A stretch of DNA of 64,000 bases from Skermanella pratensis (GTDB taxonomy: Bacteria; Pseudomonadota; Alphaproteobacteria; Azospirillales; Azospirillaceae), in assembly GCF_008843145.1 (NCBI RefSeq), contig NZ_CP030265.1, positions 4,457,001 to 4,521,000 of the forward strand. Direction: 5' to 3'. A model generated the notes under the pieces. The model worked only from the letters and a program-made list of their open reading frames with translations, was not told the DNA's origin and made no database searches. The position numbers and the translations under genes were made by a program. Numbering within the stretch: the stretch's first letter is position 1; every line of letters starts with the position of its first letter. This document shows, one piece after another, positions 1 to 64,000 of the stretch.

Positions 1-178
1 CGGTGGTGATCGTGGTCGGAATGTTGAAGATCTTCGCGGCCTTGGCCAGGGCCACGGTGTTGCTCTTCAGGACCTGTCGGTCGATCGACTGCACCCCGAA
101 CGCCATCTGCGGCTGGTGGTCGATGAAGATCAGCTGGCAATTGTGGGGCGTGAGCAGGTGAAGCTTCGTGTCGGTCAT
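1..178 (-). CDS. Isochorismatase-family hydrolase (partial, N-terminus only)
   Basis: The reverse strand opens with ATG at 178 and runs off the window at base 1, giving about 59 residues. The segment IFIDHQPQMAFGV is the first strand of the isochorismatase-like fold and carries the Asp that belongs to its catalytic triad; the YcaC-type subgroup starts in the same way. The Lys and Cys of the triad would lie outside the window. It is the last gene of the two-component group transcribed leftwards, 52 bases after the single-domain receiver, so co-transcription is possible. The substrate cannot be told from this fragment. Confidence 0.72.
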   Translation of the reverse strand, partial: MTDTKLHLLTPHNCQLIFIDHQPQMAFGVQSIDRQVLKSNTVALAKAAKIFNIPTTITT

Positions 179-230
179 CTCTATGTCTCCCATGCAGGAT
201 CTGTTTTCTGAAGATCGCCCGCGGTCCGGA

Positions 231-617
231 TCAGCCCGGCTCCCCTGCGCCCCGGGCATAGCCCGAGCGGATGCAGTCGAGCAGTTCGTCCGGTTCGAAC
301 GGTTTGGCCAGATAGCTTCCGACCCCCGCCCTCAACGCGCGGGCGCGGGTCGCCTCCTCGGGAAAGGCGGTGACCAGGACGGTCGGCACCGGAGTGCCCG
401 ACGCGACCAGTTGGCGGTACAGGTCCAGCCCGCCCATGCCGGGCATCCGCACATCCGCGATCAGGCAGGCGGTCCGCGCCGCTTCCCCGGAATTCAGGAA
501 CTCGGCGGCGCTCCGGAACCCCGATGCCGTGAACCCCATCGCCCTGACGAGGCTGACCGCGGCCTCCCGAGCCGAGTCGTCGTCGTCGACGACCGCAATC
601 AGCAGGTTTGCGGACAT
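231..617 (-). CDS. Single-domain response regulator (CheY-like receiver)
   Basis: A 128-residue receiver domain with no output domain. It has the acidic pocket VVDDDD near residues 9-14, the phospho-acceptor Asp at about 55 in IADVRMPG, a Thr in the LVTAF strand and the conserved Lys in YLAKPF. I chose ATG at 617 because it sits a few bases after GGGAAAGGGACGGA and because the receiver fold begins right there; an upstream in-frame ATG at 812 would add about 65 unrelated residues. It follows the FixJ-type regulator on the same strand after about 100 bases. It probably competes for or relays phosphate from the neighbouring kinase; that role is inferred from position. Confidence 0.85.
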   Translation of the reverse strand: MSANLLIAVVDDDDSAREAAVSLVRAMGFTASGFRSAAEFLNSGEAARTACLIADVRMPGMGGLDLYRQLVASGTPVPTVLVTAFPEEATRARALRAGVGSYLAKPFEPDELLDCIRSGYARGAGEPG

Positions 618-720
618 TCCGTCCCTTTCCCGGTCCTTCCCCGACGAAGGCGTTCCCGCGTCGAGGCGAATCATGGGGACAATCGGCGGATTTGAGCAAT
701 TATACTCTGGTATCGGCGGA

Positions 721-1347
721 CTAGGGCTTTGCGGTAACGGCGCCCAGCTTGTCCGCGAAGCGCACCAGGTCCGGCAGGGACCTCGCCTGCATCTTGCGCA
801 TGACCTGGGCACGATGGACCTTCACCGTGACCTCGCTGAGCTGAAGCTCGCCGGCGATCTGCTTGTTCATCAGGCCGGCGGCGACCAGCGCCATGATTTC
901 CTGCTCCCGCGGCGTCAGCGTCGCGAAGCGTTCCCGTAACTCCGCGAGCATGGCCAGCTCCTCCCGGCGCCCCCGGTCCAGCTCGATGCCCCTGTGGACC
1001 GCGTCGAGCAGATCCTGGTCCCGGAAGGGTTTGGTGAGGAACTCGAGCGCGCCCGCCTTCATCGCCGCCACCGACATCGGGATATCGCCGTGCCCGGTTA
1101 TGAAGACGATCGGAATGCTGATTCCCGATCCGGCCAGCTCGCGCTGCAACTCCAGCCCGCTGGAGCCCGGCAGCCTGACGTCGAGGATCAGGCAGCCGGG
1201 GACGTCGAGCCGCTCGCCGAGCATGAACGCCTGCGTCGTGTCGAACGCCTGCACCGAATGACCGACCGAACGCAGCAGGCTCCGGATCGACTCCCGGACG
1301 GAGGGATCGTCATCGACGACGAAGACGACGGACTGCGGCAGGCTCAT
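721..1347 (-). CDS. FixJ/NodW-type response regulator (receiver plus LuxR helix-turn-helix)
   Basis: A 208-residue two-domain regulator. The receiver has VVDDDPSVRE at residues 10-19, the phospho-acceptor Asp56 in LILDVRLP, and Lys in FLTKPF. A linker leads to a LuxR/FixJ-type DNA-binding domain containing LTPREQEIMALVAAG and a recognition helix in SEVTVKVHR. The ATG at 1347 overlaps the stop of the kinase gene in an ATGA arrangement, so the two are translationally coupled and form a kinase-regulator pair. It should bind DNA and activate transcription once phosphorylated; the target genes are not visible. The family and the pairing are clear, the signal is not. Confidence 0.9.
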   Translation of the reverse strand: MSLPQSVVFVVDDDPSVRESIRSLLRSVGHSVQAFDTTQAFMLGERLDVPGCLILDVRLPGSSGLELQRELAGSGISIPIVFITGHGDIPMSVAAMKAGALEFLTKPFRDQDLLDAVHRGIELDRGRREELAMLAELRERFATLTPREQEIMALVAAGLMNKQIAGELQLSEVTVKVHRAQVMRKMQARSLPDLVRFADKLGAVTAKP

Positions 1348-2963
1348 CGGCCCGGTCCCCCGACCGGCCGGAGGTGATCGTCGCTGCTCGGGAGCGTGAA
1401 CCGGAAGACCGCGCCCTGCGGGACATTGTCGGTCGCCCAGAGCCTCCCGCCCCCAGCCTCGATGATCAATCTGCAGAACATCAGCCCCATGCCCATTCCG
1501 TCGGGTTTCGTCGTGAAGAACGGCTCGAAGATCCTGGCCCGGTGCTCCGGATCGATGCCGGGTCCGGAATCCTCCACGGATACCGCGATTTCCCCCGGGT
1601 CGTGCATCCGGGAGGTGATCCGCAGCACACGCGGCCGGCCTGTCACGGAGCACATGGCGTCGATCGCGTTCGCGACCAGGTTGGACAATACCTGCTGAAG
1701 CTGGATCGGGTTGCCGGTCACGGTCGGCAGTCCAGGTTCCAGGTCCGTTTCGACGGATATGCGGCCGAGCCGGGCATCGTCCTGCCCGCGCCGCAGAACA
1801 TCGTCGATCAGATGGTTGACGTCCAGCGGCACGCGATCGCGGGCATCCTTCTTGAACATCGTCCGGATGCTTTCGATCACGGTGCCGGCGCGATGGCCGT
1901 CGCTCACGATGCGATTCAGCGCCGCCCGGGCCTCCGCAATGTCCGGGTCCTTCTTTTCGAGCCAGCGGAGCCCGGCACCCGCATTCGTGACCATGCTCGC
2001 CAGGGGCTGGTTGATCTCGTGGGCGATCAGGGCCGACAAGGCCTCCATCGCGGTAAGCCGCGTCGCGCGCGCGCGGCGCTCAGCGGAAACCGAGCGGGCG
2101 ACCCTTGCATAGAGGGTCGTCGACTCCGAAAGCAGGACGAGCAGGACCATGCTGGCGGAAGCCAGCCCGTAGGACCGCCCTCCCCACCACCCCACGCTCA
2201 GGCGGATTCCGGCGCTGATGTAGGAGAGCAGGATGATCTCGATAAGCAGCGTGCAGATCACGACCATCAGCCAGAGGTCTAGCACCGATCGCCGGCGGAC
2301 GAACAGGACGGCGAGCGCCGCCAGGTAGAGAACCACCGCCGTGCCCGGAACATACTGCCATGCATCGGTGACGTTCCTCGCATTCCGCATGAAGGTCGGC
2401 AACGAATCGTCGTTGGCCAGGATCACCCAGGTCAGGCCGCAGGCCGCGGCGACCGCGCCGGCGACGCTTCCGGCGATCGCGCCCCGTACCGAGCCGCGAG
2501 ACCCGCGAACCGGCGCCCCGCCATCCTTCAGCAGCGCGTAGGCGAGCACGAAAAGGGGAAATCCCAGGCGGCGCAGGGCGGCGATCGACGCGGTGACCTG
2601 CAGCCCCGCGTCCAGGCCGAACACCTCGAACACGCCTGGAAAAGTAAGCGTCCACGGGATCACCATCAGGCCTGAGAAGAGATAGCCGATCGCCAGGACT
2701 AGGACGGCTCGCGACTGCTGGACCGAGAACAGCGCCAGCAGCAGGGCCGAGGTTATCAGCTCGATCAGCAGTATCGCGGCCCCATAGGCCGGCAGCAGGA
2801 TCTCGGTGCCGGCCAGCGGGATACGCGCGAACGGCGCCGTGACCAGCAGTTCGGCGAGCAGGACCACGAGCACGCAGACGGCAAGCCGCTCCTGGTTCCG
2901 GGTCGGCGGTGATGTCGAAAGCAGGAACGGAGGGTCGCCCTGCACGCGCCTCGGTGATCTCAC
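1344..2963 (-). CDS. Membrane sensor histidine kinase with MASE4-like N-terminal domain
   Basis: A 539-residue kinase starting at GTG 2963 behind a GGGGAG ribosome site. Residues about 25-285 form roughly eight hydrophobic segments resembling the MASE4-type integral membrane sensor region, with no PAS or periplasmic domain. The dimerisation/phospho-acceptor helix carries His315 in LIAHEINQPL, a sequence typical of the FixL/NodV-related group. The ATP-binding domain has the N box NLVANAIDAM, the G1 box DSGPGID, FEPFFTTK and GMGMGL. It ends in a four-base overlap with the FixJ-type regulator gene, which is its expected partner. The stimulus is unknown. Confidence 0.88.
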   Translation of the reverse strand: MRSPRRVQGDPPFLLSTSPPTRNQERLAVCVLVVLLAELLVTAPFARIPLAGTEILLPAYGAAILLIELITSALLLALFSVQQSRAVLVLAIGYLFSGLMVIPWTLTFPGVFEVFGLDAGLQVTASIAALRRLGFPLFVLAYALLKDGGAPVRGSRGSVRGAIAGSVAGAVAAACGLTWVILANDDSLPTFMRNARNVTDAWQYVPGTAVVLYLAALAVLFVRRRSVLDLWLMVVICTLLIEIILLSYISAGIRLSVGWWGGRSYGLASASMVLLVLLSESTTLYARVARSVSAERRARATRLTAMEALSALIAHEINQPLASMVTNAGAGLRWLEKKDPDIAEARAALNRIVSDGHRAGTVIESIRTMFKKDARDRVPLDVNHLIDDVLRRGQDDARLGRISVETDLEPGLPTVTGNPIQLQQVLSNLVANAIDAMCSVTGRPRVLRITSRMHDPGEIAVSVEDSGPGIDPEHRARIFEPFFTTKPDGMGMGLMFCRLIIEAGGGRLWATDNVPQGAVFRFTLPSSDDHLRPVGGPGR

Positions 2964-3117
2964 GCGCTTCTCCCCAATCTGCCCTCCCGCGGACCGCTGG
3001 CCGCCCTCCGGCCCGCAGGCGGAGGTTTGCAGCGAAAATCAGCCGAACGCAACAGAACGCCCCTTGCGGACCGGTGCCGCGGAGGGGGCAAGCTGGCGCT
3101 GCTGGGCGGCGAGGTTT

Positions 3118-3338
3118 TCCGCACCCATGCCTTCGAATTCGCCTGTTCCCGGAACAACTACGACACCCACGACCAGCTTCGAGGTTACTTCGCCGACTTC
3201 TTCACCGCCTACAACTTCGCCCGCCGGCTCAGGGACCTGAAGGGCCTCACCCCCTATGAGTGCATCTGATAGGCATGGACAAGGGAGCCGCAACGGTTCG
3301 ACCCCGATCCGCTACGTCAAATGCCGAGACTGAACATC
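3118..3338 (+). pseudogene. IS481-family transposase, 3' remnant
   Basis: This is the end of an IS481-type transposase. Residues such as FFTAYNFARRLRDLKGLTPY match the family's C-terminal signature, and the same reading frame continues as WTREPQRFDPDPLRQMPRLN, the usual last residues of the family. The frame is interrupted by two consecutive stop codons, TGA and TAG, at 3267-3272, exactly where functional members have Cys-Lys. The catalytic DDE core is absent and the 5' part cannot be recognised upstream of about 3118. It lies between the two-component group and the polysaccharide locus and marks an old insertion boundary. Confidence 0.7.
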
Positions 3339-3519
3339 TGGCAGAGGCGAACTGGACCCAAGACGGTCCTGCATACGATTCTCTATCCTGAACACAGATT
3401 TGGTATTGCTTCTTTCGCGCATCTAGGAACGAGGTCAGCGGCGGATCAACTTCGCCCAGTCGCATCCGTTCGGATGGCTCGCGCTTTCGAGACCGGTCTC
3501 CTCGTTCCTGGGCGAAAAC

Positions 3520-4923
3520 ATGAAACCGGCCAATCTCAAGATCCACATCCTGATGACGTTCATTGCATGCCATATGCTGTTCGGCTACGGTTTCATGCAG
3601 GTGAGGCTGCCACCAGGTAACGGCATACCCCTCGCCGAGCTTTTGCTGGCGGTACTTATCTTGACGGTGAACCACTTCACCGTGCTATCGCGTCTGGGCA
3701 GGCTGGCACTCCTGGCGCCGCTCGGGATCTGGTGGGGGTACGGGCTAACCCGTGCGGTAATGGGCTTCCTGGAGCATGGGATCTGGGCATTCCGGGACGC
3801 GTCGCAGGTCATCGAATCCATGTTCCTCATCCTGGCCTTCGCCTTGACGGCCAACCAGGAACGCATGGAACTGGTCCTGAAATGGATCGCTGTCACCCTT
3901 ATGGTCGCCACGGCCTACCGCTTGATGACGCCGCTCGCCGATACGCTGGCGGAGATGGGGCCGCAACTGACCGGCGGATCGGGACAGACCGTCTCGCTGC
4001 TGTTCTCCTTCACGCGGGAGCAGGGCGGGATGATCCTAATATGGGGGGCGGTCTTCCTGCTGCTGTTCCGGAACCATTTCCGGGCGCCCGCGGCAGTGAT
4101 CGACATCCTGTCGGGAGGCATCCTGATCTTCGCGATCGTTGTGCTGCACACCAGGACGGTCTATCTGCAGATCCTTGGCGTCCTGGTACTGCTGTTCCTG
4201 ACCCAGCGGAAAAGCCTCTACGGCGCCGCCCGTTGGTGGCCGATACTCGCGATCGCGGGGGCTGTCCCGCTGCTTCTGGGCTTCCAACTGGAAACTCGTT
4301 TCGGCGAGCGGCTCAGCCTGGACTTTTTCGTCAACCACTTCATGAGCATGTTCGGGTCCGCGAAGGATGTGGCGGTGGAGGCTGCGGCCGAAGGGGTATC
4401 CATGCGGCTTGGCTGGTGGGCGCACATTCTCGAAAGGCTGGTCAGCAGCCCCGGGACCCTGCTCTTCGGCCTTGGATACGGCATGCCGCTGGTGGAGTTC
4501 GGATATGCGCCTGTTGGCGCGGAAATGTCCGTCGACGTCCGCGAACCCCACAATTCCTACATGTCGGTCGTGGCGAGGCTCGGCCTCGTCGGTTTCGTTG
4601 CATGGATCTGGATGCATACGCAGATGATCCGCGTCTGGTGGCTCTCGATGCAGGCGACAAAGGCCATGGGCTGGCATGTATGGCGCCAGCGCCTGATCCT
4701 GTGCATGGCATTCTTCCTTATGGTGTGGATCCTCGCCCTGGGTGAGGATGGGCTCGAAAAGCCCTTTATCATCATCCCCTACTATTTCCTATGGGGGATC
4801 GTGCTGCGGTTCGCCTATTCCCTGGAGATTGCCGGCCTTCTCAGCGCCACTCCAGCCGTGAGCCGCATCGGGAATGCCGCCGGTTCCGTGCTGCCGCTGC
4901 ATGGTGCGGTGCGCCAGAGGTAA
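3520..4923 (+). CDS. O-antigen ligase / Wzy-type polysaccharide polymerase family membrane protein
   Basis: A 467-residue protein with about ten to twelve membrane segments. A large loop near residues 270-360 contains EPHNSYMSVVARLGLVG, the HN-S/Y signature of the Wzy_C (O-antigen ligase/polymerase) domain. Such proteins join or polymerise undecaprenyl-linked repeat units at the periplasmic face of the inner membrane. It is the first gene of the plus-strand polysaccharide locus, followed by an AT-rich gap. Its position beside a WbaP/ExoY-type transferase, flippase and Wzc homologue favours polymerase over ligase, but sequence alone does not separate these roles. Start taken at ATG 3520, just before the first membrane helix. 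Confidence 0.82.
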   Translation: MKPANLKIHILMTFIACHMLFGYGFMQVRLPPGNGIPLAELLLAVLILTVNHFTVLSRLGRLALLAPLGIWWGYGLTRAVMGFLEHGIWAFRDASQVIESMFLILAFALTANQERMELVLKWIAVTLMVATAYRLMTPLADTLAEMGPQLTGGSGQTVSLLFSFTREQGGMILIWGAVFLLLFRNHFRAPAAVIDILSGGILIFAIVVLHTRTVYLQILGVLVLLFLTQRKSLYGAARWWPILAIAGAVPLLLGFQLETRFGERLSLDFFVNHFMSMFGSAKDVAVEAAAEGVSMRLGWWAHILERLVSSPGTLLFGLGYGMPLVEFGYAPVGAEMSVDVREPHNSYMSVVARLGLVGFVAWIWMHTQMIRVWWLSMQATKAMGWHVWRQRLILCMAFFLMVWILALGEDGLEKPFIIIPYYFLWGIVLRFAYSLEIAGLLSATPAVSRIGNAAGSVLPLHGAVRQR

Positions 4924-5733
4924 GGTGTTTGGCTACTCCATTGGACATCCGGCGATCCAGGGTTCCCGGCCCCTCCCACTGCGCCGGAACATTGATAACA
5001 TCATTAGCAGAAAATTAGGTGCTTCAGACTGAAATTCTCAGGCTGCAGGAGTAACTTCCAGAACACTCATAGCGCTGACAAGTTATTATGTCATTTACAT
5101 TATAGAATTAAACATTGTTTATATAATTTTTACTTAGTTTTTATTCAAAATACCAAGTTTGGTAGTCTGGGTCGGTATTAAAATGTGTTAACTGGCAAAA
5201 CACTGAGTTCAAAATACTTGATTGATCTCGATGTTTACTATGACAAAATCCTGAATATACTCTATGACTGGCTCTCCCGTTTATAGGCGTTCATATCATC
5301 AGTATAAAGCAGCCCTTCGCTCCTCATGCTATTGGGTCATGGATACCACTTGCATGCAGCCGGCCTCGGCGGCGGCCCAGGCGAATACAATACTCCGGTA
5401 TGATATACCATCGAGCGTGACGGAAATCTTTTTCCAATGGCATAATAGTTTTGGATTGTGAAAACGATCTTTTCTTTTCCGGAGGTCCAGACCGTGTAAA
5501 TCTCCCCGCCAAGTGCTGTGCAAAACTCAAAAGAAGGTAGATGAGTGTTGATAAAATTCTAGCACCTTGTATGGAGCCAGCGCCTGGATTGCTTATCTTG
5601 ACAATAAATCAACCAAAAAGGACGCTCTTCGACAGTCATTTCTCATTTATCGTATTTGCCTTCGTACGTCGCACCACTATACCGCGCGGCCGGCAAAATC
5701 GGTCGATTTCCGCAGTGAGATATGGAGTAGTAA
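4924..5733. other. AT-rich intergenic region upstream of the aminotransferase gene
   Basis: About 810 bases with no convincing gene. Composition drops sharply to AT-rich between about 5020 and 5260 and again around 5440-5640, in contrast to the GC-rich genes on both sides. Short open frames here (for example near 5264-5461) have no recognisable product and no good ribosome site. The region most likely holds promoter and regulatory sequence for the genes starting at 5734; no individual box can be assigned with confidence. Confidence 0.45.
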
Positions 5734-7005
5734 ATGGACACAACGGACATCCAAGAAAGCGTCCCAGTCAATGATGTCCCTGCTGCGGTACTTTCAGTTG
5801 ATAGTAAATTGCCCGGGAATGTCGAAACGGCTCCCATGCTGCCCGCCATTCCCAATCACCGTGTTTGTCTGACGGGAGGCGAGACGGCGAGCTTGTCCAG
5901 CGTCGCCGCAGGCGCTATCGAAACCGATGGACCCGCAGCCGCCCGGTGCCTCACCGCGTTGCGGAACTCCCTCGGCATCCGCCAAGCCATCTTGACCCCA
6001 TCCTGCACGGCCGCGCTGGAGGTGGCAATGCGCATTAGTGGGATCGGGCTGGGCGACGAGGTGATAATGCCGTCCTACACCTTCTGCTCGACGGCCAATG
6101 CCGTCATCCTTGCAGGGGGCATTCCGGTATTTGTAGATATCCGGTCCGACACGCTGACCATCGACGAGGACCTGATCGAGCAGGCCATCACGTCGCGCAC
6201 TAAGGCGATCTGCGCAGTCCACTATGCGGGCGTCTCGTCGGACATGGATCGCATCACCGCCCTCGCGCAGCGGCACGGCATCACCATGATCGAGGATGCG
6301 GCGCAGGCCGTAGGGTCCTTCTACCGGAGCCGGGCACTGGGCAGCATCGGTGATCTGGGAGCGTTCAGCTTCCACCACACCAAGAACATCACCTCGGGCG
6401 AGGGCGGCGCCCTCTTGGTCAACAATCCGGATTTCGAGGACCGCGCCCAGCTCTATAAGGATAAGGGAACCAACCGGCGCCAGTTCTTCATGGGTCAGGT
6501 GAGAAAATACACCTGGGTCACGCTCGGATCCTCGGCGACGATGAGCGAGGCTGCGGCTGCGGTTCTGGCCCCCCAACTTGAAATGCTCGACAGCATCACG
6601 CAACGGCGTGGTTGCCTCTACCAGAATTATCTTTCGCACCTGGCTCCTCTGGCCGACGAGGGGTGGCTTCGCCTACCTGTAATCCCGGAAGACCAGCGCA
6701 GCAATTTCCATTTCTTCCACGTCATGTTACCAACGTCCGATGTCCGTACCCAGTTGATAGCCTGCCTCAAGCGACAGGGCATCCAGGCGACGACCCATTT
6801 CGTGCCGCTGCATTCCGCCCCCATGGGCGTGCGGCACTGCAGGACGCCCATGCCGCTTCCGGTGACCCAAAGGGCGGCTGATTGCCTTCTCCGACTACCG
6901 CTCTACACGGACATGACCAGTTGCGAGCAGTTGCGCGTGATAGAGGCGGTGACCGACTTCTTCGCAGCCCAGACGCAGTCATGGTCAGCCATGCCGGCCG
7001 AGTGA
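5734..7005 (+). CDS. DegT/DnrJ/EryC1/StrS aminotransferase, WecE/RffA-like
   Basis: A 423-residue PLP-dependent sugar aminotransferase. The PLP lysine is Lys217 in FHHTKNITSGEGGA, very close to the motif of WecE/RffA, which makes dTDP-4-amino-4,6-dideoxygalactose from the 4-keto sugar. PSCTAALEVAMR (about 89-100) and EDAAQAVGS (about 187-195) are the PLP-phosphate and ring-stacking segments. An unusual N-terminal stretch of about 40 residues precedes the catalytic fold, so the true start may be further in. It supplies an amino-deoxy sugar for the polysaccharide made by this locus. The family is secure; the WecE substrate is inferred from motif similarity. Confidence 0.85.
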   Translation: MDTTDIQESVPVNDVPAAVLSVDSKLPGNVETAPMLPAIPNHRVCLTGGETASLSSVAAGAIETDGPAAARCLTALRNSLGIRQAILTPSCTAALEVAMRISGIGLGDEVIMPSYTFCSTANAVILAGGIPVFVDIRSDTLTIDEDLIEQAITSRTKAICAVHYAGVSSDMDRITALAQRHGITMIEDAAQAVGSFYRSRALGSIGDLGAFSFHHTKNITSGEGGALLVNNPDFEDRAQLYKDKGTNRRQFFMGQVRKYTWVTLGSSATMSEAAAAVLAPQLEMLDSITQRRGCLYQNYLSHLAPLADEGWLRLPVIPEDQRSNFHFFHVMLPTSDVRTQLIACLKRQGIQATTHFVPLHSAPMGVRHCRTPMPLPVTQRAADCLLRLPLYTDMTSCEQLRVIEAVTDFFAAQTQSWSAMPAE

Positions 7006-7664
7006 CGGGAAGCCGCGTTGGGTGGTTGACCCCATCGGAAGTTCGGGCTGGGCACCCTCTGGGTACTTAGCCCGTCCCTTGAGGGTGGGGAGGTCACAGT
7101 GGCATAGACTCCACAACGTCACGCCGTCGCCGGCCTGATCAATGATTTTGGAGATTCATATTTCGCGCCGCACGAATACTCTTCGCTCAGGTATCAATGC
7201 ATTGCCCACTGAAAAAAAGTATTCGTAACCATAAGTACACACCCAAAAGTTGGTTGAAAAGCCGAATACCAATCAGAATAGCGAAAGGTATAAGCAATAA
7301 TATAAGCGTATCATATACAATCATTGCATTATCAAGAACTGAAAAATTACCCATCTGTGTATTGTTAACTCTGGTGGCTAGATACTTTCTCTAAAAGTAT
7401 TAGTAATTATTCCTATAAACAAATAACCTATCTCTAATGGGACGTCGACTAAACTTGCTGCACATGCTAAGTCATTTCCAATCGAAATCATTCAACATGC
7501 GATGAAGGGTGCTGCTAAAGTGAGATTCATCGTGAAGCAATGATGAAATCATCCCGTTGAGAGTATTTTCTTATGCCATCGCTAGAGAAACCGGCAAGGT
7601 TGATGGTTCTTGTCGGCCGGCGAGGTCTTTTCAGATATTCTCCCTTGATCAGGAGTGGCTTGGT
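7006..7664. other. Intergenic region, AT-rich in its second half
   Basis: About 660 bases between the aminotransferase and the sugar transferase. The first 140 bases are GC-rich and contain a short imperfect hairpin around 7046-7080 (GGGCTGG...) that might end the upstream transcript. From about 7150 to 7560 the sequence is clearly AT-rich, like the gap at 5.0-5.7 kb, and resembles a promoter region. A TTG-started extension of the next gene from 7557 is possible but lacks a ribosome site. Confidence 0.4.
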
Positions 7665-8351
7665 ATGACTGAAAGCCTATCTGATGATTCGATGAACGAT
7701 CGGTTCGTTTCTATCCGGCACGAAGCGAAATCGAGGTGGTTGGCAGGATGCGTAAGCCGTTTTATTGATATCGTCCTGTCACTGCTGGCAATCACCTTCT
7801 TATTTCCATTGATGATCATGATCGCGATCATGATAAAGATCACATCGGCTGGGCCCTGTATTTATGGACAATACAGACGCGGATTGAATGGATCCTCATT
7901 CAAAATCTACAAGTTTCGCACGATGTGCCATGATGCCGACATCGTCATGGAGCGCCTTCTCGCATGCGATGTAAGGCTGAGGGCGGAATATGAGAAATAC
8001 CATAAACTTAGGCTCGATCCGCGAGTGACCAAGTTCGGGCGCTTCCTGCGCCTGACTAGTCTGGATGAGCTTCCTCAGCTTTTCAACGTGATTGCCGGCT
8101 CCATGAGCATGGTTGGCCCACGCCCCTATCTCCCATGCGAGATCGACCCTCTTGGCGAAAAGGCCAAGCTGATACTTTCGATAAAGCCAGGAATTACTGG
8201 TTTATGGCAGGTGAGATACAGGAATAAATCCACCTTCGATCAAAGAGTTTCTGTAGACTGCGAGCACGTCATCAACAGAAGCGTAATGGGAGATATCCGG
8301 ATTCTATTGATAACTATTCCATCCCTGGTGTTTTTTCGCCATGCGTATTGA
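7665..8351 (+). CDS. Undecaprenyl-phosphate sugar-1-phosphate transferase (ExoY/WbaP/WcaJ family)
   Basis: A 228-residue initiating transferase that moves a sugar-1-phosphate from a UDP-sugar to undecaprenyl phosphate at the inner membrane. A single strong hydrophobic segment (about 33-58) precedes the bacterial sugar transferase domain, which shows KFRTM at 84-88, LTSLDELPQ near 130-138 and VGPRP at 150-154. The short form, without the extra N-terminal membrane domain, is typical of ExoY. ATG 7665 is preferred because AGGAG lies nine bases upstream; TTG 7557 would add 36 residues with no ribosome site. This enzyme starts repeat-unit assembly for the locus. Confidence 0.9.
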   Translation: MTESLSDDSMNDRFVSIRHEAKSRWLAGCVSRFIDIVLSLLAITFLFPLMIMIAIMIKITSAGPCIYGQYRRGLNGSSFKIYKFRTMCHDADIVMERLLACDVRLRAEYEKYHKLRLDPRVTKFGRFLRLTSLDELPQLFNVIAGSMSMVGPRPYLPCEIDPLGEKAKLILSIKPGITGLWQVRYRNKSTFDQRVSVDCEHVINRSVMGDIRILLITIPSLVFFRHAY

Positions 8352-8452
8352 GGATAGATTCAGATTCTGAACGATTACATCACCTTGATCATAACTCCGC
8401 CTGAGGTAGCAACCATATCGACGCGGATCAAACACAAAGCGAGGGAAAGTCG

Positions 8453-9445
8453 ATGCGCAGAAAAAATAAGCGAATAATGGTGACCGGTGGCGCTGGTTTT
8501 TTGGGATCACATCTCTGCGAGCGACTGCTTGAGCAGAATAAGGAAGTACTTTGTATTGATAACTTCTACACGGGTCACAAACAAAATGTAATCCATCTGA
8601 TGGATCATCCCGGATTTGAACTAATCCGGCACGACATTACATTTCCACTTTATGTAGAAATTGATGAGATCTATAATCTCGCCTGCCCGGCTTCGCCGAT
8701 CCAATATCAACGTGATCCGGTTCAGACGACCAAGACGAACGTCCACGGCGCCATCAATATGCTGGGCCTTGCCAAAAGGACCGGTGCCAAGATCCTCCAG
8801 GCGTCCACCAGCGAAGTCTATGGCGATCCCATGATCCATCCCCAGCCCGAAGCCTACTGGGGCAACGTCAATCCGATTGGACTGCGGTCCTGCTACGACG
8901 AAGGAAAACGGTGCGCTGAAACTATTTTCTTCGACTATCACAGGCAGCATGGCGTGCCCGTGAAGGTCATGCGGATCTTCAACACCTATGGCCCCCGCAT
9001 GCATCCGAACGATGGACGCGTCGTTTCGAACTTCATCGTCCAGGCACTTCAGGGAAAGAAGATCACGGTCTTCGGGAATGGCAACCAAACGCGCTCCTTC
9101 TGCTACGTCGATGATCTCATCGGAGGAATGATGCGCCTGATGAACACGAATGACACCATCACGGGTCCTATCAACATCGGCAACCCGGGTGAATTCACGA
9201 TCAGACAGCTCGCCGAGCTTGTTTTGGAAATTACGGGATCGCGCTCGACCGTCGAATACCTACCACTCCCTCAGGACGACCCCATGCAACGCCGGCCGGA
9301 CATCTCGCAGGCCAAGCGACTGCTGGATTGGCAGCCGACGATCCAGCTACGCGAGGGGCTGGAACGGACCGTCGCGTATTTCGACAGGCTCCTGGATGAC
9401 CAGCCGACGAGCGTGCCGATGAAATCGGCCCTGCTGGTGGACTGA
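8453..9445 (+). CDS. UDP-glucuronate decarboxylase (UDP-xylose synthase)
   Basis: A 330-residue extended short-chain dehydrogenase that converts UDP-glucuronate to UDP-xylose using bound NAD. The Rossmann motif GGAGFLG is at 12-18, the family-specific [10 protein letters not shown] segment at about 78-87, STSEVYGD near 118-125 and the catalytic pair Tyr148 and Lys152 in CYDEGKR. Length and motif order match UXS proteins rather than the related epimerases. GAGGGAAAG precedes the ATG by a few bases. It implies that xylose, or a sugar derived from UDP-xylose, is part of the polymer made by the surrounding genes. Confidence 0.9.
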
Positions 9446-9620
9446 TGTCAGCATCCCGGCAACCGGTACCCCGGCGGGATTACCGGAACGAAACAGGAGC
9501 CGGTCAGATCGTGGAGACCGGCATAAGGCGTCGATCGGCGCCGGCACCTCTCTGCATTCCAACGGCTGAGGGTCCGGCCATAGGGGCATCAATCAATAAG
9601 GAACGAAAAGGGTTGGATCG

Positions 9621-10412
9621 ATGTTCAGCACTAACCTCAATCCCAAGGGCCAAATCTTCGGAATTGGCGTGAGCATGATCACCATGGAGCAGGCGCTGGC
9701 CACCATCATGGAGGCAGCACACCAGAGGCGGTCGCTGGGTGTCACCGCCCTGGCCGTGCATGGGCTGATGGAAGCCGTGCGCGATTCCCGGTTCCGGGAC
9801 ACGCTCGAGCAGCTGGACCTGGTCACCCCGGATGGTCAACCTGTTCGCTGGTCGCTGAATGCGCTCTGCGCGGCCGGATTGCCTGACCGCGTCGCGGGCC
9901 CCTACCTGATGCGCTACCTGTGCGAGCGGGCGGCTACGGAGGGGGTTTCCATCTATCTTTATGGCAGTACCGAGGAAACCTGCGGCCGACTGGTGGCGGC
10001 GCTGAACCGCGATTTCGCAACTCTGCGCATAGCGGACGTGCAACCCGACCGGTTCCGCGATGCGACCGACGAGGAGAGGCGCCAGGATATAGATAGAATC
10101 AATCGCAGCGGTTGCGGGATCGTGTTCGTCGGCCGGGGCTGCCCCAGGCAGGAGCGATGGGTGGCATCCCACCTAGGCGAGGTCAACTGCCCCATGATCG
10201 CGATCGGCGCGGCCTTCGACTTCATGGCTGGCAATATTCACCATGCGCCTGTCTGGATGCAATCCCTGGGTTTGGAATGGTTGCAGCGGCTGATTTCAGA
10301 CCCCCGGCGTCTCTGGAAGAGGTACCTGCTCACGAATTCGCTATTCCTCGGTTACTTCCTTTCGGCAGTCGTCCGGCAGCGTGTCTTTCGTTTGAGGCAC
10401 AAGACGGCGTGA
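9621..10412 (+). CDS. WecG/TagA/CpsF-family glycosyltransferase (GT26)
   Basis: A 263-residue GT26 enzyme, the family that adds the second sugar (for example ManNAcA by WecG or ManNAc by TagA) to an undecaprenyl-diphosphate sugar. Diagnostic features are the central GRGCPRQERW, GAAFDFMAG and the C-terminal run GLEWLQRLISDPRRLWKRY. The first half carries TPDGQPVRWSLN, also usual for the family. No export signal is present; it should act at the cytoplasmic membrane face. It lies 175 bases after the UDP-xylose synthase on the same strand. The actual donor sugar cannot be read from the sequence. Confidence 0.9.
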   Translation: MFSTNLNPKGQIFGIGVSMITMEQALATIMEAAHQRRSLGVTALAVHGLMEAVRDSRFRDTLEQLDLVTPDGQPVRWSLNALCAAGLPDRVAGPYLMRYLCERAATEGVSIYLYGSTEETCGRLVAALNRDFATLRIADVQPDRFRDATDEERRQDIDRINRSGCGIVFVGRGCPRQERWVASHLGEVNCPMIAIGAAFDFMAGNIHHAPVWMQSLGLEWLQRLISDPRRLWKRYLLTNSLFLGYFLSAVVRQRVFRLRHKTA

Positions 10413-10840
10413 AGGGCACTCACCTAAAGAGCATCAATCACTTGCTGGCTTGGTGGCCCTGTCGAAATACAGTATGGTGCGATGGGCGAATGGAAATCCA
10501 GGCCGCACTGCCTGACCAGCCGCAATAAAAGGGGGCGAAACCGGTCAAGATCAAGTTTCGGCTTTGATCTGGTCGCTGATCGCTTTGTCGGGAATGCTTC
10601 ATGGGTGGTGAATAATGTCGAGGAGGGATTACCCCCTTGCTGCAACAGGGTTTCAAGTTCATCGCGATTTTGTGGTGGGTTTTGGTCACAAGTACATGCG
10701 GAAAAGCGAACCCGACGAAGACCCGGCCCGACGGAACATCGTCGGGACCTGATGGGACAACGCACTATGCCGGATCATGATCGGACGACTGCAGGAATAT
10801 GTATGACCCGCCTACCCAGACCCGCGCTGGGAACCGATCG
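10413..10840. other. Intergenic region before the Wzc-like gene
   Basis: About 430 bases. Short frames on either strand have no recognisable product. It probably holds the promoter or leader for the chain-length regulator gene, but I see no clear promoter box, hairpin or operator in it. Confidence 0.35.
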
Positions 10841-12910
10841 ATGAACAAGCTGCATCATAGTGGTTCTTCAGTGCTGCTGGAGTCCGACAGTCGTCAGGCG
10901 CCGGGGTTCGGCATGCCGACCACAGGCGACGAAGTCAGCATGGGCAACCTGCTACAGGCGGCCGCCCGCCAGAAGCTGATCCTGATCCTCACGATCTTCC
11001 TGTCGGTTGCCGGTGCGATTGCTGCTTATCGCATGGTCCCGCCCAGCTTTGTGGCGGAGGTGAAGTTGGCGCTGGACACTCGGGACGGCTATGTCCTTGA
11101 CGCTGGCGCGGCACCACCCGACCAGGCCATGGTGCGCACCGAGTTCGACCAGTTCAATTCCCTGCCACTCGCCGAGCAGGTGGTCGATCAGCTTGACCTT
11201 CAATCTGATCCAGAATTCGGGAAGGCCCATTGGATGGCTGATGCGGTGCTTCCAGTCGTCAACGGCCTGATCGGACAGGGCGAGCGCTGGATCGGATCAA
11301 TCATCGGCCGCGAGGATGCGGCTGCTGAGGCCCCACCAATCGACGACCCGGCCGTTTCGCCGCCTCCGGAGGCCATGGAGAAGGCAGCCGTGGTTCGCAA
11401 TGTCTTGGACAGGCTTAAGATCGAGGCTGACAGCCGGTCCTATACCGCGACCGTGTCCTTTTCCTCCAGCGATCCGGTGAAAGCTGCAACCATCGCGAAC
11501 GCCTTTGTCGAGGCCTACATGGCTGAACGGGCCCTGTCCCGGTCCAAGGCGATGCAGGACGCCGGCCGGCGCTTGGAGGCGCAGATCGCGGCGATGGCTC
11601 CGGAAGTGCAGAAGGCTGAATCAGCCGTCCGCGCCTTTCGCGAACAGGCAGGATTGACGGAATCCCAAAGTTCTACACAGCTCGCCCAGCAGTTCGCGGA
11701 TCTCAACACCCAATTGCTGATGGCGCGGATGGAACGGTCCCAGGCGGAGGCGCGGCTGAACGGCAGCCAGATATCGGCGCCAGCAGCCGGCAGGCCAGGT
11801 GATGGCGATCCAGCTTTCATCACCTCCCCGCTCATCCAGTACCTGCGCGAGCAGGAAGCCCAACTCCGCCGGCGCGAAGCCGAGCTGATGGTCCAGTACG
11901 GTCCCCAGCATCCCACCTTAATCAACCTCCGGGCCGAACTGAGCGAGGCGCGCCAGAAGATAGCCCAGGAGGCGCGGCGCGTCGTGAGAGAGTTGGAAGC
12001 CCAGGTTGCGATCGCAACGGACAAGCAGCGCAGCCTCGAACAGCAGATCGTGCGCCTGTCGGACCTGTCCCTGGATCGGGCCCGGGTCGAAAGCCAAGCC
12101 AAGGAATTGGAGAAGGAGGCGGAGGGTTCCCGCGCCTTCTTCGACGGCCTCAGGAACCGGCATCGCGAGATCATGGGGCAAGTCGGCTTTGCGCGCGCAG
12201 GCGTGCGCGTGTTTTCGCCGGCCGCGGTTCCGCTCGAGCCCTCGTCTCCGAAACTGATCCTTTTCGTGCTGGCGGGACTGGCCGGCGGCATTTTCGCGGC
12301 GGCTGTCATGGTCGCCCTGAGGGAGCGCATGCAGCGGGGCTTCATCGCCACAAGGGACGTGGAGCGGGAAACCGGGTTCAAGGTATTGAGCTCGATCCCG
12401 CTTCTCCCGCGCAAGAGAATGCGCTCCCTTGTTCAGACGGTAGTCGATTTCCCGAGGTCCAGGTACAACGAGGCGCTGCGGACGGGCCTGACCGTCCTAA
12501 TGTCGCAGTACGTCTTTTCTTCGTCCCGCGTCGTCGTCGTTACGTCCTGCCTGCCAGGCGAGGGCAAGACCACGTTCTGCGTGTCGCTCGCGGCATCGCT
12601 GGCGAAGGGCGGGCATCGCGTTCTGCTGATCGAAGCCGATCTGCGGCAGCCGCAGGTTCAGTCCATCCTGGAGCCGAAGGGCAGTCACGCTGCACAGGGC
12701 CAACCGGTCGGCTTGCCGGAAGTCCTCTTGGGGTTGGCTACGATTTCGGAGGCGACGCGGATCAATCCGGAATCCGGCCTTCATTATATCATCGCCACTG
12801 AAACGAGAGACACCAACCCCCAGGATCTTTTCATCCGGCCGTCCCTGCGTTCGCTGCTCGCCGACACGGCCAGCCGGTACGACTTCGTCTTTGTCGACAG
12901 CCCCCCATGA
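10841..12910 (+). CDS. Wzz/Wzc-type polysaccharide co-polymerase and tyrosine kinase, main part (frameshifted near its end)
   Basis: About 689 residues. The N-terminal Wzz domain has a membrane helix near 45-64, a long coiled-coil periplasmic section (about 235-430) and a second helix near 470-492. A cytoplasmic BY-kinase domain follows with Walker A in CLPGEGKTT (about 568-576), Walker A' in LLIEADLRQPQ and Walker B FVFVDSPP. The frame stops directly after that Walker B. The remaining kinase residues continue in another frame from 12907, and one extra C in the C-run before 12908 would join them. ATG 10841 has GGGA eight bases upstream; ATG 10799 is an alternative. It controls chain length and export of the polymer. 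Confidence 0.85.
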   Translation: MNKLHHSGSSVLLESDSRQAPGFGMPTTGDEVSMGNLLQAAARQKLILILTIFLSVAGAIAAYRMVPPSFVAEVKLALDTRDGYVLDAGAAPPDQAMVRTEFDQFNSLPLAEQVVDQLDLQSDPEFGKAHWMADAVLPVVNGLIGQGERWIGSIIGREDAAAEAPPIDDPAVSPPPEAMEKAAVVRNVLDRLKIEADSRSYTATVSFSSSDPVKAATIANAFVEAYMAERALSRSKAMQDAGRRLEAQIAAMAPEVQKAESAVRAFREQAGLTESQSSTQLAQQFADLNTQLLMARMERSQAEARLNGSQISAPAAGRPGDGDPAFITSPLIQYLREQEAQLRRREAELMVQYGPQHPTLINLRAELSEARQKIAQEARRVVRELEAQVAIATDKQRSLEQQIVRLSDLSLDRARVESQAKELEKEAEGSRAFFDGLRNRHREIMGQVGFARAGVRVFSPAAVPLEPSSPKLILFVLAGLAGGIFAAAVMVALRERMQRGFIATRDVERETGFKVLSSIPLLPRKRMRSLVQTVVDFPRSRYNEALRTGLTVLMSQYVFSSSRVVVVTSCLPGEGKTTFCVSLAASLAKGGHRVLLIEADLRQPQVQSILEPKGSHAAQGQPVGLPEVLLGLATISEATRINPESGLHYIIATETRDTNPQDLFIRPSLRSLLADTASRYDFVFVDSPP

Positions 12911-13146
12911 TGGTCGTCAGTGACGCGGCGGAAATCGCGCGCCATTGCGATGTTTGCATGTTCGTCGTGAACTGGGCGAAGACGCCCCGGCACCTTGTCG
13001 TCAAGGCACTGCATCTGCTCGATTCCGTAGGCGTCCGGGTCGGCGGCGTGATCCTCAACAAGGTGAATGCGGACCGACAGCAGAAATACGGAGCCGAGGA
13101 AAGGCTCTACTATTCCAATCTCCACAAAGGATATTTCGCCGACTAA
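12907..13146 (+). CDS. C-terminal part of the Wzc-like tyrosine kinase (separated by a frameshift)
   Basis: A 79-residue frame that begins exactly where the Wzc-like protein stops. It reads MMVVSDAAEIARHCD, the normal continuation of VDSPP in BY-kinases, and ends with a tyrosine-rich tail (KYG, LYYSNLHKGYF) that is the usual autophosphorylation cluster. Without it the kinase lacks the rest of its fold and its phosphorylation sites. The C run at the junction has six C's and seven would restore one protein of about 768 residues. This may be an assembly error, a real null allele or a slippage switch. As a separate gene it has no ribosome site. Confidence 0.75.
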   Translation: MMVVSDAAEIARHCDVCMFVVNWAKTPRHLVVKALHLLDSVGVRVGGVILNKVNADRQQKYGAEERLYYSNLHKGYFAD

Positions 13147-13164
13147 AGGGCAACGGGAACCGAC

Positions 13165-14526
13165 ATGGTGCGCGGTCTGATGTCGGCTGCTTCCGGTGTT
13201 ATTCGCATTGGCTGGCGAGGTGAAATGTTAAGCAAATATCGTTCAGCGGCGTTTCGATCCTGGTTTGGAAAAGGGTTTTGGGCCATCTCCGATCAGGCCC
13301 TGTTTGCGCTATCGAACTTCATGGTTCTTGTTATCCTGGCCCGCAAGCTGCCCGAAGCCGAGTTCGGGGCCTATTCCGTTGCGATCACCGCGCTTCACTT
13401 CGCCTGTGCCGCACACAACTCGCTGGTGATCGAACCGATGCTCGTCTTCGGCGGGAGACGGTATCGTGCCGCGATGCGGGGTTATGTCATTGGCTTGTCG
13501 CTCGGCTGGAACACTGCCTTCACAGCGCTGGCCAGCATCCTGTTCATCTGCTTGGGGGCTGGCCTGTTGGCGGGCCTGATGCCGCTGATGGGCAAGGCCC
13601 TGCTGGCCCTTGCCTTGTCGACGCCGTTCGTCCTGTTCTTCTGGCTGGTCCGGCGCATCTGCTATCTCGTTGACATTCCTCAGGTCGCCGCCGGGGGTGG
13701 CGCCGTATACATGGCATTGATGATCGGTTTGGTGTTCCTGCTGGATGCCTGGGATGCACTTGACATGTTCCGGGCGATCCTGGCCGGCGGCGTGGCCGCG
13801 GCGCTGGCGGGAACGGCGATGATCCCGAACTTGGACAGGGCGCTCAAATCACAGCCGACCCGGCCGGGTTTCCGCGAGGTCGCGCGCCTTCACGTGAATT
13901 ACGGTCGGTGGTCACTGGGTAATCAGTCTCTCGCTTGGTTCATCGGCAACATGAATATCTTGCTGATGCCGATCTGGCTGGGTTTCGAAGCGGTTGCAAC
14001 GTTCAAGGCCGTGTCGATGCTGGTTATGCCGCTGCTGCAGATCGTCGCCGCCCTCGCCTCAGTCGCCTTGCCGTCCCTTTCCATCCTGCGCGACGGGCAG
14101 CAGTTCCGGGGTGCGGTCAAGACGATGCTGATCGCCTTCCTGGTGCTCGGCGTGGGGTACGGGATCGTACTCCTGGGCGCCGGCCGGTACATGATCGAGA
14201 TCCTCTACGGCGGCAAGTTCCATATCCGGTTCGAGTGGCTCCTGCTTCTTGTGGCAACCGGCATCCTGTTCAGCTTATGCGAGGGACTGCTTGCAGCCCT
14301 GCGCGCTATCGAGCGCCCGGATTGCGGCTTTCGCGCGATGTGCTTCCAGGCAGCCCTTCTGGCCGTTCTGTTTCCGCTGGTGATCGTCTACGGCACGACA
14401 GGGGCACTCCTGAATCAGGCCCTGGGCATGGGAATCATGGGGCTGATGCTGGCGCGGATGTACGGATCCCTGCGTCTGAGCCGAGATGGCGTCTTGCCGA
14501 TGAAAGAGAAAACCTCGCCGGTCTGA
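13165..14526 (+). CDS. Wzx-like oligosaccharide flippase (polysaccharide transporter family)
   Basis: A 453-residue protein with about twelve hydrophobic helices arranged as in PST/MATE-type lipid-linked oligosaccharide flippases. The N-terminal segment ISDQALFALSNFMVLVILAR, with charged residues inside helix 1, is typical of the Wzx/RfbX group. It would move undecaprenyl-diphosphate-linked repeat units to the periplasmic side, between the cytoplasmic transferases and the polymerase. It starts 18 bases after the kinase tail, so it is probably in the same transcript. ATG 13165 has GGGAACC upstream; ATG 13225 is a possible shorter start. Confidence 0.82.
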   Translation: MVRGLMSAASGVIRIGWRGEMLSKYRSAAFRSWFGKGFWAISDQALFALSNFMVLVILARKLPEAEFGAYSVAITALHFACAAHNSLVIEPMLVFGGRRYRAAMRGYVIGLSLGWNTAFTALASILFICLGAGLLAGLMPLMGKALLALALSTPFVLFFWLVRRICYLVDIPQVAAGGGAVYMALMIGLVFLLDAWDALDMFRAILAGGVAAALAGTAMIPNLDRALKSQPTRPGFREVARLHVNYGRWSLGNQSLAWFIGNMNILLMPIWLGFEAVATFKAVSMLVMPLLQIVAALASVALPSLSILRDGQQFRGAVKTMLIAFLVLGVGYGIVLLGAGRYMIEILYGGKFHIRFEWLLLLVATGILFSLCEGLLAALRAIERPDCGFRAMCFQAALLAVLFPLVIVYGTTGALLNQALGMGIMGLMLARMYGSLRLSRDGVLPMKEKTSPV

Positions 14527-14848
14527 CCTGGAAGGCGGCACCATGCAGTCGGAGGGGACGGTTTCAGGATGAGGTGGCGGCGGTTCGCCTCGGCCCCCAA
14601 GGCCGAAGGCATACGTGATCGGGTCGCCATGGGACAAATCATCCTCGAATCGCACGCAGAAAAGCCAGATGAAATTTCCTATTCAATATTTGGTCGAAAA
14701 TAAAAATCCCAAAAGAAAATATAAATCGGTTGCTTCTAATTGTGGTAGCCTAAAAAACCTTATAAAAATTTTTTGAAATTTACTATTTGTTCCTTTAGAC
14801 TGATCCATTGAATTTTCCAATTTGCTCCAACTCCAGGGGAAGATAAAA
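14527..14848. other. Intergenic region with AT-rich second half
   Basis: About 320 bases. The part from about 14670 to 14815 is AT-rich and directly precedes the ribosome site of the epimerase gene, so it is a likely promoter region. No open frame or clear hairpin was recognised. Confidence 0.4.
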
Positions 14849-15934
14849 ATGAAAACTGTCGTGATTTCTGGCGCTGCCGGATTGATTGGATCCGAAGCTG
14901 CGCGTTACTTCGATTCGATGGGCTTCCGTGTCATCGGGATTGACAACGATATGCGCCAGGAATTCTTCGGGCCGGAGGCATCGACCACCTGGAACCAGAA
15001 AAGACTAATCTCCGAACTGAAGGCGTACATCCACCTCAATGTGGATATCCGGGACGATGCCGCGGTGGAGAAGATCTTTTGCACCTACAATTCGGAAATC
15101 TCCCTGATTGTCCATACTGCGGCTCAGCCGTCCCATGATTGGGCGGCTAGGGCACCGAAGGTGGATTTCACCGTGAATGCAAACGGGACGCTGAATCTTC
15201 TGGAGGCGACGCGCAAACACTGCCCTGAGGCAGTCTTCATTTTCACCTCGACCAACAAGGTCTATGGTGACACGCCGAACCGCCTACCCCTGGTTGAGCT
15301 AAACGACCGCTGGGAAGTCGATGAAAGCCATCCCTATCATGCGTACGGTATCGACGAGGGGATGAGCATCGACCAGTCCAAGCACAGCCTGTTCGGCGTG
15401 TCGAAGGTAGCCGCTGACGTGATGGTCCAGGAGTATGGGCGGTATTTCGGGCTGAAGACCGGCTGCTTCCGCGGCGGCTGCCTGACCGGGCCAGCCCATT
15501 CAGGGGCCCAACTCCATGGCTTCCTGGCCTATCTGATGCGGTGTGCCATCAGGAAGAAGCCGTATTCGATCTTCGGCTACAAGGGAAAGCAGGTCAGGGA
15601 CAACATCCATGCTCATGACCTGGTCAGCGCTTTCGCCCATTTCTACGCCAATCCGCGGCCGGGCGAAGTCTACAATATCGGAGGAAGCCGGCATTCTTAC
15701 TGCTCCATGCTGATGGCGATCAGGATAGCCGAGGAACTGTCGGGGAACGAGATGCAGACGAGCTATGTCCCCGAGAACCGCGCCGGCGATCACATCTGGT
15801 GGATCAGTGATGTGCGAAAGTTCCAGAGCCACTATCCGGACTGGCGCTATGCGTACGACCTGAAGCGCCTGATGGCGGAGATCTATGAAGCCCTCGCTGA
15901 CCAGAGACGCCTGGAGTCCGCCGACGCCGATTGA
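14849..15934 (+). CDS. CDP-paratose 2-epimerase-like NAD-dependent sugar epimerase
   Basis: A 361-residue extended short-chain dehydrogenase with the Rossmann motif SGAAGLIG near 7-14. The segments [17 protein letters not shown], a Tyr-x3-Lys region around [10 protein letters not shown], and [20 protein letters not shown] are characteristic of RfbE-type CDP-tyvelose/CDP-paratose 2-epimerases and of similar enzymes found widely in bacterial polysaccharide loci. The ATG at 14849 follows AGGGGA by nine bases. No CDP-sugar synthesis genes are visible nearby, so the real substrate may be another nucleotide sugar. It is the last intact gene of the locus before the block of mobile elements. Confidence 0.8.
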
Positions 15935-16064
15935 CACCCGGCCTGTCCCCGAAACGGAGGACCGGTGAGGCACCGGTCCGGGAGGCTTAGACCGGCGAGC
16001 GTGAAACCCGAATCAATGTTGCGCTCTGGGCCGGGACGTGACTCACCGTGTTTGGAGGTGGATC

Positions 16065-16360
16065 ATGGGTCAGGGCTATTCGTCTGATTTGCGTGTCCGG
16101 ATCATCGGAGCGATCGAGAGCGGGAACTCGTGTCGAGCGGCGGCACGGCGGTTCGGCGTCAGCCCGAGCACGAGCATCCGGCTGGCGTAGCGCAAGGCGG
16201 GGGCCGGCTCGCTGGAGCCGGCGCGCCATGCCGATCTCCTGATCGGCTGGGTGAAGGCGAAGGGCGACATCACCATGCCCGAACTGGCAGCCAAACTGTA
16301 AGCCGTCCGCGGTGTTGCGTATTCCGGCGAAAGCGCCCTGGCGTTTCGGTTCAAACCGCC
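16065..16360 (+). pseudogene. IS630-type transposase, 5' remnant
   Basis: The frame from ATG 16065 (preceded by GGAGG) encodes MGQGYSSDLRVRIIGAIES and then a helix-turn-helix (CRAAARRFGVSPSTS), the DNA-binding start of IS630-family transposases. A TAG at about 16188 interrupts it, another stop follows near 16298, and no DDE catalytic domain follows. It is therefore a decayed 5' end. It forms the left edge of the mobile-element block that follows the polysaccharide locus. Confidence 0.7.
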
Positions 16361-16377
16361 CACCTTTTCGGTGATTT

Positions 16378-16407
16378 CGCCCACCCGCCCCATGGGGCGG
16401 GTGGGCG
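16378..16407. repeat. Perfect 30-base palindrome
   Basis: Arms 16378-16391 and 16394-16407 are exact reverse complements (CGCCCACCCGCCCC and its partner) around a central AT. The structure lies between the IS630 remnant and the 3' end of the interrupted istB. It could be the fused ends of two elements, a strong hairpin acting as terminator, or a former insertion hot spot. No T-tract follows on either strand. Confidence 0.8.
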
Positions 16408-16465
16408 GGCGGCATCGTGATCCATCGTTTTCACCTTATGCTGGTACCGCCGTTCGCGCCAGGGG

Positions 16466-16602
16466 TCACGATGGCGTTGCAGGCTTGGTTGTTTTCTGGT
16501 CTGCCGCCCGTACCCGGCGCATGGACTCGCCCGTGAGCTCGATGCGCAATGCCCGGTGAACGACGCGGTCGAGGATCGCGTCGGCGTAAGTGGCATCCCC
16601 GA
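16466..16602 (-). pseudogene. istB: istB, 3' fragment (C-terminal 45 codons)
   Basis: Read on the minus strand this encodes [18 protein letters not shown] and then [10 protein letters not shown], the standard C-terminus of the IS21 helper ATPase IstB, and it ends at TGA 16466-16468. Its missing 5' part lies at 19203-19850 in the same orientation. Together the two pieces give about 255 residues, the normal IstB length. The DNA between them (about 16603-19215) holds a serine recombinase gene, so the gene was split by insertion rather than by decay. Confidence 0.85.
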
Positions 16603-17109
16603 TTATCACAGAATGCCGCTGTTTTCAAACGGCTGATCACTGAAGTCTCGATCACCGAGCGACGCCATTCTCTTTTCGGTCAGCGGCTTGATGTCGCTCC
16701 CGAAGCGTCGTGCCGCGGTCCGGACTGGGTAACGGTGATCCTGCCCGATGGACGGCGTCGGCACGTGCGGCGGGCAGCGACCGACCTTGTTCCGGCCTCG
16801 ACCGATGCACACGCGGTTTCCGATCGCGGCGATGCGCGCATTTCCGTGCGAACCCTGCTGCCCCTGGCCGAATGTCTGCGGGCGCTGTTGAGGATTTCCA
16901 GAGAGGAAGTCCCCGATGACCAGTCTCGCTCCCGCACCTCGGACCAGCCATCGATCCATTCCGCCACCGGACTGTCCGACGGCGTCCCGAACGCTGTGGT
17001 TGACCCTGCCCCCGGACGTGCGGCGGAGGATCGCCAGGGAATACGCCGCCATGATGGTCCGGATACGTGCGGCAAGTCACCCCGCAACTCCGGAGATGCC
17101 TCATGCTGA
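16549..17109 (+). CDS. DUF5372-like small protein of the recombinase element (start uncertain)
   Basis: The supported part is about 16613-16920, encoding [26 protein letters not shown] and [17 protein letters not shown]. This resembles the DUF5372-type proteins often found just upstream of serine recombinase genes in such elements; the assignment is from memory of the pattern. No start codon exists between the element boundary (about 16603) and the conserved region, so translation would have to begin in the flanking istB DNA (ATG 16549) or the start was lost. The frame runs on to 17109 through the next small frame, which suggests either a lost stop or a frameshift. Function unknown. Confidence 0.45.
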
Positions 17110-17128
17110 TGGCGACGACCCCCGGTGA
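16916..17128 (+). CDS. Small hypothetical protein upstream of the serine recombinase
   Basis: A 70-residue frame with GAGGAAG placed nine bases before ATG 16916. It ends 25 bases inside the recombinase gene, an arrangement typical of translational coupling. The centre, [20 protein letters not shown], looks like an amphipathic helix and resembles short proteins that accompany related recombinases. It overlaps the 3' extension of the preceding frame, so only one of the two is likely to be translated here. I do not recognise a function. Confidence 0.42.
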   Translation: MTSLAPAPRTSHRSIPPPDCPTASRTLWLTLPPDVRRRIAREYAAMMVRIRAASHPATPEMPHADGDDPR

Positions 17129-19208
17129 GGACAGAGTCACCACGGCGCATCGCGCCAAGCTGGCCTACATCTATGTGCGACAGTCATCGGTCGCCCAGGT
17201 TCGGCAGAACCAGGAGAGCACCGAGTTGCAGTATCGCCTGGTCGATCGCGCTCTTCAGCTGGGCTGGCCCCGGGAGCGGGTCCAGGTGATCGACGAGGAT
17301 CTCGGGCGCTCGGGCGCGACCAGCGACGGCCGGCACGGCTTCCAGCGGCTGATCGCCGAGATCGGTCTCGGGCACGCCGGCCTCGTACTCAGCCTGGATG
17401 CGTCGCGTCTGGCCCGGAACAACAGGGACTGGTACCAGCTGGTGGAACTGTGCGCCCTGTTCGGCGTGCTGATCGCCGACGGCGAGCGCCTGTTCGATCC
17501 GGGCGCCTATCACGACCGGCTGCTGCTCGGGCTGTCCGGGATCATGAGCGAGGCGGAACTGCACCAGATCAAGGTTCGCCTGCATCAGGGCGAGCGTCAG
17601 AAGGCGGCTCGCGGGGAGTTGCGCCAAGCCTTGCCCGCCGGTCTGGCACAGGAACCGGGCGGTGCGATCATCCTCAATCCCGATGAGGAAGTGCAGGCGC
17701 GTCTCCATCTGGTCTTTCGCCTGTTTCATGACCTGGGAAGCGCCCACGCCGTTGTGCGATCCCTGCGGCGCGCCGGACTGGACCTGCCGATGCGGCCGTT
17801 GCGGGGGCCCGCGCCGCACACGGTGGTGTGGCAGCCGGCCGACGGCAGCCGGATGCGCAGCATCCTGAAGAACCCGGGGTATGCTGGGGCCTACGTCTAC
17901 GGCCGGCACTGGCAGGATCCCGGTCGCCGGCGCTCCGGATCGCCGCGTAGCGGGACCGTGACGCGGGCTCCGGAGGATTGGCCGGTATGCCTGATCGACG
18001 CACACCCCGGCTACATCAGTTGGGAGGAGTTCATGGCCAACCGCAAACGGCTGTCGGACAACATCAACCGCTATGAAGCCAACCACCGGGGGGTGCCCCG
18101 CAAGGGCATGGCCCTGCTCCAGGGCATTGCCGTCTGCGGACGCTGCGGACGCCGGATGACCCTGGGGTATTCCGGCCCGCACGGCGAATACCCGGTCTAT
18201 CGCTGCTGCGCCGACAAGAGCCAGCGGGGCGATCCAACCTGCCAGGAAGTCCGCGCCCTGCCGCTCGATGCCGAGGTCGAGCGCCTGGTCCTGGCGGCGC
18301 TGGCGCCTGATCAGGTGGCGTTGGCTGTCGCCGCCCTGGGCGAGATCGAAGAGGAGGCCCGCCTGCTGGAGCGGCAATGGGCGCTCAAGCGCGAGCGCGC
18401 CCGGTATGAGGCGGAACGCGCCCGCCGCCAGTACGACACGGTCGAACCGGAGAACCGGTTGGTCGCCCGGTCGCTGGAGCGGGGCTGGGAGGAACGACTA
18501 CGCGCCGTCGAACAGGTCGAGGAGGAATACGAACGCTGGCGCCGGGAACAGCCGCTGGCACTGGACGATGCCGGCCGGGCCGAGATCCTGGCGCTCGGCG
18601 AGTGCGTCGATGACGTTTGGCACGCGCCGACGACGACCGCGGCGGATCGCAAACGCATCGTGCGCCTGGTCCTGCAAGAAGCCATCCTGGACCAGAAGCG
18701 GTCGCCCGGTCGCGTCCTGGTCCGCCTGGTCTGGCAGACCGGAGCGGTCAGCGATCACGATTTTCGGCGCACGGTGCACGCCTATGACAATTATGCCCAG
18801 GTCGAGGAACTGGAGAGCCGCGTGCGCGCCCTCAACGCGGCGGGCCGGATGGACGCCGAAATCGCTGCCGTCCTCAATGCCGAGGGTTTTCTGACGCCGC
18901 GCGGCACGACATTCGAACACGGGCTGATTCACATGCTGCGCAAGCGGTGGAGTATCCCGACCGTCAAGATCAACGGGATGGCTCCCAATCCGATGCGCTG
19001 GCCGGATGGATCCTACTCGGTACAGGGGGCCGCCGAGGCCCTCGGGATCACCGGCCAGACCATCTTCAAATGGTTGAAGAGGGGATGGCTTTCCGGCCAT
19101 CAACTTGCCAAGGGCATGCCCTGGCAGATCACGCTCGATGACGAGCGGATCCCGGAACTTCGGGCCCTGGTTCGACACACCAGTCCATCACGGAGGAAGG
19201 CATCATGA
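17103..19208 (+). CDS. Large serine recombinase (resolvase/invertase N-terminus, recombinase domain, zinc ribbon, C-terminal helix-turn-helix)
   Basis: A 701-residue site-specific recombinase. The catalytic domain begins at AYIYVRQSS with the nucleophilic Ser near residue 28; the conserved Arg-rich helix SLDASRLARNNRDW follows. The recombinase domain spans roughly 165-290, a zinc ribbon follows with CGRCGRR (about 347-353) and CC/C ligands downstream, then a coiled coil (about 405-500). The C-terminus has an excisionase-like helix-turn-helix (VQGAAEALGITGQTIFKWLK), an uncommon addition. ATG 17103 has GGAG seven bases upstream. It very likely catalysed insertion of its own element into istB, whose halves flank it. 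Confidence 0.9.
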   Translation: MLMATTPGEDRVTTAHRAKLAYIYVRQSSVAQVRQNQESTELQYRLVDRALQLGWPRERVQVIDEDLGRSGATSDGRHGFQRLIAEIGLGHAGLVLSLDASRLARNNRDWYQLVELCALFGVLIADGERLFDPGAYHDRLLLGLSGIMSEAELHQIKVRLHQGERQKAARGELRQALPAGLAQEPGGAIILNPDEEVQARLHLVFRLFHDLGSAHAVVRSLRRAGLDLPMRPLRGPAPHTVVWQPADGSRMRSILKNPGYAGAYVYGRHWQDPGRRRSGSPRSGTVTRAPEDWPVCLIDAHPGYISWEEFMANRKRLSDNINRYEANHRGVPRKGMALLQGIAVCGRCGRRMTLGYSGPHGEYPVYRCCADKSQRGDPTCQEVRALPLDAEVERLVLAALAPDQVALAVAALGEIEEEARLLERQWALKRERARYEAERARRQYDTVEPENRLVARSLERGWEERLRAVEQVEEEYERWRREQPLALDDAGRAEILALGECVDDVWHAPTTTAADRKRIVRLVLQEAILDQKRSPGRVLVRLVWQTGAVSDHDFRRTVHAYDNYAQVEELESRVRALNAAGRMDAEIAAVLNAEGFLTPRGTTFEHGLIHMLRKRWSIPTVKINGMAPNPMRWPDGSYSVQGAAEALGITGQTIFKWLKRGWLSGHQLAKGMPWQITLDDERIPELRALVRHTSPSRRKAS

Positions 19209-19850
19209 AGTCGTTGGGTCTCCGATCGACCGGTGCCAGTTCGCCACGGGGATCTGGGTTGCCAGCACCGTGGCGGCACGGTCATGCCGGTCGTCGATCA
19301 CTTCCATCAGGTCGAGCCGCTGAGCCGCGGTGAGCTCAGTCATGGCCCAGTCATCGATGATCAGCACCTCCAGGCGGGCCAGGCGGCGCAGGACACGGGC
19401 TAGCGAGCCATCGAGCCGGGCGGTCGCCAGATCATCGAGCAGGCGCGTCAGCCGGGTGTAGAAGACGCCGTAACCTTCCCGAGCCGCCTGGTTGCCCAGC
19501 GCACAGGCCAGGAACGTCTTGCCGATGCCGGTTGGGCCGGTCACCAGCAGCGGCTGGTGCTCGCGAACCCAGCGACAACTCGCCAGATCGCGGATCAGCG
19601 TGCGATCAAGGCCGCGCGGCGTGCGCCAGTCGAGATCCTCCAGGCAGGCGGTCTGGCGCAGCCGGGCCCGCTTCAGCCGGCTGGCCAGGGCGGTGTTGGC
19701 TCGCTCCGCCGTCTCGCGCTCGACCAGCAGGGCAAGCTGGTCGTCGAAGCTGAGCTGGTTGCGTTCGGGCTGGCGCTCGAGATCTTCCAGGCCGCGCGCC
19801 ATGCCGTACAGCCGAAGCCGGCGCAGAGCCTCGTGGGTCGGATGCTTCAT
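19203..19850 (-). pseudogene. istB: istB, 5' part of the IS21-type helper ATPase gene
   Basis: Encodes the first about 211 residues of IstB: an N-terminal helical domain, Walker A VTGPTGIGKT, Walker B LIIDDWAM and the sensor segment ATQIPVANWHRSIGD. The protein then departs from the family with a short PTTS tail ending at 19203, because the recombinase element begins there. The missing C-terminus is at 16466-16602. It starts 19 bases after the end of istA, the normal istA-istB spacing. The ATPase would normally load IstA onto target DNA; the split copy should be inactive. Confidence 0.88.
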
Positions 19851-19868
19851 GCTCTCGGGTCTCCTTGT

Positions 19869-21022
19869 TCAGTTCCGGTAGTAAGAGGGGCCGTGCAGGT
19901 TGGCGTGCTCGCCCAAGCCGTCGGATGAGGCTGGCGGCGGACCGCCGGTGGTGAGCCAGCGCTGGACGTAGCGCCAGGATCGGACGTTGGCTTCCAGGGC
20001 GGCCTGACAGGCTTGTTCCAGCCGGTCGGCGCCATGAGCGCCGCCGAGCCGGAGCAGGCCGAGACCGGCACGCACCGCCTGCTCGCGATGTTCCGCCGCC
20101 GCCAAGATGCGCTCGAACAGCAGGGTTGCCGCCGAGCCGACCGCGGCGAACTCGCCCTGAAGGTGTTCCGGCGTGTAGCGGGCCACCGCGCGATGGGAGG
20201 CCGGCTGGTGAGCTTCCAGCGTCGTCCGGCTGCCGGCCGAAGCCCGGGGATGGCAGGCGATGCGCCGCCCACGTAGGAAGATGCTGATCAGGGCGGCGGT
20301 CGCGTGGACATCGACCGTCTTGCCGATCGCGGTGTAGGGCACCGAGTAGGCGGCGCCGTCGATCACGACATGGTAATCGGGCGCCAGCTTGTAGCGGCTC
20401 CAGGTTCCCGGAACGAAGCGGTCCGCCGGCAGCGGCCGCAGATGGGCACGCTCCCGCTCGGCCAGGATCCGCGCCCGGCAGCTGTCCTTGTCGCCGCTCA
20501 GCGGTGCTGCGTTCAGCATGGCCAGACGCTCCCGGATCGCGGCGTTGGCGGCGTCGAGGCTGACGAAGACGGTGTCGCGGATCGGCGCCAGCACGCGCCG
20601 CTCGACCTGCAGAACGGCATTCTCGACTGCTGCCTTGTCCCTCGGCTGACGCACCCGCGTCGGGACGACGGCGACCCGGTAGTGCTGGGCAAAGTCGTGG
20701 TAGCCGGGGTTGACGGTGGGATCGTAGAACGAGGCGTGGCTGACGCCGACCTTGAGATTGTCGGGCACCAGGCGGGCCGGAACACCGCCCAGGTGCTCCA
20801 GCAGCCGGACGTGGGAGGCCAGCCAGTCCTCCGACCGCTGCGTCCAGGTCGCTTCGGCGTAGATGTAGCCGGAGTACGGCAGGCAGGCGACGAAGATCTG
20901 CGCCGGGCGGAAATCGGCGCCGATCCCGATCATCAGGGTCATGCCGGCGTAATCGACTTCCAGCGCGTCGCCCGGCAGATGGTCGCGCCGCATCCGGGGA
21001 ACCGCCCGGGCGGCCTGCCAGT
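19869..21022 (-). pseudogene. istA: istA, IS21-family transposase lacking its N-terminal domain
   Basis: Encodes the catalytic half of IstA. Family homology begins at about WQAARAVPRMRRDHLPGDA and runs to the end. The DDE residues are visible as Asp in VDYAGM, Asp in VPDNLKVGV and Glu in KAAVENAVLQVERR. The first about 120 residues, including the helix-turn-helix, are missing: at 21022 the sequence changes to TGTAAGTGCCGGG, which looks like the end of another IS21-type element. An open frame extends to 21089 only by reading into that element. It pairs with istB downstream. Confidence 0.82.
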
Positions 21023-21437
21023 TGTAAGTGCCGGGTGAATACTCCTCAGATGTGGCGGATGAACATTCCCCAGGCTGACGCAACGGCACGGTTCCGGAGC
21101 AGACGCCCTGGAGCCGTGTAGCCGCCCCTGGCTCATAATCCCCTCAGTCGATTGAGGGAGAGCGTGGGTGGTCACACTTGGGGAACTCGTCATGATTCTT
21201 GATCTCGCCCGCCAGGGTTTAAGCGTGTCGGCAATCGCGCGCCGAACCGGCCTGGATCGCAAGACCATCCGCAAGTACATCGCCAAGGGTCTGGAACCGC
21301 CCGCCTACACGCCACGCCCGCCCCGGCAGACTCTTGTCGGTCCCTTTGAACCTTATCTGCGGGAGCGTCTCCAGACGTTCCCGGAACTCAGCGCCCGGCG
21401 CCTGCTCCGGGATATCCGCACCCTCGGCTATCAGGGC
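21023..21437 (+). mobile_element. Left end of a second IS21-type element, truncated by IS66
   Basis: Begins at TGTAAGTGCCGGG (IS21 elements start with TG) and contains two similar blocks, TGAATACTCC and TGAACATTCC, like the multiple internal end repeats of IS21 elements. It carries the first 90 codons of istA on the plus strand, opposite to the istA it interrupts. It is cut at about 21437 where the IS66 transposase gene ends abruptly. Confidence 0.6.
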
Positions 21438-21449
21438 GGCAGCCCGTAG
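21168..21449 (+). pseudogene. istA: istA, N-terminal fragment of a second IS21-type transposase
   Basis: About 93 residues beginning MVTLGELVMILDLARQG and containing the helix-turn-helix SAIARRTGLDRKTIRKYI and then FPELSARRLLRDIRTLGYQGG, the usual IstA N-terminus. It ends at an artificial stop where IS66 sequence starts. It is on the opposite strand to, and not the missing piece of, the truncated istA at 19869-21022. No catalytic domain is present. Confidence 0.8.
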
Positions 21450-22543
21450 ATCCGCCGCTCGATGCGGTACAGCGCGGCAATCTGCTTCACGCCCTCGCCA
21501 GCAACCGGCGAGCCCTTGGCGCGCACCAGATCGACCAGCTTGCGGCGGGCGTGGCCAAGGCAGCCGGCCTCAACCATGGCACCACCCCGGTACAGGTGAT
21601 CGAAGCCGGAGAAGGCATCGGCCTGCAGGGTGCCCTTGAAGCCAGCCAGGTGCTGGCCCGGATGCTTGCCAGCGCGTCCGGCGGAGAAGCGGAACACCGC
21701 GATCGACGGTTCGATGCCGCCGCGCGGCCGGGTGTCGTCGGCATAGACCCAGAAGCGGCCGTCGTGAGTGCCGGAACGGCCCGGATTGAGAACGGTCACC
21801 GGCGTGTCGTCGGCATGGATCTTGGTCCGCCGGAGCAGCAGCTCGAGCAAGCGGTCGGCAATCGGCGCCAGATCGCGCGCGGCCGCCTCGACCCAGCCGT
21901 ACAGGGTGGTGGTGGCGAGCAGCACGCCGAACCGGGCGTAGTGCGCCGCCTGCCGGTGCAGCGGCATGTGGTTGAGGTACTTGGCGATGACGACCTGGGC
22001 GATGGTGCCGGCGGTGGGCAGGCCACGCTCGATCGGCCGGTCGTCAGGAGCCGGAGCCTGGGCCAGTTCACCGCAGGTCCTGCAGGCGAACTTGGGCCGG
22101 ACCGTGACATGAACCTCGGCATGGGCCGGCACGAGGTGGAGCTGTTTGCTCTCGTCCTGGCCGATCCGGGCCATCTCCCGGCTGCAGCACGGGCACTGCG
22201 TGCTGGCGGGCAGGATCTCGCGGGTCACCCGCGGCAGACTGTCGGGCAGAGGACGCCGACCCCCGCGGCTGCGGCGGTGCCGTCCGGTCGTGTCCTCGCC
22301 CGAGGGTTCCGCCTCGCCAGGATCGGCCGGGGCAGGTGCTGCCGTGTCGAGCAGGCTGAACTGATCCGGGCTCATCTTCTCCGAGGAACGGCCGAAGATC
22401 CTGTGGCGCAGAACCGCCAGGAACGTCTCCAGTCGTTCGTTCTCGCGCGTCAGCACCGCAACCCGACGTTCCAGCACGGCGATCCGCTCGAGCGGATCAT
22501 CCTTCGGGTTCGCAGGATTGCTGTCGCGCTGGTCATCTTTCAT
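21431..22543 (-). pseudogene. tnpC: IS66-family transposase TnpC, 3' truncated
   Basis: The first 370 of about 520 residues of an IS66 transposase. Seen in order: a leucine-rich coiled coil (ERRVAVLTRENERL), FGRSSEKM, the zinc-binding CPCC...C-C region, and the DDE core with HADDTPV and LQADAFSGFD. Translation ends within ALYRIERRIYGLPP, where family members continue to the third catalytic residue and the C-terminal dimer domain. The break coincides with the istA fragment of the second IS21 element. It belongs with tnpB and tnpA just upstream. Confidence 0.87.
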
Positions 22544-22620
22544 GTAAAGAAAGTATCCGCGCCGGCCCTCCTGGTAAACAGCGGCAGAAGCAGTAACATA
22601 GAAGTAATGCAGGCTTCTGT

Positions 22621-22974
22621 TCAGACGATAAGCAGGGGCTTCGCGATGGGTTTTGTCTTGGCTGATCGCCAGTCCAGACCGTCAACGAGCAGCGACATCT
22701 GGGCACGGCTGATCGTCACGATGCCATCCGCCGGGCTTGGCCAGATGAACTTTCCCTCGGTCAGGCGTTTCTGCATCAGCAGAAAGCCGGTGGTGTCGTA
22801 CATTAGAACCTTGATCGTGTGCGCCGAACGCCCTCGGAAAACGAAAAGATGGCCACTGAAGGGATCCTGGAGCAGCACTGTCTGAATCTGTGCGGCAAGG
22901 CCGTCGATGCCACGGCGCAGGTCGGTCCGACCCGCCGCCAGATAGACACGCACGCCATCCGGCAGCCCGATCAC
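22621..22974 (-). CDS. tnpB: IS66 accessory protein TnpB
   Basis: A 117-residue TnpB (IS66 Orf2). It starts with GLPDGVRVYLAAGRTDLRRG and contains FVFRGRSAHTIKVLMYD, both family signatures. The ATG overlaps the stop of tnpA in an ATGA arrangement, the normal coupling in IS66 elements. Its role in transposition is required but not biochemically defined. The C-terminal sequence after DWRSAKTK is short and normal for the family. It is intact, although the partner TnpC is truncated. Confidence 0.88.
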   Translation of the reverse strand: MIGLPDGVRVYLAAGRTDLRRGIDGLAAQIQTVLLQDPFSGHLFVFRGRSAHTIKVLMYDTTGFLLMQKRLTEGKFIWPSPADGIVTISRAQMSLLVDGLDWRSAKTKPIAKPLLIV

Positions 22975-23336
22975 GAACGCCTCTCGACGACGTCGAGCAG
23001 CCGGCCCAGGGTCACGGCGTCGAAGCCACGCCCAACCCGAAGGACGCTGCCCCCCTTCAGAACCAGTTCGATCCGGTCATCCCACGGCTCCGAAACACTC
23101 ACCGCCGGTTCGGCGACATGGACCGCCAGAAACGTCGCCACGGTCTCCGATCCGGCCGATGATGTCAGGGCATCGGCGGCCTGCGCTTTGAGCCGGGAGT
23201 TCCAGTAGCCCAACGTGCCTGCCTTCAGCCCATGACGCTCGCTGTACAGCCGCAGCGACAGGCCGCTGCTCTTCCAGCCCGCCACGTGATCCCGCCAGAA
23301 CTGCTCACGGTCTCCCAAGTGCCCGCCATCGGCCAT
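22971..23336 (-). CDS. tnpA: IS66 accessory protein TnpA
   Basis: About 121 residues of the IS66 Orf1 type, with a helix-turn-helix-like start (REQFWRDHVAGWKSSGLSL, YSERHGLKAGTLGYW) and a C-terminal strand-helix part (VLRVGRGFDAVTLGRLLDVVE) typical of the family. ATG 23336 is preferred because GGAGG lies five bases before it; ATG 23348 is possible. It is the first gene of the tnpA-tnpB-tnpC set. Confidence 0.83.
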   Translation of the reverse strand: MADGGHLGDREQFWRDHVAGWKSSGLSLRLYSERHGLKAGTLGYWNSRLKAQAADALTSSAGSETVATFLAVHVAEPAVSVSEPWDDRIELVLKGGSVLRVGRGFDAVTLGRLLDVVERRS

Positions 23337-23478
23337 CGCAGCCTCCATCGATTTCCTGTCACCAGGAAAGCTCGGCTTCAACAGACCGGCGGAAAAGGTG
23401 CCTTCGTCGCTGGTTTACGGCCAAGCTGCAAAACCGGTCCCTTGCCACGTCCTTCTCCCCCACCTGTACCGGACAGGG

Positions 23479-24792
23479 CTAACCGGTGGTCGCCGGGAGG
23501 CGTCCCGCTTCGTCCTTGACCTCTTCCGGGGCGACCGGCGCGTCGTCAAGGGACTGGTTGCGGCCGACATGGTCGAACAGGCCGTATACCCTCTCGATAG
23601 CTGCTTCCCAAGTGATTTCGGACGCGCGCCTTGCCGCACCGCGGCCCAGCTCCGCACGGGCGGCCGGATCCGCCGCCAGCTTCGTCAGGGCGTCAGCCAG
23701 TCTGAAGATCACCGTCTCCTGGGAGGCACCCGCCGTCTTCACGATGATGCCCGAGGCCCCGTCCATGATCGCAGCCGGCCCGCCGAGATCCAGACACACC
23801 ACTGGCAGCCCCTTAGCGATCGCTTCGAGAATGACGTTGCCGCTGGAATCGTGAAGGCTGGGGAACAGCAGAACGTCCTGTGAGCAATAGAAATGCTGCA
23901 ACTCGTCCCATGGCATGAAATCGATCCAGACCACGTGGTCCGCGATGCCGAGCTTTGTGGCGAGGCGTTGGCAGGCGTCCCTGACCGGCCCCGTACCGAC
24001 CATGGTCAGCTTGCCCCGACCACCTCCGGTGACGAACCGATGGAACGCGCTGACCGCCAAGTGGGGCCCCTTCCAGTGCAGCATTCTCGCCACGAAGGCC
24101 ATGTTCAGGAAATCGGTGTCCGGATATTCGGTCTTGCGGAGGGTGGAATGCGGCAGGCCAATCTCAAGCGAGGTCAGTGCCTTGTGTCGATACGCCTTGG
24201 GAATTACGACAAGCGAGTCGCCGGTCTTCAGGTAGATCTGATCAGCCATACGGTACGTATGACGCAGCCACGGGGTGACGCTGATGGAGGCATTGCTGAT
24301 GTCCCTCGCCGCTTCGACCAGCCAGCCGCGCACCGTATAGCCTTTGCGGAGCGCGAAGGGAGCCCGCTCCCCGCCGCCGATTGGGCCTAGAATGAACGGG
24401 ATGCCGAGCCGTCCCATGAAGCTCGGGATCCTGACGCCGCCATAGGTGATGTGATGGACCAGATCGAACCGCTCGGCCCGGTGCAATTCCTCGGCATGTC
24501 GTGCCGCCAGCCATTGCCACAACGGATAATACACCAGTGATTCGACAGTCGAGTGCCCGTCGAAGAAATCTGCCTTGAACAATGCATCGATCGGATCGAA
24601 GTAGTGGAACTTCAAATTGCGACGATCGGAGTGACGCCCCAGTTCCTGTTCGATCGCCGGGCGGTGGCGAGGATGTGTCAGGACACTCACTGCGTGCCCC
24701 CTGTCGGCAATGCCCAGCGCCCAATTCCAGCCAACCCCGCATTCTGAACCGCGGTTGGGTTCGCAAGCAAACGCCGAAAGCAACACTTTCAC
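23479..24792 (-). CDS. Glycosyltransferase family 4 (GT-B fold)
   Basis: A 437-residue GT4 enzyme beginning KVLLSAFACEPNRGSECGVG, typical of this subgroup. The N-terminal acceptor domain contains LGPIGGGERAP; the C-terminal nucleotide-sugar domain has VARMLHWKGPHLAVSAF, LTMVGTGP and the donor-binding stretch FPSLHDSSGNVILEAIAKGLPV with its acidic residue. GTG 24792 is preferred since AGGGG lies just before it and the Rossmann strand starts there; ATG 24825 lacks a ribosome site. The mobile-element block cuts it off from the polysaccharide genes at 3.5-15.9 kb, to which it probably belonged. Donor and acceptor are unknown. Confidence 0.87.
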   Translation of the reverse strand: MKVLLSAFACEPNRGSECGVGWNWALGIADRGHAVSVLTHPRHRPAIEQELGRHSDRRNLKFHYFDPIDALFKADFFDGHSTVESLVYYPLWQWLAARHAEELHRAERFDLVHHITYGGVRIPSFMGRLGIPFILGPIGGGERAPFALRKGYTVRGWLVEAARDISNASISVTPWLRHTYRMADQIYLKTGDSLVVIPKAYRHKALTSLEIGLPHSTLRKTEYPDTDFLNMAFVARMLHWKGPHLAVSAFHRFVTGGGRGKLTMVGTGPVRDACQRLATKLGIADHVVWIDFMPWDELQHFYCSQDVLLFPSLHDSSGNVILEAIAKGLPVVCLDLGGPAAIMDGASGIIVKTAGASQETVIFRLADALTKLAADPAARAELGRGAARRASEITWEAAIERVYGLFDHVGRNQSLDDAPVAPEEVKDEAGRLPATTG

Positions 24793-24952
24793 TGGGGAGC
24801 CCCTTTTGCTGAGCATGCTTAGCATGGGGGGATACTAAAGATTTGACTCTCCTTGCCTCAAGCGTTTGATGGGGTTGCCACGTCCGAACTCCTGGAATCG
24901 CTTCGGCCCGACCCGTCAGATGGGATATGGCAATACTAGTGGCTCTGCACAG

Positions 24953-25783
24953 GTGATTGCTCACGGGATTGGCAAAAAGGGTTGCGCTGGGGTTCGCAAT
25001 ATGAGTCAACGTATGGATGGAGAAGCCGCGGCATTACCGCCTGAGTGAGGCTGAGAAGGACGCCCTGCTGGTCGAGCAGGCGGCGCTGATCGAGCGTCTG
25101 GCGGTGCGGGATGCGGAACTTGAGGCCCTGGTCGGGAAGCCGCGGAAGACGTCGGCCAATTCGCACATTCCGCCGTCCAAGGATGGCCCCGGCGGTTCGT
25201 CCCGCAAGGCGAACGCCAAACGCCGGCGCGAACCGCGGTCCTCCCGCCCCGGAGTGTCGCGCCCGCTGGCCGATGATCCGGACCGGACCGAGCGCTGCCT
25301 GGCGGAAGCCTGCCCGCATTGCGGGACGGCGGCGCCCGAGACCGCCCAGCGGTGTCGTCACCGCTACGACCACATCGATCTGCCCGAGGTCCGATCGGTG
25401 GTCACACGGGTCGAGCTGTTCGGCGGCGGGCACCCCGTTCGGTCCCGGCATCCGGGCACTGCTGGCCTATCTTCACCATAGCCATCATGTCGGTTTCGAG
25501 CGGCTCTCGCGGATGCTGACGGAACTGTTCGGACTGAGTGATCGCCGCGTGCCGGCGACCAACAACGGCAGCGAGCAGGAAATCTGCCCGTCCGTGGTCT
25601 TCCGCAAGGTCACCTACGGCTTCCGATCCGACTGGGGACCGGCCATCCATGCAGGCTATCGCTCCGTCACCGGAACGGCGGCCCGGCAAGGTCAATCCGC
25701 CTGGACCGCCATCCGCGACCTCGTCGGCGGATCCCTCACCGTCACCTGACTGCTCATAACCTGCCAATACCGTGAGCAATTAC
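24953..25783 (+). mobile_element. Internally deleted IS66-type element with both terminal inverted repeats
   Basis: The left end at 24953 reads GTGATTGCTCACGGGATTGG and the right end at 25783 reads on the reverse strand GTAATTGCTCACGGTATTGG, matching at 18 of 20 positions. Between them lie only the start and the end of an IS66-type transposase. With ends retained and the middle gone, it is a non-autonomous derivative of 831 bases that could be moved by a full-length relative. The flanking eight bases (CTGCACAG and TGCGCACC) are not a clear target duplication. Confidence 0.75.
25017..25749 (+). pseudogene. IS66-family transposase with internal deletion and frameshift
   Basis: The first part (25017-25430) encodes a coiled coil, GKPRKTSANSHIPPSKDGPG and a zinc-binding CPHCG region. 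The frame is then broken at the zinc-binding segment, and continues in a second frame with GPGIRALLAYLHHSHHVGF and LTELFGL. This jumps directly to the C-terminal signature ATNNGSEQEICPSVVFRK and GFRSDWG. The DDE core between LSDRR and VPATNN is missing. It is a different IS66 lineage from the element at 21.4-23.4 kb. Not functional. Confidence 0.8.
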
Positions 25784-25785
25784 TG

Positions 25786-26037
25786 CGCACCTTCAAGCGC
25801 TTCAATGACCCGGCCTTCGCCGCCAAGGTTGAGGACATCGTCGGCCTCTACATGAACCCGCCATGCCATGCGATCGTGCTGTCCATCGACGAGAAGACGC
25901 AGATCCAGGCGCTCGACCGCACTCAGCCGGGGCTGCCGCTGAAGCCCGGCAAGTGCGGGACCATGACCCACGATTACAAGCGCAACGGCATGACGACCTG
26001 GTTCGCCACTCTCAACATCCTCGACGGCACCGTCCGA
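25786..26037 (+). pseudogene. IS630-family transposase, internal fragment
   Basis: About 84 codons of the DDE domain: [40 protein letters not shown] with the first catalytic Asp, and [19 protein letters not shown]. These are standard for one IS630 branch. There is no start and no remaining catalytic Asp-Glu pair. The left edge is the right end of the deleted IS66 element, suggesting that IS66 inserted into this relic. Confidence 0.82.
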
Positions 26038-26147
26038 AACCAACCTCAGGAAAATCGCCCGGCTCCCTGCACCTTCTGAATGAGTCAGTGCAGTATGGAC
26101 ACAGGCGACCGTGTTGAGCGGTTGCCGCGAAGGAACGTCCGCCCTAC

Positions 26148-26180
26148 CGGCTGGCGGCCAGCATCGAAGGCCGCCAGCCG
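26148..26180 (-). terminator. Stem-loop downstream of the RTX gene
   Basis: A perfect 12-base stem (26148-26159 with 26169-26180, CGGCTGGCGGCC and its partner) around a nine-base loop. It lies 27 bases after the stop of the minus-strand beta-helix/RTX gene, where a terminator is expected. No T-tract follows on the minus strand, so it may act with Rho or as an mRNA-stabilising structure. Confidence 0.55.
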
Positions 26181-26206
26181 TTCAGGTCAGTGGGCGCGGC
26201 AGAGGG

Positions 26207-28231
26207 TTACAGGGCAAAGCAGCTGACGTCGAGTGACACCGTGCCAGCCAACTCGACCTGGAAATCGGCGGTTCCGTCACCGTTGACATCCCCCTGCACG
26301 ATTGTATTTCCGGACTGGGTGAGCACATTCAATTGCCCGGCGACGCCGGAGAAGCCCTTGGTGCCGATGAAGCTGAATGCCTGGTTGCCGGATACCAGGA
26401 CGTTGGCGTCAATACCGTTCAGGTCGATCTTGTCACCCTGAGCCTTGGAGAAGTCCATGATGACATCGCGCAGGTTGGCGGTGGGCCTGCTGTGACTCGT
26501 GGCCGCCAGGACGAAGGTATCGGCTCCAGCCGCGCCCGTCAGCACATCCTTGCCATCGCCGCCGACCAGCAGATCGTTACCATCGCCTCCGAAAAGCTTG
26601 TCGTTACCCGTGCCGCCGTACAGTTTGTCCGCACCGCCATTGCCATACAAGGTATCGTTGCCGCTCCGTCCACTGACAGTGTTGGCGGCGCCGTTTCCGA
26701 ATATTACGTTGTTTCCCGAATTCCCGCTGCCGTTGATCGCGGCGGTGCCGGTCAGCGTCAGATTGTCCTGCCCCGATACTAACGTGTAGCTCTGGTCCTT
26801 GGCCACGGTCACGCCCGAGGTCTGGCCGAAAACGGACCCGACCGGCTGAGATGCGGAGGCATCGGAGATCGTATAGGTTGCCTTGTTTCCCGTGGCATGC
26901 AGCACCCAATCGTCTTCGTAGGACTTGCCGTTGAAGGTGGCTCGGTCGACATACAGGTTCCGGTCGGCGTTAGCGCTGCCGCCGTAAAGGTCGTTCAGGA
27001 AGGTCGCGACCACGGTCTTCGTGCCGGACCCGAAGTCGCCCTTCAGGACCAGATCCTGCCATTGGCCCAAAGCATGGGAGGCGCTGGTCGTGTGGATGCC
27101 CCCCACCTGCTTGCCGTTGACCGTCACCGTGAACTGCGCATGCCCGAGATAGGCATCCTCCGAGATCCGCAGGATCAGCGTGTCGGGACCGTTGGACTGA
27201 ATCGGGTCAGGCGCGCTTGTGCCGCCCGTACCGCCGGTGCTGCCCGTGCTGCCCGTGCTGCCCGTGCTGCCGCCTCGTCCAGCCGCCGGCGGAGCCGAGG
27301 TCGTGTTCTGGTGGCCGGCCCACCCGCTGACCGAATTGCCGTCGACGATGTTCGTTCCCACCCACTGGTGATTTGCGAAGCCGCCTACCTCCCCGTAGAG
27401 ACTGTTGACCTTGATAAAGGTGTTGTTCGCGATGCTCGTACCGGGAGCGTCCGAAATGCCTATTCCATAGGTGACATTCTCGAAGCGGTTATGCTCCAGC
27501 GTGGTGTCTCGGTTGTCGATTTCGACCGCCCAGTAGATGTTCTTGAAGTCGTTGTTCTGGATCGACGTCCGGGAGCCGTCAAAGGTTCCGCCGACAAGCG
27601 AGACCATCGGCTCCTTGAGAGCCCCGCCGGGATATTGTGAATTGTCGAAACTGTTTCCGTCGACATGAAGCCCGTTGATACCGGCCGCATTATAGATGCC
27701 GGTTTTCTTGGCCTGCTCGGCCTGCTGAACCTCAATGGCCATGCGTTGGATGCCGGAGAATTTATTCTGGGAAATGATGACGGAACTCTGGGCTTCCGTC
27801 GAATTGTTGATATAGGAGACGCCCTGGTGAACGTCATTGAACGTATTGTTCACGACCTTCAGGTTGCTGGTTTGGTATATGTAAACCGCTCCGTCAAGAC
27901 CCAAGTGCTTGAAGGTGTTGTTCCGCACGGTAAGGTTATCGGCGTTGTCTCCGAGGATGGCACCGGCCCAGCCGCTGCCTTTCGTAGTGCCGCCTTCGAA
28001 GGTCAGGCCCTCGATGGTCGCGTTCTTCACGTTGGAAACATTAAACATGGTGCCATTGTGATTTAACTTGAGCGATGCTCCCGCCTCGCCCCGATACACC
28101 ACGTCCGATTTAAGACTGACACTTCGGCTGATCCCATGGGATCCAGCCGTGAAAATCACTGTGTCGCCAGCGTTGGCGCTATTGATAAGGGACTGGATAT
28201 CATTGCCAGGGCGAATATAAATATTAGACAT
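26207..28231 (-). CDS. Secreted right-handed beta-helix protein with carbohydrate-binding module and RTX repeats
   Basis: A 674-residue protein. Residues about 1-305 form a parallel beta-helix (repeated NNTF, NNDF and HNRF turns), as in polysaccharide lyases and C5-epimerases. A Gly-Ser-Thr linker (about 325-345) leads to a module starting DTLILRISEDAYLGHAQF with AsnDLYGG and DRNLYVDRATFNGKSY, resembling calcium-dependent xylan-binding (CBM60-like) modules. Then come RTX nonapeptides (GNGGADKLYGGTGNDKLFGG) and the C-terminal DVIMDFSKAQGDKIDL region of type I secreted proteins. ATG 28231 follows AGGAG by nine bases. No N-terminal signal is present, fitting type I export. I cannot assign catalytic residues; a role in modifying or binding the exopolysaccharide is inferred. 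Confidence 0.85.
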   Translation of the reverse strand: MSNIYIRPGNDIQSLINSANAGDTVIFTAGSHGISRSVSLKSDVVYRGEAGASLKLNHNGTMFNVSNVKNATIEGLTFEGGTTKGSGWAGAILGDNADNLTVRNNTFKHLGLDGAVYIYQTSNLKVVNNTFNDVHQGVSYINNSTEAQSSVIISQNKFSGIQRMAIEVQQAEQAKKTGIYNAAGINGLHVDGNSFDNSQYPGGALKEPMVSLVGGTFDGSRTSIQNNDFKNIYWAVEIDNRDTTLEHNRFENVTYGIGISDAPGTSIANNTFIKVNSLYGEVGGFANHQWVGTNIVDGNSVSGWAGHQNTTSAPPAAGRGGSTGSTGSTGSTGGTGGTSAPDPIQSNGPDTLILRISEDAYLGHAQFTVTVNGKQVGGIHTTSASHALGQWQDLVLKGDFGSGTKTVVATFLNDLYGGSANADRNLYVDRATFNGKSYEDDWVLHATGNKATYTISDASASQPVGSVFGQTSGVTVAKDQSYTLVSGQDNLTLTGTAAINGSGNSGNNVIFGNGAANTVSGRSGNDTLYGNGGADKLYGGTGNDKLFGGDGNDLLVGGDGKDVLTGAAGADTFVLAATSHSRPTANLRDVIMDFSKAQGDKIDLNGIDANVLVSGNQAFSFIGTKGFSGVAGQLNVLTQSGNTIVQGDVNGDGTADFQVELAGTVSLDVSCFAL
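27237..27270. repeat. Tandem 9-base repeat coding for a Gly-Ser-Thr linker
   Basis: Nearly four copies of GTGCTGCCC inside the beta-helix/RTX gene encode the repeated Gly-Ser-Thr linker between the beta-helix and the carbohydrate-binding module. Copy number could change by slippage in steps of three residues without breaking the frame, changing linker length. Confidence 0.8.
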
Positions 28232-28662
28232 CTGCTCATTCTCCTCTCGAATACTGCTCACTTGAGTGAGCTAGATAATGCTGGCTTTTCAGCAAGACTG
28301 TAGGGGAATCGTTAAAGGGAAATGAAGACGAAATCCGGATAACATGCGATCTGATTATTATCACACGAAAGTCAGATTGATTTCACTGTGCTATCGGCCT
28401 TTCTCGACATTGTTTTACATAATGAGTTTCTGAAAGTTTTCATTAACGTATGACGAAGGTTATACTCACAGCAGAACCTCGTTGCGTCCTGCCTTGTCGT
28501 ACTCCAGCCTTGTTATTCCCAGATAATCCAGCCTCATTGTTCATCAACCACCTGAGGCAACGCCTCGGGGCGATGATCCGGAAATCGGCTGTTCCGCGGG
28601 TCTGACCTTGCCTCGCCAGACCGGACCGGGTGGTAAGCTTACGAACCACCTGGAGGAAGGGT
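28232..28662. other. Intergenic region upstream of the beta-helix/RTX gene
   Basis: About 430 bases, AT-rich from 28260 to 28470. It probably contains the promoter for the minus-strand RTX gene. The last 80 bases before the IS3 relic are GC-rich and may be the IS3 left end (around 28590-28650). No other gene is seen. Confidence 0.4.
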
Positions 28663-28961
28663 ATGACGAAGAAGACGCGCCGCCGGTACACGGCGGAGTT
28701 CAAGGCAGCGGCGGTTGCCCGGCTGGATGAGCCCGGCGAGACACTGAGCAGTGTCGCCGAGGCGCTCGGTGTGGCGGCGACGCAGGTGAAGACTTGGCGG
28801 CTGGAACAGAACAGCAGGCCGCCGGGTCGGCGGAGGCGGTCGCGCGGCGCCGGGCGGAGATGAAAGCGAAGCTCGCCTTCATCTCCGCCCACGGCTCCAC
28901 GTATTCGATCCGCCTGCTGTGCGCTGTTCTGGGAGTGGCGCGCAGCTGGTTCCATGACTAG
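28663..28961 (+). pseudogene. IS3-family element remnant (orfA and start of orfB, frameshifted)
   Basis: From ATG 28663 (with GGAGGAAGG upstream) the frame encodes MTKKTRRRYTAEFKAAAVA and a helix-turn-helix (LSSVAEALGVAATQVKTW), an IS3 OrfA. After about 28805 the homology passes into another frame: AEAVARRRAEMKAKLAFISA then IRLLCAVLGVARSWFHD, the beginning of OrfB, ending at TAG 28959. The DDE integrase domain is absent. A shift between the two frames is normal in IS3, but the truncation is not. Confidence 0.75.
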
Positions 28962-29069
28962 CAGGCCGGTGATCCGGCCAGAGCGTCGCTTTTCACACAA
29001 GCGATAACTGTCGCCCAGAGGAACGACATGTTGTCTCCGTGCCGTCCATCCTTCACCCCCGCTACGTCG

Positions 29070-30314
29070 TCAGGGGACCCTTTCCTCGTGTCGTCCAGGG
29101 AGGATTTTCTCACGTTGCCTGACATCGCCGCGTCGGGTATCCCCCCTCGCCTGGAGATCAGCGGACTCCTCATTGCTGTGCATGCCGGCCGGGATCTGAC
29201 GGAGCGCCAGCTGGATGAGGAGGAGCAGCAGCGCCCAGGCATAAACCGATCCAAAGGTGGCCTGTTGCCAAACCGGAGCTGTCATGAACCGGTCGAGCAG
29301 AACCGGTACCGGGATGATCAGCAGAATAGCGGCGATGATCAGGGCCGGGCTCGGCGGCATCCGGAAGAACAGGGGCAGCAGAAACAGGGTGTAGTGGATC
29401 CAGGCCAGCGGCGATGCCAGCAGGGCGCCAAGCAGTCCCAAGGCGCTGGCCTTCAAGGGATCCGGCCGGCTTCGCAGAGCCCAGGCGGCCAATCCGGCGA
29501 GCAGGACCAGGCTGACCAGCAGGCCGGCCGTGCCGAGCCCGAAGCGCAGGAACAGCCCGGGCAGCGAGGCGTTGGTGAGGAAAACGCCGCGGCTGGCATC
29601 CTGCGAAATCACATCGAACCAGAGGCGGTAGATGCCGGGTCCGTACAACAGTGCCGGAACCGCCGTCAGCACCGCTGCGCAGCCACCTGCGGCGAGGGCC
29701 GCGCGGAAATGGCCTGCCAGGAAAAGCAGGCCGGGCCAGACCAGGAAGTTCGGCTTGACCGCAACCACGATTCCGATCAGCAGCCCCGCCGCCACCGGGC
29801 GGTTCCGCTCCAGCAGCAACCACGCCCCGGTCGCGGCGAGCGCCAGGGGTACATAGATCTGGCCGAGCACCAACGTGTCCCAGAAGCCCGCCGCCGCGAA
29901 CGCGGCCAACGCCGGTATCACCGGCGACTCGAGCCGGTGGTGCCGCACCAGCAGGGTGACGAGCGCCGCGTAGGCGACCACGGTGACGGCCCACCAGAGT
30001 CGGAAAGCCTCCCCCGGATCGAGCTGCGAGAGCGGCTGGAACAGCAGCAACGAGACCGGCGGGTTCAGGTTCTGGTTCCAGCTCTCGAAGCCCGGCAGTT
30101 CCACGCGGAAGGTCAGTCCCGGATAAATCCCATAGGGATCGAGCCCCTCGGCCGCGGCGCGCCCCGACCCCATGAAGGAGCCGAAATCCCACAGCAGCGG
30201 GCCCGGCAGGGATCTCTGGAGTTGCCAGACGATCAGTCCTGTCAGGCCGGCCGCCAGCAGGGCGGCAAAGCATGCGGAAACCTGCCGGCCCAATCCCTTG
30301 CGTCGCGACGTCAT
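29070..30314 (-). CDS. GT87-type (DUF2029) polyprenyl-phosphate-dependent mannosyltransferase family membrane protein
   Basis: A 414-residue integral membrane protein with about ten hydrophobic helices. It has the family's DFGSFMGSGRAAAEGLDPYG near the first periplasmic loop, followed by NPPVSLLLFQPL and AVKPNFLVWPGL. These resemble GT87 enzymes, GT-C transferases that use polyprenyl-phosphate mannose. The Asp in the first loop is the likely catalytic base. ATG 30314 has GGAG six bases before it. It lies 67 bases downstream of another GT-C-like membrane protein on the same strand, so the two may be an operon. Substrates are unknown. Confidence 0.8.
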   Translation of the reverse strand: MTSRRKGLGRQVSACFAALLAAGLTGLIVWQLQRSLPGPLLWDFGSFMGSGRAAAEGLDPYGIYPGLTFRVELPGFESWNQNLNPPVSLLLFQPLSQLDPGEAFRLWWAVTVVAYAALVTLLVRHHRLESPVIPALAAFAAAGFWDTLVLGQIYVPLALAATGAWLLLERNRPVAAGLLIGIVVAVKPNFLVWPGLLFLAGHFRAALAAGGCAAVLTAVPALLYGPGIYRLWFDVISQDASRGVFLTNASLPGLFLRFGLGTAGLLVSLVLLAGLAAWALRSRPDPLKASALGLLGALLASPLAWIHYTLFLLPLFFRMPPSPALIIAAILLIIPVPVLLDRFMTAPVWQQATFGSVYAWALLLLLIQLALRQIPAGMHSNEESADLQARGDTRRGDVRQREKILPGRHEERVP

Positions 30315-30381
30315 GTGCTGCTCCGAGCTGTCTCGATCTCCTCGTCCCCAGGCCTTCGCTCGCCGGGCGGCAGCAGGCGCA

Positions 30382-31995
30382 TCAGGGCATGGTCGGATCC
30401 GCAGGCAACGACGCGAACAGGAAGCCACCGGGGCCAGTCTTCGCAGGCGCGGTTGAAGACAATGATGTAGATACCGGGGCTGTGCTCACGGCCGTGGCCT
30501 GGGCGCTGTGCAGCACCTCGTCCACACGATGGACGAACATGCGCAGTTGGTCATTGGTCTCAGCCCGCGCGATCGGGTTCTGGGCGAGGGGCAGCAGGCT
30601 CTCGTCGGCAGGGGTAAAGACCAGGGGGTTCTGACCCTTCCGGGCGAAGATGTTGACGACCACGGCATTCCGGTGGACGGTAGCATACGCGGCCGTGTGC
30701 TCGTGCGCGGGCTTGGCGCGCCGGGTCGTGAACCAGTCACCCAACTCGAAGGGCGCCGCCTCCGCCGGGATCAGGATCGCGCCGGCGGGCAATTGATCCA
30801 GTGACTGCTTGACGGCGGCGAAGCTCCGGTCCTGCTCCGCCCAGTCCTGTGCCATCAGGATGCCGCGCGCGCCTACCACCAGAACCAGTCCGGCGCCGAA
30901 CGCCAGCGCCAGCCGGGGAGCGGGCCGGGCGGGCATCAGGCCGGCGACCAGAACGAGGACGGCGGGAACGGCGATGCGCGAGTCCAGGAAGTAGGACCCC
31001 ATGGCCGAGTAAGGAAGCGCCAGGACCAGCAAAAGGTAGATCGCAGACAGCTCGCCGAGACCGCGGTGCAGCGTAACGCGCCGGCTCACCAGAAGAATCA
31101 CGATCGTAGCACAGGCCGCCGCCAGGGTCGCGACGTCCATGACCGTGTTGCCGGTGGACAGCAGGCGCGTGAAAGGCGAAAATTTCTGCCAGGCGGTAAA
31201 ACCGAACCGAAGGTCAAGAGGCAGGCCATTTGCAGGGCTGCCGATCAGGTAGAACGCGAATGCCGGGGCGAAGACTGAAGCGGAAACGGTAAGGCGTCGT
31301 GCGGCCGAGACCGCCCCCATGGACAGACATTTCCACGTGCGGCCCAGCTCCAGCACGGCAATGCCGACGGCGAAAAGACCGAATGCCACCATGTGCGCCA
31401 GAAGCATCATCAGGCCGAATACGGCACCCGCCGCAAGCTGATTCCTGCGCGATACTCGCTCAAGATGGATCCAGGCGGCCAGCCCCCAGAACAGCAGTCC
31501 CAACCCCAGTGCATAGTTTAGGAATCCCCAGACCATCACCTCGTTCCAAACCAGTGCGGCTGCTAGCAAAGGCCATATGGAAAAGCCGCCCGCCGCCGCG
31601 GCACCCAGCGCCAGCGTCCCTGTGACGATCAGGATCAGCAGCAGGATCAGCAGTACTTTGCCTGCCGCCTCGATCCCGAGCAGTGGCTCAAGGGCCAGAA
31701 GCAGCAGATCCGACAGGACGTTCGGCACAAGCAAGCTGTCGGGGGCGAAATTGGCCGCGAAGGCGGGGATCGATTCGAGGTGGGCCAGGATGTGGACCCG
31801 TGCCAGATGATTCGGATAGTCGAAGATCGGCGGAGTGTCAGCCAGCAGCAGCGGCAATGCTGCAAGGCCGATGAGCAGGAGGCCAAGCGCCACCAAATGC
31901 CCAGTGGTTGGCTTGATGGAGCCGCGCGGGCAGGATCCCGCTCCTTGTGCCTGGTCAGTCACCTGCACTCCGCTTGATCGTTGAGGAGGGTTCAT
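30382..31995 (-). CDS. Multi-pass membrane protein, probable GT-C-like glycosyltransferase
   Basis: A 537-residue protein with about eleven membrane segments between residues 30 and 400 and a soluble C-terminal part. After the first helix comes DTPPIFDYPNHLARVHIL, a loop with acidic residues placed as in GT-C glycosyltransferases of the PMT/ArnT type, though no named family is certain. ATG 31995 fits a weak GGAA site and precedes the first helix by about 30 residues; a start at 32103 would add unlikely sequence. It precedes the GT87 gene on the same strand. A role in lipid-linked sugar transfer is inferred. Confidence 0.68.
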   Translation of the reverse strand: MNPPQRSSGVQVTDQAQGAGSCPRGSIKPTTGHLVALGLLLIGLAALPLLLADTPPIFDYPNHLARVHILAHLESIPAFAANFAPDSLLVPNVLSDLLLLALEPLLGIEAAGKVLLILLLILIVTGTLALGAAAAGGFSIWPLLAAALVWNEVMVWGFLNYALGLGLLFWGLAAWIHLERVSRRNQLAAGAVFGLMMLLAHMVAFGLFAVGIAVLELGRTWKCLSMGAVSAARRLTVSASVFAPAFAFYLIGSPANGLPLDLRFGFTAWQKFSPFTRLLSTGNTVMDVATLAAACATIVILLVSRRVTLHRGLGELSAIYLLLVLALPYSAMGSYFLDSRIAVPAVLVLVAGLMPARPAPRLALAFGAGLVLVVGARGILMAQDWAEQDRSFAAVKQSLDQLPAGAILIPAEAAPFELGDWFTTRRAKPAHEHTAAYATVHRNAVVVNIFARKGQNPLVFTPADESLLPLAQNPIARAETNDQLRMFVHRVDEVLHSAQATAVSTAPVSTSLSSTAPAKTGPGGFLFASLPADPTMP

Positions 31996-32941
31996 GAGGG
32001 ATTTCCGGGCGACAGCCCAACATGCCGGCTCGTGCGGATTGGAGAGACGCGACCAGCATTTCGCATTATGTCGCCCCGGAACCAGGTTGGCGGCAACACA
32101 CAACTGCGCCGGGCATACCGATGCCGGATCGACGGTACTTTCCGTGATCGTCGCCGTGTCTTGCGCGATGACACCTGATGGGGAAATGCGGTGGGTGGGA
32201 TCAGTCCGCGGTTTTCGCGAACCTCGAGTTTCTCATTCCCGCGGATTAGCGGGCGGCCTCATGCATTCGGACCGATCGGTGCCGGGTGCACAGGGAACAT
32301 CGGCCCCTTCGTTGCGATCCATGGTCGTCGAGGACGGTGCGCCGGGCGTCGGTCTTGCTTGGGAGGGACAATTCGCATCATTGTCCTGGGCACAGGCGCC
32401 GGCAAGAAGAGGTAGGCCAGAGTGGTGGTGAGTAGCATTGGATGCATATCTCTGCTCCTTTATGATTGCCGGTATTCCCGATGCCGTGTGGATGATCCGA
32501 CACTGTTGATACTCAACACTACCGTGGATGGTACTGGTTGCAAAAACATCCAAGAACGAGTCTATCGCTAAGTCAATCCCGGGCCGCAATGGTCCGATCG
32601 AAGTGTCAGAGGCAGATTTTAAACCAGCGACTTGGTTTCCCAAGAGGCACGGCTCACGTTCTCTATTGAGCAGCATCATGGACGCTGACCTCGTACTTGG
32701 CCTACTCTTCTGTAGATTGATATTTGATCGAGGATTTTCCTGGCGTTTTGCTCCTTCGGTGATATTTTGAGGTGATCTGCATAATCAACCGATCCTCCAG
32801 GTAATAGACATCCCGACCGGCGATTTGGTTCCATGCCCATCGGATCGCGATACAGTTACTCACGCTCTTCCGACGCGCAGCCGGTCTCAGGACTGCAAAT
32901 CGGCGTTTGCCAGAGAAGGTCGTCATATCAGGCAAAGGAGC
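31996..32941. other. Long region with at most one small gene
   Basis: About 950 bases upstream of the minus-strand membrane protein gene. Besides the small frame at 32259-32447 I see no supported gene. Composition becomes less GC-rich from about 32430 to 32830. Several overlapping frames of 80-150 codons exist on both strands without recognisable products or ribosome sites. Confidence 0.35.
32259..32447 (-). CDS. Small hypothetical protein with a strong ribosome site
   Basis: A 62-residue frame starting at ATG 32447 with AAAGGAG seven bases upstream, by far the best ribosome site in this stretch. The N-terminus MHPMLLTTTLAYLFLPAPVP is hydrophobic like a signal peptide or a short membrane anchor; the rest is basic and proline-rich (RRPAHRPRRPW). 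No family is recognised. It lies alone between the GT-C-like gene and a hypothetical gene. Evidence is the ribosome site and the N-terminus only. Confidence 0.4.
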   Translation of the reverse strand: MHPMLLTTTLAYLFLPAPVPRTMMRIVPPKQDRRPAHRPRRPWIATKGPMFPVHPAPIGPNA

Positions 32942-33430
32942 ATGACCTTGCCCTCGAACAGTATACGCGGTTCCATTCCGGAAAAGACGGTGCGCATCTC
33001 GGTATGCTTCGGTGACAGGTTGTTCGTCTTGGACCTGCCGTCGGACAGCATCGCGCAGGTGCTGGTCGATTTCGAGGAGTTCGTCGGGCCGGCACTGCCG
33101 CTCCGCCGAGCCCGCGGGAAATGGTTTGCCGCGAACGGCGTCAGCGCGGTTGCCAACTTCGCCGCGCAGGACGGGGACAGCCACACGGTATCGGCGGCAG
33201 TGCTGTGGTTGTTTCTGTTTCAGCCCGGCGCGGCGGAACGGGATCGCACCGACGCGCGTCTGGCAGACATGATCGAGCGGGATGGCGGCGCCTGGCTGGT
33301 CGCGACGACCGACTCCGTGGGCGTCGAATGGACTTTCTCTCTCTACTCGGCCAAATCCTCTCTCCGAGGTGGAGCGGGTAATCCGCCGATCCATGCCATT
33401 CGGAAATCTGCCGAAATCACGCTTCATTGA
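32942..33430 (+). CDS. Hypothetical protein (162 residues)
   Basis: A soluble protein with balanced composition and alternating strand/helix character (VRISVCFGDRLFVLDLP, LVDFEEFVGPALPLRRARGK, VSAAVLWLFLFQPG, GGAWLVATTDSVGVEWTF). It looks like a real protein rather than a shadow frame. AAGGAG sits only one base before ATG 32942, so a slightly different start (for example upstream in the same frame) is possible. Neighbours are a possible small protein and an IS3 relic. No function can be assigned. Confidence 0.5.
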   Translation: MTLPSNSIRGSIPEKTVRISVCFGDRLFVLDLPSDSIAQVLVDFEEFVGPALPLRRARGKWFAANGVSAVANFAAQDGDSHTVSAAVLWLFLFQPGAAERDRTDARLADMIERDGGAWLVATTDSVGVEWTFSLYSAKSSLRGGAGNPPIHAIRKSAEITLH

Positions 33431-33558
33431 ATGTCTCTGAGAACAGGACCGATGGAAGCGGACAGGCTTCGCCCGGCCGTGAAAGCAGCGAGACAGACAT
33501 TCACCGGACCGTGATCGCAGTGAAACGTTCAGTGTTTTCCGGAGGCCGGCTGGGTGAG

Positions 33559-33963
33559 TCATGCCGCCATGGCGATGTGCCCGGTTGGGCATCTTCGGCC
33601 TTGCAGAGGCCGTTGACCGTCTCGGCCAAGGCATTTTACCGTCTCTGGCGTTAGCTGAAGCTCCGTAGTGTCGCCGACGCTGCCGACCGACGGCTCGACG
33701 CCGGCCTCGCTCAGACGTTCGGTGTACTTCGTAGCAACATATTGCGACCCCCGATGTATTGCGACCCCCGATCGCCGTGGCGGATGAGGATCGGTCCGCC
33801 AGGCGGCATGGAAGTGATGGGTGGACGGGGGGCGGTGCTCGTCGATGAACGCGATCCACTGCGAGGCGTGCTCCCCTTCGTGCTCGAACACCATGCGCAC
33901 TGCGCGCTCGCGCACCTCAGGGGAGTATTCGGGTGATATTCTGCTTCGGCATGACGGCCCCAT
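33559..33963 (-). pseudogene. IS3-family remnant: orfA start joined to orfB end by internal deletion
   Basis: On the minus strand the frame begins RISPEYSPEVRERAVRMVFE, the start of an IS3 OrfA, and after about 30 residues changes to HRGSQYVATKYTERLSEAGV and EPSVGSVGD from the catalytic OrfB region, followed by a degraded ETVNGLYKAE-like stretch. The rest of OrfA and most of OrfB are deleted. A 16-base duplication (ATTGCGACCCCCGATG, at about 33740 and 33756) lies inside it. Non-functional. Confidence 0.7.
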
Positions 33964-34011
33964 CTTCGCCGGAAATGGGGCCTCCGGTAAACCCGACCGC
34001 GGTTCAGAGAA

Positions 34012-34239
34012 TTATTTTCCGGGTCCACTCGTCCAGACTGTTCGGGTATCCCCGTTCTTCTCATGTGCATCGATCTTGACGTCGTGCCCCAATTCGCCGA
34101 CCCGGATGCCGTCTTTCAATGCGCTATGACATGCCTCGCCACGGCTGGCGAACTCGCCATTGTGCTTGCCACTGGAGCTGACTGTCCAATAGCCTCGGTA
34201 TTTCTCTACCAAGTATTTGATATGGGCTATCGCGCTCAT
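34012..34239 (-). CDS. Small DUF2188-like protein
   Basis: A 75-residue protein starting at ATG 34239 with GGCGGGAACC upstream. The pattern YRGYWTVSSSGKHNGEFASRGEACHSAL followed by HDVKIDAHEKNGDTRTVW here is a strand, a GxF/AxRGEA helix and two strands; this is the layout of DUF2188 and related small proteins. The C-terminal few residues (TSGPGK) may be altered by the adjoining IS3 relic. Function unknown. It sits alone, after an AT-rich 260-base gap. Confidence 0.55.
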   Translation of the reverse strand: MSAIAHIKYLVEKYRGYWTVSSSGKHNGEFASRGEACHSALKDGIRVGELGHDVKIDAHEKNGDTRTVWTSGPGK

Positions 34240-34504
34240 GGTTCCCGCCTTACGCTAGATTGTTTGAACATATAGAAGCAAGATCTTATTATAGATGGCA
34301 CATCCATGAAATAAATGCAACAAGTTTTATTTAAGCAAGTGAGTTTGGAATTATCTATCATGCATTTTTATTTTGATTATATCGAGAAAATATTGCCGGA
34401 TTAGCGCTTAAGGTCGGGTGGAGCTGGCTCTGGAAATTTGAACGGCAAGATAAGTGAAGCTTCTGCCTGAAAGCGGCCAGTATGTGTGCCGCACAGGAGA
34501 AACC
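34240..34504. other. AT-rich gap
   Basis: About 265 bases, AT-rich from 34260 to 34400, between the DUF2188-like gene and an IS3 fragment. It may include the promoter of the minus-strand small gene. No open frame is supported. Confidence 0.35.
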
Positions 34505-34585
34505 ATGAGGAGCCGACCGCGCCGGAACTACACACCGGCATTCAAGGCGAAGGTGGCTTTGGCGCGCGGTCCGGCGACAAGGCCT
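34505..34585 (+). pseudogene. IS3-family orfA fragment
   Basis: About 27 codons starting at ATG 34505 encode MRSRPRRNYTPAFKAKVALA, the start of an IS3 OrfA of the IS2/ISRSO type, after GGAGAAACC. Homology ends near 34580, where sequence from a different gene begins. It marks an insertion or deletion breakpoint in the glycosyl-transfer region. Confidence 0.6.
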
Positions 34586-34754
34586 CCGGCCTTTCGAGCA
34601 GGCTCGGCAGGCGCGCCTCGGCGTTGCGGACACGGCTGCGTGCATCCAGCGTGCGTCGGGCCGAAAGGCGCAGGACCGTCTGGCCCTCAAGGCGCAACGT
34701 TGCGCGCTCCCCCTGGGCTTCCGCCACGCTGAACGTCGCCACCAGCAGAACCAT
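34586..34754 (-). pseudogene. 5' fragment of an exported protein gene cut by the IS3 fragment
   Basis: On the minus strand ATG 34754 begins MVLLVATFSVAEAQGERATL, which reads as the end of a signal peptide with an Ala-x-Ala cleavage site, then a beta-strand-rich start (LRLEGQTVLRLSARRTLDA, RVRNAEARLPSLLE). This resembles the periplasmic N-terminus of some mechanosensitive-channel family proteins. The frame loses that character at the IS3 fragment, so only about 55 residues remain. The identity is tentative. Confidence 0.35.
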
Positions 34755-34822
34755 GACCAGTCAGGCGGTTTTCAGCACAGACCCGCAGCCTCGACCGTCC
34801 CATCCGACGCAGGGCATTCCGG

Positions 34823-37044
34823 TCACCGCATCCAACTTCGGCGCCCCGCGGTCGGCGCCCGACCGGCCACCAGGAGCCAGACTATCAGCAAACCCGAACC
34901 ACCACCGGCCGCCAGCCATCCTGCTGTCTGTCCGGGCGGCTCGAACCGGACCCGCAGTTCGCCGGATGCATTTTCGGGCAAAACCACCGATACCAGCACA
35001 CCCAGATAGCTCTCGACCGGCAACGGCTGGCCATCCAGCTCGGCGCGATAGCCGGGATAGGCCGCGCGGGCGAAGATCAGCCGCCCCCGCGATAGGCGGA
35101 GCCGGCCCTCAGGACATGACTTTCCTCCATGTCGGAAACGATCAGCGTCCGGTCCACCGTGACGCCGGGTGGCAGCCATGACAGGTGCCCTTGCTGTGAT
35201 GGAAGCGGCTCGGAACGCCGGAATTCCGTCATGAAGCGCCCTTTCCCTGCCATGAGCCACTGGTCCGGTTTATGATCCAGGAAGGCACTGAGGTGATCGT
35301 CCTGACTGACGATGATCCGGTCGATGCGGGCCAGGTCCGCCAGATCCAGGCCGGTTTCCGCGTCATGCCGGAACAGTTCGGCGGCGGCATCCGGGCAGGT
35401 CCAGCCGAACAGCCCCATGCACAGGCGTTCCGCCAGGCCCCTGGGCGATATGGGCGAATAGCCGTTGATCATTTCTCCACCCTGCAACAGGAATGCGTTG
35501 CCGGATGTCGCCTCCTCCATGACGTCCGTTCTCTCCCGGTACACATAGCCGGTCAACTGCAGGGATCGCCCCCCTGGCGTCACTTCATCACTCACGGCGT
35601 ACGGCGTGCGCTCCGGGAGAGCCATTTTGCCGAGAATGTTGTTGTGGGGCCAGGCGACATGCGTTGCAATCGTGAAGCACAGCGAGGACGCGATCAGGAA
35701 AGCACCGACTGTTCTCCCGTGCCTCCATGTCATGACCGGCAGAACGAGAGAGAAGCCGAGGTGCAGGATGAAGAACGTGGCATGGGTGCGCCAGAGGTCA
35801 GGCTGCTGCTGCATCGATAGAGCGAACATGACGAAGCTCAGCGTGGCCAGGGCGAGGCAGATGCCGGTTCCGGTTCCGGTCCCGGTTCGGTTTGGAACAT
35901 GCGTCATGGTCCGGTCGAGGACGACCAGGCAGGTCAGCACCAGGCAGAGATGAAACCAGGGAAGGTACCGGAACGGGTAGCGGAATGAGCCGAGCTGATC
36001 GGGTCCCTGGGCCAGGACGGCGAAACACAGCGTTGCTCCGAAGGGCAGCAGCAAGGCCGGCCAGGACAGGGTGCGACGTTCGAGGCCGATCAGGAGAACC
36101 GGCAGGGCGAACCAGGCAGTGAAATAGATCGGCGGCGTTACCGGCCGGAAGCCGGGGTAGGTGTTGAGCAGGCCGACATGCGACGGAAAGGAGAATTTCA
36201 GGAGATCACCCAGCAGGGCCGTGTTGAAACCCCCGTTGGAGATGCCCTGGGGCCGTACCGAGTCCGCGACCAACGCTGCCACGGGCAGGATCGCCGGCAG
36301 CGACATGAGCGCGCCGCACACGACCGATACCCCCAGCGCCACGACTGGCATGAAGGTACGGGTCCTGTACCAGCGCTCACCGGCAAGAACGCTGCCCCAC
36401 ACGGCGATCGCGATCGCCGCCTGCGGAAATCCGGAAGTCAGGGTCAGGTAGATCGCTGCGGCGGCCGAGACCACGTGGCGCGGTCGTGCCACCGCCTTGA
36501 TGAGAAAGAACATCGCCCAGGCGGACCAGGCAAAGGCCACCAGATGCGATATCCAGGATGCGGCGAACCAGTATACCAGCATGTTGTTGGTCGAGCCCAC
36601 CAGGGCCGCCACGAGGGCCAGATCATCCCGCAGGCCGATTGCCCGGGCCAGGAAGAAGATCCCGAGCGAGCAGACGGCGAGGTGGAAAACCGAATAGAAG
36701 AATGCCGCGGCCGCAGGATCCGCGATCCAGTGGATGATCCAGTACAGCAGCAGGGATACCGGATTGTAGAGGGCGTACTGGTACTCCCCGACGAGATTGC
36801 CGCCGAACCAGGATTTGAGGCTGATCGCCGGCCAGGTGCCTTGCGCCAGCTGCCCGCCGATCTCCAGGAACATCGGCATGAAATAATGCTGCATGTCGTC
36901 GCGAAAGAAGAACCCGGGCTCCGCCAGTTCCGCGATGACGCCGCCCACGATAGCCAGCAGGACGGCGAAAATCGCCATGACGGGGGTGGAGAGGCTGCGG
37001 GAGCCGGCCCACTCCGGCAGCCTGACGATGTCCTGGTGCGCCAT
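34823..37044 (-). pseudogene. YfhO-like GT-C membrane glycosyltransferase, frameshifted near the C-terminus
   Basis: The main frame (37044 to 35077) encodes 655 residues with about twelve membrane helices, an early acidic loop FFFRDDMQHYFMPMF, and a periplasmic C-terminal domain, as in YfhO-type GT-C proteins. It stops at 35077 just after DMEESHVLRAG. The adjoining frame carries the missing end: RLIFARAAYPGYRAELDGQP and LVSVVLPENASGELRVRF, then a last membrane helix, ending at 34823. One additional G in the GGG near 35108 would join them. The two-base-different frames overlap from 35077. It is the last gene of the GT2-methyltransferase-GtrA operon, after an 84-base gap. Confidence 0.78.
35864..35890. 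repeat. Hexanucleotide tandem repeat inside the YfhO-like gene
   Basis: Four near-copies of CCGGTT/GGTTCC encode a (Gly-Thr) run, GTGTGTG, in a loop between membrane helices. In-frame slippage would add or remove two residues per copy. Confidence 0.7.
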
Positions 37045-37128
37045 GACCGGTTCACCTCATCCCGTCGTCTGCGAGGCTAGGCCCGGTCATCACGAGCGGC
37101 CCCATTCGCGCGCGATGACGCTGCATGC

Positions 37129-37557
37129 TCACTCCCGCAGCCGGAAGCTCCAGAGAGCATTGATGAGGTAGCTGGCGGGTGGATAGATGAGGGCGACCGA
37201 GAGTGCCGCGATGTGGTGATCGACACGCAGCAGATCGGTCAGCGCGAGACTCAGCACCGTGGTCAGCGCCAGGAGAATGCCGGAGCAGGTCAGGAAACGC
37301 CGCAGATGGCGTTCGTGCCCGCTGGTCAGCCTGAACGTGAAGCGGTGATGACCAGCGTAGGAGAACGCCGTGGCCACGAGGAGCGCCAGCACATGCGCCG
37401 CGGTCGGAGCCATGCCGGTCCGTTCGCCTGCAAGCCCGATGCTGATCAGGAGATAAACCAGCGTGGCGCTGCCCCCGACCAGCGCGAACCGGAACGCGCT
37501 GCCAAGGGACAACGCATGGTACCACCCGGGCCTGCGGCGGGATTCCCGCCATCTCAC
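37129..37557 (-). CDS. GtrA-family membrane protein
   Basis: A 142-residue protein with four membrane helices and the GtrA signatures FRFALVGGSATLVYLLI, FSYAGHHRFTFR and PPASYLINALWSFRL. GtrA proteins are thought to flip polyprenyl-phosphate-linked sugars made by a GtrB-type GT2 enzyme. The start is GTG 37557, overlapping the TGA of the methyltransferase gene by four bases (GTGA), so it is coupled to it. The operon order GT2, methyltransferase, GtrA, YfhO-like protein fits a complete route: make the lipid-linked sugar, flip it, transfer it. Confidence 0.88.
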   Translation of the reverse strand: MRWRESRRRPGWYHALSLGSAFRFALVGGSATLVYLLISIGLAGERTGMAPTAAHVLALLVATAFSYAGHHRFTFRLTSGHERHLRRFLTCSGILLALTTVLSLALTDLLRVDHHIAALSVALIYPPASYLINALWSFRLRE

Positions 37558-38276
37558 GGTGCCGTCCAGATCGCGACGACGGTCTTGCCGAGGCTCCGGC
37601 GCAGCAGGGGATCGATCCGCCGGGACAACGGCACCATCATTTGGTCCCACATACGGATCTGTCCGGCCGTCGGCATGCTTGCCCTCAGCAGCAGGCGGTT
37701 GCCCAGGGAAGCCAGCATGCCGACGCTGTCCAGATAGAAGGCTGTTTCCACATGCAGGTCCGGCGGCTCCAGGGCGAGCAGTGATTTACGGTCGTAGCGC
37801 CGATAGTGGCCGATTTCCCGGTCGAACGCGGTGAACAGGAACTGGTGAGCCGGCGCCAGCACGATCAGGTGGCCGCCCGGCGCCAGACGTGCCGCAGCGC
37901 GGGCCAGTTCGTCTCGATCGTCCTCAATGTGCTCGAGTACGTCGATATAGAGAATCGTATCGAACTGATCCGCCGCACCGAGGTCTGACAGCGTACCGGT
38001 CAGCACGCGGCAGTGCGGCGGCAGCCGGCCCCTGTCCACCGCCTGGCGCAGCCGGTCACTCATGGCGCGATCCGGCTCGAGGCAGACCCACTCGATCTCC
38101 CGTCCGGTGACCAGGACCTCCGTGGTTCCACCGATTCCCGCGCCGACCTCGAGGACGCGGCCTGTCACATAGTCGCCCAGGCAGCTGCCCCAGTACGCCT
38201 TCCAGCGATCCGCGGATCGGAAGAGTTCCAGTTCGGAGCCGACATAGGAGAAGCTCGCTGTGTCCATGTTCCTCAT
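37554..38276 (-). CDS. Class I SAM-dependent methyltransferase
   Basis: A 240-residue methyltransferase. Motif I is LEVGAGIGGTTEVL, followed by the acidic end of strand 2 in VCLEPD, motif IV DTILYIDVLEHIEDD and post-motif LAPGGHLIVLAP. The group includes ubiquinone/sugar-type methyltransferases. The ATG at 38276 overlaps the stop of the GT2 gene (ATGA) and its own stop overlaps the GtrA start, so the three are translationally coupled. It may methylate the sugar or lipid handled by its neighbours; the substrate is inferred from position only. Confidence 0.87.
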   Translation of the reverse strand: MRNMDTASFSYVGSELELFRSADRWKAYWGSCLGDYVTGRVLEVGAGIGGTTEVLVTGREIEWVCLEPDRAMSDRLRQAVDRGRLPPHCRVLTGTLSDLGAADQFDTILYIDVLEHIEDDRDELARAAARLAPGGHLIVLAPAHQFLFTAFDREIGHYRRYDRKSLLALEPPDLHVETAFYLDSVGMLASLGNRLLLRASMPTAGQIRMWDQMMVPLSRRIDPLLRRSLGKTVVAIWTAP

Positions 38277-39232
38277 CGTCTGGCAAGGGTGGTGCAATCC
38301 CGGATGAAGCGCAGGGCATCCGTCGCCGGGATCATGTTGCGGGAGCATCGGCTGCTGAGGTTCAGGAAGACCGCGACCACCGAGAACATCACCGTCTGCG
38401 CCAGCAGGATCAGCAGGATGCCCGACACGGTGGACGCCCATCCCGGGATCGCCATGTCCGTCAGCAGCCGGACCATCATGACGGTCAGCAACCCCCCGGC
38501 ACAGGCTGTGGCCAGGAGCAGGGACAGCAGGAGCATTCTCACGAACGCGGCGTCGCTGAAGGCTGAAACCGCACTCAGCCCGTGGGTCACCAGCGAGACC
38601 AGGTTCATCTTCGAGCGGCCGGCATACCGGGTCCCGCGAGGCAGGTCCTGTTTACGGATCAGCAGACGCGACTTGACCAGGGCGGCCGCCAGATGGTTCC
38701 AGACGTCGGGGAAGTGAACGATCCGCTCGAGCGCCTTGGCCGGGATCAGGCAGAAGTTGCCGAAATCGATGCGCCTGCCGGTGATCGCCGCGAAGGTGGC
38801 CTTGTAGAGGGCGTAGAATGTCCGGAATACCAGTCCTTCCGAGCGTTCGCACCGACGGGCAACGATCACGTGGTCGGGATAGCGATAGTGCTCGCGTATG
38901 AGGGAGAGCAGGTCTTGCGGCCGGTCCTCGCCGTCGCCGTCCATGACGCAGACAACGTCGAAGGTGCCGCGCCGATGGACTTCGGCCAGAGCGGTGGCAA
39001 TGGCCCGTTGGTGTCCAAGGTTGCACACGAGGCGAACCAGTTCGACACGGCCGATGGTCTGAAGATCGCCAAGACGCTTCTCCGGACAGGGAACCGGATC
39101 GGTCGAGCCATCGTCCACCGGCAGCACCTCGACCGATGCATTCGCGCCGGCGAGCGCCCGATCCAGTTCCCGGACCAGGATGACGAACGAGTCCCAATCA
39201 TTGAAGATCGGAATGACGATTGCGATGCGCAT
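38273..39232 (-). CDS. Family 2 glycosyltransferase, DPM1/GtrB-like with C-terminal membrane helices
   Basis: A 319-residue GT2 enzyme. The GT-A domain starts RIAIVIPIFNDWDSF and has VLPVDDGSTD, VCVMDGDGEDRPQDL (DxD-type metal site) and NLGHQRAIATALAE. Two strong C-terminal helices (about 240-265 and 275-300) anchor it in the membrane, as in GtrB, ArnC and DPM synthases that make polyprenyl-phosphate sugars. ATG 39232 has GGAA six bases upstream; TTG 39250 is an alternative. It heads the coupled operon with the methyltransferase and GtrA. Confidence 0.88.
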   Translation of the reverse strand: MRIAIVIPIFNDWDSFVILVRELDRALAGANASVEVLPVDDGSTDPVPCPEKRLGDLQTIGRVELVRLVCNLGHQRAIATALAEVHRRGTFDVVCVMDGDGEDRPQDLLSLIREHYRYPDHVIVARRCERSEGLVFRTFYALYKATFAAITGRRIDFGNFCLIPAKALERIVHFPDVWNHLAAALVKSRLLIRKQDLPRGTRYAGRSKMNLVSLVTHGLSAVSAFSDAAFVRMLLLSLLLATACAGGLLTVMMVRLLTDMAIPGWASTVSGILLILLAQTVMFSVVAVFLNLSSRCSRNMIPATDALRFIRDCTTLARR

Positions 39233-39459
39233 GGTATTCCGGTCCGGCAAATGGGTACGGTATCGTGTTCCGACGGCTGACGCCGGTCGGCGGGTTCCCG
39301 GCTGAGAGCGTCTTCAGCCGAGAGCGTCTTCAGATGGCCAAGCGCGCGAGAAGATCGTGGCATGCAGGCCTGCGTAGATGCAGGTAACCGTTCTGCTCCG
39401 ATAGCGCGCATTGCAATACCGGCTCGAAGACCGTGATCGACATTGTCGATCAGTAATCG

Positions 39460-39546
39460 TCAGAATCCAATGATGCCGGTAATCCACAGTATAAGGACAA
39501 GAACTCCTGGTACACCCAGCAACCAAAGCAAAAGAGGCATCTTCAT
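39460..39546 (-). CDS. 28-residue single-span membrane protein
   Basis: A tiny gene on the minus strand: ATG 39546, directly after CCGGGAG, to TGA 39460. The product starts MKMPLLLWLLGVPGVLVLIL and ends in ITGIIGF, almost entirely one membrane helix with a central Gly-Val-Pro-Gly. Very short proteins with the same Leu-Trp-Leu-Leu-Gly-Val-Pro core occur in many Proteobacteria as hypothetical proteins. It is alone between the GT2 gene and the endonuclease-like gene. Function unknown; small membrane proteins of this type often modulate larger membrane complexes. Confidence 0.6.
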   Translation of the reverse strand: MKMPLLLWLLGVPGVLVLILWITGIIGF

Positions 39547-39961
39547 TCTCCCGGTTGATGATCGTTCACCGGCGCCTCCGGTCCAGCCGTGGTGCGCGGC
39601 TCTCACGGCTGTGTTCTGCTGTCACAGCCGAAGGTCTTGTCAGGATAGACACCCGCGGGAAGCAATCAGTTCCAAGGAATTTCGACGGCCAGCCTGATCG
39701 CCACGGCGCTTCTGGAAATTATTCGTAGCGATCATTCAGAATGCACGTGGCCATCACCGGAATCAGGAACGTCATCGGGTGCCGCTGGCGGACACTCCAG
39801 GCAAATGTCCGAATACACGCGGCTGTGATCGAGGGAGTCGGACACATGAACAAAGAAGATGTCGACAGCCGACGATATCGGCTGGAGCCAACTTTACGGC
39901 CAACGTGGGAACCCGCTCTCTTGAGGCCGGTTTGTCTGAACAGTTCCGGCAACCGGAGATC

Positions 39962-40915
39962 ATGATGGGACGAGTATCCCGCAGGGATGCGGTAGAGGCG
40001 GCAGCATGGTGCGTCGCGGGCGGCACATTGGCTATTACAGCCGCCTCGTTGTTCGGGCGTGCTGACTGGCGGCTTTCGCTGCTCAGTCATTTCCGCCTGC
40101 ATGTTACCGCCGGATGCTTTCTTGCGCTGCCGATCACGCTGGCGGCAGGAACCCGGGGGCCGAGCGCGATCCTCGGTGCCGCGCTGGCCGCTAACCTGGC
40201 CGACATCCTCCACCATGAACATTCCCGGGCTGGTGCAGAAGCCCGGAGCGGTGGCAACCGCAAAGGACCCGGAACGACGGTCGTGTCGCTCAACGTCTTG
40301 CGCCACAATCCCGATAAAGCGAAAGCGCTGGAATGGCTCGCTCTCTGTGACGCCGATGTGATGGTCATCCTTGAGGTCAGTTCCGACTGGCGAGAAGGGC
40401 TGCTCGAACGTCTCGACGATGCCTATCGCCACCGCGCGTTCGGCCCGGACAGCCAGGGTGACCAGATCATGATCCTGAGCCGCCATCCGTTGCGCCGGCT
40501 GGCCAGCCGGGATCTGGACGATCAGGGGCTGCTGATGGTGCATGTCGCCCAGCCGGGATCGCCCTTCACGCTCATCGGCGTCCACCCCGATCACGCGATC
40601 GAGCACCGAAGCCTGCGTCCTCAGCGCGCCTTGCTGGCGCTTCTGGCGGAGGCTATCCGGAACACCGAGGGGCCGGTCGCCGTCGCTGGCGACTTCAACA
40701 CGACGCCGTGGTCTTCCGAGTTTCGCCGCTTCCTTGAAGCAAGCGGGCTGGACATGCCCCTGCTGCGTCGGGGCACCTTCCCGTCCAGCTTAGGCTGGGC
40801 AGGCCTGCCGATCGACCATGTCCTTGCCGGACGGGGCATGCGCCTGAAGAAGATCACGCCGGGACCGGATGTCGGGTCCGATCACAGACCCGTAGTCGCC
40901 CGCCTTGAGGGATGA
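39962..40915 (+). CDS. Endonuclease/exonuclease/phosphatase-family membrane protein
   Basis: A 317-residue protein. Two or three hydrophobic helices in residues 10-75 are followed by an EEP domain: VVSLNVLRHN, the metal-binding Glu in VMVILEVSSDW, LIGVHPDH, AGDFNTTPWSSEF and the terminal SDHRPVVARL. The domain hydrolyses phosphodiester bonds in DNA, RNA or lipids; membrane-anchored versions usually face the periplasm. Upstream GGAG at 39955 supports ATG 39962 or 39965, and a longer frame to 39779 lacks protein-like sequence. It is a single gene, transcribed towards the tRNA terminator. Confidence 0.82.
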   Translation: MMGRVSRRDAVEAAAWCVAGGTLAITAASLFGRADWRLSLLSHFRLHVTAGCFLALPITLAAGTRGPSAILGAALAANLADILHHEHSRAGAEARSGGNRKGPGTTVVSLNVLRHNPDKAKALEWLALCDADVMVILEVSSDWREGLLERLDDAYRHRAFGPDSQGDQIMILSRHPLRRLASRDLDDQGLLMVHVAQPGSPFTLIGVHPDHAIEHRSLRPQRALLALLAEAIRNTEGPVAVAGDFNTTPWSSEFRRFLEASGLDMPLLRRGTFPSSLGWAGLPIDHVLAGRGMRLKKITPGPDVGSDHRPVVARLEG

Positions 40916-41135
40916 AAGCCGAAAGAGCAATAACCGGATCGGATAGGCCGCAGTTCATTGGTCAAGGCGGCGCGAACTCCGGCTCGCCCCAGCAATAGGC
41001 GGCGTAGCTGATCTCCGACCATGCCGATCGCATTGGCGGCGGCCCGGGCGATCGTGTCCGAGGGTTGGTGGGAAACTGGCTGGCGGCGTAGTTTCCTGAA
41101 GGTGAAGAAGCGGGGGCGAGGCCATCTGATCCAGC

Positions 41136-41190
41136 CCGGACAAGCAAAAGAGGCCGAACGCTGATGCGCCGGCCTCTTTTGCTTGTCCGG
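41136..41190 (-). terminator. Terminator of tRNA-Val: perfect 20-base inverted repeat
   Basis: Arms 41136-41155 and 41171-41190 (CCGGACAAGCAAAAGAGGCC and its exact complement) flank a 15-base loop, starting 12 bases after the tRNA 3' end. Read on the minus strand a GC-rich inner stem (AGGCC/GGCCT) is followed by CTTTTG, as in an intrinsic terminator, but the pairing extends unusually far beyond it. Since the structure is symmetrical it could also stop read-through from the plus-strand gene ending at 40915. Confidence 0.8.
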
Positions 41191-41201
41191 AGATCCGGAA
41201 A

Positions 41202-41276
41202 TGGTGGGCGTGGCAAGGATTGAACTTGCGACCCCTGCGATGTCAACACAGTGCTCTACCACTGAGCTACACGCCC
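41202..41276 (-). tRNA. tRNA-Val (anticodon GAC)
   Basis: The reverse strand folds as a standard tRNA of 75 bases including an encoded CCA: acceptor GGGCGTG/CACGCCC, D arm GCTC-AGTGGTA-GAGC, anticodon stem CTGTG/CGCAG with loop TTGACAT (anticodon GAC, reading GUC/GUU valine codons) and T arm GCAAG-TTCAATC-CTTGC. A long hairpin terminator lies just downstream. Confidence 0.97.
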
Positions 41277-41282
41277 ACAGAT

Positions 41283-41680
41283 TTAAGCCTTCTGGCTCTT
41301 TCTTCGTCTGCCCGCCGGCTTTGTCTGCCGCCGGTGTCTCCTTACTTAGCAAGGCCGATTGAGGCATGCAAGTATTAATTCATGTGTCCGGTGCGCAGTC
41401 AAAGCTTTTATACTGCAAAGCATTTCAACCACTTAGCCACACATGCACCACCATGTCGAACGTAGTGCGCTCCCGCAGAGCGACGCACCCATTCTTACGG
41501 TCTGCTAGGCATCGCCCCGCTACGGTGGAGCGGTGACTAGCAAACTGCGGACGGCCCCGCAAGCCTTCCCGTTCATCGAAACGCAAATAGCTTCACCTCG
41601 CGGACAGTCCGGCCGCCCCGCTCCGGTTACCACCATCATCAGATGACAGAACCGTCTGATTCGGCTACACAAGATTGACC
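41283..41680. other. Intergenic region upstream of tRNA-Val and of the amidohydrolase gene
   Basis: About 400 bases. The segment near the tRNA should hold its promoter on the minus strand. A tRNA-like but incomplete fold is discussed separately (41381-41447). No gene is supported. The last 40 bases before 41681 lead into the amidohydrolase start. Confidence 0.4.
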
Positions 41681-42565
41681 ATGGATCGCCACTTCGACGC
41701 CGACGCGGACCGGGCACAGGTTTTCGAAATCCTGGCGCCACCTGTCCAGACGCTCCCGCTGGTGCTGGCCTCGCCGCACAGCGGTGCCTTGTACCTGCCT
41801 GAATTCCTTGCGGCATCCAAGCTGGACGGCTTCGCGCTGCGCAAGTCGGAGGACAGCTTCGTCGACGAGATCTTCCTGGCCGCCCCGTTGCTCGGAGCGC
41901 CGCTGATCCGGGCGCTGTTCCCGCGGGCCTTCCTGGACGCCAACCGGGAAGCGTTCGAGCTTGACCCGGACATGTTCGCCGATGCCCTGCCGGCCTATGT
42001 CAACACCCGCTCGCCGCGGGTCGCCGCCGGTCTCGGCACCATCGCGAGGGTGGTCGCCAACGGGGAGGAGATCTATCGCGGCAAGCTGCACTTCGCCGAG
42101 GCGCTGTGCCGGGTCAACCGGTTCTATCATCCCTACCACGCGGCGCTGAAGCGCCTGATCGACCAGACGCGCCAGCGCTTCGGCTATTGCGTGCTGGTCG
42201 ACTGCCACTCCATGCCTTCCACCGGCGTGCCGACCGACGGAGCGTCGGGCCGGTCCAAGGTGGATTTCGTCCTGGGCGACTGCTACGGCAGTTCCTGCAC
42301 GCCGCTGCTGATCGAGACCGCCGAACGCGCGCTCCGCGCCCAAGGCTACTTGGTAAACCGCAACACCCCCTATGCCGGCGGATTCACCACCCGGCATTAC
42401 GGCCGGCCGCGCATGGGAATCCACGCGCTTCAGATCGAGATCAACCGGCCGCTCTACATGGAAGAGCGCACGATCAGCCGCAAACCCTACATCGCGACCC
42501 TGGCCGACCACATGGAGCGGCTGATCGACACCCTTTCCAAGGTCCGCATACCGAGGGCGGACTGA
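41681..42565 (+). CDS. N-formylglutamate amidohydrolase family protein
   Basis: A 294-residue zinc-dependent amidohydrolase of the HutG/FGase family. PLVLASPHSGALYLP holds the first metal-binding His; VDANREAFEL-like DANREAFELDP, VNRFYHPYH and VLVDCHSMPS (second metal site) and IHALQIEINRPLY near the end are all family motifs. HutG releases formate from N-formylglutamate in histidine degradation, but no other hut genes are visible, so another N-acylated amino acid may be the substrate. ATG 41681 was chosen over TTG 41675. It faces the convergently placed racemase gene, with only 23 bases between the stops. Confidence 0.87.
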   Translation: MDRHFDADADRAQVFEILAPPVQTLPLVLASPHSGALYLPEFLAASKLDGFALRKSEDSFVDEIFLAAPLLGAPLIRALFPRAFLDANREAFELDPDMFADALPAYVNTRSPRVAAGLGTIARVVANGEEIYRGKLHFAEALCRVNRFYHPYHAALKRLIDQTRQRFGYCVLVDCHSMPSTGVPTDGASGRSKVDFVLGDCYGSSCTPLLIETAERALRAQGYLVNRNTPYAGGFTTRHYGRPRMGIHALQIEINRPLYMEERTISRKPYIATLADHMERLIDTLSKVRIPRAD

Positions 42566-42588
42566 CCGAAGGGGACCGATCCGGCCGG

Positions 42589-43350
42589 CTATCTCCCCGC
42601 CGGGGCGAAACGGGCGAGATCTCCCGTATAGGCCTTGGGCAGCGGCCAAGCGAGGTCGCCATGCTTGCTGGTCCCCAGGCCGAGCCTGACCAGGCCCTCG
42701 ACCTGGACGACCGCCGCGGCCACGCCGTCGATCACCGGCATGCCGATCTCGCGCTGCACCCTGGCCACCAGGCCGGCCATGCCGGCGCAGCCCAGGACGA
42801 TGGCCCCGCAGCGGTCCTCGGCCGCGGCCCGGCGGCACTCCGCGACGATCGCGCGGAACACGGGGCCGCCGCCGTCCTCCGCTTCCTCCCCGGTGCTTTC
42901 CACGTCGAGCACGGGGATATCGGTGCCGCGCACCTTGCGGCAGGCATGGTGCATGCCGTAGCGCTCGACCAGATGCTCGGCGATCACGCAGGTCCGGGTC
43001 AGCGTCGTCACGATGGAGAATCCGGTCGAGATGAAGCTCGCCGCATGCATCGCGGCCTCCGCGATGCCGACGACCGGCCCGGTCGCGATCTCGCGGGCGG
43101 CCAGCAGGCCGGGGTCCCCGAAGCAGGCGATGACATAGCCGTCGCACCCTTCGGCCTCGCCTTTCCCGACCTCATCCAGGACGCCCAGGACGCTGACGGC
43201 CTCGTCGTAATGGCCCTCGATCGATACCGGGCCGGCGGCGGGATTGACCGCGACGATCTCCGTTCCCGGCGCGGCGATCGCGCGCGCCGCCTCGCCGATC
43301 TTCGCCGTCATGCCGGCCGTCGTGTTGGGATTGATCACCTTGATCCGCAT
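42589..43350 (-). CDS. Asp/Glu/hydantoin racemase family protein
   Basis: A 253-residue cofactor-independent racemase. It begins RIKVINPNTTAGMTAKIGEA, typical of hydantoin racemases (HyuE). The two catalytic cysteines lie in VIACFGDPG (about residue 75) and IVLGCAGMAG (about 190). These enzymes interconvert enantiomers of 5-substituted hydantoins or acidic amino acids. It is divergent from the RpiR regulator, sharing a 120-base control region with a palindromic operator candidate, and converges on the amidohydrolase; both could act on N-carbonyl amino acid derivatives. Confidence 0.88.
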   Translation of the reverse strand: MRIKVINPNTTAGMTAKIGEAARAIAAPGTEIVAVNPAAGPVSIEGHYDEAVSVLGVLDEVGKGEAEGCDGYVIACFGDPGLLAAREIATGPVVGIAEAAMHAASFISTGFSIVTTLTRTCVIAEHLVERYGMHHACRKVRGTDIPVLDVESTGEEAEDGGGPVFRAIVAECRRAAAEDRCGAIVLGCAGMAGLVARVQREIGMPVIDGVAAAVVQVEGLVRLGLGTSKHGDLAWPLPKAYTGDLARFAPAGR

Positions 43351-43437
43351 GGCGGGCCTCCAGGGTCGGTTGCAACTGGTTCCGTTCGACGCGCATCCTC
43401 GACGCCCTTGAAATTCAGGTCAACGAATGCCTTCCTA

Positions 43438-43455
43438 ATGAAAATGGATTTTCAT
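43438..43455. promoter_or_regulatory. Candidate RpiR operator (inverted repeat)
   Basis: ATGAAAATGGATTTTCAT consists of perfect 7-base arms around TGGA, in the divergent region 17 bases before the RpiR start and 88 bases before the racemase start. RpiR/MurR regulators bind inverted repeats with GAAA/TTTC half-sites, so this is a good candidate for autoregulation and control of the racemase. It also stands out as AT-rich in GC-rich surroundings. Confidence 0.55.
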
Positions 43456-43472
43456 ACCGGTACCTTCGCGGA

Positions 43473-44324
43473 ATGGAAGCCCAAAGCATCCCCCAGTCGC
43501 TGTCCGCACGGATCCGCTCCTGCTACGGCGACCTGTCGCCGACCGACCGCCGGCTGGCCGACCTGATGCTCGAATATCCCGGCGACATCGCCAGCTATTC
43601 CGCATCCGAGCTGGCGCGCCTGACCAAAGTCTCCAACGCGGCGGTCAGCCGCTTTGTCCAGCGCCTCGGCTTCCGAAACTACGAGGAGTTGCGCGTGCTG
43701 GCGCGGGAGGCGAAGTCCTGGGGTTCGCCGCTCTACCTTCTGAATCAGGCTCAGCCGGAATCCGGGCCCGATTTCGTCCAGGCGCATCTGAAGACCTGCG
43801 CGGACAATATCGGCGGCACCTTCCAGCACATCGACTCCGCCGTGATCGACGACCTCGCCGGCGCCGTCGCATCGGCCCGGCAGGTCTGGCTGGTCGGATT
43901 CCGCAACAGCTACTTCCTGGCGGGATACCTTCGCTGGCAGTTCATCCAGGTGCGCGACGGCGTCCGTCTGCTGCCGGCGGCCGGCGAGACGCTGGGCGAG
44001 TACCTGGCCGGATTCGCGCCCGACGACATCGCGATCGTCTTCGGCCTGCGCCGCCGCGTGCCGGAAATCGGGCGGATCGTCATGGCCGCCCGGCGCGCCG
44101 GTACCCGCATCGCATACGTCGCCGATCATGGGATGACTGCGGATCCGGGAGCCACCTGGCTCCTGCGCTGCGACACCCGCTCGCACGGGCCGCTGGACAA
44201 CCATGTCTCGGTGCTGGCGCTTTGCCACATCCTGGCGAACCAGGTGATCGCCAGGACCGGCGCCGAAGGCCGAAAGCGTTTGTCCTCGATCGAGGAAATG
44301 CACGAGAACCTGGACGAGTTCTGA
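43473..44324 (+). CDS. MurR/RpiR-family transcriptional regulator
   Basis: A 283-residue regulator. The N-terminal helix-turn-helix domain (about 1-80) has LSPTDRRLADLMLEYPGDIA and then ASELARLTKVSNAAVSRFVQ, followed by GFRNYEELR. The C-terminal SIS domain (about 110-260) starts IDDLAGAVASARQVWLVGF and should bind a phosphosugar or similar effector. The SIS Ser/Thr loop is less typical, so the ligand may not be a sugar phosphate. Gene order suggests control of the racemase (divergent) and of the hydratase and CoA-transferase genes downstream. Confidence 0.9.
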   Translation: MEAQSIPQSLSARIRSCYGDLSPTDRRLADLMLEYPGDIASYSASELARLTKVSNAAVSRFVQRLGFRNYEELRVLAREAKSWGSPLYLLNQAQPESGPDFVQAHLKTCADNIGGTFQHIDSAVIDDLAGAVASARQVWLVGFRNSYFLAGYLRWQFIQVRDGVRLLPAAGETLGEYLAGFAPDDIAIVFGLRRRVPEIGRIVMAARRAGTRIAYVADHGMTADPGATWLLRCDTRSHGPLDNHVSVLALCHILANQVIARTGAEGRKRLSSIEEMHENLDEF

Positions 44325-44374
44325 TCCGGGCACCGGCCGGCATATACTCCGGAAAGCATCAAGGGGACTTCGAC

Positions 44375-45231
44375 ATGGATTTCAACGATTGGATCGGCCG
44401 GAGCGAAACGGTGTCCGACACCGTGACGGCGACTCCCTACGCCGCCCTGTCCGCCACGCTCGACCGGCCGGCGGACCAACCGCCCGACGGCACTCCCCTG
44501 CCCGCCCTGTGGCATTGGCTCTATTTCCTGCCGCTGCACCGCCGGTCCGAGATCGGCCCCGACGGGCACGCCAGGCGGGGCGGCTTCCTGCCGCCGGTGC
44601 CGCTGCCGCGGCGCATGTGGGCCGGCAGCCAGTTCGAGTTCCACCGGCCGGTCCGCATCGGCGACCGCGTGACCCGGGTCTCCACCATCCACGACGTGAC
44701 GGAGAAATCCGGCCGCTCCGGTCCCCTGGTCTTCGTGAAGGTGCGGCACGAGATCGGCTTGGCCGGCTCCGCCGGTGTTTCCACCGATCCGGCGATCACC
44801 GAATTCCACGACATCGTCTACCGCGAGGCGCCGAAGCCCGGCGACTCCACCCCTCCCCCCGGGAAGCGCCGTCCGATGCCGCCTGGGAGCGGGCGTGGCG
44901 GCCCGACGACGTCCTGCTGTTCCGCTACTCCGCGCTGACCTTCAACGGCCATCGCATCCACTACGACCGCCGCTACGTCACCGAGACCGAAGGCTATCCC
45001 GGCCTGGTCGTCCACGGGCCGCTGATCGCCACCCTGCTGCTCGACCAGTTGCGTCACCGGCTCCCGGACGCGGAGGTCGCCCGGTACGAGTTCCGCGCGG
45101 TCCGCCCTATCTTCGACATCAACCCCTTCTTCGTGTGCGGCAGGCCCGAACCGGACGGCAGGACATTCCGTCTCTGGGCGAAGGACCACGAAGGCTGGCT
45201 CACCATGGAAGCGACGGCGGTGATCCGATGA
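44375..45231 (+). pseudogene. MaoC/FAS1-like acyl-CoA hydratase (mesaconyl-C4-CoA hydratase type), frameshifted
   Basis: About 285 residues split by one frameshift. The first frame (ATG 44375, stop 44938) has WLYFLPLHRRSEIGPDGHAR, GGFLPPVPLPRRMWAGSQF and VTRVSTIHDVTEKSGRSG, typical of the FAS1-like dehydratase domain. The second half continues in another frame: RYSALTFNGHRIHYDR and LVVHGPLIATLLLDQL, the MaoC hotdog domain. One missing C in the C-run at about 44856 explains the break. Relatives hydrate mesaconyl-C4-CoA or methylfumaryl-CoA. The stop overlaps the CoA-transferase start (ATGA), so the two act together, probably in degradation of a branched dicarboxylic acid. Confidence 0.82.
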
Positions 45232-46448
45232 GCGCCTCCAACCCCGGCCCTGGCCCCGCCCCCGCCCTCCGCCCGCTTGCCGGGATCACCGTCGTCACCC
45301 TGGAACACGCCATCGCCGCCCCCTTCGCGACCCGCCAGCTCGCCGACCTCGGCGCCCGCGTGATCAAGGTGGAGCGGCCGGGCATCGGGGATTTCGCCCG
45401 CGGCTACGACGAGCGGGTCAAGGGGCTTGCCTCGCACTTCGTCTGGACCAACCGCTCCAAGGAAAGCCTGACCCTCGACCTCAAGGACGCGGAGGCGCAG
45501 GAGATCCTGAAACGCCTGATCCGGGAGCAGGCCGACGTGGTGGTCCAGAACCTGGCTCCCGGAGCGGCGTCCCGGCTCGGCATCTCCTACGATGCGCTGA
45601 CCGCGGAGAAGCCGGGCATCATCGTCTGCGACATCTCCGGCTACGGCAACGACGGCCCTTACCGCGACCGCAAGGCCTACGACCTGCTGATCCAGGGCGA
45701 GGCGGGGTTCCTCTCGGTCACCGGCACCCCCGACACGCCGTCCAAGGCGGGAGCCTCGGTGGCGGACATCGCCGCCGGGATGTACGCCTATTCCAGCATC
45801 CTGGCGGCGCTGTTCCACCGGGCGAACACCGGCCAGGGCCGGCATATCGACATCTCCATGCTGGAATCGCTGGTGGAGTGGATGGGCTATCCGCTCTACT
45901 ACGCCCATGACGGCGCGCCCCCGCCGGCGCGGGCCGGCGCCAGCCACGCCACCATCTATCCCTACGGCCCGTTCCCGGCGGGCGACGGCCGGACCGTCCT
46001 GCTGGGCCTGCAGAACGAGCGGGAATGGACAGCCTTCTGCAAGCTGGTGCTGCGGCGGCCCGAACTGGCGGCCGACGAACGCTTCTCCAGCAACTCCCGG
46101 CGCCATGCGGCGCGGGACGACCTCGGCCGCATCATCGCCGAGGTATTCTCCAGCCTGACCGCCGAACAGGTGATCGCCCTGCTGGAAGAGGCCCGCATCG
46201 CCAACGGCCGTGTCAACGACATGGCCGAAGTCCGGGACCACCCGCAACTGGCTGCCCGCAACCGCTGGCGGGAGGTCGGGTCGGAGCGGGGGCCCATCCC
46301 GGCGCTCCTGCCGCCGGGATTTCCTGGCGACGGCGACGCCCGCATGGACCCCGTCCCGGCACTCGGCCAGCACACCGACGCCATCCTGGCCGCGCTCGGC
46401 TACACCGCCGACCGGATCGACCGGCTGCGCACCGCCAAGGTGATCTGA
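45228..46448 (+). CDS. CaiB/BaiF family (class III) CoA-transferase
   Basis: A 406-residue class III CoA-transferase. It shows PLAGITVVTLEHAIAAPFAT, ADLGARVIKVERPG, WTNRSKESLTLDL, the catalytic Asp in KAYDLLIQGEAGF and TGQGRHIDISMLES. Such enzymes move CoA between dicarboxylates such as succinate and citramalate, itaconate or mesaconate through an aspartyl-CoA intermediate. ATG 45228 overlaps the stop of the hydratase gene. Together they suggest that an acid is activated as its CoA ester and then hydrated. No CoA lyase is seen here. Confidence 0.9.
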   Translation: MSASNPGPGPAPALRPLAGITVVTLEHAIAAPFATRQLADLGARVIKVERPGIGDFARGYDERVKGLASHFVWTNRSKESLTLDLKDAEAQEILKRLIREQADVVVQNLAPGAASRLGISYDALTAEKPGIIVCDISGYGNDGPYRDRKAYDLLIQGEAGFLSVTGTPDTPSKAGASVADIAAGMYAYSSILAALFHRANTGQGRHIDISMLESLVEWMGYPLYYAHDGAPPPARAGASHATIYPYGPFPAGDGRTVLLGLQNEREWTAFCKLVLRRPELAADERFSSNSRRHAARDDLGRIIAEVFSSLTAEQVIALLEEARIANGRVNDMAEVRDHPQLAARNRWREVGSERGPIPALLPPGFPGDGDARMDPVPALGQHTDAILAALGYTADRIDRLRTAKVI

Positions 46449-46487
46449 AAGGGGGCTGATCTGAAAAGGGGGCTGATCTGAGAGGGG
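46441..46487. repeat. Three tandem 16-17 base repeats at the end of the CoA-transferase gene
   Basis: TGATCTGAAAGGGGGC, a 17-base copy with one extra A, and a shortened TGATCTGAGAGGGG follow each other. The first copy contains the stop codon of the CoA-transferase gene, so each unit carries a copy of its last codons and stop. This looks like recent slippage duplication. Confidence 0.85.
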
Positions 46488-46603
46488 TAATCCGGCGGTC
46501 CCTTCACGGGCATGTGACCGGCCGGCACCCGACCGTGACTGGTGCCGGCCGGCACAACGGGCCAGATCAATGCCGTGTGACCCACCCAGGCGGAGGAAAC
46601 GCC

Positions 46604-47272
46604 ATGAAGATCGATTTCACCATGCCGCCCGTCGGGCGCCGGCTGGCGCTGGCACTTGGCCTCCTGCTGGGAGCGACAGCCGGATGCGCCGCCCAGGGCA
46701 TGCCCCCGGCCGCGACGGAAAGCGTCATCCTGGCCGGCGGCTGTTTCTGGTGCGTCGAGTCCGACTTCGACAAGGTGCCAGGCGTCGTCGAGACGGTCTC
46801 CGGATATGCCGGCGGCCACACGCCGAACCCGACCTACAAGATGGTCTCCGCCGGCGGCACCGGGCATCTGGAGGTGGTCCGCATCACCTACGATCCGGCC
46901 AAGGTCAGCTTCGGCCAGCTCGTGTCCTATTTCTGGCGGACCATCAATCCGACCGATGCCGGCGGCCAGTTCTGCGACCGGGGAGACAGCTACCGGACCG
47001 CGATCTTCGCCACCTCGCCGGAACAGCGAAAGCTGGCCGAGGACAGCAAGGCGGGGATCGAGAGGCTGCTCGGAAAGCCGGTCGTGACGCCGGTGATCCC
47101 GCTCGACCCGGATTCCTTCACCCCGGCCGAGGATTATCACCAGGACTTCCACAACACCAACAACCTCAAATACAGCTTCTATCGCTACCGCTGCGGCCGG
47201 GACGCCCGCTTGGCGGATCTGTGGGGCGATGCCGCCGGCAAATGGCCGCCGGCCCCCGTTCCGCAGAGCTGA
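46604..47272 (+). CDS. msrA: Peptide methionine sulfoxide reductase MsrA, probable lipoprotein
   Basis: A 222-residue MsrA. The active-site motif GCFWC is near residues 46-50, followed by GYAGGHTPNPTYKMV and the C-terminal EDYHQDFHN. It reduces methionine-S-sulfoxide in proteins. The N-terminus has charged residues, a hydrophobic run LALALGLLLGATAGC and Cys28 in a lipobox-like AxAGC context, so the enzyme is probably an inner- or outer-membrane lipoprotein in the periplasm; most MsrA are cytoplasmic. GGAGGAAAC precedes ATG 46604. It starts a run of stress-related genes. Confidence 0.92.
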   Translation: MKIDFTMPPVGRRLALALGLLLGATAGCAAQGMPPAATESVILAGGCFWCVESDFDKVPGVVETVSGYAGGHTPNPTYKMVSAGGTGHLEVVRITYDPAKVSFGQLVSYFWRTINPTDAGGQFCDRGDSYRTAIFATSPEQRKLAEDSKAGIERLLGKPVVTPVIPLDPDSFTPAEDYHQDFHNTNNLKYSFYRYRCGRDARLADLWGDAAGKWPPAPVPQS

Positions 47273-47513
47273 CCGGCCGGGGCCGGACGGAAACCGCAGA
47301 ACAGCCCTGAAGCAGGCGGCCATTGCGCTGCGGCCCCGTCGGTGTTACACACCGACCATGCTGCATCGCAATACGCCGCCCTGATCCCCGGATCTTCAGC
47401 CGTTTTGCCCGGCGCCTGGCTTGGACAGGCAGCCGCAGCTTTCATCATGCCTTCCGCTCATGGGCCGCTCCGACACTTTCGGAAATAAGGTCCCCGGTTC
47501 CATTCAGGTTTCA

Positions 47514-49001
47514 ATGACTCTCGATATTGCCAAACTCCGTTCGGAGTGGTTCGGCAACGTGCGGGGCGACGTGCTCGCCGGCATCGTCGTCGCACTTGCC
47601 CTTATTCCCGAAGCGATCGCCTTCTCGATCATAGCGGGCGTCGATCCGAAGGTCGGGCTTTACGCCTCTTTCGTCATCGCGGTCACCATATCCATCGTCG
47701 GCGGACGGCCGGGCATGATCTCCGCCGCCACCGGCGCCATGGCCCTCCTGATGATCGACTTGGTCAAGGACCATGGGCTCGATTACCTGTTCGCCGCCAC
47801 CCTGCTGACCGGTGCCCTTCAGATCGTCATCGGGCTGCTGAAGCTGGGCCGCTACATGCGGTTCGTCTCGCGCTCGGTCATGACCGGCTTCGTGAACGCG
47901 CTGGCGATCCTGATCTTCATGGCGCAGCTGCCGGAATTCGCCGGCGCCAACTGGCAGATGTACGCCATCGTCGCGGCCGGGCTGGGCATCATCTACCTGC
48001 TGCCCCTGGTCACCACCGCGGTGCCGTCGCCCCTGGTCGCGATCGTGGCCCTGACCGCCGTCGCCATCCTGACCGGCGCCGATGTCCGGACCGTCGGCGA
48101 CATGGGGGAGCTGCCCGGCACGTTCCCGGCCTTCCTGATCCCCGACGTCCCGCTGAATTTTGAAACCTTGGCTATCATCCTGCCCGTCGCCGTCACGCTC
48201 ACCGTAGTGGGACTGCTGGAATCCCTGCTGACGGCTTCGATCGTCGATGACCTGACCGATACCCAGAGCGACAAGGATACCGAGACACGCGGCCAGGGCA
48301 TCGCCAACATCGCTTCCGGCCTGTTCGGCGGCATGGCGGGGTGCGCCATGATCGGCCAGTCCGTCATCAACGTGAAATCCGGAGGGCGCGGCAGGCTGTC
48401 GTGCTTCATCGCCGGCACGGTCCTGCTGTTCCTGATCCTGGTGCTTCAGTCCTGGGTCGTCCAGATCCCCATGGCGGCGCTGGTGGCCGTCATGATCATG
48501 GTGTCGATTGGCACCTTCAATTGGGGCTCGCTCCGCCAGCTGCGCACCATGCCGGTGAGTTCGTCGATCGTGATGATCGCCACGACCCTCACCACCGTCT
48601 TCACCCATGACCTGTCCAAGGGCGTCCTGGTCGGGGTCCTGCTGAGCGCCCTGTTCTTCGCCCGCAAGGTCGCCCACTTCGTCGCGGTCGAAAGCACCCT
48701 GGCGGAGGATGGCCGGTCCCGGACCTACAAGGTCTACGGCCAGCTCTTCTTCGCCTCGGCCGACGATTTCATCGCCCGGTTCGATTTCCAGGAAAGCCTC
48801 GAACGCGTCGAAATCGACCTGACCAGCGCCCACCTGTGGGACTACACCGCGGTCGGCGCCATCGACAAGGTCGTGCTGCGGTTCCGCCGGGAGGGCGCCG
48901 ACGTCGAGCTGATCGGGCTCAACCAGCCCAGCAGCACGCTGCTCGACCGCCTCGGCGTCCACGACAAGCCGGAAGCCGGGCAGCAACTCGGCGGCCACTG
49001 A
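47514..49001 (+). CDS. SulP-family inorganic anion transporter with STAS domain
   Basis: A 495-residue SLC26/SulP transporter. The core begins [20 protein letters not shown], with about twelve to fourteen helices up to residue 400, including [23 protein letters not shown]. The cytoplasmic STAS domain (about 405-485) has [12 protein letters not shown] and [18 protein letters not shown]. Substrates in the family are sulfate, bicarbonate or other anions. ATG 47514 starts just before the first helix. The universal stress protein gene follows after 23 bases; this transporter-Usp pairing is common and suggests co-regulation. Confidence 0.9.
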
Positions 49002-49024
49002 GAAGAAACCGGAGGAAACCAGCC

Positions 49025-49888
49025 ATGAAGAGCATCCTGCTATGCCTGGACGGGTCGGTCTATGCCCGCAGCGTCTGCGAGCACGCCGCCTGGTTCGCCA
49101 ACCGCCTGGACGCTTCCGTCGATCTCCTGCACGTGGTCGATATCCGGGAACGCGCGCCGGCCAAGCGCCAGGACCTCAGCGGCAACATCGGCATAGAGAC
49201 CCTGGACCACCTGATGAGCGAGATGGTCGACCAGGACCATGCCCGTTCCCGGACCGCCCAGCAGGTCGGCCGCCATCTCCTCGACGAAGGCCGCACGATC
49301 CTGAAAGAGGCCGGCGTCGCGAAAACGACGGCAAGCCTGCGTAACGGCGCCGTGGTCGACGTGGTCCAGGACCTGTCGGCCAAGGCCGACCTGATCGTCA
49401 TGGGCAAGCGCGGCGAGGGTGTCGATTTCGCATCAGGCCACCTGGGATCGAACCTGGAGCGGGTCGTCCGCGCGGTCGATCGCCCCTGCCTGGTGGCCGC
49501 CCGCGCCTTCAAGCCCATCGAACGCGTCCTGATCGCCTATGATGGCGGCAAAAGCGCCCGGCGCGCCGTCAGCTTCCTGGCGAACTCTCCTGGTTTCAAG
49601 GATCTGGACATCCACTTGGTCCTCGCCTCCGACCGGCCCGCCGACGCCGATGTGGTCAAGGCGCTCGCCTGGGCAGAGGGGGAATTGTCCTCCGCCGGGC
49701 TCAAGGCCACGTGCCGGATCGTCCAGGGCGAGCCGGAAGCGGTCATCACCGGCATAGTGGCGTCCGACGGTATCGACCTTCTGGTCATGGGCGCCTACGG
49801 CCACTCCCGCATCCGCAACCTGATCATCGGCAGCACGACCACCGAGATGATCCGCGACTGCCGGATTCCCGTGCTCCTGTTCCGGTGA
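49025..49888 (+). CDS. Tandem-domain universal stress protein (UspA family)
   Basis: A 287-residue protein with two UspA folds. Domain 1 (about 1-155) starts SILLCLDGSVYARSVCEHA and has LIVMGKRGEGVDFASGHLGS; domain 2 (about 165-287) starts ERVLIAYDGGKSARRAVSF and ends with LLVMGAYGHSRIRNLIIGST. The G-2x-G-9x-G-S/T ATP-binding motif is best kept in domain 2. Tandem Usps assist survival in stationary phase or under oxidative stress. GGAGG lies upstream of ATG 49025. It shares an operon with the SulP transporter. Confidence 0.9.
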   Translation: MKSILLCLDGSVYARSVCEHAAWFANRLDASVDLLHVVDIRERAPAKRQDLSGNIGIETLDHLMSEMVDQDHARSRTAQQVGRHLLDEGRTILKEAGVAKTTASLRNGAVVDVVQDLSAKADLIVMGKRGEGVDFASGHLGSNLERVVRAVDRPCLVAARAFKPIERVLIAYDGGKSARRAVSFLANSPGFKDLDIHLVLASDRPADADVVKALAWAEGELSSAGLKATCRIVQGEPEAVITGIVASDGIDLLVMGAYGHSRIRNLIIGSTTTEMIRDCRIPVLLFR

Positions 49889-50143
49889 GCCCGTTGGGGA
49901 GGTGAAGAATGGCGGACCTGAGCGAAAGTGATGTCCAGGCGGTACGTCGACCGCCCGTTCATTTTCCGCTTATGACCTGATCTTACTGCCGATGGCCGAA
50001 AGCATCATGCGCCGCCCGGCTCTTGCGGCCTGCCCATCATCGGGCCTCCCTTTCCCGTCCCGATCCGATGGACGGATTTTGGAACATCCGGCGCGCCCGG
50101 AGGTTGGCCTTTTGACACCTTCGGACCACGAAACGAGGTAGAG

Positions 50144-50724
50144 ATGATCAGCAGCTTCCGCAAATCCGCCTTTCTCGCCGCCGCGCTGGCTGCAACGGCA
50201 CTGGCCTTCCGGCTGCGGCCCAGCAACAGGCAACGCCTCCGAATCCGACCACCCCTGCCCTCGGCACCGCGACGCTCAAGACCGCCCAGGACAAGGAGAT
50301 CGGCACCGTCGCGTTCGTGGAAACCCCCAACGGAGTGCTGATCCAGGCGCGGATCAATGCCGGCAGCGGCCTCGCCCCGGGCATGCACGGTTTCCACATC
50401 CACCAGAACGGGACCTGCGAACCGCCGGATTTCCAGTCCGCCGGGGGCCATTTCAACCCGACGAACCACGGGCACGGCTTCCTGTCTCCGCGCGGCATTC
50501 ATGCCGGCGACCTGCCCAACATCTGGGTCGCGTCAGACGGCGCCGCCCAGGCCGACATCGTGACCGACGCGGTGACACTGCGCGACGGCTCGAACAGCCT
50601 GGTCAAGCCTGGCGGCACATCGGTCCTCGTCCATTCGACGGCGGACGACTACACGACAGATCCGGCGGGCAGTTCGGGCGACCGGGTCGCCTGCGGCGTC
50701 ATCACCCAGACGGCCTCCCAATAG
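50144..50724 (+). pseudogene. sodC: Periplasmic Cu/Zn superoxide dismutase, frameshifted in the signal peptide
   Basis: ATG 50144 begins a signal peptide (SFRKSAFLAAALAATALAF), but the frame then leaves the expected path. The mature protein is in another frame: PAAAQQQATPP, KEIGTVAFVETPNGVLIQA, GMHGFHIHQNGTC (metal-binding His), GGHFNPTNHGHG and GDRVACGVI with the second Cys of the disulfide. One extra C at about 50211 (TTCC to TTCCC) would give LAFPAAAQ, a normal cleavage site. The enzyme dismutates superoxide in the periplasm. The stop is at 50724. Either an assembly indel or a true null allele. Confidence 0.85.
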
Positions 50725-50760
50725 GCGCCGCCCCCGGGCGGGCCGCCCCGCCCGGGGATC

Positions 50761-51254
50761 TCACCGGCCGTTCACACCCGTTCCGACCAGGTGCAGCGGC
50801 ATGAGGAAGACTGCCAGCAGGAACAGCACCAGGGCCAGGATCAGCAGGACGAACGCCTTGCTCCGGTCCCGCTCGGCATCCACGTTGCTGGCGAGAGCCT
50901 CATCATAGGCGCGGTGGAAATAGTCGATCTCGGACTTCGCTTCCCTGACGGCCTCGATCCGGTCGAAATCGTCCAGGACGAGGCGCCGGTCAAGCCTGAC
51001 CAGCCGCGCCATGGCCGCGAACATCGAGCCGAGCGACGCCAGGCAAAGGCCGATCATCACCATGGTCACCGGCTCGCGCCACCGGGACACGTCCAGATAC
51101 TGCGCGAACGAGACGAAGCCGAAGATCGAGAAGGAAATGATCGAGACCGGCACGCTCAGGAGCGACTGGACATTCGATCGCCGGGACCGTTCGGCCAGGT
51201 ACAGGCTCTTCAGGCTGTCGGTGGAAATCAGCCGGCCTGCACGCCCCTCGTCAT
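50761..51254 (-). pseudogene. Small membrane protein with two helix pairs, start separated by a frameshift
   Basis: The long frame encodes LISTDSLKSLYLAERSRR, two helices (about 35-55 and 65-90), a charged acidic-basic middle (RRLVLDDFDRIEAVREAKS) and a final helix LLILALVLFLLAVFL. It lacks a start codon. A strong site, AGGAGG before ATG 51254, opens in another frame (MTRGVQAG) that ends after eight codons. One extra G or C near 51235 would join them as MTRGVQAGLISTDS. No family is recognised. It follows the DUF3891 gene on the same strand after 51 bases. Confidence 0.65.
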
Positions 51255-51305
51255 GGTGGCTTCCCTCCTGGCGGTTCTTGTCACGATGCTCCTGCACGGA
51301 ATACC

Positions 51306-52103
51306 TCAGCGCGTCCGAAGAACGACGTGGAGCCCGACGGGTTCCGCGTCCTGCAGGGCGGTGCGCAGCCGCGCCTCGTCGGAATGGCTTTCGGCAAGGC
51401 GCCTGCCCTCGCACACCGCCTCGACCCGGTCGGCCGCGAACGGCCAGGGATCGACCGTCAGGTCGGCCGGATCGCCGTTCCGCGTCCGGATGACCAGTGT
51501 CGTCCGGTCCGGTCCGGCCGTCGGCACGTCCGGGATGACGGCTCCGCCGCCCCCGATCCCCCAGCATATCTCCAGGGACATCCTGTCGGTCGCCGCGACC
51601 AGCCGGCGGTTCCGCTCCACCGTCTCGGGCGCGATGTCGTCGGCAGCGCGGTTCGGGTCGGCGCCCAGCGCTTCCAAAGCAGTGCGCTGGAAGGCATGCT
51701 GCCGCTCCAGGAAGTCCCGGACCAGCCTCGCATCCTCCGGCGAGGCCTTGTCGAAGTCGATGTAGGAGGAATAGATCGTGTCCGCGTGCAGCGAGACCAG
51801 CAGGGCCGGGTAGCGCCCGAAGACCATGGCGCGCTCGACCCCCTCGGTCCACAGGGGCGTATGGATCGCGGGTCCCAGTTCCCGAAAATCATGGGGTCTG
51901 CCGGTCTCGCGGTTCAAGGTCGGTGCGGTCTCCCAGGACAGCCAGCCGATATCGTGCAGTTCGGCGCCTAGGCAGACCTCCTCGTACGGTGACGGCCGCG
52001 CGAAGCTCCCGTTGCCCCAGGCCCTTAAGAGCTGACCGGCCAGCCAGGAATGGCTCGGCTGCCCGATCGCGATCACGCCGTCGCCGTCCTTCCGAAAAAG
52101 CAT
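51306..52103 (-). CDS. DUF3891-family protein
   Basis: A 265-residue soluble protein of the DUF3891 family. Its conserved parts are QPSHSWLAGQLLRAWGN near the start, LGAELHDIGWLSWE with an HD-like pair, RYPALLVSLHADTIYS, DFLERQHAFQRTALEAL and a C-terminal PWPFAADRV. Histidines and Asp (H19, H50, D51 region, H105) resemble the layout of an HD-type metal site, but the catalytic role is unproven. ATG 52103 lies 38 bases after an intrinsic terminator on the same strand, suggesting attenuation. Confidence 0.83.
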   Translation of the reverse strand: MLFRKDGDGVIAIGQPSHSWLAGQLLRAWGNGSFARPSPYEEVCLGAELHDIGWLSWETAPTLNRETGRPHDFRELGPAIHTPLWTEGVERAMVFGRYPALLVSLHADTIYSSYIDFDKASPEDARLVRDFLERQHAFQRTALEALGADPNRAADDIAPETVERNRRLVAATDRMSLEICWGIGGGGAVIPDVPTAGPDRTTLVIRTRNGDPADLTVDPWPFAADRVEAVCEGRRLAESHSDEARLRTALQDAEPVGLHVVLRTR

Positions 52104-52140
52104 GACCCCGTCTCCCGTTCACCGCTCCCATCGACTGAAC

Positions 52141-52171
52141 AAAAAAAAGGGGCCGTGGTTGCCCACGGCCC
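52141..52171 (-). terminator. Intrinsic terminator just upstream of the DUF3891 gene
   Basis: Read on the minus strand: stem GGGCCGTGG (52171-52163), loop GCAA, stem CCACGGCCC (52158-52150), one C and then eight T (52148-52141), a textbook intrinsic terminator. It ends a minus-strand transcript that begins upstream of 52171, yet no minus-strand gene is seen there. It is therefore either the end of a small RNA or a leader attenuator for the DUF3891 gene. Confidence 0.88.
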
Positions 52172-52676
52172 GAGTCTAGGGAGGAAACGCCCAAGAAGTG
52201 CGTTACAGGATCGACCGCATCGCAGACACCATCGATCCCGCACTGCACAATATGATCCTGCCCAACTTCGGAATCAAGAGAAAAAAGAAAAATCCATCAC
52301 AGCAACCGCTTAGCGAGCTAGTTTGAACTAAAACAATTTCCCTAGCAAACGTTTATTGTTGCAGTGCGGCATCGATTCCGGCGGGATTCCAGGGTGCAAC
52401 CGCAGGAAGGCGGCATGCCATGACGGCGTCCGGCGGCATCGCCCGGAGCACATTTGCAAAGTGCACAAAAGGTATGACCACTTCACTGTATCACAAGGTC
52501 GCACTGCGGGAAAATTTCGGATTCTGACGGCGTCCGGCAGGGCACCGCGGTGCCGCTGGCCGTTTTCTTCGGCACCGCGTCGACCCACGGCACCGTTTCA
52601 TGCGTTAACCCAGGGGTGGACGCGCGGAGCGATGGCTCCGGGCGCCCCCTCCCATTCAACGAGGCAGGCAGCAAGC
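52172..52676. other. Intergenic region between the DUF3891 and trehalose genes; possible small RNA
   Basis: About 505 bases, locally AT-rich at 52270-52370. It should hold the promoter of the trehalose operon (plus strand) and the source promoter of the transcript ending at 52141 (minus strand). A nine-codon frame (MVSAMRSIL) at about 52231-52202 on the minus strand could be a leader peptide. No larger gene is supported. Confidence 0.4.
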
Positions 52677-53441
52677 ATGGACGACAAGACGACGCACCCC
52701 ATGACCGAAGTGCCGGCTCCATCGCCCGATTGGGCGCTCTTCCTGGACTTCGACGGCACCCTGGTGGAGATCGCCGCCCAGCCCGACGGCGTCCTGGTGG
52801 CGCCCGGCCTGCCGGATCTCCTGACCCGCTTGCACGAGGCGCTCGGCGGCGCGGTGGCCCTGGTCAGCGGGCGCGGCCTCGACGACATCGACCGCCTGCT
52901 CGGACGCCTGCCGCTCGCCGCGGCCGGCCAGCACGGGTTGGAAAGGCGCGACGCGGAAGGCCGGCGCGTGACCGCGACGATCGACCGCACGGCGCTGGCC
53001 GGGATATCGGAAAGCCTTGCGGAATTCGTGGCATCCCACCCGGGCACGCGGCTGGAGCCCAAGGGCATGACCGTGGCTCTCCATTTCCGCAACGCGCCCG
53101 AGGCGGAAGCCGACGCCCGGGCGGCGACGGCCGCCCTGATGGAACGCTTCGGCGACGGCTTCCACGTGCAGGAGGGCAAGATGGTCCTGGAGGTGAAGCC
53201 GAAGGGCTCGACCAAGGGGACGGTGGTCGAACAGCTGCTGACCGAGGCGCCGTTCGCCGGGCGCATCCCCGTGTTCGTCGGCGACGATGTGACCGACGAG
53301 GACGGTTTCCGTGTGGTCAACGCCCATGGCGGCCTATCGATCCAGATCGGCACCCGCCTGCCGACCGAGGCGCGGGTCCGCATTCCGTCGGTGCCCGACC
53401 TTCACCGCTGGCTGGCCGACATTGCCGACCGTGTCCGCTGA
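52677..53441 (+). CDS. otsB: Trehalose-6-phosphate phosphatase
   Basis: A 254-residue HAD-superfamily phosphatase. The nucleophile and acid/base Asp are in LFLDFDGTLVEI (about residues 22-33), VALVSGRGLDDIDRLLG is motif II region, and VFVGDDVTDEDGF is the metal-binding motif typical of OtsB. It removes phosphate from trehalose-6-phosphate made by OtsA, which is the third gene of the same operon. GAGGCAGGCAG precedes ATG 52677. Length and motifs match bacterial OtsB. It is the first gene of otsB-GH15-otsA-glk. Confidence 0.93.
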   Translation: MDDKTTHPMTEVPAPSPDWALFLDFDGTLVEIAAQPDGVLVAPGLPDLLTRLHEALGGAVALVSGRGLDDIDRLLGRLPLAAAGQHGLERRDAEGRRVTATIDRTALAGISESLAEFVASHPGTRLEPKGMTVALHFRNAPEAEADARAATAALMERFGDGFHVQEGKMVLEVKPKGSTKGTVVEQLLTEAPFAGRIPVFVGDDVTDEDGFRVVNAHGGLSIQIGTRLPTEARVRIPSVPDLHRWLADIADRVR

Positions 53442-53457
53442 GCGCCCCGGCCGAGCG

Positions 53458-55305
53458 ATGGACGACCTCAACCTGGCCCTGATCGGCAATTGCAGCTTCA
53501 CCGCCCTGCTCGACACGAAGGCCCGCATCGTCTGGTCCTGCCTGCCGCGTCCGGACGGCGACCCGGTCTTCTCCAGCCTGCTCAACGGTAATCCCGGCGG
53601 CGGTCCCGCCGGGGAGCGCGCGTGCCCCGAGTGGGGTTTCTACGAGATCGAGTTGCTGGGCTGCGTGGGCTCGGAACAGCGCTACCTGCCCAACACGGCC
53701 GTGGTGGAAACCGTCCTCCACGACGGCAACGGATCCGCGATCGAGATCACCGACTTCGCGCCGCGCCACAAGCACCATGACAGGTCGTACCGGCCGGCCA
53801 CGATCGTCCGTCTGGTCCGGGCGCTGCGGGGAACACCGCGGATCGTGATCCGGGTCCGTCCGCGGTTCGACTATGGCGAGGTGGCGCCGGAGATCACCCG
53901 CGGCAGCAACCATATCCGCTACGTCTCGGCGGACAAGGTGCTTCGCCTGACCACCGCGGCACCGATCGCCTATATCCTGGACGAGACGCCGTTCGTGCTG
54001 GACGAACCGGTCACGCTGATCCTCGGCCCGGACGAGCCCCTGCGCGCGCCGATCGACGAGAGCGGGCGGCGGCTGCTCGACATGACGCGCGACTACTGGC
54101 GGCAGTACGTCCGCTCGCTGGCGCTTCCCTTCGAGTGGCAGGACGCGGTGATCCGCGCCGCCATCACCTTGAAGATATGCACCTTCGAGGAGACCGGCGC
54201 GGTCATCGCGGCGGTTACCACCTCGATCCCGGAGGCGCCGGGCACGATACGCAATTGGGACTACCGGTATTGCTGGGTCCGGGACGCTTATTTCGTGATC
54301 CAGGCGCTCAACAGCCTGGGCGTGACCATAACCATGGAGAACTACCTCCACTACATCACCAACATCGTGGCCGGCGCCTCCAAGGGCGCGCTTCAGCCGG
54401 TCTACGGCATCGCGCAGGAGATGCGGCTGGTCGAGCGCACGGCCCCCGGCCTCGCCGGCTACCGGGGCATGGGGCCGGTCCGGGTCGGCAACGAGGCCTA
54501 CGCCCAGCTTCAGAACGACAGCTACGGCGCCGTGATCCTGGCCTCGGCGCAGGCCTTCTTCGACCGGCGTCTGGCCCGGCCGGGCGGCATCGACCTGTTC
54601 CGGCGGTTGGAGCTGCTGGGCGAGCAGGCGGTCATGCTCTACGACAAGCCGGACGCCGGCCTGTGGGAGCTGCGCACCACCGAGCACGTCCATACCTTCT
54701 CCTCGGTGATGTGCTGGGCCGCCTGCGACCGGCTGGCCCGGATCGCCTGCCAGCTGCGGCTCGACGAACGCGCGGTCTACTGGCGGGAGCATGCCGACGG
54801 GATCCGGGAGACCGTCCTGGAGCGGGCCTGGAACCCGAAGCTGAACAGTTTCGTGGACGCCTACCGGGGCGGCGACGGCTTCGACCATGCCGACCGCGAA
54901 GGGATCGGCAAGATCGACGCCAGCCTGTTGCTGATGCACGAACTGCGCTTCATCGAGGCGCGCGATCCCCGCTTCCTCGGCACCCTGGCGGCGATCGAAA
55001 ACACGCTCAAGCGGGGTAGCATGCTCTACAGGTACGTCGCAGCGGATGATTTCGGCTATCCTGAGACCGCCTTCACCATCTGCACCTTCTGGTACATCGA
55101 CGCCCTCGCGGCGATCGGCCGGAAGGACGAGGCGCGGACCTTGTTCGAACAGATGCTGTCCCACCGCAACCATGTGGGACTGCTGTCGGAGGACATCGAC
55201 CCGGCCACCGGCGAGCTATGGGGCAACTATCCCCAGACCTACTCGATGGTCGGCCTGATCAATTCGGCCATGCGGCTGAGCAAACCCTGGGAGGAAGCGT
55301 TTTGA
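53458..55305 (+). CDS. Glycoside hydrolase family 15 protein (glucoamylase/trehalase type)
   Basis: A 615-residue GH15 enzyme. The N-terminal beta-sandwich (about 1-220) is followed by the (alpha/alpha)6 barrel with NWDYRYCWVRDAYFV, TEHVHTFSSVMCWAACDRL, LLLMHELRFI, and SEDIDPATGELWGNYPQTYS, which contains the general base Glu. Bacterial proteins of this arrangement next to otsA/otsB include acid trehalases and glucoamylases acting on alpha-glucosides. It starts 17 bases after otsB and its TGA overlaps the otsA start. No signal peptide is seen, so it acts in the cytoplasm. Trehalase activity is the favoured inference from context. Confidence 0.88.
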   Translation: MDDLNLALIGNCSFTALLDTKARIVWSCLPRPDGDPVFSSLLNGNPGGGPAGERACPEWGFYEIELLGCVGSEQRYLPNTAVVETVLHDGNGSAIEITDFAPRHKHHDRSYRPATIVRLVRALRGTPRIVIRVRPRFDYGEVAPEITRGSNHIRYVSADKVLRLTTAAPIAYILDETPFVLDEPVTLILGPDEPLRAPIDESGRRLLDMTRDYWRQYVRSLALPFEWQDAVIRAAITLKICTFEETGAVIAAVTTSIPEAPGTIRNWDYRYCWVRDAYFVIQALNSLGVTITMENYLHYITNIVAGASKGALQPVYGIAQEMRLVERTAPGLAGYRGMGPVRVGNEAYAQLQNDSYGAVILASAQAFFDRRLARPGGIDLFRRLELLGEQAVMLYDKPDAGLWELRTTEHVHTFSSVMCWAACDRLARIACQLRLDERAVYWREHADGIRETVLERAWNPKLNSFVDAYRGGDGFDHADREGIGKIDASLLLMHELRFIEARDPRFLGTLAAIENTLKRGSMLYRYVAADDFGYPETAFTICTFWYIDALAAIGRKDEARTLFEQMLSHRNHVGLLSEDIDPATGELWGNYPQTYSMVGLINSAMRLSKPWEEAF

Positions 55306-56699
55306 GCAGACTGGTCGTGGTGTCGAACCGGGTCGCCCCGATCGACGAGGGCAAGCAGTCGGCCGGCGGGCTCGCCGTCGCCGTGCTGGCCGCCCTCAAG
55401 AAGACGGGCGGCATCTGGTTCGGCTGGAGCGGCGACGTCGTCGCGGCGCCGCCGTCCGCCCCCAGCCTGACGCCGGTCGGTCGCCTGACCTATGCGACCC
55501 TGGACCTGGCGAAGCGGGACTACGAGGAATACTACAACGGCTACGCCAACTCGACGCTGTGGCCGCTGTTCCACTTCCGGCTCGGGCTGACCAACTTCAG
55601 CCGGCGCAACTATGCGGGCTACCAGCGGGTCAACAGCCTGTTCGCCTCCAAGCTGGCGCCCCTGCTGGAGCCGGACGACATGGTCTGGGTCCACGACTAC
55701 CACCTGATCCCGTTCGCCGAGCAGCTCCGCATGATCGGGATGAAGCACCGCATGGGCTTTTTCCTGCATACGCCGTTCCCGGCGCCCGAGATCCTGGTGG
55801 CGCTGCCCAACCACGAGGACCTGGTGAGGGCGCTGTGCGCCTACGACGTGGTCGGCTTCCACACGCTGTGCGACCTGCGCTGCTTCATCAACTATATCCG
55901 GTTCGAGGCGCGCGGCACGGTGACCGACCGGGGGCCGGGCGAGGGCTACTACATCAAGGCGTTCGGCCGCACCCTGGTGGCCCGATCCTTCCCGATCAGC
56001 ATCGATACCGAGCCGCTGGTGGCCCTGGCGGCGCAGGCGGCCAACACCCGCCAGACCGAGCGCCTGCGGGACAGCCTGGTCGGGCGCGACCTGATCATCG
56101 GCGTCGACCGGCTGGACTATTCCAAGGGCCTGCCGCAGCGCTTCGAATCCTTCCACTGCCTGCTGGAGAACTATCCGGCGAACCGGGGCCACGTCTCGTT
56201 CCTGCAGATCGCCCCGCCGTCCCGGTCCGACGTGCCGGAATACATCGCCATCCGCAAGGAGCTGGAGACGCTGAGCGGCCACATCAACGGTCGCTTCGCC
56301 GAGTTCGACTGGGTGCCGATCCGCTACCTGAACAAGAGCTTCACCCGCCGCTCCCTGGCCGGATTCTTCCGGGTCAGCAAGGTCGGGCTGGTGACGCCGC
56401 TGCGCGACGGCATGAACCTGGTCGCCAAGGAATATGTCGCCTGCCAGGACCCGGAGGACCCCGGCGTGCTGGTCCTGTCGCGCTTCGCCGGCGCCGCCGA
56501 GGAACTGGACGCGGCGCTGATCGTCAATCCCTACGATATCGAATCGGTCGCCGACGCGCTCCAGCGCGCCCTCACCATGCCGCTGGAGGAACGCAAGCAG
56601 CGCCATGCGGACATGATGGCCGTGCTCCGGCGCAACGATATCGCCGTCTGGCGCGAGAAATTCGTCACGGCGCTGACGCGGGCGCCGTACGATAGCTGA
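55302..56699 (+). CDS. otsA: Trehalose-6-phosphate synthase (GT20)
   Basis: A 465-residue GT20 enzyme joining UDP-glucose and glucose-6-phosphate. It begins [20 protein letters not shown], with the glycine-rich GGLAVAV and GGIWFGWSG, then [41 protein letters not shown] and [17 protein letters not shown]. The start is TTG 55302, overlapping the TGA of the GH15 gene (TTGA); a longer frame from 55218 would lie inside GH15. Its product is dephosphorylated by OtsB in the same operon. Expression is probably coupled to that of GH15. Confidence 0.94.
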
Positions 56700-56752
56700 C
56701 CACGGGCCGATGCGGAGGCCATAAGGCCGGGGAAGCAGAGGGAGGGAGACTC

Positions 56753-57712
56753 ATGACCGGAACACGCCATCTCGTCGCCGACATCGGCGCGACCAACGCC
56801 CGCTTCGGGCTGCTCGACGAGGCCGGCCGCCTGCTCCACACCCGCACCCTGCCCTGCACCGGCTATCCCACGCTGGAGGCCGCGGGCCAGGCCTATCTGG
56901 CCGCCGCCCAGCCCGACGCCCACCCGGCGGAAGGGGCCATCGCGATCGCCGGGCCGGTGACCGGCGACGTGCTGACCATGACCAACCATCCCTGGACCTT
57001 CTCGGTGCGGGACACCTGCAAGGCGCTCGGGCTCGGCCGGCTGGAGGTGGTCAACGACTTCACCGCCGTCGCCATGTCGATCCCGCTGCTGACGGAGGCC
57101 GACAGGGTCCAGGTCGGCGACGGCACCCCGGTCCCGGGCGACGTGATCGGCGTGATCGGCCCCGGCACCGGCCTAGGCGTCTCCGGTCTGGTCCAGGGTC
57201 CCGGAGGCTGGACGGCGCTCGCGGGCGAAGGCGGGCACGTGACCATGGCACCGATCTCGGATCGGGAGAGCGCCGTGCTCGACCAGCTCCGCAAGCAGTT
57301 CAACCATGTCTCGGCCGAGCGGGTGATCTCCGGCCAAGGGCTCGTCAACCTGTACGAGGCCCTGTCCCTGCTCGACCATCGCGAGCCCGAGAGCCTGACC
57401 CCCGCCGACGTCACGGGCCGCGGGCTGGACGGAAGCGACCCGACCTGCGTCGAGGCGCTGGAGATGTTCTGCGCCATGCTCGGCACCGTCGCCGGCAACC
57501 TGGCGCTGACCCTGGGCTCGCGCGGCGGCGTCTATATCGCGGGAGGCATCGTCCCGCGCCTGGGCGGCTTCTTCGCCCACTCCCGGTTCCGCAAGCGCTT
57601 CGTCGGGAAGGGCCGGCTGTGCGACTATCTCGGGCCGATACCCACATATGTCGTGACCCACGAGCTTCCGGCCTTCCTGGGGCTGAAGGCCGTGCTCGAC
57701 AAGGTCGCGTAA
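56753..57712 (+). CDS. glk: Glucokinase
   Basis: A 319-residue glucokinase of the proteobacterial Glk type. It starts HLVADIGATNARFGLLDEAG (phosphate-binding), has VNDFTAVAMSIPLL with the catalytic Asp, GPGTGLGVSGLVQG, EGGHVTMAP and AGGIVPRLGGFFAHS. It phosphorylates glucose with ATP to glucose-6-phosphate. It lies 53 bases after otsA, with GGAGGGAG upstream of ATG 56753. In this operon it would rephosphorylate glucose released by GH15 and supply glucose-6-phosphate to OtsA. A large inverted repeat follows as terminator. Confidence 0.93.
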   Translation: MTGTRHLVADIGATNARFGLLDEAGRLLHTRTLPCTGYPTLEAAGQAYLAAAQPDAHPAEGAIAIAGPVTGDVLTMTNHPWTFSVRDTCKALGLGRLEVVNDFTAVAMSIPLLTEADRVQVGDGTPVPGDVIGVIGPGTGLGVSGLVQGPGGWTALAGEGGHVTMAPISDRESAVLDQLRKQFNHVSAERVISGQGLVNLYEALSLLDHREPESLTPADVTGRGLDGSDPTCVEALEMFCAMLGTVAGNLALTLGSRGGVYIAGGIVPRLGGFFAHSRFRKRFVGKGRLCDYLGPIPTYVVTHELPAFLGLKAVLDKVA

Positions 57713-57740
57713 CGCTTCCCCGCCGCTGGAGCTGATCCGA

Positions 57741-57830
57741 TGCGTTGCGCCATGGGCGCAACCTACGATCGTTGGCCCGCATCATCTCCGCACTGCGTCG
57801 CGCCGTAGGTTGCGCCCATGACGCAACGCA
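57741..57830. repeat. Long inverted repeat between convergent genes (REP-like)
   Basis: Arms 57741-57767 and 57804-57830 (27 bases, one mismatch) surround 36 bases. Each arm contains its own smaller hairpin, GTTGCGCC-ATG-GGCGCAAC. It lies between glk and the convergent phospholipase gene and may terminate both transcripts. A similar unit occurs at 63897-63920. Confidence 0.85.
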
Positions 57831-57882
57831 GTGCGCCGAGTGGAACCGCCGGCTGCGAGTTCAACATGATCAGGTACCGCCG

Positions 57883-59343
57883 CTAGGCCGGGTCGGACAG
57901 GCGCACCCTGGCGGGATGCCTGAGCTTCCAGGCTCGCATCAGCAGGCCGCCGCCGACCAGCAGGGCCGCGAGCATGATCGGGACGGCGACCAGGCGGGGG
58001 AAGAAGGCCGCCAGGACCGCCACCACCATCAGGATCGCCCCGGCGCCGGCCAGGACGCCGGCTTCCGCCCGGCCGACCGCCCGGCGGTTGGTCAGGGCCG
58101 CCCCCACCGTGTTGCCGATGCCGAGGCTGCCCGCCGCGACGCGGGCGGTGCTGGGCTTCTTCTGGCGGTGTCCCCGGGGGCTGCGCGGGGCGATGGCCTT
58201 GGGCCGATGCTTGACGTCGAGCACCACCTCGGTCGATTGCGCCAGGTCCTCCAGGTACATGGTCTCCATGGCCTCGGCGAAGCGGCTGTCCTCGATCGCG
58301 AGGTCCAGCTCCCAGTTGCCGATCCAGCTGGCGATGTTGAGGTTGGTCGAGCCGACCCGTGCCCAGTGGCCGTCGGCCACCGCGGTCTTGGCGTGGAGCA
58401 TCGGGCCGTTCCACTCGAAGATCCGGACGCCTGCCTCCAGCAGGGGCCGGTAGCTCGCCCGCGACAGCGCCTGGGTGATCGGGATGTCGCTGATGCCGGG
58501 CACCAGAAGCCTGACGTCGACGCCGTCGCGCGCCGCCTCGCCCAGGGCCTGGATATAGGCGGTGGTACCGACGAAATAGGCGTCGGTCAGCCACAGCCGG
58601 TCCTGCACCCCGGCGGCTATCAGCAGGTCCAGGCGGTAGACGCCCATCTCCGATGGCTGGCCCTCGATCAGCCGGATCGAGACGTCGCCGGCCGACAGGG
58701 GCATACCCCGCGGCTCCCGGACCTCCAGCCGCTCCAGCGCCGGGCCCGCGGCATTCCAGCTGTGGCGGAACGCGGCTTCCAGGTCGCCCAGAACGGGGCC
58801 CTCGATCGCGACGCCGGTATCGCGCCACGGCTTCCGCCTGCCGGTCGGATCGCCGGCCCAGGCATCGCCGACACACAGGCCGGAGACGAAGCCGATCCGG
58901 CCGTCCACGGTCAGCGTCTTGCGATGGTTGCGGCTGAGCCAGCCGAGCGGGCTGTCCAGGCGCGGCGGGTTGAAGATCCGGACCTGCACGCCGGCCTGGA
59001 TCAGGGTCCGGAGCATGGGTCGCGACAACTTGCGGAAGCAGCCGAGCCAATCGTACAGGAAATATATCCGGACGCCCGCGCGGGCGCGTTCCGCCAGCAG
59101 GTCCACGAAGGTGCGGCCGGTCGCGTCGTCGTAGATGATGTAGTTCTCGAACTGGATCCAGTCCCGGGCCGAGCCGATGGCCTCCAGCCAGGCGGGGTAG
59201 TTCTCGGCCCCGTTCCTGAGCAGGCGGAGACCGTTGCCCGGCACCGCCATGGCGCCCGTCACCCTCGACAGGGCTTGGCTCGCCAGCATCTGGTCCAGCG
59301 ACCGCTCCTTGCGTGTCGCGGCGTGAAGCACATTCGTCCGCAT
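57883..59343 (-). CDS. Phospholipase D / cardiolipin synthase family protein
   Basis: A 486-residue protein with two PLD catalytic motifs: NHRKTLTVDGRIGF (His-x-Lys-x4-Asp form, about 150) and MLHAKTAVADGHWARVGSTN (about 330-349). The domain order and WIQFENYIIYDDATG resemble bacterial cardiolipin synthases that join two phosphatidylglycerols. Unlike ClsA there are no N-terminal helices; instead two helices lie at the C-terminus (about 430-475). It is a single gene, convergent with glk and divergent from the oxidoreductase genes. Phosphatidyl transfer is likely, hydrolysis possible. Confidence 0.88.
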   Translation of the reverse strand: MRTNVLHAATRKERSLDQMLASQALSRVTGAMAVPGNGLRLLRNGAENYPAWLEAIGSARDWIQFENYIIYDDATGRTFVDLLAERARAGVRIYFLYDWLGCFRKLSRPMLRTLIQAGVQVRIFNPPRLDSPLGWLSRNHRKTLTVDGRIGFVSGLCVGDAWAGDPTGRRKPWRDTGVAIEGPVLGDLEAAFRHSWNAAGPALERLEVREPRGMPLSAGDVSIRLIEGQPSEMGVYRLDLLIAAGVQDRLWLTDAYFVGTTAYIQALGEAARDGVDVRLLVPGISDIPITQALSRASYRPLLEAGVRIFEWNGPMLHAKTAVADGHWARVGSTNLNIASWIGNWELDLAIEDSRFAEAMETMYLEDLAQSTEVVLDVKHRPKAIAPRSPRGHRQKKPSTARVAAGSLGIGNTVGAALTNRRAVGRAEAGVLAGAGAILMVVAVLAAFFPRLVAVPIMLAALLVGGGLLMRAWKLRHPARVRLSDPA

Positions 59344-59591
59344 TGGGGGTCTGCCGGCTCCGCGGAAAGTTTCGTCCCAGGGGTTCGTCCAGGTGGCCCG
59401 ATGCCGTTCCGGACAACACCCATATGCCGCTCCGGTTGCCGCGTTTCCACCGAATCCGACGGGAAGCAGGCGTGCCGGGAACCCGGGGCCGGGACAAAAG
59501 GTTAATGTCCGAACGGCCGAATGATCTCCGCCTATCGGTCACGCCGTTCGGACGATTTCCATTCCATCGACGCTTCCAGAGGAGGTTCGCC

Positions 59592-60121
59592 TTGAACTCC
59601 ATGCCGAGTATCGGGCCGGCAAGCGGCTCCGCACAAGCCATTCCGATCACCCTGACCATCAACGGCGAAATTCGGCACCTGAAGGTCGAACCCTGGACCA
59701 GCCTCCTCGACCTGCTGCGCGACGGTCTCGACCTGACCGGCACCAAGAAGGGATGCGACCATGGCCAGTGCGGCGCCTGCACCGTGCTGATCGACGACCG
59801 CCGCGTCAATTCCTGCCTGACCCTGGCGGTGATGCAGGACGGCGCCAGCGTCACCACGATCGAGGGCATATCCTGCGGCGCGAACCTGCACCCGGTCCAG
59901 GACGCCTTCATCGAGCATGACGCCTTCCAGTGCGGTTACTGTACGCCCGGACAGATCTGTTCGGCCGTCGGCCTGATCAAGGAAGGCAGGGCCCATACGG
60001 CCGACGAGATCCGCGAGCTGATGAGCGGCAACCTGTGCCGCTGCGGCTGTTACACGAACATCGTGACCGCGATCGAGCAGGTCGTCGGACAGGGCGGCGG
60101 CCGGATGAAGGAGGCCGCGGA

Positions 60122-60125
<4 letters not shown>
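59592..60125 (+). CDS. Aldehyde oxidoreductase, 2Fe-2S subunit (PaoA/YagT-like)
   Basis: A 177-residue subunit with two [2Fe-2S] clusters. The plant-type ferredoxin site is KKGCDHGQCGACTVL with a further Cys in NSCLTL; the second cluster uses QCGYCTPGQI and NLCRCGCYTNI. It passes electrons from the molybdenum centre to FAD. The start is TTG 59592, six bases after GAGGAGG. Unlike E. coli PaoA no twin-arginine signal is present upstream, so this enzyme probably stays in the cytoplasm. The stop overlaps the FAD-subunit start (ATGA). Confidence 0.9.
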
Positions 60126-61138
<1,013 letters not shown>

Positions 61139-61149
61139 GGCGAGACGGC

Positions 61150-63426
61150 ATGACCAGCAACATCCAGGACTTCCGCCGCCCCGAGGGCGGGCGTTACGTC
61201 GGCTCGGCCCAGCGCCGGATCGACGGCCGGCTGAAGGTGACCGGCGGAGCCAAGTATGCCGGCGAGTTCCCGACGCCCGGCCTGACCTTCGGCTACGTGA
61301 TCTCGTCCGAGATCGCCCACGGCCGGATCACCCGCATCGACACCTCGGCCGCCGAGGCGGTCCCCGGCGTCATCAAGGTGCTCACCCACCTGAACCGGCC
61401 GAAGATCGCCGACGAGGACAAGAAGTATCAGGACCAGACCGCCCCTCCGGGCTCGCCCATGCGGGCGCTGGGCGACGACAAGATCGCCTATAGCGGCCAG
61501 CCGATCGGGCTGGTCGTGGCGGAGACGTTCGAACTGGCCCGTTATGCCGCCACCCTGGTGGAGATCGGGTACGAGAGCTGGCCGCACAAGTCGGACCTGA
61601 AGGCCGAGCGCGCCGCCGCCTACGAGCCCAAGGAGAAGCGGAACGGCATCGCCCCGGCCCCGCCGCCGCGCGGCGACGTGGATGCCGCCTTCGCCAAGGC
61701 GCCGGTCCGGTTCGAGAACGAGTACCGGGTCGCGGTGGAGCACCACAACCCGATGGAGCCCCACGCCTCCACGGTGGTCTGGGGCGACGGCGGCAAGCTG
61801 ACCATCTACGACAAGACCCAGGGCGTCCAGAACTCCCAGAACTACGTCACCGGCGTGTTCGGGCTGAAGAAGGAGGACGTCCGGGTCATCTCGCCCTTCG
61901 TCGGCGGCGCCTTCGGCTCCGGCCTGCGGCCGCAATACCAGCTCTACCTGGCGGTGATGGCGGCGCTGGACCTGAAGCGGTCGGTCCGGGTGGTGCTGAC
62001 CCGCGACCAGATGTTCACCTTCGTCCACCGGCCGGACACCATCCAGACGCTGGCGGTGGCGGCCGGCAAGGACGGCAAGCTCCAGGGCATCCGGCACGAC
62101 GCGGTGGCCGAGACCTCGACCTTCGAGGATTACCAGGAGGTGGTCGTCAACTGGTCGGGCCTGCTCTACGACTGTCCAAATACCAAGCTCACCTACGAGC
62201 TTGCGAAGATGAACACCTACACGCCCGGCGACATGCGCGCGCCGGGCGCCACGCTGGGCGTCTTCGCGCTGGAATCGGCGATGGACGAGCTGGCCTACGC
62301 GACCGGCGTGGATCCCGTCGATCTCCGTCTGAAGAACTATGCCGAGAAGGACGAGAACGAGGGCAAGCCGTTCAGCAGCAAGGAGCTTCGGGCCTGCTAC
62401 GCGAAGGCCGCCGAGCGCTTCGGCTGGTCGAAGCGGAACCCGAAGCCCCGCTCGATGCGGGAGGGCCGGGAGCTGATCGGCTGGGGCATGGCGACCGGGG
62501 TCTGGGAAGCCATGATGATGCAGACCAGCGCGCGGGCCATCCTGAAGGCCGACGGCACGCTGGAGGTCGCGACCGCCACCGCCGATATCGGGACCGGCAC
62601 CTATACCATCCTGGCCCAGCTCGGCGCCGATGCGCTGGGGGTTCCGATCGAGGCCGTGACGGTCAAGATCGGCGACAGCTCGCTTCCGAAGTCGCCGGTC
62701 GAGGGCGGGTCCTGGGCCGCGGCGTCGGCCGGCACCGCCGTCCAGGCCGCCTGCTACACCGTGCGCGAGAAGCTGTTCAACGCGGCCCGCACGGCCGAGG
62801 GCTCGCCGCTCGCCAATTTCAGCATCGACCGCGTCGTGTTCGGGAACGGGCGGATCTCGGTGGACGGCGACCCGAAGCGCTTCGTGACCCTGGCCGACGC
62901 CCTGGCGGCCAGCGGACAGGCCGAGATCTCGGCCGAGGAGACGACCCAGCCCGATCCGGAGACCAAGAAGAAATACTCGGGCTACACCCACTCCGCGATC
63001 TTCGCCGAGGTTCGGATCGACGAGGAGCTCGGCGTGATCCGCCTGACGCGCATCGTCAACGCGGTGGCCGCCGGCAAGATCCTGAACACGAAGACCGCCC
63101 GCAGCCAGATCCTGGGCGGCGTCGTGTTCGGCATCGGCATGGCGCTCCATGAGGAGAGCCTGATGGACAAGGAGCTGGGCCGCTTCATGAACCACAACAT
63201 CGCCGAGTACCATATCCCGGCCCATGCCGACGTCCGGGACATCGACGTGATCTTCGTGGACGAGCACGACGACAAGGCGAGCCCGATCGGCGTGAAGGGC
63301 CTGGGCGAGATCGGCATCGTCGGCACGGCGGCGGCGATCGCCAACGCCGTGTACCACGCCACCGGCCGCCGCATCCGGCACCTGCCGATCACGATCGACA
63401 AGGTGATGGGCGCGGGAGAGGCGTAA
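61150..63426 (+). CDS. Aldehyde oxidoreductase, molybdenum cofactor-binding subunit (PaoC/YagR-like)
   Basis: A 758-residue molybdenum subunit. RRIDGRLKVTGGAKYAGEF opens the first domain; FVGGAFGSGLRPQYQ, ATATADIGTGTYTILAQ and GSWAAASAGTAV line the cofactor; GVKGLGEIGIVG near the C-terminus holds the catalytic Glu. The cofactor is probably molybdopterin cytosine dinucleotide. It oxidises aldehydes, probably aromatic or broad-range, to acids. It begins 11 bases after the FAD subunit. A paoD/xdhC-type maturation gene is not seen before the window ends. Confidence 0.92.
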   Translation: MTSNIQDFRRPEGGRYVGSAQRRIDGRLKVTGGAKYAGEFPTPGLTFGYVISSEIAHGRITRIDTSAAEAVPGVIKVLTHLNRPKIADEDKKYQDQTAPPGSPMRALGDDKIAYSGQPIGLVVAETFELARYAATLVEIGYESWPHKSDLKAERAAAYEPKEKRNGIAPAPPPRGDVDAAFAKAPVRFENEYRVAVEHHNPMEPHASTVVWGDGGKLTIYDKTQGVQNSQNYVTGVFGLKKEDVRVISPFVGGAFGSGLRPQYQLYLAVMAALDLKRSVRVVLTRDQMFTFVHRPDTIQTLAVAAGKDGKLQGIRHDAVAETSTFEDYQEVVVNWSGLLYDCPNTKLTYELAKMNTYTPGDMRAPGATLGVFALESAMDELAYATGVDPVDLRLKNYAEKDENEGKPFSSKELRACYAKAAERFGWSKRNPKPRSMREGRELIGWGMATGVWEAMMMQTSARAILKADGTLEVATATADIGTGTYTILAQLGADALGVPIEAVTVKIGDSSLPKSPVEGGSWAAASAGTAVQAACYTVREKLFNAARTAEGSPLANFSIDRVVFGNGRISVDGDPKRFVTLADALAASGQAEISAEETTQPDPETKKKYSGYTHSAIFAEVRIDEELGVIRLTRIVNAVAAGKILNTKTARSQILGGVVFGIGMALHEESLMDKELGRFMNHNIAEYHIPAHADVRDIDVIFVDEHDDKASPIGVKGLGEIGIVGTAAAIANAVYHATGRRIRHLPITIDKVMGAGEA

Positions 63427-63435
63427 GCTCGGACG

Positions 63436-63473
63436 CCGGGGGGTAGGATGGTGCGGCCATCCCGCCCCCCCGG
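63436..63473 (+). terminator. Hairpin downstream of the oxidoreductase operon
   Basis: CCGGGGGGTAGGATGG (63436-63451) pairs with CCATCCCGCCCCCCCGG (63457-63473), with one unpaired base, around a five-base loop. It begins 10 bases after the stop of the molybdenum subunit. No T-tract follows; termination would need Rho or another factor. Confidence 0.6.
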
Positions 63474-63896
63474 GTTATGGACGCGAATGTCATCAATCGT
63501 GCGCAGGGGCCGGGGTGGGTGTCGCCGGGCAGCATGACTGTCCGGCATGGCCGTTCCCCAGCGGCCGTTGGAAGCTGCTCCCTTGCGCGGGCTCGAGCGC
63601 GCGCGGTCCGTCCTGCCCCACCGGGGAAAGGTCATCATTCGTCATCCCCCGGCGCGACGAATACGTATTCACTTTTCGAAGATCCCGCCGCGGCACGGCG
63701 CGACCATGATCGCACGGAAGTATTAAGGATAGTTTTCCCAGGCGTTCTTCCGGCGCACCCTGCCGGCACATTCCTTCACTCGATCATCTTTCCGGTCCAG
63801 CGGTCTTGGCCGATCCAGAATGGGCACCGAGGACAGGTCTGCCCCTCATTAGAGCTGTGCCCGATCAGGTCGATCCGCCCGGAGCAGCCGAACCGA

Positions 63897-63920
63897 TGCG
63901 TTGGGCCATGGGCCCAACCT
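63897..63920. repeat. Single unit of the REP-like element
   Basis: TGCGTTGGGCCATGGGCCCA plus ACCT matches the left arm at 57741 except for two positions, which are the two partners of one base pair (C-G there, G-C here). The hairpin GTTGGGCC-ATG-GGCCCAAC is thus preserved by a compensatory change. Confidence 0.75.
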
Positions 63921-63958
63921 TGTCTTTTGGTGACGTTGTATAGAGGTTTTGTCGGGGG

Positions 63959-63990
63959 GAACCGGGTGCCCCGTCAGGAGCACCCGGTTC
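63959..63990. terminator. GC-rich hairpin near the window end
   Basis: A perfect 11-base stem (GAACCGGGTGC with GCACCCGGTTC) around a ten-base loop. It may end a gene lying beyond the window on the minus strand. No T-tract is present, so the call is tentative. Confidence 0.45.
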
Positions 63991-64000
63991 ACGGGGTCAG

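Follow-up and report, generated by a model that had tools for sequence, protein, structure and literature searches.

Interruption of istB in the window

The window, a stretch of 64,000 nucleotides from Skermanella pratensis, carries an IS21 element with istA and istB in tandem, the latter interrupted by an element of 2,621 bp (16598-19218, plus strand, without core copies; 2,623 bp including one core copy). The N-terminal part of istB (19219-19850, minus strand, including the shared GA core) matches IstB_IS21 (PF01695) over positions 3-207 of 238 (E 2.4e-57) and scores above cut-off for both PF01695 and NF038214, while the C-terminal part (16466-16597, minus strand) starts at the GA core, ends with the stop at 16466 and rejoins the N-terminal part in frame. 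Each of these pieces includes a copy of the core, and together they form a single open IstB frame of 253 aa. The initial annotation had proposed that two istB halves in the same orientation flank exactly a 2.6-kb element, and this agrees with the pieces delimited here (19850-19219 and 16597-16466); the open reading frame that it gave for the first half (19203-19850) does hold that half but extends a few codons into the element, the true N-terminal piece ending at 19219.

Both junctions had also been placed on the conserved Ile-Gly-Asp codons of IstB, and they fall there to the base: the two share GA (TC on the plus strand, at 16596-16597 and 19219-19220), bases 1 and 2 of the Asp codon in that motif. 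The left junction site (16576-16619) consists of an istB half-site, the core TC and the left arm of the element, CCCGATTATCACAG..., and the right junction site (19197-19242) of the right arm, which includes the recombinase stop codon, the core TC and the other istB half-site. The arms form a partial inverted repeat around the core (5-8 of 12 positions). At the DNA level, the joined istB aligns across the junction with intact istB copies at 78.5-79.3% identity over about 713 nt, without gaps in five of them (L093, L101, L105, L108 and L109) and with one gap somewhere in L091; its alignment to the interrupted relatives L090, L092 and L094 ends exactly at the junction.

The main part of istA from the same IS21 element (19869-21089, minus strand), with rve and Mu-transpos_C_2 domains, looks rearranged. 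IS21 terminal repeats were not located within the window by a short-match search.

Gene content of the element

On the strand opposite to istB, as first annotated, the element encodes a large serine recombinase (LSR; 17106-19208, plus strand) of 700 aa from this ATG, or 713 aa if started at GTG 17067, with a catalytic Resolvase domain (PF00239, E 8.5e-18), a Recombinase domain (PF07508, E 2.5e-11) and a Zn_ribbon_recom zinc ribbon (PF13408, E 1.2e-8). Residues Y23, R25 and S27 of the YxRxS motif, which we take to be the serine nucleophile motif of the recombinase, are invariant across 12 aligned recombinases, and the best relative with a solved structure is the SPbeta integrase YokA (E 5.9e-16, residues 69-535). 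An excisionase/MerR-like helix-turn-helix near the C-terminus (19014-19115, plus strand) remains below threshold in the window copy (excise TIGR01764, E 0.0028, 18 versus a cut-off of 28.8 bits) and is clear in relatives, with HTH_17 matching 10 and excise 8 of 14 family members. A structure model of the whole recombinase (pTM 0.35) matched an Xis protein at E 0.15, a likeness that is suggestive only. DUF4368, the mark of TndX-like LSRs, gave no match in the recombinase at E values up to 1.

Upstream lies a DUF5372-like conserved frame (16621-16914, plus strand; stop-to-stop frame 16570-17109, start codon not settled). A match to PF17342, the family named in the first reading, is present (E 7.6e-5), although below the Pfam cut-off (23.1 versus 25 bits); 12 columns are invariant in a 14-sequence alignment, and a modest model (pLDDT 75, pTM 0.47) shows a small beta domain plus helix, for which a fold search returned nothing below E 0.027. 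The small coupled frame reported earlier is likewise found (16916-17128, plus strand, 70 aa): it overlaps both neighbouring frames, has counterparts of 71-78 aa similarly placed in several relatives, and yielded no significant family match in profile searches. The DUF5372-like protein, the small frame and the C-terminal helix-turn-helix may serve directionality or DNA binding. The recombinase, the DUF5372-like frame and the small frame are the only frames in the 2.6 kb, and structural or packaging genes are absent. A phage integrase remnant was ruled out, since no match in phage records covers 80% of the recombinase (0 of 50,697 records; 0 of 74 among those matching at all).

Elements that are excised from a gene in the service of the host are known from other bacteria, such as the regulatory sigK and fdxN elements, and precise in-frame rejoining would here restore istB. 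The recombinase also resembles XisF of the fdxN element weakly (57.2 bits, against an NCBIfam equivalog cut-off of 375). Use by the host as an on/off switch for the transposon is nevertheless highly improbable, as the elements have no fixed chromosomal locus and no conserved host gene, and the flanking transposons vary between loci, plasmids included.

Close relatives occupy the same codon

We examined 35 loci whose recombinases reach at least 55% identity. At 25 of them the flanks rejoin into an open istB frame at the same Asp/Glu codon, with no gaps within six residues of the junction, which is the behaviour for which the initial annotation had proposed to test homologues; this in-frame rejoining at a single codon rules out a chance adjacency of two istB fragments. 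Both istB halves were also seen, without being rejoined, at L019 (core AA, outside the search pattern) and L080 (whose istB contains a stop), a readable left end is missing at L002, L021, L031, L035, L090 and L094, and no istB junction was obtained at L036 and L038. Because the other failures have both istB halves or an unreadable left end, flanks unrelated to istB, which had been named as evidence against the proposal, are limited to L036 and L038 and do not characterize the clade. The related elements measure 2,551-2,636 bp including one core copy (n = 26), and the base following the core in the left arm differs among near-identical elements.

An empty site was found at the DNA level, where the joined flanks of L053 match an intact IS21 of another species (L093) at 98.7% over 1,175 bp with no gaps. 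The IstB targets are very diverse (about 25 to 81% identity to the window IstB in other species), and in Bradyrhizobium, recombinases whose end branches do not exceed 0.033 occupy clearly different IstBs, which points to repeated insertion. Instead, a few original insertions could have been multiplied by segmental duplication or by host transposons, with IS21 copies of broken istB mobilized in trans. Such spread would leave behind repeats like the one seen elsewhere in the genome of the window, where window 17782-21022 recurs at 99.94% identity, IS21 and element together. As the sole explanation this is very unlikely, given that the IstBs hit by near-identical recombinases differ strongly and that sister recombinases occur in both orientations, and repeated integration and transposon-borne spread can run together.

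Core dinucleotide and orientation

In 26 att pairs, attL and attR share a 2-bp core and the target is neither lost nor duplicated, as befits an LSR. Aligned junctions, the means suggested at the outset for defining the core, give GA on the istB sense strand in every pair, belonging to Asp in 23 and to Glu in 3. Element cores reading TC go with antisense insertion (23 pairs) and those reading GA with sense insertion (3 pairs); L019, with core AA, is inserted in sense. Among LSRs, orientation is fixed by a non-palindromic core and left free by a palindromic one, and the link between core and orientation agrees with what this chemistry predicts. The clade in IS66 TnpC, with the palindromic core GC, occurs in both orientations (6 sense and 4 antisense), its sister recombinases L149 and L150 being inserted in opposite directions, and the TnpB clade, with core GG, is inserted in sense where the target codon is Gly and in antisense where it is Pro. 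For the TnpC clade, a core of AT or TC had been considered from junctions alone and was ruled out by intact copies.

Those copies (L171, L172 and L179) overlap the flanks of the TnpC insertion L132 by exactly 2 nt, GC. The IS701 insertion L151 overlaps four intact copies in the same genome by exactly 3 nt, with identities of 99.1-100% for the nearest upstream piece and 99.8-99.9% downstream. At L136 the flanks match separate IS66 copies, one at 71% and the other at 99.9%, and comparison of L123 and L140 with intact copies gave no clean empty site.

Targets across the family

Relatives of 31-45% identity occupy other conserved motifs, namely in IstB (Walker A), IS66 TnpB and TnpC, IS701, IS3, IS91 and the group II intron reverse transcriptase; calls of IS630 (L125) and an IS2-like element (L112) were made by reading, the latter also with Pfam rve on one side only. 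The proposal that the recombinase targets istB consequently stands for the IstB clade and not for the whole family, as other clades use genes of other mobile elements. In a stringent test, abutting halves of one mobile-element gene were found at 58 of 93 loci, against 0 of 174 cross-family pairings in the control, so the split of istB exceeds chance. The reference set consisted of open frames from the same fetched loci, with the own locus excluded, plus seeds from recognized flanks; the families sought are thus those already recognized, and unforeseen target families escape such a set. The 35 loci that fail are partly fragments or targets beyond the reference library, and neither accounts for some of them (L010, L011, L041, L045 and L060). 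Near-copies (L051/L052, L137/L138 and L142/L142b2) were counted separately. A laxer first version (61 of 93, with L017b2 and L153 judged spurious) was dropped when 12 of 118 control pairings passed.

In the recombinase tree, the IstB-Asp clade forms 20 rows with support 100 and spans Pseudomonadota, Acidobacteriota and Chloroflexota. Target labels require 28 changes over the tree, compared with a mean of 58.5 after shuffling, and none of 200 shuffles was as low.

At three loci the element is within or next to a non-mobile gene (L134, DUF1775; L135, DUF6655; L143, peptidase M15), and related TndX-like LSRs are described as multi-targeting in the available text of PMC10083194. Both would fit promiscuous recombinases whose insertions in host genes are purged while those in transposon genes survive, so that the apparent specificity would be survivorship. 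Such purging would scatter sites along the gene, yet the IstB clade uses the same codon in all 25 rejoinable loci and all 26 att pairs, and the site is fixed in other clades too. We regard survivorship as an unlikely source of the pattern, and it may have influenced which attB sites were kept.

Proposed mechanism and relation to known systems

From these sequence comparisons, the window element is very probably a minimal site-specific integrative element, driven by its LSR into an attB within istB, whose family repeatedly adopted new attB sites. The element's own recombinase would do the cutting, with the GA of the conserved Asp codon as 2-bp core, and would recombine attB with the attP of a putative circular form (right end, core and left end). 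One core would then remain in each of attL and attR with nothing lost or duplicated, and excision would give back an intact transposon. The orientation of the element would depend on which strand carries the core as TC and which as GA. Where the attB sites to which the family would have moved could be resolved, most fall on short conserved motifs that other mobile elements carry in their genes (IS21, IS66, IS701, IS3, IS91 and group II introns), targets that would be widespread, present in multiple copies and dispensable to the host, and this may be the selective reason for their use.

That close and distant relatives sit at fixed conserved codons of transposons and group II introns points to a family parasitizing other mobile DNA. 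With less assurance, we favour the broader reading that 2.4-2.6-kb LSR elements in several bacterial phyla form a distinct class of cellular hyperparasites, with attB sites at motif codons of mobile-element enzymes that shift over evolution, an orientation set by the core and a fused excisionase-like domain. Transposons would both carry these elements and bear the cost, and the host would be spared. The enzymes hit comprise transposase, transposition ATPase, accessory protein, HUH transposase and reverse transcriptase. A search of the open literature found no description of such elements.

Site-specific parasitism of mobile DNA is also seen in IS1111-type elements, which insert in the ends of Tn21; these use another enzyme class and terminal-repeat targets, in contrast to the conserved coding motifs found here. 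Phage large serine integrases (Bxb1, phiC31, A118 and SPbeta YokA) share the order of Resolvase, Recombinase, zinc ribbon and long helices, the 2-bp core without target duplication, and a recombinase gene that ends inside attP, but the present family differs in its 2.6-kb element without phage genes, an additional, excisionase-like helix-turn-helix C-terminal to residue 536, and attB sites within mobile-element genes. Helper-embedded PICIs are similar in habit: in the available text of PMC10111431, their integrase clade has one site per subclade and moved repeatedly within the genes of another mobile element, much like the clade-owned and shifting sites described here. According to the same text, they use tyrosine integrases and prophage late genes and are mobilized by the helper, whereas here serine recombinases enter transposon and intron genes and no helper dependence is known. 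TnpX/TndX and the DUF4368 multi-targeting clade likewise form transposon-like elements driven by serine recombinases, but as far as PMC10083194 describes them they use many loose sites, as opposed to one fixed codon per clade and no DUF4368 match. IS607-family elements are also small and moved by a serine recombinase; the part of PMC4058570 available describes an inverted domain order and low target specificity, unlike the classical LSR order and strict site of the elements here.

If this reading is correct, there would be site-specific integrase parasites dedicated to transposons and group II introns, which would put individual copies out of action at conserved motif codons and could act as a brake on transposon load. 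The clades would offer a natural experiment on changes of target and of orientation in serine integrases (from core TC to GA in one clade, to palindromic GC in another, and between unrelated genes), as well as a source of LSRs whose sites tolerate considerable sequence variation; some of these enzymes may have an excisionase-like domain built in. At present such elements are annotated merely as 'recombinase family protein' beside broken transposases.

A serine-recombinase element interrupts istB

The istB gene of an IS21 element breaks off at a 2,621-bp insert (16598-19218) that lies between two copies of a 2-bp core, GA on the istB sense strand and TC on the plus strand; the N-terminal part (19850 to 19219, minus strand) ends at the break and the C-terminal part (16597 to 16466, minus strand) resumes after it. 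This bears out the initial annotation, which had placed a 2.6-kb recombinase element on the opposite strand between two halves of istB. The element carries, all on the plus strand, a DUF5372-like frame, a small 70-aa frame, and a large serine recombinase with Resolvase, Recombinase, and zinc-ribbon domains; the recombinase gene has its stop codon within the attachment site's right arm. For the DUF5372-like frame, the earlier assignment holds in part, as a Pfam match is present (E 7.6e-5) but falls below the cut-off. DUF5372 and DUF6788 are annotated beside the recombinase in a related element (L085), the upstream position was seen in elements of all sampled clades, and neither domain is named in any paper of the open literature searched. 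The host genome is a single contig of 5.87 Mb, and the nearest named recombinase (95% identity) is that of Skermanella aerolata (L026).

When joined, the two halves give a single open frame of 253 aa, the DNA of which is 78.5-79.3% identical over about 713 nt, across the junction, to intact istB of relatives, with no gaps against L093, L101, L105, L108, and L109; the alignment to L091 contains a single gap at some position. Alignments to the interrupted relatives L090, L092, and L094 end exactly at the junction. Seven interrupted loci were set against intact copies, and four of them have a clean empty site (the window, L053, L132, and L151). The closest is that of L053, whose joined flanks match the intact IS21 of another species (L093) at 98.7% over 1,175 bp without gaps and copies in one further species at 95.7-96.4%. 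In the same comparison, the flanks of L136 trace to two different IS66 copies, and no empty site was found for L123 and L140.

One IstB codon is hit in diverse IS21 elements

Scanning genome contigs yielded 37 loci, to which whole-genome and plasmid loci were added, resulting in 35 distinct loci with a recombinase of at least 55% identity and its 3' end present. The expectation that flanks of close homologues rejoin at the same codon was borne out in 25 of these 35, which give an open IstB frame with no gaps within 6 residues of the junction. Six of the other ten lack a readable left end (L002, L021, L031, L035, L090, and L094), two have both istB halves in the stricter test described below (L019 and L080), and in two no istB junction was found (L036 and L038). 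The proposed conserved-codon target could be narrowed to a core dinucleotide: in all 26 reconstructed att pairs the core, read TC or GA on the element, forms the first two bases of the same Asp (23) or Glu (3) codon. Element length is 2,551-2,636 bp including one core copy, and the base adjoining the core in the left arm differs among near-identical elements. Outside the window's own genome, the interrupted IstBs are 25-81% identical to that of the window, and the residues at the site vary (IGD, FGD, FAD, FPD, FND, VGD), which shows repeated insertion rather than a single inherited event.

Relatives occupy other mobile-element genes

Relatives at 31-45% recombinase identity sit in other targets. 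A first two-halves test (61 of 93 loci positive) was dropped, as its control let 12 of 118 through. The stricter test used trimmed references, at least 25 bits per side, and pieces abutting at the element ends; among 97 distinct records, four were too short, and 58 of the 93 testable loci passed vs 0 of 174 flank pairings across different target families. The passing loci lie in IstB (30; Asp codon 23, Walker A 6, third site 1), IS66 TnpC (10), IS66 TnpB (8), reverse transcriptase (4), IS3-type (4), IS91 (1), and IS701 (1) genes. Two of them mark a third place in their target, L126 (G011) in IstB and L161 (G068) in TnpB. Where both halves were scanned, their Pfam positions are consistent: reverse transcriptase 1-78 and 79-205 (L144), TnpB 2-45 and 40-100 (L136), IS66 transposase 84-270 followed by the C-terminal element (L133), and rve_3 2-54 and 51-67 (L148). 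The overlap at the IS701 insertion is 3 nt, the GAG of an RWTIE motif, and four intact copies in the same genome supply its empty site (upstream 99.1-100%, downstream 99.8-99.9%). The motifs hit are catalytic ones: the DDE Glu, Walker A, HUH, and a reverse transcriptase block.

The stricter test failed for 35 of the 93 loci, some of which are fragments. Six have recognizable targets outside the reference set (L084, L087, L088, L123, L125, and L148), such as the IS5-type L087, where DDE_Tnp_1 matches up to position 164 in one flank and DDE_Tnp_1_2 starts at position 45 in the other; L010, L011, L041, L045, and L060 have no assigned target. L153 has unrelated genes on its two flanks. Three loci, scanned on the downstream side, are located within or next to non-mobile genes, namely L134 (DUF1775), L135 (DUF6655), and L143 (peptidase M15); the right junction of L135 has GG in place of GC. 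At the right junction of L134 (G080), the FRGxxP codons of the DUF1775 (ycnI-like) gene match the IS66 TnpB target; this insertion is thus an apparent off-target event that argues for recognition of DNA.

No paper found in searches of the open literature describes elements of this kind, built on a serine recombinase and dedicated to genes of transposons; an earlier description may exist elsewhere, as in subscription journals, ISfinder, or supplements.

Core dinucleotide and orientation

In serine integrases, a core rule sets the orientation of insertion. Among the 26 att pairs, 23 combine element core TC with antisense orientation to istB and three combine GA with sense (L079, L080, and L083). 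L019 has core AA in sense orientation, and the istB codon at that place begins with AA. Mapped on the recombinase tree, the sense orientation requires three changes, and starred branches force two of these. The IS66 TnpC clade has the palindromic core GC, which stands where expected in seven TnpC rows examined and is also readable in L146, L149, and L150; its insertions are six sense and four antisense, and the sister recombinases L149 and L150 have opposite orientations. In the IS66 TnpB clade (core GG), sense rows have target GG in a Gly codon (L136, L137, L138, L133b2, L154, and L158), L156 is antisense at CC in a Pro codon, and so is L134, whose non-mobile DUF1775 target shows the same FRGxxP spacing. 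L159 has core AA and no TnpB piece upstream. Together, the junction sequences indicate that orientation follows the core.

Recombinase phylogeny, distribution, and domains

In a quick tree of 79 recombinases with several long branches, a branch with support 100 sets apart the 20 rows at the IstB Asp codon, which represent Pseudomonadota, Acidobacteriota, and Chloroflexota. The groups that target Walker A, reverse transcriptase, and IS3 FYN each likewise make up a single side of a branch. Target labels require 28 changes vs a shuffled mean of 58.5, a value as low being reached in 0 of 200 shuffles. Of 82 genomes in the order, 43 have recombinase matches at E <= 1e-3; at E <= 1e-60, matches occur in 12 genomes, the window's own included, out of a phylum-wide sample of 398. 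Matches are present in 533 of 72,556 plasmid records, 397 of them at 80% coverage, and in 74 of 50,697 phage records, none of which reaches 80% coverage. One genome (G064; L142 and others) carries five near-identical copies of the Walker A type, which indicates recent activity there.

Among solved structures, the SPbeta integrase YokA is the best match, covering residues 69-535, and the C-terminal remainder carries an excisionase/MerR-like helix-turn-helix: of 14 family members, 10 match HTH_17 and 8 match "excise". The domain is sub-threshold in the window protein, the structural model of which is weak (pLDDT 70.5, pTM 0.35; Xis match E 0.15). We would guess that this domain acts in directionality.

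Proposed mechanism and nested insertions

Most likely, the attP of a circular element pairs with conserved-motif DNA inside the gene of a mobile element. The recombinase would then cut attP and target at the 2-bp core and rejoin them, disabling the transposon copy and sparing the host. The element might also spread with the transposon itself, since the same genome has IS21 and element side by side in a second block (L009, G000:C1:1980000-1990000, 1864-5103), which matches window 17782-21022 at 99.94% identity; this block covers part of the recombinase, in which it is cut, the istB N-terminal part, and part of istA.

A rearrangement of the host IS21 near 21022-21168 is suggested by a piece resembling the IstA N-terminus (21168-21449, plus strand; identified by eye), which lies on the strand opposite the rest of istA (19869-21089, minus strand). 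The IS21 is flanked by remnants at 21431-23381 and 16066-16190 that look like IS66 (three frames) and a helix-turn-helix of IS630 type, and we take these surroundings for a nest of insertion sequences. Such parasitic elements are hit by IS21 in turn, as a recombinase relative (L037, 5001-7334) is broken by about 0.9 kb with an IstB match (6225-6911).
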